NCBI RefSeq assembly: GCF_029759835.1
Contig: NZ_JAJJND010000022.1
Span: 1 to 32,399, forward strand
DNA from: Acetobacter sp. AN02
GTDB lineage: Bacteria > Pseudomonadota > Alphaproteobacteria > Acetobacterales > Acetobacteraceae
Reading direction: 5' to 3'
Length of the DNA stretch: 32,399 nucleotides
Part shown: positions 1-32,399 of the stretch, in pieces
Numbering within the stretch: the stretch's first letter is position 1
How the letters are laid out: each line of letters begins with the position of its first letter
Notes under the pieces: generated by a model
What the model was told of the DNA's origin: nothing
Database searches by the model: none
Seen by the model: the letters and a program-made list of their open reading frames with translations, nothing else
Translations under genes and position numbers: made by a program

Positions 1-77
1 AAAACAGGAGACATACACAATCAGGCCGGGTCAATTGCTCATGAAAATCCCGGGTCAGTTCTCAACGAAAATCAACA
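1..77. mobile_element. Terminal part of an IS21-family-like element (partial)
   Basis: Two directly adjacent 24-bp repeats occupy 26-49 and 50-73. Both begin CCGGGTCA and end GAAAATC, and they match at 18 of 24 positions. The block ends in CA at 76-77. Tandem repeats of this kind with a TG...CA end are typical of IS21-family termini, where they serve as transposase binding sites. No istA or istB coding sequence falls inside the window, so only the end is seen. The boundary at 77 is inferred from the CA end and from the coding-like DNA that starts there. The family name is recognition by eye. Confidence 0.55.
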
Positions 78-257
78 ACTGTGTGCGATCTGTCGTATGG
101 CAGGAGTGCTTCGTGCCGCGGGACGATCAGCATGATGCCGCGTGGTTGCTGCAAAGCCGGGATGCTGTGCGAGTGTGAGCAGGGATACACCGGCCGTCAG
201 GGCAAGCTGTCTGGATGATACTGAGGCCGTGATGGCGGTACGGGAAAAGGAAAACAT
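72..257 (-). pseudogene. 5' fragment of a signal-peptide-bearing protein gene cut by the IS end
   Basis: On the minus strand an open frame starts at ATG 257 (or an earlier ATG at 287) and encodes a basic N-terminus. A hydrophobic stretch (residues about 17-30 from ATG 257, ALTAGVSLLTLAQ) and an Ala-rich possible cleavage site GFAA follow. It resembles an export signal such as those on outer-membrane receptors. The frame stops at 72, inside the presumed IS end, so only about 60 codons remain. No clear Shine-Dalgarno sequence precedes either ATG. It sits downstream of the organosulfur operon on the same strand, where a TonB-dependent receptor would fit, but nothing in the remaining residues identifies the family. 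It could also be a chance frame. Confidence 0.4.
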
Positions 258-414
258 GGCAGAAATTCCGCAAATAGAAAAATACATGAAATATAAATGG
301 ATATTGTATTAACATCGATGAATATCCTGAGTATTCCCGGCTGTTATAGATAAAATTTTATATGCGTTGTTCATAGAAACTGTCATTTTAATTCGTTAAA
401 TGGGGACAAAAAAA
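258..414. other. AT-rich intergenic region downstream of the flavin reductase gene
   Basis: This is the non-coding gap between the broken signal-peptide gene and the flavin reductase stop codon. It is clearly more AT-rich than the flanking genes and contains a 12-bp perfect palindrome ATAAAATTTTAT at 350-361. No GC-rich hairpin with a U-run is present, so no convincing terminator for the operon was found here. It may contain the promoter of the truncated gene. Confidence 0.4.
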
Positions 415-936
415 TCAGAGGGCGGCGTATTGTCTGCGGAACCAGACAAGGGCCTTGCCGGAGCCGGGCTGCAGATTAATGGTCTCGACCTCTCCGAAGA
501 TGACCGTATGCGTTCCGACTTCTGCGATATCGGCAATGCGGCACTCCAGAGATGCCAGAGCATCACCGAGGACCGGCAGTCCTCCGGCGCCGCGTTTCCA
601 GTCTCCTTCAGAAAAGCGCTCATCCATACTCAGACGACTGGTGGCGAAGCGGCCGGAGAGCGTGTCATGGCTGTCGGAAAGAATGTTTACGGCCAGACGA
701 CCATGGGCGAACAGATGGGCATGAGAGCTGCTGGTGCGGTTGACGCAGACGAGAATGGTCGGCGGCGTATCTGATACGCTGCTGACGGCGGAGGCTGTAA
801 AGCCGTGGCGTCCGTTCGGACCGTCTGTGGTGATGATGGTTACGGCACTGGCCAGAAGCGACATGGCATCACGAAAGGAGGCGGTATCAACGGAATTCCT
901 GATATTGTTCTGTGTGAGATGAGTGATCGCATTCAT
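415..936 (-). CDS. Flavin reductase (Flavin_Reduct family, HpaC/RutF-like)
   Basis: This 173-aa protein belongs to the short flavin reductases that use NAD(P)H to reduce free FMN or FAD and pass it to a partner monooxygenase in the cytoplasm. Visible family marks are the N-terminal FRDAMSLLASAVTIITTDG segment, GFTASAVSSVSDTPPTILVCVNR at about residues 45-68, and the SLECRIADIAEVGTHTVIFGEV stretch near the C-terminus. The length is normal for the family. Its ATG overlaps the MFS stop codon in an ATGA (933-936), so translation is probably coupled. It is the last gene of the six-gene operon. Here it most likely supplies FMNH2 to the SsuD-, NtaA/DszA- and DszC-like oxygenases, taking the role of SsuE, to which it is not closely similar. 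The partner assignment is inference from context. Confidence 0.88.
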   Translation of the reverse strand: MNAITHLTQNNIRNSVDTASFRDAMSLLASAVTIITTDGPNGRHGFTASAVSSVSDTPPTILVCVNRTSSSHAHLFAHGRLAVNILSDSHDTLSGRFATSRLSMDERFSEGDWKRGAGGLPVLGDALASLECRIADIAEVGTHTVIFGEVETINLQPGSGKALVWFRRQYAAL

Positions 937-2429
937 GGCGGTGTTCTCCGTGCAAGGGAAAGGGAGGGCAGGGGGGCAGCATTGCAGGACGGCGTGCGGA
1001 GGACGGCAAGGGCCGGATCGTTGTCAGGGTCGTACCCGAACACTTCCCATCGAATGACCAGGTGCAGCAGGATACCGATGACCGGTGCGCTGATCATGAT
1101 CCAGAACACATTGGTTCCGAGAGTTGAGAAAAGACCAGGCAATGACCAAAGGGTTACGGTTGATGCGATTCCTGAGGTGATCTGTGTGAGGCCGATACCG
1201 GTACCTCGCAGCTCTGTCGGAAAGCTGAGTGTGGGATAGACCATCTGCTGGCATCCGGGACCAAAGCCCTGCGCGAACAGGAAGGCTGCAAATCCGCCGA
1301 TAAACAGGACAATTTCCGGAGAAGAATGCGGTGTTCCGATCAGGGCGAGCGTGGCTATGCCTGCAATCTGGACGGCAAAACCTGCAAAGTTGATGCTGCG
1401 TGATCTGAAGCTGCGTGTGAGGCTTATACCGATAAGGCCGCCTGTAAATGCGAAGACAAGATTGAGCAGGATCGAGATCATCAGCACTTTGGTACGGGAG
1501 ATGTGAAGTGTGGAGGCGAGAAGCGTTGGGGCCCCGAAGGCGATGGTCGCGTATGAATAGGCGCTTACAATTTTCAGGCCGGAAACCAGAATGGTACGGT
1601 TTAAGAGAGGGGCGCGTAATAACGCAGAGGTTTTCGGAGGTTCGGGACGTGGCTGCTGGACGCTCACCTGCAGTATGGGATCGACGCCGTGTGTCGCACG
1701 CAGGATTTCCGCTGCTTTCTTGAGGTCACCATTGCGCGCGACCCAGACAGGTGATTCACTCATATAGCGGCTGCGGACCAGGATGATGATCAGTGCAGGC
1801 ACCGCTCCGAATGCCAGTGATGCACGCCACAGCCAGTCCGGGTGATCGGCCGGTGTGATGGCATTGAGTGCGAATACGATCAGGAAGCAGACGGAAGACG
1901 CGGCATACCATGTCGGGCACCAGGCCGCGACACGCGATGCCTTGCTGCCTTTTCCGGAAAGTTTTGAAAATTCCGAAAGGAATGCCATGGCGACGGGAAG
2001 GTCCATACCGACGCCGAAGCCCATCGCGAAGCGAGCCACGATCAGCACGGATGCGGTCGGGGCGAAACCGGCGGCCAGAGCGGCAATGACGAAGCATGCC
2101 ATATCCGCCATGAAGACGGCATACCGGCCGATGCGATCCGTCAGCCAGCCGCCGACGACACAGCCGATGATCGTGCCGGCCGTCATGGCAGCGGCGACAA
2201 GGCCTGTACGGGCGTCTGTCAGACCGAAATGTTTCTGAACATCCCCGATGCCATAAGACAGGGTTGTCAGATCATAGGCATCGAGAAACACGCCGCCAAG
2301 TGCGAGAAGTACGATGGTATTGGCGTGGCCTTTCCCGGAGGGGCCACGATTGACGATGGCCGAGATATCACCGGCCGAGCGGATGACGGGACGATCCGGC
2401 GGGATCGTCTCAGACTGAACATGCGCCAT
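933..2429 (-). CDS. MFS transporter, sugar-porter-like, in organosulfur operon
   Basis: A 498-aa integral membrane protein of the major facilitator superfamily with about 12 hydrophobic segments. The loop 2-3 signature GGWLTDRIGRY is present near residue 95, followed by the RFAMGFGVGMDLPVAMAFLSE helix. The ESPVW segment of the central loop and ELRGTGIG in the second half match the sugar/aromatic-acid porter branch. The start at 2429 lies 2 bases after the upstream FAD-protein stop and the end overlaps the flavin reductase start by 4 bases, so it is embedded in the operon. A secondary transporter occupies the place where ssuABC would normally supply sulfonates, so it probably imports, or possibly exports, an organosulfur compound or its desulfonated product. 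The substrate cannot be read from sequence. The N-terminal 35 residues before the first helix and a Pro/Ala-rich tail are cytoplasmic. Confidence 0.87.
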   Translation of the reverse strand: MAHVQSETIPPDRPVIRSAGDISAIVNRGPSGKGHANTIVLLALGGVFLDAYDLTTLSYGIGDVQKHFGLTDARTGLVAAAMTAGTIIGCVVGGWLTDRIGRYAVFMADMACFVIAALAAGFAPTASVLIVARFAMGFGVGMDLPVAMAFLSEFSKLSGKGSKASRVAAWCPTWYAASSVCFLIVFALNAITPADHPDWLWRASLAFGAVPALIIILVRSRYMSESPVWVARNGDLKKAAEILRATHGVDPILQVSVQQPRPEPPKTSALLRAPLLNRTILVSGLKIVSAYSYATIAFGAPTLLASTLHISRTKVLMISILLNLVFAFTGGLIGISLTRSFRSRSINFAGFAVQIAGIATLALIGTPHSSPEIVLFIGGFAAFLFAQGFGPGCQQMVYPTLSFPTELRGTGIGLTQITSGIASTVTLWSLPGLFSTLGTNVFWIMISAPVIGILLHLVIRWEVFGYDPDNDPALAVLRTPSCNAAPLPSLSLARRTPP

Positions 2430-2431
2430 TC

Positions 2432-3847
2432 TTATACCCCGATGCAGGTGTGCTGCGGGAGAAGGGGGATGGTATCCGCGAGAGCACGGGCTACGGATTC
2501 AGCATTGGCGGTGACTTCGGGCAGACCCATCAGTTCGCCGAATGTACCCCGCGACATCGGACCGGCAATAAAAAGACGGTCATGAGAAAGACCTTTCGAA
2601 AAAGCCCTGTGATCAGAGGATGTATGAATACCGAGCCCTGTGGGATCGGCTTCGATCAGTCCCTGCAGATGCAGTGATCGCAGACAGGCGTTACGGGTGA
2701 GAAGTCCTGCGTGATCCGGGCCGGTTGCATTGATGACATATTCGGCCTTCAGGATCTGCGATGCGCTGTTGCGGGGCCGGATGGTCAGGGTAATTCCATC
2801 AGAGGCAGCCTCGATATTTTCGATACGGGCAGCAAGAATTCTCAGGCTTCTCTCTGCGAGCCTCCGATCCAGGACGGCTTCGATCTGGGGTGCGATCCGG
2901 AACCGGTGTACATCCCAGAAAGGACGGAGATGTCGGATAAGACGGCGGCGTTCCTCAAGGGGCAGCGCGGACCAGATGGCAGGCCCCTGTCTGCGGGCAG
3001 CATCCAGCACGTCCTGCCATGGATGTTCCGGATTATCCGATATCGCTTTGCGGATAAGGGCCAGAATGGCATTTGCGGTGCGGGCGGGATCAGTGGTGAA
3101 ATCCCCGACCGGTGCCGGAGTGCCTGCGGCGTGGCCGCGTGAACGCAGACCGCGGCGGGAGAATGCGGTGATGACGCCATGATGGCCGCGTGCTGTCAGG
3201 CTTGCCACGATATCGGCCATGGTCAGCCCGGTGCCTGCGATCGCGATCCGGGCGTCGGGCGGGATGTTGTCCAGCGCTCCGTCAGGCCAAGGATCGGTAA
3301 TCAGGCGTGCATCTTCCGCAATGGCGCGGAGCGGGCCCGGGAGCGACGGGGGAAGATGGGAGGTTGCGATCACGACGGCGTCCGCACGGAGACTCCGGCC
3401 GGAGCCGGTTGTGATTTTCCACCCGTCTCCGTCTTTCTGAATGGAGGTTGCGCGCTCCTGGATATGAAGCAGGCGTCCGGCTTTCTGTTCAGGCGCGAGA
3501 CGTGCGGCGAGATAGGCTCCGAATGCCGCCCGTGAGGGGTAGATGTGTCCGTCCGGGGTAAAGGCGTCGGGGTCGTCTGCTTTCAGCGCGGCATGATCAA
3601 GCCATGAATTGAAATCACCCGGAGCCTGCGTATCGATGCTCATGCGTGCAGCCGGGACGTTGATCCGATGCACCGGATCGGATGTGCCGTATGCCTGTCC
3701 TGCACCAAGCCGGGAACGCGGTTCGATGATGGCGACTGAGTCCGCACCCAGATCGGGACGGGCACGGAGCAGATGCCAGGCGACCATGGCGCCTGTTGCG
3801 CCGCCGCCCGTGACTGCAACCCGTACGTGGAGATCAGACTGTGGCAT
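2432..3847 (-). CDS. FAD/NAD(P)-binding oxidoreductase (NAD_binding_9, YdhS-like)
   Basis: The 471-aa protein opens with a beta strand and a dinucleotide-binding loop, VAVTGGGATGAMVAWHLL at about residues 9-26, then RSRLGAGQAYGTSDPVHRINVPAARM. This combination is typical of the YdhS-type FAD-NAD(P)-binding family. A second nucleotide-binding segment, IAGTGLTMADIVASL, lies near residue 205, and VINATGPDH near 375 is the usual return motif of two-dinucleotide-binding flavoproteins. The reaction of the family is unsettled. The ATG shares its first base with the SsuD stop codon (TGATG at 3845-3849), so it is translationally coupled. Position inside an organosulfur operon suggests a redox step on the sulfur compound or its product. 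It might also be an N- or S-oxygenase-like enzyme. No specific substrate is claimed. Confidence 0.8.
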   Translation of the reverse strand: MPQSDLHVRVAVTGGGATGAMVAWHLLRARPDLGADSVAIIEPRSRLGAGQAYGTSDPVHRINVPAARMSIDTQAPGDFNSWLDHAALKADDPDAFTPDGHIYPSRAAFGAYLAARLAPEQKAGRLLHIQERATSIQKDGDGWKITTGSGRSLRADAVVIATSHLPPSLPGPLRAIAEDARLITDPWPDGALDNIPPDARIAIAGTGLTMADIVASLTARGHHGVITAFSRRGLRSRGHAAGTPAPVGDFTTDPARTANAILALIRKAISDNPEHPWQDVLDAARRQGPAIWSALPLEERRRLIRHLRPFWDVHRFRIAPQIEAVLDRRLAERSLRILAARIENIEAASDGITLTIRPRNSASQILKAEYVINATGPDHAGLLTRNACLRSLHLQGLIEADPTGLGIHTSSDHRAFSKGLSHDRLFIAGPMSRGTFGELMGLPEVTANAESVARALADTIPLLPQHTCIGV

Positions 3848-5010
3848 CAGGACGCCGAAACCTGTTCCGGCCGGTGGCTGCCTGCGATTGTCTCTCCGAA
3901 CGGTCCCATATTGCTGGAGGCTGTGGCGGTGCGGATCGGATGTGCCACGGGCAGCAGCGGCAGCACCAGTTCTCCGAATGTGTAGGCTTCCTCCAGATGC
4001 GGGTAGCCTGACAGGATGAAACTATCGCAGCCTGCCTCGCGATATTCATCGATGCGTTCGGCAATCGTTGCGGGATCACCGACCAGCGCCGTGCCCGCGC
4101 CGCCGCGGACAAGGCCCACACCGGCCCACAGGTTAGGGCTGACCTCAAGCCTGTCCCTGCGGCCGCCATGTAATGCGCTCATCCGGGCCTGTCCGACGGA
4201 ATCCAGCCGGGCAAACACGGACTGGGCTTTGGCTATGGTGGCGTCATCCAGCCGGGAGATCAGGCGATCTGCGGCGGCCCATGCTTCGGCCGTGGTTTCG
4301 CGTGCAATGACGTGGAAGCGGATACCGAAGCTGACCTCCCGCCCTTCCTTGGCGGCGGCATCGCGCATGCGGGCGATTTTCTCGCGCACCTGTGCGGGCG
4401 GTTCACCCCATGTGAGGTATTTGTCGATCCGTCTGGCCGCAACCTGAATCCCTTCATCGGATGAGCCGCCGAAATACAGCGGCGGTCCGTTTTTCTGATA
4501 AGGCGGAAAGAGCAGGCGGCCGTCTTCAATCCGGAAATGCGGCCCCTTATGCTCCACCGTCTCTCCGCGCAGCAGTCTGGAGTAGATATCAAGAAATTCG
4601 TCGGTGATCTCGTATCGTGTCCTGTGATCCAGGAACAGGCCGTCACCGCCGTTCTCGCGCGGATCACCGCCTGTCACGACATTGATCAGCAGACGTCCGC
4701 CCGACAGGCGGTCGAGCGTGGATGTCATACGTGCGGCAAGAGTCGGTGACTGAAGGCCCGGACGGACGGCGACCAGAAATTTCAGGCGGGATGTGGATGT
4801 GATGAGTGATGAGGCGACGACCCAGGAATCCTCACAGCTGCGGCCCGTCGGCAGCAGGACGCCGTAATAGCCGAGGCTGTCGGCGGCCTGGGCAATCTGC
4901 TGAAGATAAGGCAGATCGACAGCGCGTCCGCCCTCGGTGGTTCCCAGATAGCGGCTGTCACCGTGTGTCGGGAGGAACCACAGAACGTTGATCTTGTCAG
5001 GCGTACTCAT
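3847..5010 (-). CDS. ssuD: FMNH2-dependent alkanesulfonate monooxygenase
   Basis: This 387-aa TIM-barrel luciferase-like enzyme cleaves the C-S bond of alkanesulfonates with FMNH2 and O2, giving an aldehyde and sulfite for cysteine synthesis. Compared from memory with E. coli SsuD (381 aa), it is similar throughout, including the opening [18 protein letters not shown] and [20 protein letters not shown]. The residues described as catalytic in E. coli (Cys54, Arg226, His228, Arg297, Tyr331) appear at Cys59, Arg231, His233, Arg302 and Tyr336, all with the same +5 offset. The start overlaps the upstream NtaA/DszA-like gene by 4 bases and the stop overlaps the next gene by 1 base. The reduced flavin presumably comes from the reductase encoded at the end of the operon. 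The gene name is secure; the preferred sulfonate is unknown. Confidence 0.95.
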
Positions 5011-6434
5011 GATGCATTCTCTGGTGCTCTGGAGGGGGTGTGCAGGTCTGTGCCATGGGTGCTGCGGCGGAGAGCTGCGGGGCGGCAGGCTGCGGCAGGA
5101 TGTGTTTCCGGCAGAAGATCATGTCCGAACAGCCGGTGCCGCAGTGTCTCTCCCGCACGCGGAGGGTCGGGCAGGCGACCGCGCCGGCGCAGTTCGGGGG
5201 CGATCAGCTCTGCGTAATCATCCAGTGTTTCAAAGGTATGATACTGACGCATGTTGATGCCATCGATTCCGTCCTCGTCGAGCCAGGATTCCACGGCGTC
5301 TGCAATCTGTTCGGGAGTTCCGACGACGAAAAAGCGTCCTTCATCAAAGGTGCTTATCTGATCTATGGCGTTTCCGATCGTCTGTTCCGTTCCGAAACGG
5401 CGGCCCATATTGCCGAAGGGACTGCCGGACTGTTCCAGCGCCTGAGCGATCGTCATGGAGCGGTCATAGGCGCGCAGATCAAGCTCGGCCTGTGCATGAA
5501 CCAGCGCGCCTTCGACGCTGTAGAACGTGCGGTACCGGGCCAGCTTGCTGCGTGCCTCTTCTTCCGTCCGTCCTGCAATCAGACCGGCCATGACATAGAA
5601 TTTCAGATCTGACGGATCGCGCCCCTGCCGGGCCGCTGCGGCACGGGTGCTGGCAATATTGGCGCAGACCTCATCACGCGTGCGGCCGCCGATGAAGATG
5701 GCCTCTGCATGGCGTGCGGCCGTCTGAAGGCCGCGGGACGAGCCTGTGGCCTGAAACAGAACCGGCGTGCGCTGGGGCGTCGGCTGCACGAGATGCGGGC
5801 CTTCGACGCGGAAATGGGGTCCGGCGTGATGAATGCGGTGGACACGTGCCGGATCGGAGAAGATATCCGCCTCCCTGTCGGCGACGATGGCATCGCTCTC
5901 CCAGCTTCCTTCCCAGAGTTTATAGAGTACCTCGAGATATTCGTCAGCACGCGTATAGCGGTCGTCGTGCGGGACCTCATCATTGAGGCCGAAGTTGCGT
6001 GCGGCGTTGGGCAGATAGGATGTGACGATGTTCCAGCCTGTCCGTCCGCCGGTCAGCAGATCAAGCGTGCTCATGCGCCGGGCAAAAGCGAAAGGGGGTT
6101 CGTAGGTCGTGGAAAATGTCGTGGCGAACCCGAGGTGTTCGGTCACTGCGGCCATTGCGGGGACGATGGACAGCGGGTCCAGGTTGGGAATCTGAAGGCC
6201 GAGGCGCAGGGCGGCTTCCACACCACCGAAGCGATCATAAACGCCCACGACGTCAGCCAGAAAGATCGCGTCCACACCTGCACTTTCCGCACGGCGCGCG
6301 ATATCTAGCCAGAACGCCATCTCTCCGAAGCGGTGCCGGTTATTACCAGGTGCCCGCCACATGCCGTGGACGATGTGGCTGACGCAGGCCATCTCGAAGA
6401 GATTGACGTGCAGCGTCTTGCGGGAGGCGGTCAT
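5007..6434 (-). CDS. FMN-dependent monooxygenase of the NtaA/SnaA/DszA family
   Basis: A 475-aa luciferase-like flavin monooxygenase. Family marks are the N-terminal [44 protein letters not shown], the loop [21 protein letters not shown] near residue 135, and [27 protein letters not shown] around 205-230. These are shared by nitrilotriacetate monooxygenase, dibenzothiophene-sulfone monooxygenase (DszA) and dimethylsulfide monooxygenase. The C-terminal ~50 residues are Arg/Pro/His-rich and probably disordered. The gene overlaps the DszC-like gene upstream (6431-6434) and ssuD downstream (5007-5010), both as ATGA. Pairing with a DszC-like protein and SsuD suggests a sulfone or thioether substrate that is oxidised and cleaved stepwise. 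The exact substrate is inference; the family call is firm. Confidence 0.88.
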
Positions 6435-7666
6435 GTGTCCTCTCCGGTCTTACGGGACTGGTTCACGCGCTTCTGAGCATCCCGATAGGGCGTCCAGAGC
6501 CTTGTGCCATTCAGTTCGAGATCGCCCAGTTCCCGCTGACGCTGTGCTGCCGGGTTATGGGAGGCCAGCGTACGTGCATTGCGCCAGTGCCGGTCAAACC
6601 GCCGCGCTTCCGAGGTGGCGGAGGCGCCTCCCACCTCAAAGAGTAGGGTTGTGGCTTCAAGGGTCTGCTGGGCGATGATCTGCTGTGCCCTGAAGATGTC
6701 CTCCTGGGCGGCCTCAATACGATCATCGTCCTTGTGGCCTGAAAGCCAGAGCGGCTCGACCGATGCCAGCGCCTCTGCGCCGCGATCGGCCAGTGCTGCC
6801 GCGGAGAAGGCGAGGGCGGAGAGTCGTCCGATCACGCCCTGCACGACGGGATCATCCCGCTGCACGACCTTTCCCGGTACGCCGAAAACGCGGGTGCGGG
6901 GGCGCACGAAGTCAACCGCATCGCGCAGTGCGGCTTCTGCGATACCGGCGAGTGTCGTGTTGTGAAACTGCTGGTAATAGGCGGCGAGAAACGCCTGAAC
7001 AGGAGTCTCTCCGGGCGGAGACCGGTCGATAATCTGCTCGGATGAGACAGGAACATTGTCGAAAACGGTTGTTCCGCTGCCGGTCAGGCGCTGACCGAAT
7101 CCGTCCCAGTCATCAATGCGCGTGACACCGGGTGCGTCGGCGGGCACCAGCACGCGGACGCGTTCATCACCCTGAGAGGCCCATACGATGATCCAGTCCG
7201 CATATAATGTGCCGGTGGAATAGTATTTGGTGCCGTTAAGACGCAGCCCGTCAGGCGATGTGGTCACGGCGGTCGTTACGGATGTTTCGTCTGAACGCTC
7301 GGCCATGGCCGCACCGAATATGGCGTTGCTTCTGATCAGCTGCAGCCAGCGCTCCTCATGCGGCAGACCGGCGCGCAGTGTTTCCACGAATGCGAAATGG
7401 GCGCGGAAAATCTGTGGAATATTTGAGTCTGCAGCTGCAAGTTTACGCAGGAGACGAAAGCTCTGAGGGAGTGATGCTCCTGATCCGCCTTTTTCCTGAG
7501 AAAGACGGAGACGTCCGAATCCCGCACGGGCCAAGGCTGAAACCGCATCGCGGGCCAGGGTCCGGTTGTGTTCGCGCTCTACAGTTCCACGGGCAATATC
7601 GTTGATATGGCCGAGAAATATTCCGTCGAGACTGTCAGGCGCCGGGGCATGGTGCGGGAGAGTCAT
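6431..7666 (-). CDS. DszC/SfnB-like flavin monooxygenase (acyl-CoA dehydrogenase fold)
   Basis: The 411-aa protein has the acyl-CoA dehydrogenase fold but belongs to the monooxygenase branch typified by DszC and SfnB, which use reduced flavin to oxidise sulfur compounds. Signatures are GFGRLRLSQEKGGSGAS near residue 50, LNGTKYYSTGTLYADWIIV near 155, IDDWDGFGQRLTGSGTTVFDNV near 190-215, and a C-terminal RHWRNARTLASHNPAAQRQRELG. This is the promoter-proximal gene of the operon. Its start codon at 7666 follows an AT-rich leader with only a weak ribosome-binding site, and the next Met is too far in to be a better choice. It probably performs the first oxidation, with the NtaA/DszA-like partner acting next. 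Whether the substrate is a sulfide, sulfoxide or sulfone is not visible. Confidence 0.85.
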   Translation of the reverse strand: MTLPHHAPAPDSLDGIFLGHINDIARGTVEREHNRTLARDAVSALARAGFGRLRLSQEKGGSGASLPQSFRLLRKLAAADSNIPQIFRAHFAFVETLRAGLPHEERWLQLIRSNAIFGAAMAERSDETSVTTAVTTSPDGLRLNGTKYYSTGTLYADWIIVWASQGDERVRVLVPADAPGVTRIDDWDGFGQRLTGSGTTVFDNVPVSSEQIIDRSPPGETPVQAFLAAYYQQFHNTTLAGIAEAALRDAVDFVRPRTRVFGVPGKVVQRDDPVVQGVIGRLSALAFSAAALADRGAEALASVEPLWLSGHKDDDRIEAAQEDIFRAQQIIAQQTLEATTLLFEVGGASATSEARRFDRHWRNARTLASHNPAAQRQRELGDLELNGTRLWTPYRDAQKRVNQSRKTGEDT

Positions 7667-8140
7667 AATAACTTTTTACCATCGTTGTTGGGTAATTAAA
7701 CCATCATTGATTCGTACAAATCGGTCAATAAAAAAATCAGATAAATTTGTTAAATTAATTATTCACTATAATTAAAAGTTATTTTTAGGAGGGGGTAGTG
7801 TCCGGCCATTACCCGACAGGGGGCGGATCTCTTGCGGGGTCACAAATCCGGAACAGGGTGCTGAAAGGGAGTGCAGAGGTGGATCCGCGTCATATATTTT
7901 TCTGACGATAAAGGGCTGCTGCTTTTTCGTGCCTGTCGGCTGTTATGCGCGCCGAATCACTGTGCCTGCGTTTTTTCCTGCTCGGGCGGAAGCGTCGGCG
8001 TCATGACATTTTGTGCTGCTGATCACATGTCTGATGGGCTGTTCATGTGGCATATTTTTCGGGTGTATGTTTCCTTCCCGTACACCGGCGGGACAGGTTT
8101 TTCTTTCCTCCTGCGCTTCGTGAGATAATGTCCCGGCATC
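7667..8140. promoter_or_regulatory. Divergent promoter region between the organosulfur operon and dnaG
   Basis: This 474-bp gap holds no credible gene. The part next to the operon (7667-7790) is strongly AT-rich inside otherwise GC-rich DNA, as expected for the operon promoter. It contains a 14-bp imperfect palindrome at 7709-7722 (GATTCGTACAAATC, centred on GTAC), and a minus-strand TTGACC lies just beside it at 7723-7728. No good -10 box at the usual spacing was found. The dnaG-proximal part is of ordinary composition, and no strong Shine-Dalgarno sequence precedes dnaG. Regulation by sulfur supply is expected from the gene content, but no CysB-like site could be identified. Confidence 0.45.
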
Positions 8141-10015
8141 ATGGCCATCGATTCTGCCTTTCTTGATGAACTGCGTGCGCGGGTTCCGCTCGCTCCGCTG
8201 ATCGGGCGGCGGGTCAAGCTGGCGCGGTCGGGGCGGAACTGGAAGGGATGCTGCCCCTTTCATGGCGAGAAGACTCCCTCTTTTTACGTGTATGATGATC
8301 ACTTCCACTGTTTCGGCTGCGGGGTGCACGGGGATGCCATAAGCTTCGTGATGCAGATGGATGGCCGGAGCTTTCCGGAGGCTGTCGGGCAGCTTGCGTC
8401 CGAGGCGGGGATGGATGTGCCCCGGCCGACGCAGGAAGACCGTGCGGCAGTGGCCAGAAAGCGTGGTCTTGAGGATGTGCTGGAGGCGGCGCAGCAGATT
8501 TTTGTCCGCAGTCTGCGGGAGCCTGCGGGACGTGAGGCGCTGGCCTATCTCCGGAGGCGGGGACTTACGGACGGGACCGTTTCGGATTTCGGTCTCGGCT
8601 GGGCACCGGAGGGGCGTGGGGTTCTGACGGAGATGCTTGGCCGGGAGGGGATTTCCCCGGAGATGATGGCTGAGGCCGGGCTTATGCGTGTTGATGAGCA
8701 CGGGCATCCGAAGGGAGAGCTGTTCTGGGCGCGTGTGACGTTTCCGATCCGGGACCGGCGCGGGTCCATCGTGTCATTTGGCGGGCGGACGATGGGGGAT
8801 GGTCAGCCGAAATATCTCAATGGTCCGGAGACGGGGCTGTTTTCCAAGAGACGGCTTCTGTTCGGGCTGGATCGTGCCCGTGCTGCGTTGCGGGCGCCGC
8901 GGACATCCCGGGATGAGGTGCCGCCTGATCTGATTGTTGCGGAAGGATATATGGACGTGATTGCCCTGCATCAGGCGGGCTTTCGCGGGGCGGTTGCGCC
9001 GCTGGGTACGGCGCTGACGGCGGAGCAGCTTGAGATGCTGTGGCAGAGTGCGGCTGCGCCGGTCCTGTGCCTGGACGGGGATGCGGCGGGACGCAGGGCG
9101 GCCGTGCGGGCGACGGAGACGGCGCTGCCGCTGATTTCCAAGGAGCGCACGCTGCGTCTGTGTCTGCTTCCGGAGGGAGAGGATCCGGACAGTCTGCTGC
9201 GCGGCAGCGGCGGCACCCCGGCGATGGCTTCCCTTCTGAGTCAGGCACGTCCTCTGTCCGATATCCTGTTCGATCTGCTGGCCGGAGGGACGCCTCCCGA
9301 TGCCGGTCCGGAGGCGCGTGCGGCGCTGAGGGAGAGGCTCACGGCAGCGGCGGCGACGATTGCGGACAGGACGCTGGCGTCCGAATACCGCTCCACGCTG
9401 CTGGACAGGTTTTATGCCACGTTCCGCAGATCCGGCCGGTCGTCCGGGAGTGCGGGATGGCGATCATCTGACGGGGGGCGTCCGGGCGTCCGGCCGACGG
9501 AACACAGAGAGGTTGTTACGGATGTGCAGCGGAGTCGCCAGACAGTTCTGATGGCTCTGATCCTTCAGGAACCTTCCATTCTGTCTGCCGTTGAGGACGC
9601 ATGGTGTCAGATGGAGCTTCCTGACGACCTGTCAGAACTGAGAGAGGCTGTTCTGGACTTTGCGGCAGATGGTCTCTCAGGGGCTTCGCAGGGTTTGCGT
9701 CCCGATGATGCGGCGCGGGTTCTGATGGAGAAACTGGCAGAGGCCGGACTGGACATGCAGGCGGGAGACGTGCTCCGTGCGGCTCTTCTGCGGCAGGCCG
9801 GGGTCTCCGGGTCTGACGATGATCCTCTGTGGTCCTCTGCGGAAGCCCGGTGGTGGCATTTTTTCGGAATGCTGAACAGACGGGTTTTTCTGGAGGAAGT
9901 TGAGAAGGAGACGTTGCTGATGGTAACGAATCCGCCTGATGCGGAAGCCTGGCAGAGACTGAGCCCGAGGCTGGAGGCTGCGGAGCGCCTGAGGCGCGCC
10001 GACAGCGGCCTGTAA
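8141..10015 (+). CDS. dnaG: DNA primase
   Basis: The 624-aa primase synthesises RNA primers at the replication fork. The N-terminal CHC2 zinc finger is intact, with Cys38, His41, Cys57 and Cys60 around CCPFHGEKTPSF and FHCFGCG. The RNA polymerase domain follows, with a TOPRIM core containing Glu268 in VAEGYMDVI and the acidic pair Asp312/Asp314 in LDGDAAGR. The C-terminal ~170 residues are the less conserved helical, DnaB-interacting part. The length is usual for alphaproteobacterial DnaG. The start at 8141 gives the normal N-terminus (MAIDSAFLDELRARVPL), though the upstream ribosome-binding site is weak. It is followed after 110 bp by rpoD, the conserved core of the macromolecular synthesis operon; rpsU is not adjacent here. 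Confidence 0.97.
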   Translation: MAIDSAFLDELRARVPLAPLIGRRVKLARSGRNWKGCCPFHGEKTPSFYVYDDHFHCFGCGVHGDAISFVMQMDGRSFPEAVGQLASEAGMDVPRPTQEDRAAVARKRGLEDVLEAAQQIFVRSLREPAGREALAYLRRRGLTDGTVSDFGLGWAPEGRGVLTEMLGREGISPEMMAEAGLMRVDEHGHPKGELFWARVTFPIRDRRGSIVSFGGRTMGDGQPKYLNGPETGLFSKRRLLFGLDRARAALRAPRTSRDEVPPDLIVAEGYMDVIALHQAGFRGAVAPLGTALTAEQLEMLWQSAAAPVLCLDGDAAGRRAAVRATETALPLISKERTLRLCLLPEGEDPDSLLRGSGGTPAMASLLSQARPLSDILFDLLAGGTPPDAGPEARAALRERLTAAAATIADRTLASEYRSTLLDRFYATFRRSGRSSGSAGWRSSDGGRPGVRPTEHREVVTDVQRSRQTVLMALILQEPSILSAVEDAWCQMELPDDLSELREAVLDFAADGLSGASQGLRPDDAARVLMEKLAEAGLDMQAGDVLRAALLRQAGVSGSDDDPLWSSAEARWWHFFGMLNRRVFLEEVEKETLLMVTNPPDAEAWQRLSPRLEAAERLRRADSGL

Positions 10016-10057
10016 CTTTTGCTGACTGTTGCAGAAAAGTAACAGGGGCTTGACTCA

Positions 10058-10079
10058 GGAGGTGGGATGGACCACCTCC
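10058..10079 (+). terminator. Hairpin between dnaG and rpoD (attenuator candidate)
   Basis: A perfect 8-bp stem (GGAGGTGG pairing with CCACCTCC) with a 6-base loop lies in the 110-bp gap between dnaG and rpoD. It is followed only by a mixed CT-rich stretch (CTCTTTCTTTAT), not a clean U-run. It is therefore more likely a partial terminator, processing site or attenuator than a full stop. The left arm contains a GGAGG that the hairpin would hide. Such an element could set different dnaG and rpoD levels from a shared transcript; this is inference. Confidence 0.45.
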
Positions 10080-10164
10080 ACGCTGCCTCTTTCTTTATCT
10101 GATCGTATTTGCCGATGGGTGCGTTGTGACAACGGCGGCTCATGGCGGGGAGACTGTGCTCGAT

Positions 10165-12129
10165 ATGGCAACCAAAACCGCTACCGGTTCCGCTGCTGCC
10201 ACTGCTGATACGGATGGCGATTCCAGCCTTCTGGACACGCAGTCCGCGGCTGTCAAAAGGCTGATTGCGAAGGGCCGTGAGCGCGGCTACATCACTTTTG
10301 ACGAGCTGAATGCGGTGCTGCCTCAGGATCAGATGTCCTCCGAGCAGATCGAGGACGTGATGGCTGTCCTGTCCGAGATGGGCATTCAGGTGGTTGAGAG
10401 CGAGGAGAACGAGGACTCCGAGAACGCCGAGAAGGACGGGGAGTCCGGCAGCGAGGAAGAAGAGGAAGCGGAGGCCGAAAGCAGCGAGGGCAGCCCTTCG
10501 GGGAATGTCAGCGAGAATATCGGCCGGACCGACGATCCCGTCCGCATGTATCTGCGTGAGATGGGTGCGGTTGAACTGCTCTCCCGCGAGGGCGAGATAG
10601 CGATTGCCAAGCGCATCGAGGCCGGCCGGAACGAGATGATCGGCGGCCTGTGCGAGAGTCCCCTGACGTTCCATGCGATCGTGGCCTGGCATGAGCGTCT
10701 CAAGGCTGGCGACATGCTTTTGCGCGACATCGTTGACCTTGAGGCGATGCAGTCCGGTGCGAATGGAGATGTTCCGGTTGACGAGGCTGAGGGCGGAGAG
10801 TCCGAGGCTGATGAGACGGAGGAGTCAGAAGACGGCGAGATGGAGGAGGAGGGCAGCGGCCTTTCCCTTTCTGCTCTTGAGGAGAAGCTCAAGCCGGAAA
10901 TCTTTGAGCTGCTTGATGAGATCGAGCCGCTTTATACGAAGCTGCGTCGTCTGCAGGAGAAGCGCATCGGTGCGCTGACCAGCGGCGAGGAAAATTCAGA
11001 GAAGACCGAGGATGCCTATCTGAAGCTGCGGCGTGAGCTGGTGACGAAGGTTGAGCAGATTCATCTGCATAACAACCGTATTGAGGAGCTTGTTCTTCAG
11101 CTTAAGGAGATGTTCCGCGGGCTGAACGTGCTCGAGGGACGGATGCTGCGGCTGGCGGAAAGCTGCCGGGTCTCGCGTGATGACTTCCTGCTGAAATATC
11201 GTGGCAACGAGCTCGATCCGGGCTGGGTCGGCACGGTGTCTGCGCTGCCCGGGAAGTCCTGGAAGAACTTCGTTGCCAGACACGGCACGGATGTCGAGAC
11301 GCTGCGCAGTCAGGTTGCGGATCTCGCGCATCGGACGGGGCTGTCCGTGGGTGAGTTCCGCCGCGTCTATGCGACGGTTGCCCGTGGCGAGCGGGATGCC
11401 GCGCGCGCGAAGAAGGAGATGATCGAGGCCAATCTGCGTCTCGTGATCTCGATTGCGAAAAAATATACCAATCGCGGCCTTCAGTTCCTTGATCTGATTC
11501 AGGAAGGCAATATCGGCCTGATGAAGGCGGTCGATAAATTCGAATACCGTCGCGGTTATAAGTTCTCGACCTATGCGACCTGGTGGATACGGCAGGCGAT
11601 CACGCGTTCCATTGCGGATCAGGCGCGCACAATCCGTATTCCGGTGCATATGATCGAGACGATCAACAAGCTTGTCCGCACCTCCCGGCAGATGCTGCAT
11701 GAGATCGGGCGTGAGCCTGCACCGGAGGAGCTGGCTGAGAAGCTGGGGATGCCGCTGGAGAAGGTCCGCAAGGTTCTCAAGATTGCCAAGGAGCCGATCT
11801 CGCTCGAGACGCCGATAGGTGACGAGGAAGACAGTCATCTGGGCGACTTTATTGAGGACAAGACGGCGGTCATTCCTCTTGATGCGGCCATTCAGACCAA
11901 TCTGCGTGAGGCGACGACGCGGGTTCTGGCCTCTCTCACGCCGCGTGAGGAGCGTGTCCTGCGCATGCGCTTTGGTATCGGTATGAACACTGATCATACG
12001 CTGGAGGAGGTTGGTCAGCAGTTCAACGTGACTCGTGAGCGTATTCGTCAGATCGAGGCGAAGGCGCTGCGCAAGCTCAAGCATCCGAGCCGCAGCCGCA
12101 AGCTGCGGTCCTTCCTGGACGACAACTGA
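10165..12129 (+). CDS. rpoD: Primary sigma factor RpoD (sigma-70)
   Basis: The major vegetative sigma factor directs RNA polymerase to housekeeping promoters. The ATG at 10165 (MATKTATG...) is preferred over an upstream in-frame GTG at 10126 because it gives the usual N-terminus and has GGGGAG 12-13 bases before it. This makes a 654-aa protein; the GTG would add 13 residues. Region 1.1 is seen as [21 protein letters not shown], followed by acidic low-complexity runs around residues 85-120 and 210-230. Region 2 includes [24 protein letters not shown] and the core [20 protein letters not shown]. Region 3 and the region 4 helix-turn-helix ([20 protein letters not shown]) close the protein at FLDDN. 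All functional regions are intact. Confidence 0.97.
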
Positions 12130-12143
12130 TAACGTCTACGGCT

Positions 12144-12710
12144 ATGTCCGCAGAGACTCCGCTGACGCATCTTGAGGTGGATGTCACGTTCCTGGAGATG
12201 ACGGCCCCGCCGGTCCGGGAGCGGGCGATCATGCCGCCGGGTCTGCGGACAGAGCATGATGTGCGGCTTGGCCTTGAGGAATATCGGACGCTTTACACAG
12301 GTGTCGGGCGGGAGTGGTGCTGGTGGATGCGGCTTGTTCTGCCGGATCATGACCTGTCCCGTATTCTGGAGAGGCCGACGACGCATATCACCCTTCTGCG
12401 GGAGGGAGCGGCTGTGCGCGGATTTTATGAACTCGATCAGATTCATGCCCGGCGCAGTGTCAATATTGCCTATTTCGGGCTGCTGCCCGGTGCCCTTGGC
12501 CGTGGCGCAGGGCGGCAGTTTCTCCGCACCGCAATTGATGAGGCGTGGTCTCTGGGGGCAGAGCGGGTGACGGTCAATACCTGCACGGCTGATCATCCGC
12601 GGGCGCTTCCGCTTTATCTGTCCGAGGGATTCAGCGTAATCCGTGTCGTGCGGGAAAGCTGGGATATTCCGGCTGTGTTCAGTCTCCGGCGTCCGGCTCA
12701 TCTGACCTGA
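12144..12710 (+). CDS. GNAT-family N-acetyltransferase
   Basis: A 188-aa protein with the GNAT fold. The acetyl-CoA-binding loop is seen as YFGLLPGALGRGAGRQFL (about residues 111-128), a variant of the Q/RxxGxG/A motif, followed by a helix and the ERVTVNTCTADHPRALPLYLSEGFSVIR segment typical of the C-terminal half. The N-terminal 60 residues are less family-like. It starts 14 bases after the rpoD stop and may be read through from it. Its last 32 bases overlap the 3' end of the convergent LysR gene. The acceptor substrate is not evident; small-molecule or protein N-acetylation are both possible. Confidence 0.82.
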   Translation: MSAETPLTHLEVDVTFLEMTAPPVRERAIMPPGLRTEHDVRLGLEEYRTLYTGVGREWCWWMRLVLPDHDLSRILERPTTHITLLREGAAVRGFYELDQIHARRSVNIAYFGLLPGALGRGAGRQFLRTAIDEAWSLGAERVTVNTCTADHPRALPLYLSEGFSVIRVVRESWDIPAVFSLRRPAHLT

Positions 12711-13641
12711 GCGGCGGGGTCGGAAGGTTCTGTTCCCAAGGGGGGACGGGCGAGAATTTTCCGGCCAGAAAATCGATCATCACCCGGACCTTCAGCGGCA
12801 TGGACGAGGATGCGGGGCGCACTGCCGAGAGCAGGAGCGGGTCGATCAGCGGATGATCGAGTGTAAGCTCCTGCAGCGTGCCGCGGCGGAGTTCCTCATC
12901 CACCATAAAGACCGGCTGATAGATAATCCCCATGCCTGCGATTGCGGCTTCACGCAGTAAGTCCCCGTTATTAGCGAGCAGGGTGCAGGAGACGGGTACG
13001 GACGGGCGCGATCGTCCTCCGAAGCTCCACAGGCTGGGACCAAGAGAGGTGCTGAGCGTATAGCCCAGGCAGTTATGACGGCTCAGGTCATCGATACGAT
13101 GCGGAGTGCCGCAGCGTGCGAGGTAGGAGGGGGCCGCGCAGAGGACGAAGCGGATTCCGGCCAGCGTGCGGGTGCGCAGCGTGCTGGCTGGCATCTGCTG
13201 CCGGATGCGCAGTGTCAGATCCCAGCCTTCATCGATCAGATCCACGATCCGGTCGTTCAGTCCGAGTTCCACCTGCACATGGGGCCAGAGTCGCGAGAAC
13301 TCGGGCAGAAGCGGTGCGACATGTCTTATGGCGAAGGAGACGGGAGCGTTGAGGCGCAGATGGCCGCGCGGTTCCAGGCGCTGGGCGCTGACATTCTGTT
13401 CCACCTCGTCCAGATCGCTGAGTATCTTCTGGCAGCCTTCGAGAAAAATCCGTCCGGCTTCCGTCAGGGAAAGCCGCCTTGTGCTGCGATGGAACAGAGC
13501 CGTGCCGAGCTGGTCCTCTAGCGCGGCGATATGGCGTGTCACCATTGTCTGGGACAGTCCGGCCTCGCGTCCGGCTGCGGCAAAGCTGCCCAGGGCTGCC
13601 ACGCGGACGAAGACCTGCATGCCTGTCAGTTTATCCGGCAT
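12679..13641 (-). CDS. LysR-family transcriptional regulator
   Basis: A 320-aa LysR regulator. The N-terminal winged helix-turn-helix runs MQVFVRVAALGSFAAAGREAGLSQTMVTRHIAALEDQLG, followed by LFHRSTRRLSLTEAG. The remainder is the substrate-binding domain, with IDLIDEGWDLTLRIR-type features common in the subgroup that controls quinone and aromatic stress genes. The ATG at 13641 places the HTH at the usual distance from the N-terminus; an ORF upstream to 13770 would add an unnatural 43-residue extension running into the next gene. It is transcribed away from the dioxygenase-yceI-flavodoxin cluster and is the likely regulator of it. Its 3' end overlaps the acetyltransferase gene by 32 bases. Confidence 0.9.
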   Translation of the reverse strand: MPDKLTGMQVFVRVAALGSFAAAGREAGLSQTMVTRHIAALEDQLGTALFHRSTRRLSLTEAGRIFLEGCQKILSDLDEVEQNVSAQRLEPRGHLRLNAPVSFAIRHVAPLLPEFSRLWPHVQVELGLNDRIVDLIDEGWDLTLRIRQQMPASTLRTRTLAGIRFVLCAAPSYLARCGTPHRIDDLSRHNCLGYTLSTSLGPSLWSFGGRSRPSVPVSCTLLANNGDLLREAAIAGMGIIYQPVFMVDEELRRGTLQELTLDHPLIDPLLLSAVRPASSSMPLKVRVMIDFLAGKFSPVPPWEQNLPTPPLRSDEPDAGD

Positions 13642-13682
13642 CTCACACTCATGGTTGGATATGAATTCCTGTATGAGCATAT

Positions 13683-13707
13683 TATCATACAGATGATACG
13701 GGATCAT
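13683..13707. promoter_or_regulatory. LysR-type operator candidate: ATCAT / ATGAT / ATCAT array
   Basis: In the 127-bp gap between the divergent LysR gene and the dioxygenase gene lie two overlapping dyads that share one arm. TATCAT-N4-ATGATA spans 13683-13698 and ATGAT-N5-ATCAT spans 13693-13707, both perfect. LysR regulators bind interrupted dyads in this position. The assignment to the adjacent LysR is inference from location. A strong Shine-Dalgarno sequence (AGGAGG at about 13756-13761) precedes the dioxygenase ATG. Confidence 0.55.
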
Positions 13708-13768
13708 CTTCCGTTCAGACACAGGCAGCGGACCGACCGGTGCGCCTGCCCGATCAGGAGGTGAGGAC

Positions 13769-14578
13769 ATGGAAACTCAGACAGCAGGCACGCGCCAGCC
13801 GGTTCTGTTTCTGCCGCACGGGGGTGGTCCATGCTTTTTCATGGACCAGCCGGAGTGGGACGGGATGGCGGATTATCTGCGGAGCATCGCGCCGGGTCTT
13901 CCGCAGCGTCCTGCGGGTATTGTGGTGGTCTCCGGGCACTGGGAAACGAAGGTGCCGACGGTCACGACCTCTCCGGTTCCGTCCCTTCTGTTCGATTATT
14001 ATGGCTTTCCCGAGCACACCTATCATCTGAAATATCCCGCGCCCGGCTCGCCCGCGCTGGCGGCGCGGGTGCGCGGGCTTTTGGATGCGGCCGGGATCAG
14101 CAGTGCGGAGGATGCGGAGCGCGGACTGGACCACGGCGTGTTCGTGCCGTTTCTGGTAGCGTTTCCTGAGGCGGATATTCCTGTTGTGGAACTGTCCCTG
14201 CAGGAAAACCTGTCTCCGGGGGAGCATCTGAGGATCGGGCAGGCGCTGGAATCGCTGAGGGACGAGAATATCCTGATCGTCACGACCGGGATGAATTTTC
14301 ATAACCTGCGTCTGTTCTGGTCTCAGGATCAGCGCGTGACGGAGGCGGCACAGCAGTTTGATGACTGGCTGGCCGGAGCGGCCGAGGCTTCTCCCGCCGT
14401 GCGGGATGAGAAGCTGCGGCACTGGGAAGAAGCTCCTGCGGCGCGGCTGTGTCATCCGCGTGAGGAGCATCTTCTGCCGCTGATGGTGGCGGCCGGAGCT
14501 GCGGGTCAGGACCTGGGTGTCCGGGACTACAGCGAAGAGGTTCTGGGAAAGGCGATGTCCGGTATCCGCTTCGGATGA
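13769..14578 (+). CDS. DODA-type class III extradiol dioxygenase family protein
   Basis: A 269-aa LigB-superfamily protein like plant DOPA 4,5-dioxygenase and E. coli YgiD. The conserved metal and active-site histidines are visible: His17 in LPHGGG, His57 in VVSGHWE, His122 in LDHGVFVP, His178 in GMNFHNLRL, and His229/His234 in CHPREEHLLPL. These enzymes use Zn or non-haem Fe(II) to open catechol-type rings, though many bacterial members have unknown substrates. The gene is the first of a three-gene plus-strand cluster with yceI and a flavodoxin-like reductase, divergent from a LysR gene. This arrangement is common for inducible responses to quinones or electrophiles. The family call is strong and the substrate unknown. 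Confidence 0.9.
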   Translation: METQTAGTRQPVLFLPHGGGPCFFMDQPEWDGMADYLRSIAPGLPQRPAGIVVVSGHWETKVPTVTTSPVPSLLFDYYGFPEHTYHLKYPAPGSPALAARVRGLLDAAGISSAEDAERGLDHGVFVPFLVAFPEADIPVVELSLQENLSPGEHLRIGQALESLRDENILIVTTGMNFHNLRLFWSQDQRVTEAAQQFDDWLAGAAEASPAVRDEKLRHWEEAPAARLCHPREEHLLPLMVAAGAAGQDLGVRDYSEEVLGKAMSGIRFG

Positions 14579-14624
14579 GACCGGCCGTTTTTCCCGCATA
14601 CTGGTAAAACAAGGAAGACAGACG

Positions 14625-15221
14625 ATGAAAAAAACGGTTCTTGCGGCTCTGTCCGCAGCTTTCCTGTCCGGCACGGCGATGGCGGCTCCGGTTCCTGTCG
14701 ATGTGCAGGCCGGCACCTACAAGGCCGAGCCGGGTCATACGCAGGTGGTTTTCAGTGTCCTGCACATGGGCTTTACGAATTACACCGGTCTGTTCTCTCA
14801 GGCATCCGGATCTCTGGTGTTCAGCCCGTCCGCACCGGCTTCGGCGAAGCTTTCGGTTACGATTCCGGTGTCCAGCGTGCAGACCACCAGCGACAGGCTG
14901 ACGGGTGAGCTGAAGGACAAGGACTGGCTGGATGCCGCGAAATATCCCGAGGCGAAGTTCGTATCCACGCATGTCGTTCCGGGTGCTGCTGGAGACGCTG
15001 TGATTGAGGGCAATCTGACCCTGCATGGCGTGACGAAGCCTGCGACACTGAAGGCACATTTCATCGGTGCAGGCACCAATCCGATGAACAAGGCCTATAC
15101 GATCGGTTTTGAGGGCAGCATGACGATCAGACGCAGCGAATTCGGCGTGAAGACCTATGTGCCCCTGATCGGTGACGAGGTGGAGCTGAAGATTGCCGGT
15201 GCATTCGAGAAGCAGGCCTGA
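14625..15221 (+). CDS. YceI-family periplasmic lipocalin-like protein
   Basis: A 198-aa secreted protein. The start at 14625 follows AAGGAAGA and gives a clean Sec signal peptide (MKKTVLAALSAAFLSGTAMA), with likely cleavage after residue 20. The mature part has the YceI pattern: TYKAEPGHTQVVFSVLHMGFTNYTGLF, then the DRLTGELKDKDWLDAAKYPEAKF segment, GNLTLHGVTKPATL, and a C-terminal RSEFGVKTYVPLIGDEVEL. YceI proteins are beta-barrels that bind isoprenoid or fatty-acid-like molecules, including polyprenyl and quinone-like lipids. It lies 46 bp after the dioxygenase and 31 bp before the flavodoxin-like gene. A shared role in handling quinones or hydrophobic stress compounds is inference. Confidence 0.93.
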   Translation: MKKTVLAALSAAFLSGTAMAAPVPVDVQAGTYKAEPGHTQVVFSVLHMGFTNYTGLFSQASGSLVFSPSAPASAKLSVTIPVSSVQTTSDRLTGELKDKDWLDAAKYPEAKFVSTHVVPGAAGDAVIEGNLTLHGVTKPATLKAHFIGAGTNPMNKAYTIGFEGSMTIRRSEFGVKTYVPLIGDEVELKIAGAFEKQA

Positions 15222-15252
15222 TCCTGATATTTATTCATAAAGGAGAGATCTG

Positions 15253-15810
15253 ATGTCTGGAATTGCTGTTGTCTACCACTCCGGCTACGGCCACACGAAG
15301 CGAATCGCCGGTCTGGTTGCGGAGGGTGCCGGAGCGGCGCTGATCGAGATCGACGCGCAGGGAGAGATTTCCGCCGAGGGATGGGATACGCTCAACGCGG
15401 CGAAGACCATCGTGTTCGGTTCACCGACCTATATGGGGAACTCGTCCTGGCAGTTTCGTAAATTTGCCGAGGCGACTTCGAAAATCTGGTATACGCGCGG
15501 ATGGCAGAACAAGCTGTTCGCGGGATTCAGCAACAGCGCCAGTCCGGTCGGTGACAAGACCCTGACGATTGAGTCCCTTCAGATTCTGGCCTCTCAGCAT
15601 GGCGGTGTGTGGATCAGCCTCGGAATGCTGCCGAGCAACACGAAGGCTGCTACCTCTGCTGATGTGAACCAGCTGGGCGGGTCTGTGGGTCTGCTGGTGC
15701 AGTCTCCGTCTGATGCGAGTGTGGACGAGATTCCTGAAGGTGGTCTGAAGACCGCCGTGGAGTTCGGCCGCCGTATTGCCGAGGTTTCCGGCCGCTATAC
15801 GCTGGCCTGA
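15253..15810 (+). CDS. Flavodoxin/WrbA-like NAD(P)H-quinone oxidoreductase
   Basis: A 185-aa flavodoxin-fold protein. The FMN phosphate-binding loop is at the very start (VVYHSGYGHTKRIA, residues 6-19). The second loop, FGSPTYMGNSSWQFRKF at about 55-71, and the FSNSASPVGDKTLTIESLQ segment resemble WrbA and related FMN reductases, which reduce quinones by two electrons and avoid semiquinone radicals. It is preceded by AGGAGAG at good distance (about 15241-15247). As third gene after the DODA-type dioxygenase and YceI it supports a LysR-controlled quinone/aromatic stress function. It could instead act as a general flavodoxin-type reductase. Confidence 0.85.
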   Translation: MSGIAVVYHSGYGHTKRIAGLVAEGAGAALIEIDAQGEISAEGWDTLNAAKTIVFGSPTYMGNSSWQFRKFAEATSKIWYTRGWQNKLFAGFSNSASPVGDKTLTIESLQILASQHGGVWISLGMLPSNTKAATSADVNQLGGSVGLLVQSPSDASVDEIPEGGLKTAVEFGRRIAEVSGRYTLA

Positions 15811-15827
15811 GATACTCTGACGGATAT

Positions 15828-15851
15828 GGGCAGGGGCTGCGGCCTCTGTCC
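15828..15851 (+). terminator. GC-rich hairpin after the flavodoxin-like gene
   Basis: A 10-bp stem (GGGCAGGGGC with GCCTCTGTCC, two G-U pairs) and a 4-base loop start 17 bases after the flavodoxin-like stop codon. There is no immediate U-run; a short T5 occurs about 35 bases later. It may mark the 3' end of the dioxygenase-yceI-flavodoxin transcript, but as a terminator it is weak. Confidence 0.35.
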
Positions 15852-15916
15852 GGGACCGGTTGCGGATGAGGGGATGCCTGGCCTCCCTTTTTCTGTATCC
15901 GGAGGGCGGACGGGGA

Positions 15917-17008
15917 TCAGCCGCGCGTGCTGACCCGTGCGCCGGAGCCGAAGGATTCCGCTCTGATCTTTACGGATTGCGGCGGGACGCCGCGGCGGAT
16001 CAGGGCGTCCGCCAGGGTTCTGGCCCGCAGCAGGGCCAGTTCGATCGCGCGTGCCTGATCGGCTGCGCTCATCGTGACGGCACCACCGCTTCCGAAGACG
16101 AACAGCGTTGCGTTTCTGCGGGAGTTCACGACCTTGGTCAGGATGTTGTCCTGGCCGGGTGCGAGCTGGTCTGAACCGGCCATGAAGTGGAACCGGGTGC
16201 CGTCCTTTGCAGACAGATCATAGGCCGGGCGGACCGGGTCCGGAACGGCGTTGTCTGCCGGGATGATCATACCGGGCACGACGGGTGCGGGCGGCGGTCC
16301 TGCGGGGATTTCCGGCAGGGCGCCCGTGGTCGTGGTTTCGCGCTTTGCGATTCCGGTGGAGAGGTCCGGGATCTGCAGTTCCGGCTCGTCCTGTTCGGTC
16401 GTGACCTTACGGGTTCCGGCAGGGGCGGCACGGGTCTGTGTGGCGGCGGGCTTTGGTGCCGGTGCAGAAGCCGGAGCCTGCGGAGCCGGTGTCTGGCCTG
16501 CGGCAGAGGTCTGTGCAGCCGGAGGGGTCGGATCCTGCCCTGCGGCATTCAGCATTGCGGACATGACGGGCGGGGTGCCTGTCGCGGGTGTGCCTGCGGC
16601 CGGAGGAGCCGTGCCGGAGCTAGGTTTCTGCGCGGCGGGCTGTCCGGGCGGCGGCGGCGGGAAGTCCGGCACGAGCGAGCCGTTCTGCGCTTCCACGCGA
16701 TGGGTGTAGTTCCGGGCCGTCACGAGGTGGTTCGTGATGGAGTCACGCAGCTCCTGTGAGGGCAGGACGGGCCGTGTCGACGGGGTGAGACCGATTTTGG
16801 GATAGGGCTGGTTCTGTCCCGGCGGCGGCAGGCGCTGCTGCGCGACCAGTCCGCCCTCGGCCTGATGGAACGTGTCCATGGCCAGCTGTGCCGGGTCCCG
16901 GTGCTGACATCCTCCGAGGAGGCTGAGGCAGATCATCGCCCCGCCGGACAGGAGGGCGGGATGATGTGCGGGCCTGCGGGCGCGGGAGGACGACGGGTGC
17001 GGTCTCAT
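15917..17008 (-). CDS. Lipoprotein with Pro/Ala-rich linker and OmpA-like C-terminal domain
   Basis: A 363-aa protein with a basic N-terminus and a lipobox LGGC, with Cys34 as predicted lipidation site, so it should be anchored in a membrane facing the periplasm. Residues about 115-240 are rich in Pro, Ala, Thr and Gln and probably form a flexible spacer. The last ~100 residues (RFHFMAGSDQLAPGQDNILTKV through QARAIELALLRARTLADALIRRGVPPQSVKIRAESFGSG) resemble the OmpA/MotB peptidoglycan-binding fold. The family is called from pattern and not exactly identified. The start at 17008 has AGGGCGGA just upstream. The gene is divergent from the clpP-like gene. It may tether the envelope, but no partner is visible. 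Confidence 0.75.
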   Translation of the reverse strand: MRPHPSSSRARRPAHHPALLSGGAMICLSLLGGCQHRDPAQLAMDTFHQAEGGLVAQQRLPPPGQNQPYPKIGLTPSTRPVLPSQELRDSITNHLVTARNYTHRVEAQNGSLVPDFPPPPPGQPAAQKPSSGTAPPAAGTPATGTPPVMSAMLNAAGQDPTPPAAQTSAAGQTPAPQAPASAPAPKPAATQTRAAPAGTRKVTTEQDEPELQIPDLSTGIAKRETTTTGALPEIPAGPPPAPVVPGMIIPADNAVPDPVRPAYDLSAKDGTRFHFMAGSDQLAPGQDNILTKVVNSRRNATLFVFGSGGAVTMSAADQARAIELALLRARTLADALIRRGVPPQSVKIRAESFGSGARVSTRG

Positions 17009-17054
17009 TATCCGCCCTGTCTAGACCATCTGCGTGCCGAGTGAAATTCCCGGA

Positions 17055-17085
17055 CGTGAAATTCGTGCCGGTCGCACTATATAAA
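17055..17085 (+). promoter_or_regulatory. Possible heat-shock-type promoter of the clpP-like gene
   Basis: CGTGAAA at 17055-17061 and CTATATAAA at 17077-17085 are separated by 15 bases. This loosely fits a sigma-32 pattern (CTTGAAA, then CCCATnT-like), in the 212-bp gap upstream of the clpP homologue. The TATAAA could equally be a sigma-70 -10 box. No expression evidence exists here, so the call is tentative. Confidence 0.3.
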
Positions 17086-17095
17086 TGCCTGCAGT

Positions 17096-17153
17096 CTGCC
17101 CCGGGGGGGGCAGGTGCCTTCCGGTTCCGGCAGGTGTGTCCTGACGGAACCGG
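17096..17153 (+). promoter_or_regulatory. Two GC-rich inverted repeats in the clpP leader
   Basis: CTGCCCC (17096-17102) can pair with GGGGCAG (17107-17113), with a G-run of eight between the arms. A second perfect 8-bp stem, CCGGTTCC (17121-17128) with GGAACCGG (17146-17153), has a 17-base loop. Both lie in the untranslated leader before the clpP-like start and after the TATAAA candidate. They may stabilise the leader or act in attenuation. A short GGGGGCTTT follows the second stem. Confidence 0.4.
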
Positions 17154-17220
17154 GGGCTTTGCGGTCGGGGCGGAGCAGGATAGACAGATGACGGTTCGAT
17201 ATGAAACAGGAGTTACCCGG

Positions 17221-17874
17221 ATGACGGGCATGATCAGGATGGATGACGACAACCCCGACATTCCGGCCCCCGAGGATGCTCCCGACGGGAAGGAAGCCGA
17301 TGAGAACAAGACGCTTTCCTCTCCGGTCAGCGAGCTGGAGAAGCGTCTGTTTGACCAGCGTTCCGTTCTGATTTTCGGCGGGATCAACGACAAGATCGCC
17401 CGTGATGTGACGGGCCGTCTTCTGGCTCTGGCTGGGACGTCTGACAAGCCGATCAACGTGTATGTCAATTCGCCTGGCGGTCATGTCGAGAGCGGCGATA
17501 CGATTCATGACATGATCCGTTTTGTTGACGGCATCGCGCCCGTGAACGTGATCGGGACGGGCTGGGTCGCATCTGCGGGCGCGCTGATTTTTGCGGCGGG
17601 TCATAAGGACCGTCGTTTCTGTCTGCCCAACACGCGTTTCCTGCTGCATCAGCCGATGGGCGGCGTGCGTGGTCCGGCGACGGATATTGATATCGAGGCG
17701 CGTGAGATCCTGAAGATGCGTGAGCGTCTGAACCGTCTGTTCGCGCGTGAGACCGGGCAGACCTATGAGAAGATCTGCAAGGACACGGACCGCAATCACT
17801 GGATGTCCGGTGAGGAGGCGATTTCCTACGGGCTTGTGACCAGGATCATTTCGAGCCTGTCCGAAGTCAGCTAA
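17221..17874 (+). CDS. ClpP-like protease subunit with Ser-His-Asn triad
   Basis: A 217-aa ClpP homologue, the proteolytic subunit that assembles into heptameric rings and works with Clp ATPases. The start at 17221 has AGGAG 8 bases upstream; an in-frame ATG at 17188 is the alternative. The family core is clear: YVNSPGGHVESGDTIHDMI, nucleophile Ser118 in GWVASAGALI, RFCLPNTRF, and His143 in LLHQPMGG. Aligned with E. coli ClpP ([20 protein letters not shown]), the catalytic Asp falls on Asn192 in DTDRNHWMSGEEAISYGLV. A Ser-His-Asn triad is known from Listeria ClpP1, which is less active alone. It also has a longer acidic N-terminal extension (about 30 residues) than E. coli ClpP. It is probably a second ClpP, not the main clpPX subunit; no clpX or tig lies beside it. 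Confidence 0.88.
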   Translation: MTGMIRMDDDNPDIPAPEDAPDGKEADENKTLSSPVSELEKRLFDQRSVLIFGGINDKIARDVTGRLLALAGTSDKPINVYVNSPGGHVESGDTIHDMIRFVDGIAPVNVIGTGWVASAGALIFAAGHKDRRFCLPNTRFLLHQPMGGVRGPATDIDIEAREILKMRERLNRLFARETGQTYEKICKDTDRNHWMSGEEAISYGLVTRIISSLSEVS

Positions 17875-17999
17875 TCCGGCCGTGGGGCGGGGGTGGCTTC
17901 CGGATCGGAGGCGTGCCCCGTCCGCGTGCTGAATCTGAGGTGTGTGGCCCGATCCGTTTACGGACTGCGCGCCCTGCGCAGAAAGAGGTGAGACGGGTC

Positions 18000-19010
18000 A
18001 TGACGGCACTGAGCGATATCTATTCCAGGCTTCCTGACAATATTGACGATCTTCCGAAGCCGATGACGCCGGAGGATGTGGCTGAGGCAGACCGGCGTGC
18101 CCGCCACTGGAGTTCCTCCATCCCCGGTCCGCTGCGCCCGGGTTCCCCGGAGCACAAGAAGGCGGTGGCGGATATGTTCCGCGAGACCTTCAATCCTTAT
18201 AAGCCGTCCGTGATTGACTGGCCGGAGCTTGATCCGCAGACGCTCAGGCGCATCACGTCCCTTCCGATCTGGGATATTGCGGTGCAGACGGAGGGCAAGG
18301 CCCGGCTGCGTATGGCTGCGTATGCCCGTGTGATTGACGATCCGGACATGAAGGATGCGATTTCCCGCAATGCCTGGGAAGAGAATCGCCATAAGGAGGT
18401 TCTGTCGCGCCTTGTCGAGGCCTATGGCATCGAGATGGCTCCGGAGCCGCCCTATATCGAGCCGGATGATGTCGAGTGGGCCTATCTGGTGACCGGATTT
18501 TCCGAATGTGTGGACAGTTTCTTCGCGTTCGGCCTGTTCCGGGTGGCTGAGGATTCCGGTTTCTTTCCGCCTGAGCTGATCGAGACGTTCGAGCCCGTGA
18601 TGCAGGAGGAATGCCGCCATATCCTGCTGTTTGCGAACTGGCTGGCCTGGTATCGCGCGACGATGCCGCTGTGGCGTCGCCCGTGGTTTGAGGCGAAGGT
18701 CGTGGCTGTCTGGGCTTTCCTTGCCTGGGAGCGGATCGGTCTTGCCCGGTCTGTCGATGCTGACGGGGTTGAGCATACCCAGGACAATAATTTTACGGTC
18801 AGCGGCGCGAAGGATATGAGCGCGGATGACCTGTCCCTGCCGGATTTCCTGCAGCTGTGTCTGAGTGAGGATGAGCGCCGCTTTTCCGGGTATGACGAAC
18901 GGCTGGTCCGTCCGACCACCACGCCGGCCATCGCGAAGGCACTGGTGTTCGTGCTGGGTCTGTTCGGTAAGCGTCCGGGCGGCTCCGCGCTGAAGACGGC
19001 GGCGGCCTGA
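18000..19010 (+). CDS. Ferritin-like di-iron protein
   Basis: A 336-aa protein whose central part has the ordered iron ligands of a di-iron four-helix bundle: Glu98 (TEGKAR), Glu128-x-x-His131 (EENRH), Glu169 (SECVDSF) and Glu204-x-x-His207 (EECRH). This Glu/ExxH/Glu/ExxH order is the signature of ferritin-like oxidases. The N-terminal 75 residues and the C-terminal 90 lie outside the bundle, and the C-terminus has hydrophobic stretches (VVAVWAFLAWERIG, ALVFVLGLFG) that could associate with a membrane. The ATG at 18000 follows GAGGTGAG; the frame is open further upstream without a better start. The precise family and reaction are not recognised. It sits alone after the clpP-like gene. Confidence 0.75.
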   Translation: MTALSDIYSRLPDNIDDLPKPMTPEDVAEADRRARHWSSSIPGPLRPGSPEHKKAVADMFRETFNPYKPSVIDWPELDPQTLRRITSLPIWDIAVQTEGKARLRMAAYARVIDDPDMKDAISRNAWEENRHKEVLSRLVEAYGIEMAPEPPYIEPDDVEWAYLVTGFSECVDSFFAFGLFRVAEDSGFFPPELIETFEPVMQEECRHILLFANWLAWYRATMPLWRRPWFEAKVVAVWAFLAWERIGLARSVDADGVEHTQDNNFTVSGAKDMSADDLSLPDFLQLCLSEDERRFSGYDERLVRPTTTPAIAKALVFVLGLFGKRPGGSALKTAAA

Positions 19011-19024
19011 CTGTTTTTTCCGCG

Positions 19025-19060
19025 CCGCGGGGTTGTGATGCCCTGCGGCGGTCCGGTTTT
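19025..19060 (+). terminator. Terminator candidate between convergent ferritin-like and glycosyltransferase genes
   Basis: CCGCGGGG (19025-19032) pairs with CCCTGCGG (19041-19048), one G-U pair and an 8-base loop, followed after a GC-rich gap by TTTT at 19057-19060. It lies in the short gap between two convergent genes. The distance to the T-run makes it a weak intrinsic terminator. Confidence 0.4.
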
Positions 19061-22000
19061 CAGCTGCGGGCCGAGGCTTCGGGATGCACGTCCAGCCAGG
19101 GATGGCGTGCGAGGATGTGATCCACGACCCGGGCCTTGTGCCGGATTTTCTCCGTGACGCTGTTGGTCATGGAACTGCCGTGTACGCGGTATTCCGCAAC
19201 GATTTCCGGCAGATGCGCGCCGTGCAGGCCGAGTTCGGTGCAGCCTGCCCAGAGGTCGTAATCCTCCCAGCCCATGGCGTCCCGGCTGACGTAATATCCG
19301 CCGCAGGCTGCCCAGGCCCAGACGGCGACGAGCGCCATTGCATCGATATAGTTCCCGTCCTGCAGGCGCAGGGGCTGCTCCGGGGCGTCGCCCATGACGG
19401 CGTGATGTCCGCCCGGTCCGAACTGCCTTAGCAATGGCCAGACATAGGCGGTCATGGGACCGGCGGCGCTCAGCAGGGCGGTGCAGGCATCGGGCAGCAG
19501 GCGGTTATCGGCATCAAGCGAGAGGAAATATGGCGTCCGGCTGGCGGACACGCCGATATTGCGGGCGCCGCCGAGCCCGGCATTCGTGACGGAACGCAGG
19601 ACCAGCAGGCGGTTGAAGCGGCTGGCGTGGTGCTTTGCCCAGGAGAGGATCAGCGCGACGGAGTCGTCTGAGGAGCCGTCATCCACCACGATCAGATCGA
19701 GCTGTTCCAGGGTCTGTGCCCGGGCGGAGTCGAGCGCCTCCGTGATGTGCTCTGCGTAGTTGTAGCAGGTGATGAGGATCGTGACCTCGGCCTCGCCCAG
19801 GGCGTCGTGATGGAAGAGCGTTTCCGAGTCCGGGATGACGGGCAGGGGGCGGAGCGGATGCGCGGCGCGCAGAAGCTGGAGTTCCGCGGCGCGGGTGGCT
19901 TCCTCTCCGCCGCCCAGTCCGGCGATGACGGTGCCGAAGGTGCGGGCCTGACGCCAGGGGCCGAAGCGCCACAGGACGTCGTGGTATGCGTTGCGGGCCA
20001 TACGTGCGCGCAGGTCCGGATCATCCAGAAGCCGGGTCAGGGCGTCTTCCCATTCCGCTTCGCTCTGCGCGAGGAAGCCGGTCACGCCGTTTTCGATGGC
20101 TGCACGGTAGGGGGCTGTCGGGGAGACTACGGAGGGAACGCCTGCGAGGGCGGCTTCCATGTATTTGATCTCGCTTTTGGCCTCGCAGAAGACGTTGTCC
20201 GATTCCAGCGGGGCGATGGAGATGTCGAAGTGTGCGAATTCATCCGGCAGATCCGGGAGCTGCACGACATCGCGCCATTCGATCTGGTTCTGCACGAGGG
20301 CCAGTTCGGGGAATTCGTCCATCAGCAGGATCGGCTGCCGGTTTGCCTTTTCCCGGAACAGCACCAGGCGAAGTTCGGGTCTGGCGCGCATCAGCCGGGC
20401 GAGGACGCCGCAGACCAGTCCGAAATCTCTCTGATGCGTCCGGGTGCCGGAGGTATAGCCGATGCGGAGCAGTCCGTCCCTGCCGGTCTTTTCGTGCAGG
20501 CGGAAGGCGCGTCTGCTGCGGCGGAGCGTTTCCTGGTCGAAGATGTTTGGCAGCGTCCAGGCAAGCTGCCGGATACGCCTCATATGTGTTGCGAGGACGT
20601 CCGTGGAGGCGGTGCAGGCATCGGAGGCGTCGAGGGTTCTGCGCATGTTGGAGAACATGCGATGGGTGCCTTCCTCCGTTGCGCCGATGGTGCGGATACC
20701 GTCGATGATCGCGACGCTGGCCAGCGCGGGGAGGAAGACGAGGTCATCCGTATCGAAGACGATTTTCGCGCCGTATTCCCGGGCCAGGGAGGTGAGGATA
20801 TGGACGTGTTCGCTGTATTCGACGCGCCAGAGGATGACGACATCCGCCCATTTCAGATCATCGGGGCTGACGGCGGCGCAGTCGCGGGTCCGGGTTTCAT
20901 GTCCGGCCATCGCGCAGGCGGCGGCATTGCGGGTGCAGCGGTAGATCGTGCCGGGGGTTGTCGGCTCTCCGGAGACGAACAGCACGTTTCGCCGGAGGAA
21001 GGCGTCCGGGAGCAGTGCGGGCTGCCGGGGGGGCTCGATGGCAGGAGCGGGAGGCTGTGGCAGGAGGCAGGGCGGCGGCGGGCAGGGTTCGGGAGTGTCG
21101 GGCGCAGGGGGCAGGTCCGGCACGAACGGGGCGAGGCCGGGCCGCAGCGCGGCACGCGCGATACGGCGGAACATGCTCCCGGGGGCCGAGAGGAAGTCGC
21201 GAAGCGCTGTCAGGGCCTCATCCCGGGTCCGGATTTCCGCACTGAATCGTTCCAGCGTCGCGCTCTGCCGGCTCATGACGGCCGTGGCCCGGGCCGTCCA
21301 TTCGTTCAGTTCCGCAATGCGTGTTCCTGCGGCGGCCCTGTCTGCTTCAAGGGCTGTTTTCTCGCCGTTCAGTTCCGCGATTTTGCTGCGGAGGATATCT
21401 GCGTCTGATTCTGCCCTTCGTGCTGCCTCGTCTGCGCGCAGCAGCTGACTGGAGCATGAGGAGAGTTCGCGGCGGGTTTCGATCAGACGGGCTTCCGCTT
21501 TGCCCAGGTGCTCCCGTTCCTGATGCAGTCTGGCTTCGAGAGCCCAGCGTTCCCCGGCAGCGGCAAAGCGCGTGCGGAGGCGGATTCCGGTTTCCCGGTC
21601 TCCGGGAGGGTGTCCCGCCAGCAGAGCCGTGGCCGGAGAAAGGGGGAGTCTGGCGAAGAGGGCCGGCCCGGGGTCTCCGGGGAAAGGCAGGGAGATGATG
21701 TCCTCAGGAAGAGATACATCTCTTGTCCCCTGTGAGCCGGCGATCAGCAGCAGAAGGCCGGAGGATTCGAGGCGCTGCGTCAGTGCGGACAGCCGGTCCG
21801 GCGCGTGGCGGGCGGCGTGCGCGACGATCAGATCGAATCCGGCATGATCCGGCAGCGTGCCGTCCGCCGCGGGTCGTCCGGTTTCAAGGCCCAGGGCAAG
21901 TTCCGAGTCTGCCCGGCGGATCAGCTCCGCGACAGCTTCATCGGTGTCTGCGAGCAGGCACCGGCGGGGGGGCAGATGGCGGAGAATCCATGAGAGAAGG

Positions 22001-22134
22001 GGCAGGGCGCTGCAGGCGGCCGGATCGGTGCGGAGGGACGGGGGCTCTCTCAGAAGCTGTGATAATTCTGCCACGTCGGGGGAGAGAAGGGAGGCGGTTG
22101 CCGGATCGGGGAGAGAGGAACTGGAGGAGGGCAA
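19060..22134 (-). CDS. Large bifunctional glycosyltransferase (coiled coil, GT-B core, GT2 domain)
   Basis: This 1024-aa protein has four parts. Residues 1-185 form an alpha/beta region with a FDLIVAHAARHAP segment that faintly resembles a methyltransferase-like fold. Residues 190-315 are a long coiled coil. A Pro-rich linker covers about 340-375. A GT-B glycosyltransferase (about 383-740) contains KIVFDTDDLVF, GYTSGTRTHQRDF, FDISIAPLESDNVFCEAKSEIKYMEAALAGVPSV and NGVTGFL. A GT-A family 2 domain (about 782-1015) has VTILITCYNYAEHITEALDS, VVDDGSSDDS and the DxD at Asp874/Asp876 in LDADN. It therefore carries two sugar-transfer activities. The GT-B core is paralogous to the first module of the glycosyltransferase at 23923. 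It diverges from the beta-roll protein gene, suggesting roles in glycosylating a surface protein or polysaccharide. Confidence 0.88.
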   Translation of the reverse strand: MPSSSSSLPDPATASLLSPDVAELSQLLREPPSLRTDPAACSALPLLSWILRHLPPRRCLLADTDEAVAELIRRADSELALGLETGRPAADGTLPDHAGFDLIVAHAARHAPDRLSALTQRLESSGLLLLIAGSQGTRDVSLPEDIISLPFPGDPGPALFARLPLSPATALLAGHPPGDRETGIRLRTRFAAAGERWALEARLHQEREHLGKAEARLIETRRELSSCSSQLLRADEAARRAESDADILRSKIAELNGEKTALEADRAAAGTRIAELNEWTARATAVMSRQSATLERFSAEIRTRDEALTALRDFLSAPGSMFRRIARAALRPGLAPFVPDLPPAPDTPEPCPPPPCLLPQPPAPAIEPPRQPALLPDAFLRRNVLFVSGEPTTPGTIYRCTRNAAACAMAGHETRTRDCAAVSPDDLKWADVVILWRVEYSEHVHILTSLAREYGAKIVFDTDDLVFLPALASVAIIDGIRTIGATEEGTHRMFSNMRRTLDASDACTASTDVLATHMRRIRQLAWTLPNIFDQETLRRSRRAFRLHEKTGRDGLLRIGYTSGTRTHQRDFGLVCGVLARLMRARPELRLVLFREKANRQPILLMDEFPELALVQNQIEWRDVVQLPDLPDEFAHFDISIAPLESDNVFCEAKSEIKYMEAALAGVPSVVSPTAPYRAAIENGVTGFLAQSEAEWEDALTRLLDDPDLRARMARNAYHDVLWRFGPWRQARTFGTVIAGLGGGEEATRAAELQLLRAAHPLRPLPVIPDSETLFHHDALGEAEVTILITCYNYAEHITEALDSARAQTLEQLDLIVVDDGSSDDSVALILSWAKHHASRFNRLLVLRSVTNAGLGGARNIGVSASRTPYFLSLDADNRLLPDACTALLSAAGPMTAYVWPLLRQFGPGGHHAVMGDAPEQPLRLQDGNYIDAMALVAVWAWAACGGYYVSRDAMGWEDYDLWAGCTELGLHGAHLPEIVAEYRVHGSSMTNSVTEKIRHKARVVDHILARHPWLDVHPEASARS

Positions 22135-22333
22135 GAGCTGTGATCCGTCTGGATGCCCGATCCCGGAGATGGACGGGCTGTTGATTTTAAATAATATTTC
22201 TTTGTGAATCCCACGTCATTACTCATATAGGTCCGGCTTTGCGGGGAAGCGAGAGCTAAAGCGGGATAAAGCGTGGCGCGGCTGTGTTTTTTTCTGTCTC
22301 CGGATGAGATTCTGTTTGCGCGCAGACATGATT

Positions 22334-22368
22334 TTGACATACAAGATCGAAGGTATCTTGTATGTCGA
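22334..22368 (+). promoter_or_regulatory. Inverted repeat over a TTGACA promoter element upstream of the beta-roll gene
   Basis: A perfect 12-bp inverted repeat, GACATACAAGAT (22336-22347) and ATCTTGTATGTC (22355-22366) with a 7-base spacer, overlaps a consensus -35 TTGACA at 22334-22339. A partial -10 match (TATCTT) lies 15 bases after the -35, inside the right arm. The repeat could be a repressor operator on the promoter or, if transcription starts upstream, a leader hairpin that protects the mRNA. No U-run follows, so it is not a terminator. Confidence 0.6.
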
Positions 22369-22423
22369 CGGTTCCGCTCCGGACTGCCGCTTGGATGAAC
22401 TCAGTTCTTGAGGATTTTTGGTT

Positions 22424-23854
22424 ATGGCAATTGTAACCGTGGTGGGAGCCAGCGCTGGCAGTACCATTAACGTGACGGTCGATGGTGCAGCGACGGGTTC
22501 GCTCGGCACGATGATCACCCAGTACAGTGATGTTCTGGCTGCCGGTCTGGCGAGTAAATCGATTACTGGGCAAGTTCTTTCTCAGAGTTCGGCCTCATCA
22601 CAGACTCTTCTCCGGAGTGTGAATACGCCTACCGACTCTAGCTCCAGCACATACGGTGTAATAACGACTGGTGGCGCATACGTTGTCAGCGGGAATACCG
22701 GTTATGTTACTTTTGGTGCGCCGGGCGACGTGTCAAGCAACACGCTTGGTGAGCCTGTGTACATTGACGTTGCAGGCTCCACAGCGAAGCAGATCAGCGT
22801 TGAGGGTGGTTCCCGCAATGGTGCGGTTCTTACCGCAGGCAGTTCGGGTGGTACGTATGTTGCGGGCACAGGTGACAATATGTTCATCGGTGGAACGCAG
22901 TCCGGTGCTTCTGGCTGGTCTGTCACGACAGGCGACGGCAATGATACGGTGATTGCCGGTAACGGCTCTAATAGCATTGCTGCAGGTGCTGGTGAAAATA
23001 CGATCATCCTGAATAACGGTCTGTCTACGGTGAATTCCACCGGCAACGACACGATCGTCGGTACGGCCTCCGATCAGCATGTCAACCTGCTGGGTGGTAA
23101 ATCCACGGTTCAGATCGGTTCCAGTGCATTTGTTCATGACGAGTCGGCCAACAACCGGATTACGGTTGGTGGTGCCTCCACGGTTCTTGGCGGCACGACC
23201 GGCACGATCGCTCTGGGCGGAACTTCTGGCACCGTTGCCGGCGGCACGAACGACACGATCAGCGCATCCGGTGATGCGACCGTCGCTCTTACGAACGGCG
23301 GCAGTATCAGCACGGGCGGTGCTCTGTCCTTCCTTAACGGCACGGGTCAGACGACGATCACGGCTGCAGGCGGCACGATCTTCGGTGCGGGCGGTCTAGA
23401 CGCTATTACCAACAGCACGACGACTAACCCGACGGCTTCGCTGATGTTTGTTGCCAACTCTGGCAACGAGACCCTAGACGGTGCGAATTCCCAGAATGGG
23501 CTCGTTGCGTTCGGTAATACGAATCTCTACTCTGGCAGTCAGGTGTTCATCGGTGGCACGGCGTCTGATACGCTTGCGGCCGGTGTAGGCGATGCCACGT
23601 TGACGGGTGGTTCAGGCGCATCCAACGTTTTCGCCTTCCGTGACGGCGTTGCCGGCGGCAACTACACGATCACAGACTTCAATGCGGCTTCTGGCAACGT
23701 TGTCTTCCTGTATGGCTATGGTGCTAACGAGGTTCAGAATGCTCTGGGTACGGCTCAGGCTACGGGTGGCAGCACGACCATCCAGCTGAGCGATAACAGC
23801 CGCATCACGTTCCAGAACGTGACCAGTCTGAACCAGTCTGACTTCTTTGCCTGA
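22424..23854 (+). CDS. Beta-roll repeat protein, probable type I-secreted surface protein
   Basis: A 476-aa protein dominated by Gly, Ser, Thr, Asn, Ala and Val, with no cysteine and very few Met or Lys. The ATG at 22424 has GAGGA at 22410-22414. There is no Sec signal peptide. RTX-like repeats are clearest around residues 168-195 (GDGNDTVIAGNGSNSIAAG, then GAGENTIIL), with degenerate GNDTI/TNDTI units after. The last ~80 residues (NVFAFRDGVAGG, YTITDF, VVFLYGYGANEV, TTIQLSDNSRITF, ending DFFA) match the C-terminal module often seen on calcium-binding proteins exported by type I secretion without a signal peptide. A strong terminator and an operator-like repeat suggest a separately controlled, highly expressed unit. 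The flanking glycosyltransferases make O-glycosylation of its many Ser/Thr plausible. No type I exporter is in the window. Adhesin, S-layer-like or biofilm roles are all possible. Confidence 0.8.
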   Translation: MAIVTVVGASAGSTINVTVDGAATGSLGTMITQYSDVLAAGLASKSITGQVLSQSSASSQTLLRSVNTPTDSSSSTYGVITTGGAYVVSGNTGYVTFGAPGDVSSNTLGEPVYIDVAGSTAKQISVEGGSRNGAVLTAGSSGGTYVAGTGDNMFIGGTQSGASGWSVTTGDGNDTVIAGNGSNSIAAGAGENTIILNNGLSTVNSTGNDTIVGTASDQHVNLLGGKSTVQIGSSAFVHDESANNRITVGGASTVLGGTTGTIALGGTSGTVAGGTNDTISASGDATVALTNGGSISTGGALSFLNGTGQTTITAAGGTIFGAGGLDAITNSTTTNPTASLMFVANSGNETLDGANSQNGLVAFGNTNLYSGSQVFIGGTASDTLAAGVGDATLTGGSGASNVFAFRDGVAGGNYTITDFNAASGNVVFLYGYGANEVQNALGTAQATGGSTTIQLSDNSRITFQNVTSLNQSDFFA

Positions 23855-23881
23855 TATTTTCCTTCTGGAAGTTTCGGAAAA

Positions 23882-23911
23882 GGCCGGCCCCGAAAGGGGC
23901 CGGTTTTTTTT
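23882..23911 (+). terminator. Strong intrinsic terminator of the beta-roll gene
   Basis: CCGGCCCC (23884-23891) pairs perfectly with GGGGCCGG (23896-23903) around a GAAA tetraloop, immediately followed by eight T residues (23904-23911). It begins about 28 bases after the beta-roll stop codon. This is the clearest rho-independent terminator in the window, and it isolates the beta-roll gene from the glycosyltransferase that starts 11 bases later. Confidence 0.95.
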
Positions 23912-23922
23912 ATTCCCGGAAT

Positions 23923-26739
23923 ATGCGAGAGAACAGAACCTTACTGCCCTGGAAAATCGGGAAAAAACGAGTGTCTTCAGAATCTTCTGATCTTCCTGAT
24001 CCTGCCCGGCTCAGAACCCGGCTTGCGCGGACTGAGGCGCTGGCAGATAGTTATCGTGCAAGTGCACGCATCCACAGTTTCCGCTCGGATGCGTTTGCGG
24101 CGGATGCACATGCTGCGCGGCAGAGTCTTACAGGCTGGACCGGATCGAAGGCCGGGCGGCTGGTGGCAATCTTGCGGATCCTGTGGCGCGGGCTGCACGG
24201 GGAGATGCCCGGAGGCCGGTCATTCGGGAGTGTTTCGGCGCGGGCTGCCGAGATTCTGCGTGAGGAGGGAGCCGGAGGGCTGGCGGAGCGCATACGCGGG
24301 CGGCTGCCGTCCCGCCGTCGTTCCGGGACAACGGGTCCGGGCGGGTCAGGCGGTGCGGACCCTGAGGCGGTGTTTACGGCTCCCGTATCTTCCGGTCGTC
24401 TGCGGGAGATGACGCCGAAGCTGCTGATCATCGCGGAACTGTCTTTGCAGCAATGTGCCAAATACCGAGTCTGGCAGCGGCAGGAGCAGCTGGAGTCTCT
24501 GGGCTGGGACGTGGCTGTTACGGACTGGCGGGATCAGGAGACTGCGCTCAGCGGTCTTCAGGTCTGCACGGAGGTGATTTTCTACCGGGTTCCGGGCTTT
24601 CCCACGGTGCTCCGGCTGACTGAGGAGGCGCGGCGCCTTGGTCTGTCTCCCTGGTGGGAGGTAGATGATCTCATTTTTGATGAGTCTCAGTATAATGAGA
24701 ACGGTAATCTGTCCTCTCTGGGCGCGCGGGAGCGGAATGATCTCCTCAAGGGCGTAAGGCTGTTCCGTATCGCGATGCTGAGCTGTTCGCGTGCGATTGC
24801 GTCTACGCCTGCGCTGGCTGAATGCATGAGGCAGGCCGGTGTTGCGGAGACCCGGGTGATCCGCAATGCGCTTGATGCCGATACGCTGCATATTGCCGAT
24901 GAGGCGCGTCTGGCGGCAGGCGGGGTGCGGGGGGATGATCTTACGATTGTCTACGGCTCCGGTTCCCGCACGCATGACCGGGATTTTGTGGAGGCTGCCG
25001 GAGGGATTCTGGCTGCAATGAAGCGTGAACCGAGGCTCAGGCTGCGGATCATCGGCGATCTGACGCTCCCGCCGGAGTTCGGGCTTATGGAGGGGCGGGT
25101 CGAGCGTCTGGCTGCGCGGGATTATCGCTCCTATATGCGGCTGCTTGCCGGGGCGGACATCTCGATCGCGCCGCTGGAGCCGACGCTGTTCAACGACGCC
25201 AAGAGCAATATCAAGTTTCTTGAATCCGCCGTGCTCGGGGTGCCCTGTATCTGTTCGCCGCGCGCGGAGTTTCGCGAGGCTGTCCGCGATGGTGAGACCG
25301 GGCTTCTTGCGGAGGGGGATGCGCAGTGGGCGGAGGCTATCCTGCGCCTGGCCGGGGATGCGGATCTGCGGCGGTCCCTGGGGGATGCGGCGCGTCGGGA
25401 CGTTCTGGTGGAATACAGTCCGGAGGCGATCCGTGCGGCTCAGGTGGAGCCGGTGTTTCCGCGCTGCCGGGATGGGCACGATCCGGTTCCGGGTGCGGCA
25501 TTGCGGGTGATGACGGCCAATGTCTATTTCGCGCCGCGTTCCTTTGGCGGGGCGACGCTGATTGCCGAGGAGATGTCCTGGCGTCTGGTGGCAGGCGGGG
25601 CGGAGCTGTCTGTCTTTACGTCCCGTCCGCCCGGGCTTGCGGACCGGTATAACGCATCGCTGCGTTATGAGACGCATGGTTTGCCTGTTCTGGGCTGTGT
25701 CGTGCCTCCGGATCATGATCGTGTGGCGGCGCTGGATGTGCCGCGTAATACGGCGCAGTTCGCGGACTGGGTGCGGGCGATGCGTCCGGATATCGTTCAT
25801 ATTCATGCGCTGCAGGGGCTGGGGCTTGGTCTGGTGCGCTGCTGTGCTGCCGAGGGGATTCCGGTGGCGATCACGCTGCATGATGCCTGGTTCCTGTGTG
25901 ACCGGCAGTTCATGGTGCGGGCGGACGGGCGGTACTGTTTCCAGAGGAAGATCAGTCTGCGGACCTGCCAGAGCTGTGTGCCTGAGGCACGGCATTTGTC
26001 CGAGCGTGAGATCATGATGCGTCAGGCTCTGGATGCGGCGACGATTCTGCTGACCCCGAGTGAGTCCCACCGGCAGCTTTACATCGCGAACGGGATTGCT
26101 TCGGAGAAGATTCTGGTGAACCGCAACGGGTTTTACTGGCCGGAGGCGCCGCGTCCTGCGCGTCCGGCGGGGGCTCCGCTGCGGTTCGGCTATGTCGGCG
26201 GGACGGAGGATGTGAAGGGGTATTCCATCCTGCGTGAGGCTTTTGAGTCGCTTGACCGGAGCGACTGGAGTCTGACGCTGGTGGATAACAAGCTGAACCT
26301 GGGTTTTGCCTCGATTTTCATATCCGGCTGGAAGGTGCGCGGGCAGGTTCAGGTGGCTCCGGCCTATGACCGTGCGGGGATGGATGCGTTTTTTGCCGGG
26401 ATTGATGTGCTTGTTTTCCCGTCCCAGTGGATGGAGAGCTACGGGCTGACGGTGCGTGAGGCTCTGGCGCGGGATGTCTGGGTGATTGCGACCGCGCCGG
26501 GCGGGCAGGCCGAGGATATTGAGGACGGGGTGAACGGCACGCTCATTCCTCTGGACGATACGCTGCGGGGGCTGCGCCGTGCGGTGACGGGACTGCTGGA
26601 TGCGCCCGGGCGGTTTGGTGCCTATGAAAACCCGCATAAGGACCGGCTGCCGGATTTTGACGGGCAGGCGAAGGAGCTGCTGGAGATTCTGGAGCAGACG
26701 GTTGCGCGGTTCCGGGCGGAGGCTACGGCTCCTGTGTGA
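23923..26739 (+). CDS. Large tandem glycosyltransferase (two GT-B/GT4-like modules)
   Basis: The 938-aa protein has a helical N-terminus (about 25-125), a Gly/Pro linker, and then two GT-B modules. Module one (about 165-515) contains SPWWEVDDLIFDESQYN, YGSGSRTHDRDF, GADISIAPLEPTLFNDAKSNIKFLESAVLGVPCI and DGETGLL. It is clearly paralogous to the GT-B core of the 1024-aa protein on the other side of the beta-roll gene. Module two (about 526-925) has NVYFAPRSFGGATLIAEEM, DIVHIHALQGLG, TLHDAWFLCDRQFMV and FPSQWMESYGLTVREALARDVWVIA, a typical GT4 donor-site region. The ATG at 23923 is only 11 bases after the terminator T-run and has a poor ribosome-binding site. A GTG at 23971 is an alternative start. 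Its last 17 bases overlap the convergent pbpC remnant. Donor and acceptor are unknown. Confidence 0.85.
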   Translation: MRENRTLLPWKIGKKRVSSESSDLPDPARLRTRLARTEALADSYRASARIHSFRSDAFAADAHAARQSLTGWTGSKAGRLVAILRILWRGLHGEMPGGRSFGSVSARAAEILREEGAGGLAERIRGRLPSRRRSGTTGPGGSGGADPEAVFTAPVSSGRLREMTPKLLIIAELSLQQCAKYRVWQRQEQLESLGWDVAVTDWRDQETALSGLQVCTEVIFYRVPGFPTVLRLTEEARRLGLSPWWEVDDLIFDESQYNENGNLSSLGARERNDLLKGVRLFRIAMLSCSRAIASTPALAECMRQAGVAETRVIRNALDADTLHIADEARLAAGGVRGDDLTIVYGSGSRTHDRDFVEAAGGILAAMKREPRLRLRIIGDLTLPPEFGLMEGRVERLAARDYRSYMRLLAGADISIAPLEPTLFNDAKSNIKFLESAVLGVPCICSPRAEFREAVRDGETGLLAEGDAQWAEAILRLAGDADLRRSLGDAARRDVLVEYSPEAIRAAQVEPVFPRCRDGHDPVPGAALRVMTANVYFAPRSFGGATLIAEEMSWRLVAGGAELSVFTSRPPGLADRYNASLRYETHGLPVLGCVVPPDHDRVAALDVPRNTAQFADWVRAMRPDIVHIHALQGLGLGLVRCCAAEGIPVAITLHDAWFLCDRQFMVRADGRYCFQRKISLRTCQSCVPEARHLSEREIMMRQALDAATILLTPSESHRQLYIANGIASEKILVNRNGFYWPEAPRPARPAGAPLRFGYVGGTEDVKGYSILREAFESLDRSDWSLTLVDNKLNLGFASIFISGWKVRGQVQVAPAYDRAGMDAFFAGIDVLVFPSQWMESYGLTVREALARDVWVIATAPGGQAEDIEDGVNGTLIPLDDTLRGLRRAVTGLLDAPGRFGAYENPHKDRLPDFDGQAKELLEILEQTVARFRAEATAPV

Positions 26740-27832
26740 GGGTTATGACCCGTGAGGCTTCCTGGCCCGTGTCCGTCACGACGCGGATGCGTGCCTTGCC
26801 GAATGTTGCGGGGTGCCACCAGAAGGTGCCTCCGGGCGGGCTGCTGCCTTCGAGGGCATTGTTGACGAACCAGTAGAGCCTGTGCACGGAGGCGTCCGTC
26901 GTGGCGGAAAAGGGGACCATATCGGGGGATTTTCCGCTCAGGCGCAGCGTATAGGTTGCGCCCTGAGAAGGCGAGCGGATGACGGGCGGCTCTCCGGACG
27001 GGGCCGTGCCGTTTTCATCGCAGAGTTCGTGTCCGGGCGGGTGGCGCAGGGGGATACCGGCCTGTTCGAACACGTGTTGCAGGTCGGACGGCCAGAACTC
27101 GAAGATTTCGGTATGTGTGGCTTTTCCGGTGTAGGGCGGGCAGGCCTGCAGTCCTGTCCGGTCGCTGATGACCAGGGGACGGAAGACCGTATCGACCCGG
27201 ATGGGTGATTTTCCGGGGATGAACCAGGTTTTCCCGCGGCGCGGGCACCAGGGGGTGGGCAGGTTGCCGCTGGCGAGGCAGATATCGATGCGCCTCAGTC
27301 CGGCGGGAGGCGGATCGTGTTGTATCGGCAGGGGGATCCGTTCGGCCTGCAGGGCGTCGATGATCCTGAAAAACAGCGGTGCGGCGGCTCTGGCGCCGAT
27401 GAAGGAGGGGCCGGCGGCTCCGTTGGAATTACCGATCCAGACGACGAGGACATAGGGGCCGAAGCGCCCTGTGGTCCAGGCGTCGTGAAAGCCCCAGGAG
27501 GTGCCGGTTTTCCAGGCGACCGGAATCCGCGTGCCGGATTCGGGCGGCGGCGGGTTATGGCTGAGGATGTCCATGACCATGAAGGCCGCTTCCGGGCTGA
27601 GGAGCGGCTTTCCGGGCGTGAGCGGGTCCTGCTGTGTCAGGCGCAGCGGTCTCCAGAGGCCTTTTCCGGACAGCATGGCGTAGAGCGCGGCTTCTTCCTG
27701 CATCGTCACTTCCGCGCTGCCGAGCGCGAGGGACAGGCCGTAATGGCGGGGACCGGCCGGGAAGCGCACGCCTGCCGAGGTGAGGAAGGTGTACAGATCC
27801 GGATCATGCAGCCGAGAGGCGACCTGGTAATA
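26723..27832 (-). pseudogene. pbpC: 3' part of penicillin-binding protein 1C gene, cut by IS630 element
   Basis: The minus-strand frame encodes the C-terminal ~370 residues of PBP1C, a periplasmic peptidoglycan enzyme. Seen are the GLSLALGSAEVTM segment and the transpeptidase KTG box in PVAWKTGTSWGFHDAWTTG. The C-terminal BiPBP_C beta domain (PPVIRSPSQGATYTL through ITLTQEP) is also present. The frame is open up to the IS boundary (YYQVASRLHDPDLYTFLTSAG) with no break. The whole transglycosylase domain and the SxxK part of the transpeptidase domain are absent. A GTG at 27769 could initiate a fragment, but it would lack the catalytic serine. On the far side of the IS the frame reaches a stop within about 35 codons and shows no PBP1C features, so the 5' half has been lost or moved. 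Confidence 0.88.
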
Positions 27833-27846
27833 CCAACCGTTGATTG

Positions 27847-28398
27847 CTAGAACCTATGAGCCCAATTGCGCAGTCCGATTGACATGATGCGCCAAGGTTG
27901 TTCGACGATCTGGTTCCAGGCATGGCAGGCGATATCAACGATATCGTCATAGGTTCTGAAGCTTCTGTTTGAGAGCCATGTATTTCTGAGGAACTGCCAG
28001 AGGTTTTCCACGGGGTTCAATTCAGGAGCCCGGGGAGGCAGCGGGAGAATGGTGATATTGCCGGGAACATCCAGCTTTTGACTGGTATGCCATGCCGCCT
28101 GATCCACAATGAGGAGGGCGTGAGCGCCTGATGCGACCGTTCGGGAAATCTCCGTGAGATGCAGCTGCATGCCGTGCAGGTTGCAGACAGGGAGCACGAG
28201 GCCTGCGGCCGTTCCCTTTTCAGGACAGATGGCCCCGAAGATCCACGCGGATCTGGTGCGCAGGTCAGCAAAGGCCCGGGGCCGGGTGCCCCGTTTCGCC
28301 CACCGTCGGGTCAGCTTCGTTTTCTGGCCGATCCGCGCTTCGTCAGCCCACCAGATTTCGATATCTTTTCCGGAATGTCCGGACCCGATCGCCGCCAT
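27847..28398 (-). CDS. IS630 transposase, catalytic part (OrfB frame)
   Basis: This frame carries the DDE catalytic domain of the IS630 transposase. The first Asp is in EIWWADEARIGQK, the second in LLIVDQAAWHTS, and the Glu in RAPELNPVENLWQFLR, with the spacing usual for IS630/Tc1 enzymes. The Met at 28398 is internal; the frame is open upstream as KEFPGVMAAIGSG. It is therefore most likely expressed as a fusion with the OrfA frame by a -1 frameshift near 28414-28423, and not from its own start. The stop is TAG at 27847-27849. The domain looks intact. Confidence 0.85.
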   Translation of the reverse strand: MAAIGSGHSGKDIEIWWADEARIGQKTKLTRRWAKRGTRPRAFADLRTRSAWIFGAICPEKGTAAGLVLPVCNLHGMQLHLTEISRTVASGAHALLIVDQAAWHTSQKLDVPGNITILPLPPRAPELNPVENLWQFLRNTWLSNRSFRTYDDIVDIACHAWNQIVEQPWRIMSIGLRNWAHRF

Positions 28399-28904
28399 GA
28401 CACCAGGGAACTCTTTTTAAAAATGTCCTGGGCTTCTGTATCCTGGCGATAGTGCCGTGGCCGGGCTGTCAGCAGACGAAACCCTTCACGACGTATGATC
28501 TGACCCAGACGCGTTTCCGACAAGCTCACGCCCCAGGCTTCATGCAGCCAGGCGCACAGATCACACAATCTCCAGCGGACAACACCATGCACCGCAGGAA
28601 CTGGCCCGTCTTCGAGCCGGGTTTTCAGGGCAGACAGCATCTCCGAAGTCAGACGAGGAACAACACCGCCACCATGATGATCCCGCACACCATCCGGACC
28701 CTCGGCGTTGAAACGCATCACCCAGTCCCGCACAATCTGCCGATCCGTCCCGGCCAGACGTGCCGCGTCTCCGCGTGAAGCACCATCGCAGATTGCTGCC
28801 AGTGCCAGAAGCCGACGTGCCTGACCCGCATGCCTCGTTGTCCGCGCCAGCCCACGCAGACCCACCGCATCGTAATCTTCACGCAATGCCAACGCTCTGC
28901 CCAT
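28311..28904 (-). CDS. IS630 transposase, DNA-binding part (OrfA frame)
   Basis: This frame encodes the N-terminal helix-turn-helix part of the transposase: MGRALALREDYDAVGLRGLAR, RRLLALAAICDGASRGDAARLAGTDRQIVRDWVMRFNAEG, then the linker through RPRHYRQDTEAQDIFKK. The ATG at 28904 gives the N-terminus typical of the family; earlier Met codons up to 28952 are possible. After the A5 tract this frame runs out of homology (SSLVSWRRSGPD) and continues about 30 codons to a stop at 28311, while the OrfB frame carries the family sequence. This supports programmed frameshifting, with OrfA made as a separate product. No internal stop or other damage is seen. Confidence 0.82.
   Translation of the reverse strand: MGRALALREDYDAVGLRGLARTTRHAGQARRLLALAAICDGASRGDAARLAGTDRQIVRDWVMRFNAEGPDGVRDHHGGGVVPRLTSEMLSALKTRLEDGPVPAVHGVVRWRLCDLCAWLHEAWGVSLSETRLGQIIRREGFRLLTARPRHYRQDTEAQDIFKKSSLVSWRRSGPDIPEKISKSGGLTKRGSARKRS
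28414..28423 (-). other. Frameshift tract joining IS630 OrfA and OrfB
   Basis: On the minus strand the sequence reads GACATTTTTAAAAAGAGTTC. OrfA codons are ATT TTT AAA AAG. A -1 slip at AAA AAG gives GAG TTC CCT in the OrfB frame, and restores the family-like sequence KEFPGVMAAI. The A-run followed by G resembles A6G-type shift sites of other IS elements, although only five A residues are present. The position fits where the two frames exchange homology. Confidence 0.7.
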
Positions 28905-29001
28905 TTGGATGTCTCCCCGGTGCAACATCCGGTGAATCACAGGGCGATCCAAAACGATACCCTAAAGAAATCAAATATAAGTCAGGGCATCCCAGAGTTG
29001 G

Positions 29002-29374
29002 TATGAGCAGAGCGCGGGCGAACCGTGAGAGGGCGGACATGGGCTGGGGGTCTCCCGGGCGGGGTATGTGCCCGAAGCAGAGGGACAGGTCTGGATGGAG
29101 CGGTATTAATTAGATATTAATTATACGTGCAATAAAAATTGCAGGAATTTCTTTTGTTTTCTGAGGTTTATTCGGATTTTTTCGTATATATGGGAAGAAA
29201 AGGCCGGATATTGACCGGTGTTTATCCGAAGCGTGTCTCAATATTTCATAAAATCCGGTCCGGCTGTTTTTTACCCGGGCAGAATGCATATCTACCCCGA
29301 TATAAAACGCATATTCTTGACGGAAAATATCCTCCAAACTAGCCTTTCGATGTCGGAAACCGGGGGTGAGGGGC
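29002..29374. other. Non-coding segment between IS630 and the persulfide dioxygenase gene
   Basis: No credible gene was found in this 373-bp gap. The first ~100 bases next to the IS are GC-rich and do not continue pbpC. The rest (about 29105-29340) is strongly AT-rich, the kind of DNA expected around a promoter. A TTGACG at 29317-29322 is a -35 candidate with only a weak -10 partner (TAGCCT at 29340). The arms CGGATA (29205-29210) and TATCCG (29223-29228) form a short dyad. No BigR-type regulator gene is present nearby. Confidence 0.45.
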
Positions 29375-30301
29375 ATGTCTGACACTGCGCTTGATACTGC
29401 TGCGGCCCAGGTGCGGAGGGCTCTGGCCGGTGCGGGGCCGGAGCCGGTGGTCCGGACGTTTTTCGATGAGCCGACCTTTACGGCGACGCATGTGGTTCAT
29501 GATCCCGCGACCATGCAGGCTGCGATCGTGGACAGTGTTCTGGGCTATGAGGCGGAGTCCGGGCGGACGGCGTATGAGCCGGCGGAGCGTGTTGAGGCTT
29601 ATGTCCGGGAGGCAGGGCTTACGGTTCAGTGGCTGCTTGAGACGCATGTTCATGCGGATCATCTGTCTGCCGCGCCGTGGCTGCAGGAGCGTCTGGGCGG
29701 GACGCTTGCGATCGGGGCGGGGATTTTGCGCGTTCAGGACGTGTTTGGTAAAATCTTCAATGCGGGCAGCGAGTTTGCGCGTGACGGGTCTCAGTTCGGT
29801 CATCTGTTTGAGGATGGTGAGCGGTTTTCCCTTGGCTCTGTCGCATGTACGGCTCTGCATGTTCCGGGGCATACGCCTGCGGATATGGCGTTTGTCATCG
29901 GGGGTATGGCGTTTGTCGGCGATACGATGTTCATGCCTGATTACGGCACGGCCAGGGCTGATTTTCCCGGCGGGGATGCGGAGACGCTTTACCGGTCCAT
30001 CCGGCGTCTTCTGAAACTTCCTTCCGAAACCAGACTGTTTTTATGTCATGACTATAAGGCGCCCGGGCGGGATGAGTATGTCTGGGAGACGACAGTTGGC
30101 GCGGAGCTTGCGCAGAACATTCATGTTCATGACGGTGTGAGCGAGGCGGAGTTTGTGGCGATGCGTACGGCGCGGGATGCGACGCTGTCCCTGCCGAAGC
30201 TGATCATGCCGTCCGTTCAGGTGAACATGCGTGCCGGTCATTTTCCCGAGGCGGAGGATAACGGGACGGTTTATCTGAAGATTCCTGTCAATCGTATGTA
30301 G
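29375..30301 (+). CDS. Blh-type MBL-fold persulfide (sulfur) dioxygenase
   Basis: A 308-aa metallo-beta-lactamase-fold enzyme of the Blh/ETHE1-like group that oxidises glutathione persulfide to sulfite with Fe(II) and O2 in the cytoplasm. Metal ligands are visible: His91, His93, Asp95 and His96 in THVHADH, His166 in VPGHTPADM, Asp183 in FVGDTMF, and His225 in LCHDYKAPGR. The blocks VFGKIFNAGSEFARDGSQF, MPDYGTARADFPGGDAETLYRSIRR and PSVQVNMRAGHFPEAEDNG match the plant- and animal-associated bacterial Blh type from memory. The ATG at 29375 has GAGGGG upstream; a GTG at 29366 is less likely. It lies 30 bp before an amidase gene, probably co-transcribed. The rhodanese domain found on some homologues is absent. 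Confidence 0.9.
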   Translation: MSDTALDTAAAQVRRALAGAGPEPVVRTFFDEPTFTATHVVHDPATMQAAIVDSVLGYEAESGRTAYEPAERVEAYVREAGLTVQWLLETHVHADHLSAAPWLQERLGGTLAIGAGILRVQDVFGKIFNAGSEFARDGSQFGHLFEDGERFSLGSVACTALHVPGHTPADMAFVIGGMAFVGDTMFMPDYGTARADFPGGDAETLYRSIRRLLKLPSETRLFLCHDYKAPGRDEYVWETTVGAELAQNIHVHDGVSEAEFVAMRTARDATLSLPKLIMPSVQVNMRAGHFPEAEDNGTVYLKIPVNRM

Positions 30302-30331
30302 GTTCATCAGTTTTGCATAAAGGGGATTTTC

Positions 30332-31120
30332 GTGAGGATAGCGCTCGGGCAGTTTGCGGTCGTGCCGGACTGGAAGGTCAATCTGTCCGTTGTGCTGGAT
30401 TATGCGCGCAGGGCTGTTGCGGCCGGGGCTGATCTTCTGGTTGTTCCGGAGAATGTTCTGGCGTCTGATCCTGATGATCCGGGGCTGGGGCGGCGGGAGG
30501 CTCAGCTTCCGGAGGGTCCGTTTCTGTCGGGGCTGATTGCGGGGCTGCGGGACACTGCGCTGACGGTTGCGGGATGTATTCCGGTTCCGGAGGCGGACGG
30601 GCGGGTCAGCATGACGCTGTTTGTCGTCTCCCGGGACGGTATTCTGGCTCTTTATAAAAAGCTTCATCTTTACGATGCTTTTTCCACGAAGGAGTCTGAT
30701 TACTACACGCCGGGAGATGATATTCCGCCGGTTGTGACGATCGGCGGTGTCCGGACGGGTCTGATGATCTGTTATGACGTCCGTTTTCCCGAGATGGCGC
30801 GCAGGCTTGTTCTGGACGGGGCGGAGCTGCTTCTGGTTCCGGCGGCGTGGGTGCGCGGGCCTCTGAAAGAGCATCACTGGGAGGTGATGGCGACGGCGCG
30901 GGCTCTGGAAAACACGTGTTATGTTGCGGCTGTCGGTGAGTGCGGACCGAGGAATATCGGGTCCAGCATGCTGATTGATCCGCTGGGGGTTGCGGTGGTG
31001 CGTGCCGGTTGTGGCCCTGATCTGCTGGTTGCGGATGTGTCCTCGGAGCATGTGGCGTCGGTCCGCCGGTCCCTGCCGGTGCTGGTGAACCGCCGGTTTT
31101 CCGATCCTGGTCTGCGGTGA
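30332..31120 (+). CDS. Carbon-nitrogen hydrolase, YbeM/Nit1-like deaminated glutathione amidase
   Basis: A 262-aa nitrilase-superfamily amidase. The catalytic triad is visible as Glu40 (VVPEN), Lys110 (YKKLHLYDAF) and Cys147 (MICYDVRFPE). Long stretches match E. coli YbeM from memory, such as AAWVRGPLKEHHW, ARALENTCYVAA and LPVLVNRRF. Enzymes of this type hydrolyse deaminated glutathione, a damaged side product of transaminases, so this is a metabolite-repair enzyme. The start is GTG at 30332 with AGGGGA a few bases upstream. The gap to the persulfide dioxygenase is only 30 bp, linking two steps of glutathione and sulfur metabolism. Activity on other omega-amides cannot be excluded. Confidence 0.88.
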   Translation: MRIALGQFAVVPDWKVNLSVVLDYARRAVAAGADLLVVPENVLASDPDDPGLGRREAQLPEGPFLSGLIAGLRDTALTVAGCIPVPEADGRVSMTLFVVSRDGILALYKKLHLYDAFSTKESDYYTPGDDIPPVVTIGGVRTGLMICYDVRFPEMARRLVLDGAELLLVPAAWVRGPLKEHHWEVMATARALENTCYVAAVGECGPRNIGSSMLIDPLGVAVVRAGCGPDLLVADVSSEHVASVRRSLPVLVNRRFSDPGLR

Positions 31121-31126
31121 TTTTTT

Positions 31127-31151
31127 CAGATCACGGACGGAAAGTGATCTG
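31127..31151 (+). terminator. Perfect hairpin after the amidase gene
   Basis: CAGATCAC (31127-31134) pairs perfectly with GTGATCTG (31144-31151) around a 9-base loop, starting 6 bases after the amidase stop. The T6 run lies before the stem and not after it, and the downstream sequence is only moderately T-rich. A second AT-rich dyad, AATTTCA (31168-31174) with TGAAATT (31184-31190), followed by TTCTATAG, stands just beyond. The tandem dyads probably mark the 3' boundary between two convergent genes. Confidence 0.45.
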
Positions 31152-31198
31152 TGATAAAATTCCTTTTAATTTCATGGATGGATTGAAATTTTCTATAG

Positions 31199-32325
31199 TT
31201 ATTGGGAACATTCATCTGCCTGGGTTATACGCTCCATATGAACTCTGTCGATCATTTCAGTCAGCCCAAGGCTGTTATGCGTGCTGCTTAAGCACCTGAT
31301 AAATTCACGTGTTGTGAATCCGAAATCCAAGAATGCCCAATATACCATAAGTAATGATATTTTTACCTGAGTCTGGCTGGTGGCGAGAAAGTCCTCTTCT
31401 TCCAGGTCATGACCATCGCCATGCGCGATTCTGTTTCTTACTTTCTTTATAAGTGAGAATTCGTTTTCTGTCAGGTTGATAATTTTCTTTATATCAGGAT
31501 TTATATCATTCATTGCTATCGTATATTTATTTTCAAAACTGAATCTGTCTGATGCAAATGCCCGCCTGGCAATCGCAACGATTCTCTCCTGCTTCCCGCA
31601 GGGTATATCTGGTATTTCATTCGCGAGATCTGACCGGAATTTACTTATTTTCTTCGAGGAAGGGGGAACAGATTCCGGCAGTCTGCTTCCGTCAAACCTG
31701 ATGTTCAGATACCTCTCCAGGAGACTGACATAACCGAGTATCTGATATTCCCACACCCCATTATATCTCTGCATACCCGCCAGACGTACCCAACATGTTT
31801 TTTTGTATTCAGACTGATAATAACGGTCGAAAACTGACTGCCATCGTTCGTCAGATACGGGTGTCTGAGCAAAAAACTTATTCCAGGAAATACCATCTGT
31901 TCTGATTCCTTCGGGTCGTCTGAACATGAGAAACCAGATCCGGAAGGAAGAACCGGATTTCTGTGAAACAGAAACGCTTCTGATAGTGACCGGGCAGGCA
32001 AGCAGAATAGAAAATAAAAATAAAAGTTCGTTAGTTTTTATTTTAATATCAGAAAGACTAAACCGGCGTTCTTTTGCCGAAAAAACGAATTCCATATGCT
32101 CATGCAGTATCAGATCTTCTCCTGATTGCCTGTGGGAGCTATGGTGTCTGCTTCTCAGATCGAAGTGTTCATCAGGGGTTCTGACGCTGACATTTATACT
32201 CTTTGGTGTGTTTGTCCATCTGAGTGTTTCACCAGTCGAGCCCTCAATCCGCCTCCAGTGAAGAAACCATTCTGATATGTCATTATACCGCACTGAAATT
32301 GAGTCGAAGATCGCTTCTTTTAATA
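31199..32325 (-). pseudogene. ApeA-like HEPN anti-phage gene, 5' end removed by IS630
   Basis: The frame encodes about 375 residues of an ApeA-like protein. The N-terminal part (FDSISVRYNDISEWF, TPKSINVSVRTPDE, then the FVFSAKERRFSLSDI strand region) resembles the later portion of ApeA N-terminal domain 1. A C-terminal HEPN domain follows, with the RNase motif RNRIAH (Arg298 to His303 of the open frame). ApeA proteins abort phage infection by RNA cleavage. The frame runs straight into the second IS copy, and the only upstream start is a TTG inside the IS end. About 100 N-terminal residues appear to be missing compared with full-length ApeA as remembered. It is much more AT-rich than its surroundings, suggesting transfer. 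The RNase motif is intact, but without its sensor part the product is unlikely to work normally. Confidence 0.75.
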
Positions 32326-32399
32326 CCAACCATTGATTGCTAGAACCTATGCGCCCAATTGCGCAGTCCGATTGACATGATGCGCCAAGGTTGTTCGAC
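32326..32399 (-). mobile_element. Second IS630-family copy (left end only, runs off the window)
   Basis: These 74 bases repeat the left end of the element at 27833 with two differences, and they are also preceded by TA (32324-32325). The orientation is the same as the first copy. Only the terminal inverted end and the last ~20 transposase codons are in view, so completeness cannot be judged. The insertion lies within the 5' region of the HEPN gene. Confidence 0.9.
32340..32399 (-). CDS. IS630 transposase C-terminus (partial, second copy)
   Basis: The last ~19 codons and the TAG stop (32340-32342) of the OrfB frame are present. They read VEQPWRIMSIGLRNWAHRF in the first copy and are nearly identical here, with a Gly-Ala-type change near the end. 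The rest of the gene lies beyond the window. Confidence 0.85.
   Translation of the reverse strand, partial: VEQPWRIMSIGLRNWAHRF

Follow-up and report, generated by a model that had tools for sequence, protein, structure and literature searches.

A conserved six-gene operon of acetic acid bacteria with a probable role in releasing sulfite from organic sulfur compounds

We describe in Acetobacter sp. AN02 a six-gene operon whose probable function is sulfur scavenging, in which sulfite would be produced intracellularly from an organic sulfur compound. The operon lies on the minus strand of the window, the 32,399-nucleotide stretch analyzed here, which constitutes a whole contig and ends 414 bases past the last operon gene. 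Its genes run from position 7666 to position 415 and touch one another; we refer to their products as P6 to P1 in gene order. All six open-reading frames are present, and the recomputed junctions (overlaps of 4, 4 and 1 bases, a gap of 2 bases and an overlap of 4 bases) reproduce exactly those given in the first-pass annotation.

The sulfur-releasing step is assigned to P4 (3847..5010, 387 aa), an FMNH2-dependent alkanesulfonate monooxygenase that scores above the SsuD equivalog cut-off (TIGR03565, 604 vs 518.2 bits). The sulfonate-binding motif described for MsuD (W195, R225, R296, S/A299; PMC8234197) is kept in P4 as W201, R231, R302 and A305. Judged by family model and motif, P4 is a true SsuD, which upholds the call made on first reading of the sequence. 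Within the genus, SsuD is found at E 1e-100 in 10 of 49 genomes.

The two genes that precede P4 encode flavin enzymes assigned at superfamily level. P6 (6431..7666), the product of the first gene, has an acyl-CoA-dehydrogenase fold and is SfnB/DszC/MsuC-like; its best NCBIfam model is SfnB, and its PDB relatives are 5xb8 (a thermophilic DszC-type enzyme), 8cda, the methanesulfinate monooxygenase MsuC (6u76) and DszC (4doy). The earlier designation of P6 as DszC/SfnB-like is thus adequate for the superfamily and too specific beyond it, since the protein falls below the equivalog cut-offs of both SfnB (TIGR04022, 236.6 vs 430.9 bits) and DszC (NF043015, 118.3 vs 850 bits, far below). P5 (5007..6434, 475 aa) is a group C flavin monooxygenase that passes the NtaA/DmoA subfamily model (TIGR03860, 452.2 vs 279.7 bits), so that its earlier description as NtaA/DszA-like stands at the superfamily level, and it lies below the equivalog cut-off of the dimethylsulfone monooxygenase SfnG (TIGR04021, 87 vs 382.95 bits). 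Its best PDB match is LadA (3b9n, 411 bits), followed by the dimethyl-sulfide monooxygenase DmoA (6ak1, 355 bits), with weaker matches to 3sdo, named as a nitrilotriacetate monooxygenase (214 bits), DszA (5tlc, 207 bits) and EmoA (5dqp, 138 bits). The placement of P5 and P6 in the fold groups that oxidize and cleave organosulfur compounds supports an organosulfur function. The last gene encodes P1 (415..936, 173 aa), a RutF/HpaC-like flavin reductase with a Flavin_Reduct domain that reaches no equivalog cut-off; no SsuE model matched it among the NCBIfam models listed.

Membership of P5 in the NtaA/DmoA subfamily, together with its matches to 3sdo and EmoA, could also suggest that P5 is an NtaA/EmoA-type enzyme and that the target of the operon is a nitrogen compound, for example nitrilotriacetate or EDTA. 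We consider this highly improbable, given that P4 is an equivalog-level SsuD with the sulfonate motif, and we rejected it as the main reading because P5 is closer to LadA and DmoA.

For the sulfur-scavenging function that we favor, we infer the substrate, the order of reactions, the direction of transport, the reaction of P3 and the control of the operon by sulfur. In the scheme we put forward, the major facilitator superfamily (MFS) carrier P2 would import the starting compound, in all likelihood a sulfide, sulfoxide or sulfone. Import of such a compound, in place of a preformed sulfonate, would make SsuABC dispensable. P1 would hand reduced flavin to P6, P5 and P4. P6 would oxygenate the sulfur atom, from sulfide to sulfoxide or sulfone, from sulfinate to sulfonate, or both; P5 would cleave the C-S bond of the oxidized compound; and P4 would cleave the resulting alkanesulfonate to an aldehyde and sulfite. 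P3 may operate beside SsuD as a self-sufficient NAD(P)H/FAD oxygenase, converting for instance a sulfinate or another anionic precursor to the sulfonate used by SsuD. The sulfite would then be reduced to sulfide for cysteine by a sulfite reductase, and a gene of the sulfite/nitrite reductase family is present in the genome. The complete route from organosulfur compound to sulfite proposed in the first-pass annotation is sustained as regards organosulfur function, by the SsuD motif and the fold groups of P5 and P6, whereas its sequence of oxidation, oxidation or cleavage, and desulfonation reflects gene order only. By analogy with MsuC, a group D enzyme such as P6 could act after P5.

P2 (933..2429, 498 aa) is an MFS protein whose two best named NCBIfam models are aromatic-acid importers, both far under cut-off, and none of the named models shown is over cut-off. 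In a drawn sample of 200 Acetobacteraceae genomes, MFS proteins of this type occur in eight, and in all eight they sit in the operon cluster or a variant of it. Outside the family, MFS homologs with 48-52% identity stand without the other operon genes at 9 of 11 phylum-level loci, which rules out the carrier as a universal marker of the sulfur module. The MFS gene of genome G070 is split over two frames. That P2 is instead an exporter, of the leftover carbon skeleton, an aldehyde-derived acid or sulfite, with uptake proceeding by diffusion or through unlinked carriers, seems unlikely to us: diffusion is possible for small dialkyl sulfides and sulfones, the homologs outside the family are mostly apart from the other operon genes and no named model was shown over cut-off, but linkage to the cluster in eight of eight Acetobacteraceae genomes and the importer identity of the two best models, distant as these are, argue against it.

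The reported absence of an SsuABC importer holds for the sequence at hand: none of the 36 ABC-ATPase matches in the genome falls on this contig, although the contig stops 414 bases beyond P1, and no SsuA match over cut-off was found in the whole genome. The further claim that an MFS carrier replaces the ABC system describes one variant among others, as several relatives carry TonB receptors or ABC parts in the cluster; the transport genes found there encode SsuA-type proteins, TonB receptor-like proteins, or permeases together with a family 5 binding protein. One unlinked SsuABC-like cassette does exist in the genome, on contig C1, where a binding protein of the SsuABC/TauABC superfamily is clustered with a permease and an ATPase. 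This cassette could be the actual sulfonate importer for P4, leaving the MFS carrier with another purpose, yet we regard this as improbable in view of a binding protein that scores 104.8 bits against an SsuA cut-off of 163.5 and that is not tied to SsuD: 44 of the genus's 49 genomes encode it, and most of these lack a close SsuD, which is present in 10 of 49. We accordingly make no strong claim for a second SsuABC dedicated to P4, since the sole candidate is under cut-off and has a nearly genus-wide binding protein. Import of the organosulfur compound by P2 remains the reading we adopt.

The earlier description of three flavin oxygenases agrees with the families of P4 to P6, but the remaining gene, which is also of flavoprotein type, had been given no role. 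Its product, P3 (2432..3847, 471 aa), is an FAD/NAD(P) protein matching NAD_binding_9 (PF13454), with DAO and Amino_oxidase also over cut-off. A phmmer search against the PDB returned no match at 0.001, whereas a sequence profile does reach PDB relatives, among them, at about 1e-9, FSP1 and ferredoxin reductases. The predicted structure (pLDDT 93.8) appears to combine two dinucleotide-binding domains with an inserted helical domain, as in class B flavin monooxygenases. Its best Foldseek match is the aspartate N-hydroxylase FzmM (E 3e-24), followed by PvdA, KtzI and SidA, and the first 48 of the best 50 Foldseek rows are N-hydroxylating class B monooxygenases; the alignments have rmsd values of 5-8 A (FzmM, TM-score 0.75 by query length, rmsd 7.1; PvdA, 0.66, rmsd 5.1). 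The predicted arrangement of dinucleotide-binding domains flanking a helical, arginine-rich part is shared with FzmM (8cp2), from which P3 differs in identity (about 20%), in being some 130 residues shorter and in its location in a sulfur operon. Among 49 sequences, the arginine-rich helical region (approximately residues 258-331) is kept in nearly all, and the glycines of the FAD and NAD(P) motifs are conserved in 49 (G14, G16, G205), 48 (G207) and 47 (G19). On the strength of this model, P3 may be a fourth, self-sufficient oxygenase-type flavoprotein.

Genomic context links P3 to SsuD. Close relatives of P3 lie within 3.5 kb of SsuD at 15 of 19 named loci, compared with 3 of 22 for distant relatives (Fisher p 3e-5, for loci that are not phylogenetically independent); at three of the other four close loci the stretch contains no SsuD, and at the fourth the distance to SsuD is 4.2 kb. 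A nearby flavin reductase does not discriminate between the two groups (6/19 vs 2/22, p 0.12). Among the papers listed in literature searches on the family name, none tied the P3 family to SsuD. We tentatively place P3 in a clade, as yet undescribed, of FzmM-type, single-component (NAD(P)H/FAD) class B oxygenases acting on an anionic organosulfur compound. If so, P3 might, for example, supply SsuD with its sulfonate by oxidizing a sulfinate or thiol, replacing or backing up MsuC, and in alpha- and gamma-proteobacteria SsuD and P3 would form a portable module for sulfur release. It is also possible, and we hold this with similar reserve, that P3 shares only its fold with the monooxygenases and is an accessory flavoprotein, which might act as an oxidase or reductase with NAD(P)H or deal with the aldehyde released by SsuD. 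Its matches to broad FAD families, the reach of its profile to FSP1 and ferredoxin reductases, the relatives that stand away from SsuD (those in S. meliloti and in the two Shinella plasmid stretches read) and its identity to G070, the lowest of the six proteins (64% vs 67-90%), are compatible with such a role; the predominance of N-hydroxylating monooxygenases among the best Foldseek rows and the near-universal retention of both dinucleotide motifs and the arginine-rich region speak against it.

The presumed promoter region upstream of P6 (7667..7850, minus strand) is AT-rich; a scan of it yielded no sigma-70 match, and no regulator or recognized control site was found upstream of the operon. 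A conserved promoter motif was considered, but the regions upstream of P6 in seven operons, of which two are near-copies, aligned poorly. The gene upstream, at 8141, is divergent and dnaG-like by eye. A shared genomic site was considered as well, but tblastn at 16 relative loci did not detect the neighbors in the window, which by eye are dnaG- and rpoD-like. On the 3′ side, the operon flank is bound by a repeated sequence (1..77) shared with four other contigs of the genome, with a neighbor that is IstB-like by eye. Searches of the window with Rfam at gathering threshold and for tRNAs gave no match.

Six other loci, in three Komagataeibacter records and three further genomes, show these six genes in this order, a co-linearity beyond chance that rules out an operon unique to this genome. 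Five of the six genes are found in Asaia and Gluconobacter, with P1 not found beside their operons. The combination, which had looked unusual at first, is hence not rare: several acetic acid bacteria have conserved it, and it is present in another order in Pantoea. Acetic acid bacteria inhabit flowers, fruit, insects and vinegar, and in them one transcript, encoded on a plasmid in some strains, could carry a whole organosulfur-to-sulfite route. In P3, moreover, the operon provides a concrete uncharacterized enzyme whose repeated pairing with SsuD makes the origin of intracellular sulfonate directly testable.

Comparison with known systems places the operon among several sulfur assimilation layouts. 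Public records of the Komagataeibacter saccharivorans plasmids NZ_CP023037 and NZ_CP036405 annotate all six genes in unchanged order. These loci differ in being plasmid-borne and in the TonB-dependent receptor that follows; identities for the three proteins compared are 75% (SsuD), 66% (MFS) and 48-49% (P3). Pantoea plasmid clusters (pPag1 of P. vagans C9-1; Pantoea sp. SO10) bring together SsuD, P3, an LLM oxygenase, an MFS carrier and a P6-like oxygenase, but in a different gene order, at lower identity and with methionine-type ABC genes nearby; annotated sulfonate-binding proteins are also near the SO10 cluster, and a sigma-54-dependent regulator stands alongside that of pPag1. The E. coli-type alkanesulfonate operon has the layout ssuEADCB, which shares SsuD and a flavin reductase with the operon described here; the latter has no adjacent SsuABC, encodes extra oxygenases and has a reductase without an SsuE-model match. 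In relation to the 4S desulfurization operon dszABC, P6 and P5 share their fold groups with DszC and DszA, yet no DszB-type desulfinase is found among the six families, the last step would be given by SsuD, and P6 is far below the DszC cut-off. The assimilation of dimethyl sulfide (DMS) and DMSO2 in Acinetobacter baylyi and Pseudomonas (dms, sfnG/msuD, msuC, ssuD, msuE) shares group D and group C oxygenases, SsuD, a flavin reductase and sulfite as end point (PMC13352529); the present operon differs in its DmoA/LadA-type P5 under the SfnG cut-off, its MFS carrier and P3. In A. baylyi, DMS is oxidized by group D enzymes to DMSO and DMSO2, from which a group C enzyme forms methanesulfinate; SsuD yields sulfite and one reductase powers the steps, from genes in several places and not in one six-gene operon as here (PMC13352529). 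Deletion of msuC caused no growth defect there, and sulfinate oxidation is said to run without MsuC (PMC13352529), so that such a route does not strictly require a sulfinate oxidase. Because DMS assimilation in Acinetobacter provides precedents for the steps proposed, conversion of an organosulfur compound to sulfite is the best reading of the operon.

The six open reading frames of the operon run along the minus strand from 7666 to 415, in the transcription order P6 (411 aa), P5 (475 aa), P4 (387 aa), P3 (471 aa; 2432-3847), P2 (498 aa) and P1 (173 aa), and recomputation reproduced the junctions given in the first-pass annotation (overlaps of 4, 4 and 1 bases, a gap of 2 and an overlap of 4). 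The naming of P4 as SsuD is borne out: it scores 604 bits against a curated equivalog model whose cut-off is 518.2. The sulfonate-binding residues of MsuD, given in PMC8234197 as W195, R225, R296 and S299 (consensus: alanine), are all kept in P4 as W201, R231, R302 and A305. The sole luciferase-family match elsewhere in the source genome (contig C110:10794-11804; L112:3795-4805) belongs to the MsnO8 family (TIGR03558, 417.8 bits against a cut-off of 166.95) and is not an SsuD.

The earlier reading of the other two oxygenases holds at superfamily level. P5, described as NtaA/DszA-like, passes the NtaA/DmoA subfamily model. Its nearest solved structures are LadA (411 bits) and DmoA (355 bits); lower scores go to a hexachlorobenzene dehalogenase (303), to riboflavin lyase (268), to a protein bearing the name nitrilotriacetate monooxygenase (214), to DszA (207) and to EmoA (138). 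P5 misses the SfnG cut-off. P6, described as DszC/SfnB-like, is an oxygenase of the acyl-CoA-dehydrogenase fold whose nearest solved relatives are a thermophilic DszC-type enzyme (5xb8), the unnamed monooxygenase 8cda, MsuC and DszC; it misses the SfnB and DszC cut-offs. P1 carries a Flavin_Reduct domain and P2 belongs to the MFS family; neither met the cut-off of a named NCBIfam model among the matches listed.

P3, to which no role had been assigned, matches PF13454 best in Pfam (120 bits), with DAO and Amino_oxidase likewise above cut-off. Searched with phmmer against solved structures, it has no relative at 0.001; a profile of 49 relatives reaches 8cp2 (E 5e-20), then MbtG (4e-10), but FSP1 and the ferredoxin reductases also come up, near 1e-9. 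For the predicted structure (mean pLDDT 93.8), the top Foldseek match is the aspartate N-hydroxylase FzmM, at E 3e-24 with some 20% identity, an rmsd of 6-8 A and a TM-score of 0.75 (normalised to the query length). PvdA, KtzI, SidA and similar N-hydroxylating enzymes come next, and enzymes of this kind fill the first 48 of the 50 matches listed. In FzmM a helical substrate domain lies between the dinucleotide domains, and its arginine cluster binds sulfate and aspartate (PMC10404684). Residues 258-331 of P3 are predicted to form a mainly helical, arginine-bearing region like that domain, and in the alignment of 49 they hold R285 (48/49), R302, R305 and R308 (43/49 each), R315 (49/49) and R317 (46/49). 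From this model we infer that P3 would accept an anionic substrate near the flavin. G437 and G441 are present in 24/24 members of the clade containing P3; among the other 25 rows, the first of these positions is W in 16 and the second A in 20.

Genomic context often places close P3 relatives near SsuD. Of 47 named loci, 41 hold a P3 open reading frame matching at least 300 residues; L089, L097-L100 and L096, which lack one, were omitted from the count. At L096 a broken P3 adjoins broken SsuD pieces. Counting SsuD at ≥50% identity and ≤3.5 kb from P3, it is found at 15/19 loci with P3 at ≥41% identity and at 3/22 below (Fisher p 3e-5, kinship ignored). The DmoA-like gene (7/19 close loci against 0/22 distant), the SfnB-like gene (6/19 against 0/22), the MFS (5/19 against 0/22) and the reductase (6/19 against 2/22, p 0.12) were counted likewise; the p values are a guide only, since the loci are related. 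In the P3 tree, all 12 Acetobacteraceae rows around the window protein are SsuD-linked (support 100/98), as are 21 of 24 in the enclosing clade (91/80), and the link label, set by hand, changes 6 times against 16.8 in shuffles. P3 reaches at least 300 bits in 11/147 relatives, ten of which have SsuD at E 1e-100 and nine of which have both within one cluster. Among five plasmid regions chosen for P3, SsuD is nearby in two (K. saccharivorans, Paracoccus) and not nearby in S. meliloti pSymB and Shinella WSC3-e, which instead have SfnB-type genes, or in Shinella HZN7, which has neither. Two neighbouring P3-type proteins occur at each of the rhizobial loci L061 and L072 (43-46% and 29-30% identity to P3), and two FAD/NAD(P) proteins are annotated side by side near the SfnB gene of pSymB (L106).

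The search for the six-gene order in relatives returned it at six other loci: G070 (64 to 90% identity to the window proteins), G035 (47 to 77%), K. europaeus, G672 (SsuD 75%, MFS 66%, P3 49%) and two K. saccharivorans plasmids (L101, L105). Because identities are alike, G672 may belong to the same species as K. saccharivorans. At the closest full operon, that of G070, the MFS gene is split over two overlapping frames (L034:7457-8954), suggesting either a frameshift or an error in the sequence; farther downstream, at 3869-4528, there is a fragment resembling P5 (50% over 125 aa). Gluconobacter cerinus, Asaia lannensis, G639, G680 and G668 carry five of the genes, and P1 did not turn up in the stretches concerned. 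The MFS (E 1e-80) is present in 8/200 drawn Acetobacteraceae genomes, in all eight inside an operon-type cluster or the variant of G049, which is without SsuD in the stretch read. SsuD (E 1e-100) is patchily distributed, being present in 19/147 relatives and 10/49 genomes of the genus. The genomic site is not common to relatives: none of 16 relative loci showed the dnaG- and rpoD-like genes, identified by eye, that neighbour the operon in the window. The K. saccharivorans plasmids (217-222 kb) are typed non-mobilizable, and the module can thus be plasmid-borne. Public plasmid records annotate the six genes singly.

No ABC importer adjoins SsuD on this contig, which holds 0/36 of the genome's ABC-ATPase matches and ends 414 bases beyond P1. 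The SsuA model matched three stretches in two proteins of the source genome, none above cut-off. One of the two is the binding protein of an SsuABC/TauABC-like cassette at C1:58,528-61,098; this protein (104.8 bits, SsuA cut-off 163.5) is present in 44/49 genus genomes and is therefore not SsuD-specific. The proposal that an MFS carrier takes the importer's place fits the window contig, but relatives vary: an annotated TonB receptor follows the operon in K. saccharivorans, Asaia has a TonB receptor-like protein (best models below cut-off), and G. cerinus has an SsuA-family protein above cut-off (223 bits), with TonB-like and permease-like frames by eye. Acetobacter-group loci have a TonB-like protein together with a binding protein of family 5 (L036) or two permeases (L038), all below the named cut-offs, or an SsuA-family protein above cut-off (L041). 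Outside Acetobacteraceae, the MFS adjoins P6- and P5-like genes in Pantoea and Burkholderia pyrrocinia; at 9/11 phylum-level loci it stands apart from all five other genes. Beside the ssuD-P3 cluster of Pantoea vagans pPag1, a divergent sigma-54-dependent regulator (L113:2443-4332) offers a lead toward sulfur control.

The source assembly comprises 2.58 Mb in 186 contigs, and the window is the complete contig C102. Its positions 1-77 are a repeat with 99-100% identity to the first bases of C41, C31 and C2 and to C165. Since on other contigs this repeat adjoins a frame that is IstB-like by eye, presumably of the IS21 family, a mobile element probably bounds the operon's 3' flank, and a gene for a TonB receptor may have been lost or concealed through it.

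The analysis favours, with reasonable though incomplete confidence, a route from an organosulfur compound to sulfite. The MFS, P6 and P5 would handle the upstream compound, and SsuD with P3 would form the sulfite-releasing half; P6 may work either ahead of P5 or following it, since MsuC and DszC share its fold, and gene order does not decide between the two. A sulfinate-to-sulfonate role for P3 is a tentative and rather doubtful suggestion. The source genome has a sulfite/nitrite reductase-family gene. Among the matches listed in an abstract-level, wording-dependent search of open-licence PMC literature, none described the operon or tied a P3-type protein to SsuD.

The pathway type is already known. 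In A. baylyi, according to PMC13352529, three group D enzymes convert DMS to DMSO and DMSO2, the latter is cleaved to methanesulfinate by a group C enzyme, MsuC oxidizes this to methanesulfonate and SsuD releases sulfite, with one reductase driving the oxygenases; all six genes in the RT-qPCR table, including ssuD, are strongly induced on DMS. The same paper reports no growth defect upon msuC deletion, because sulfinate oxidation can proceed without MsuC. The window operon has a protein of each kind, adds P3 and the carrier, and is a variant with one additional enzyme, P3.
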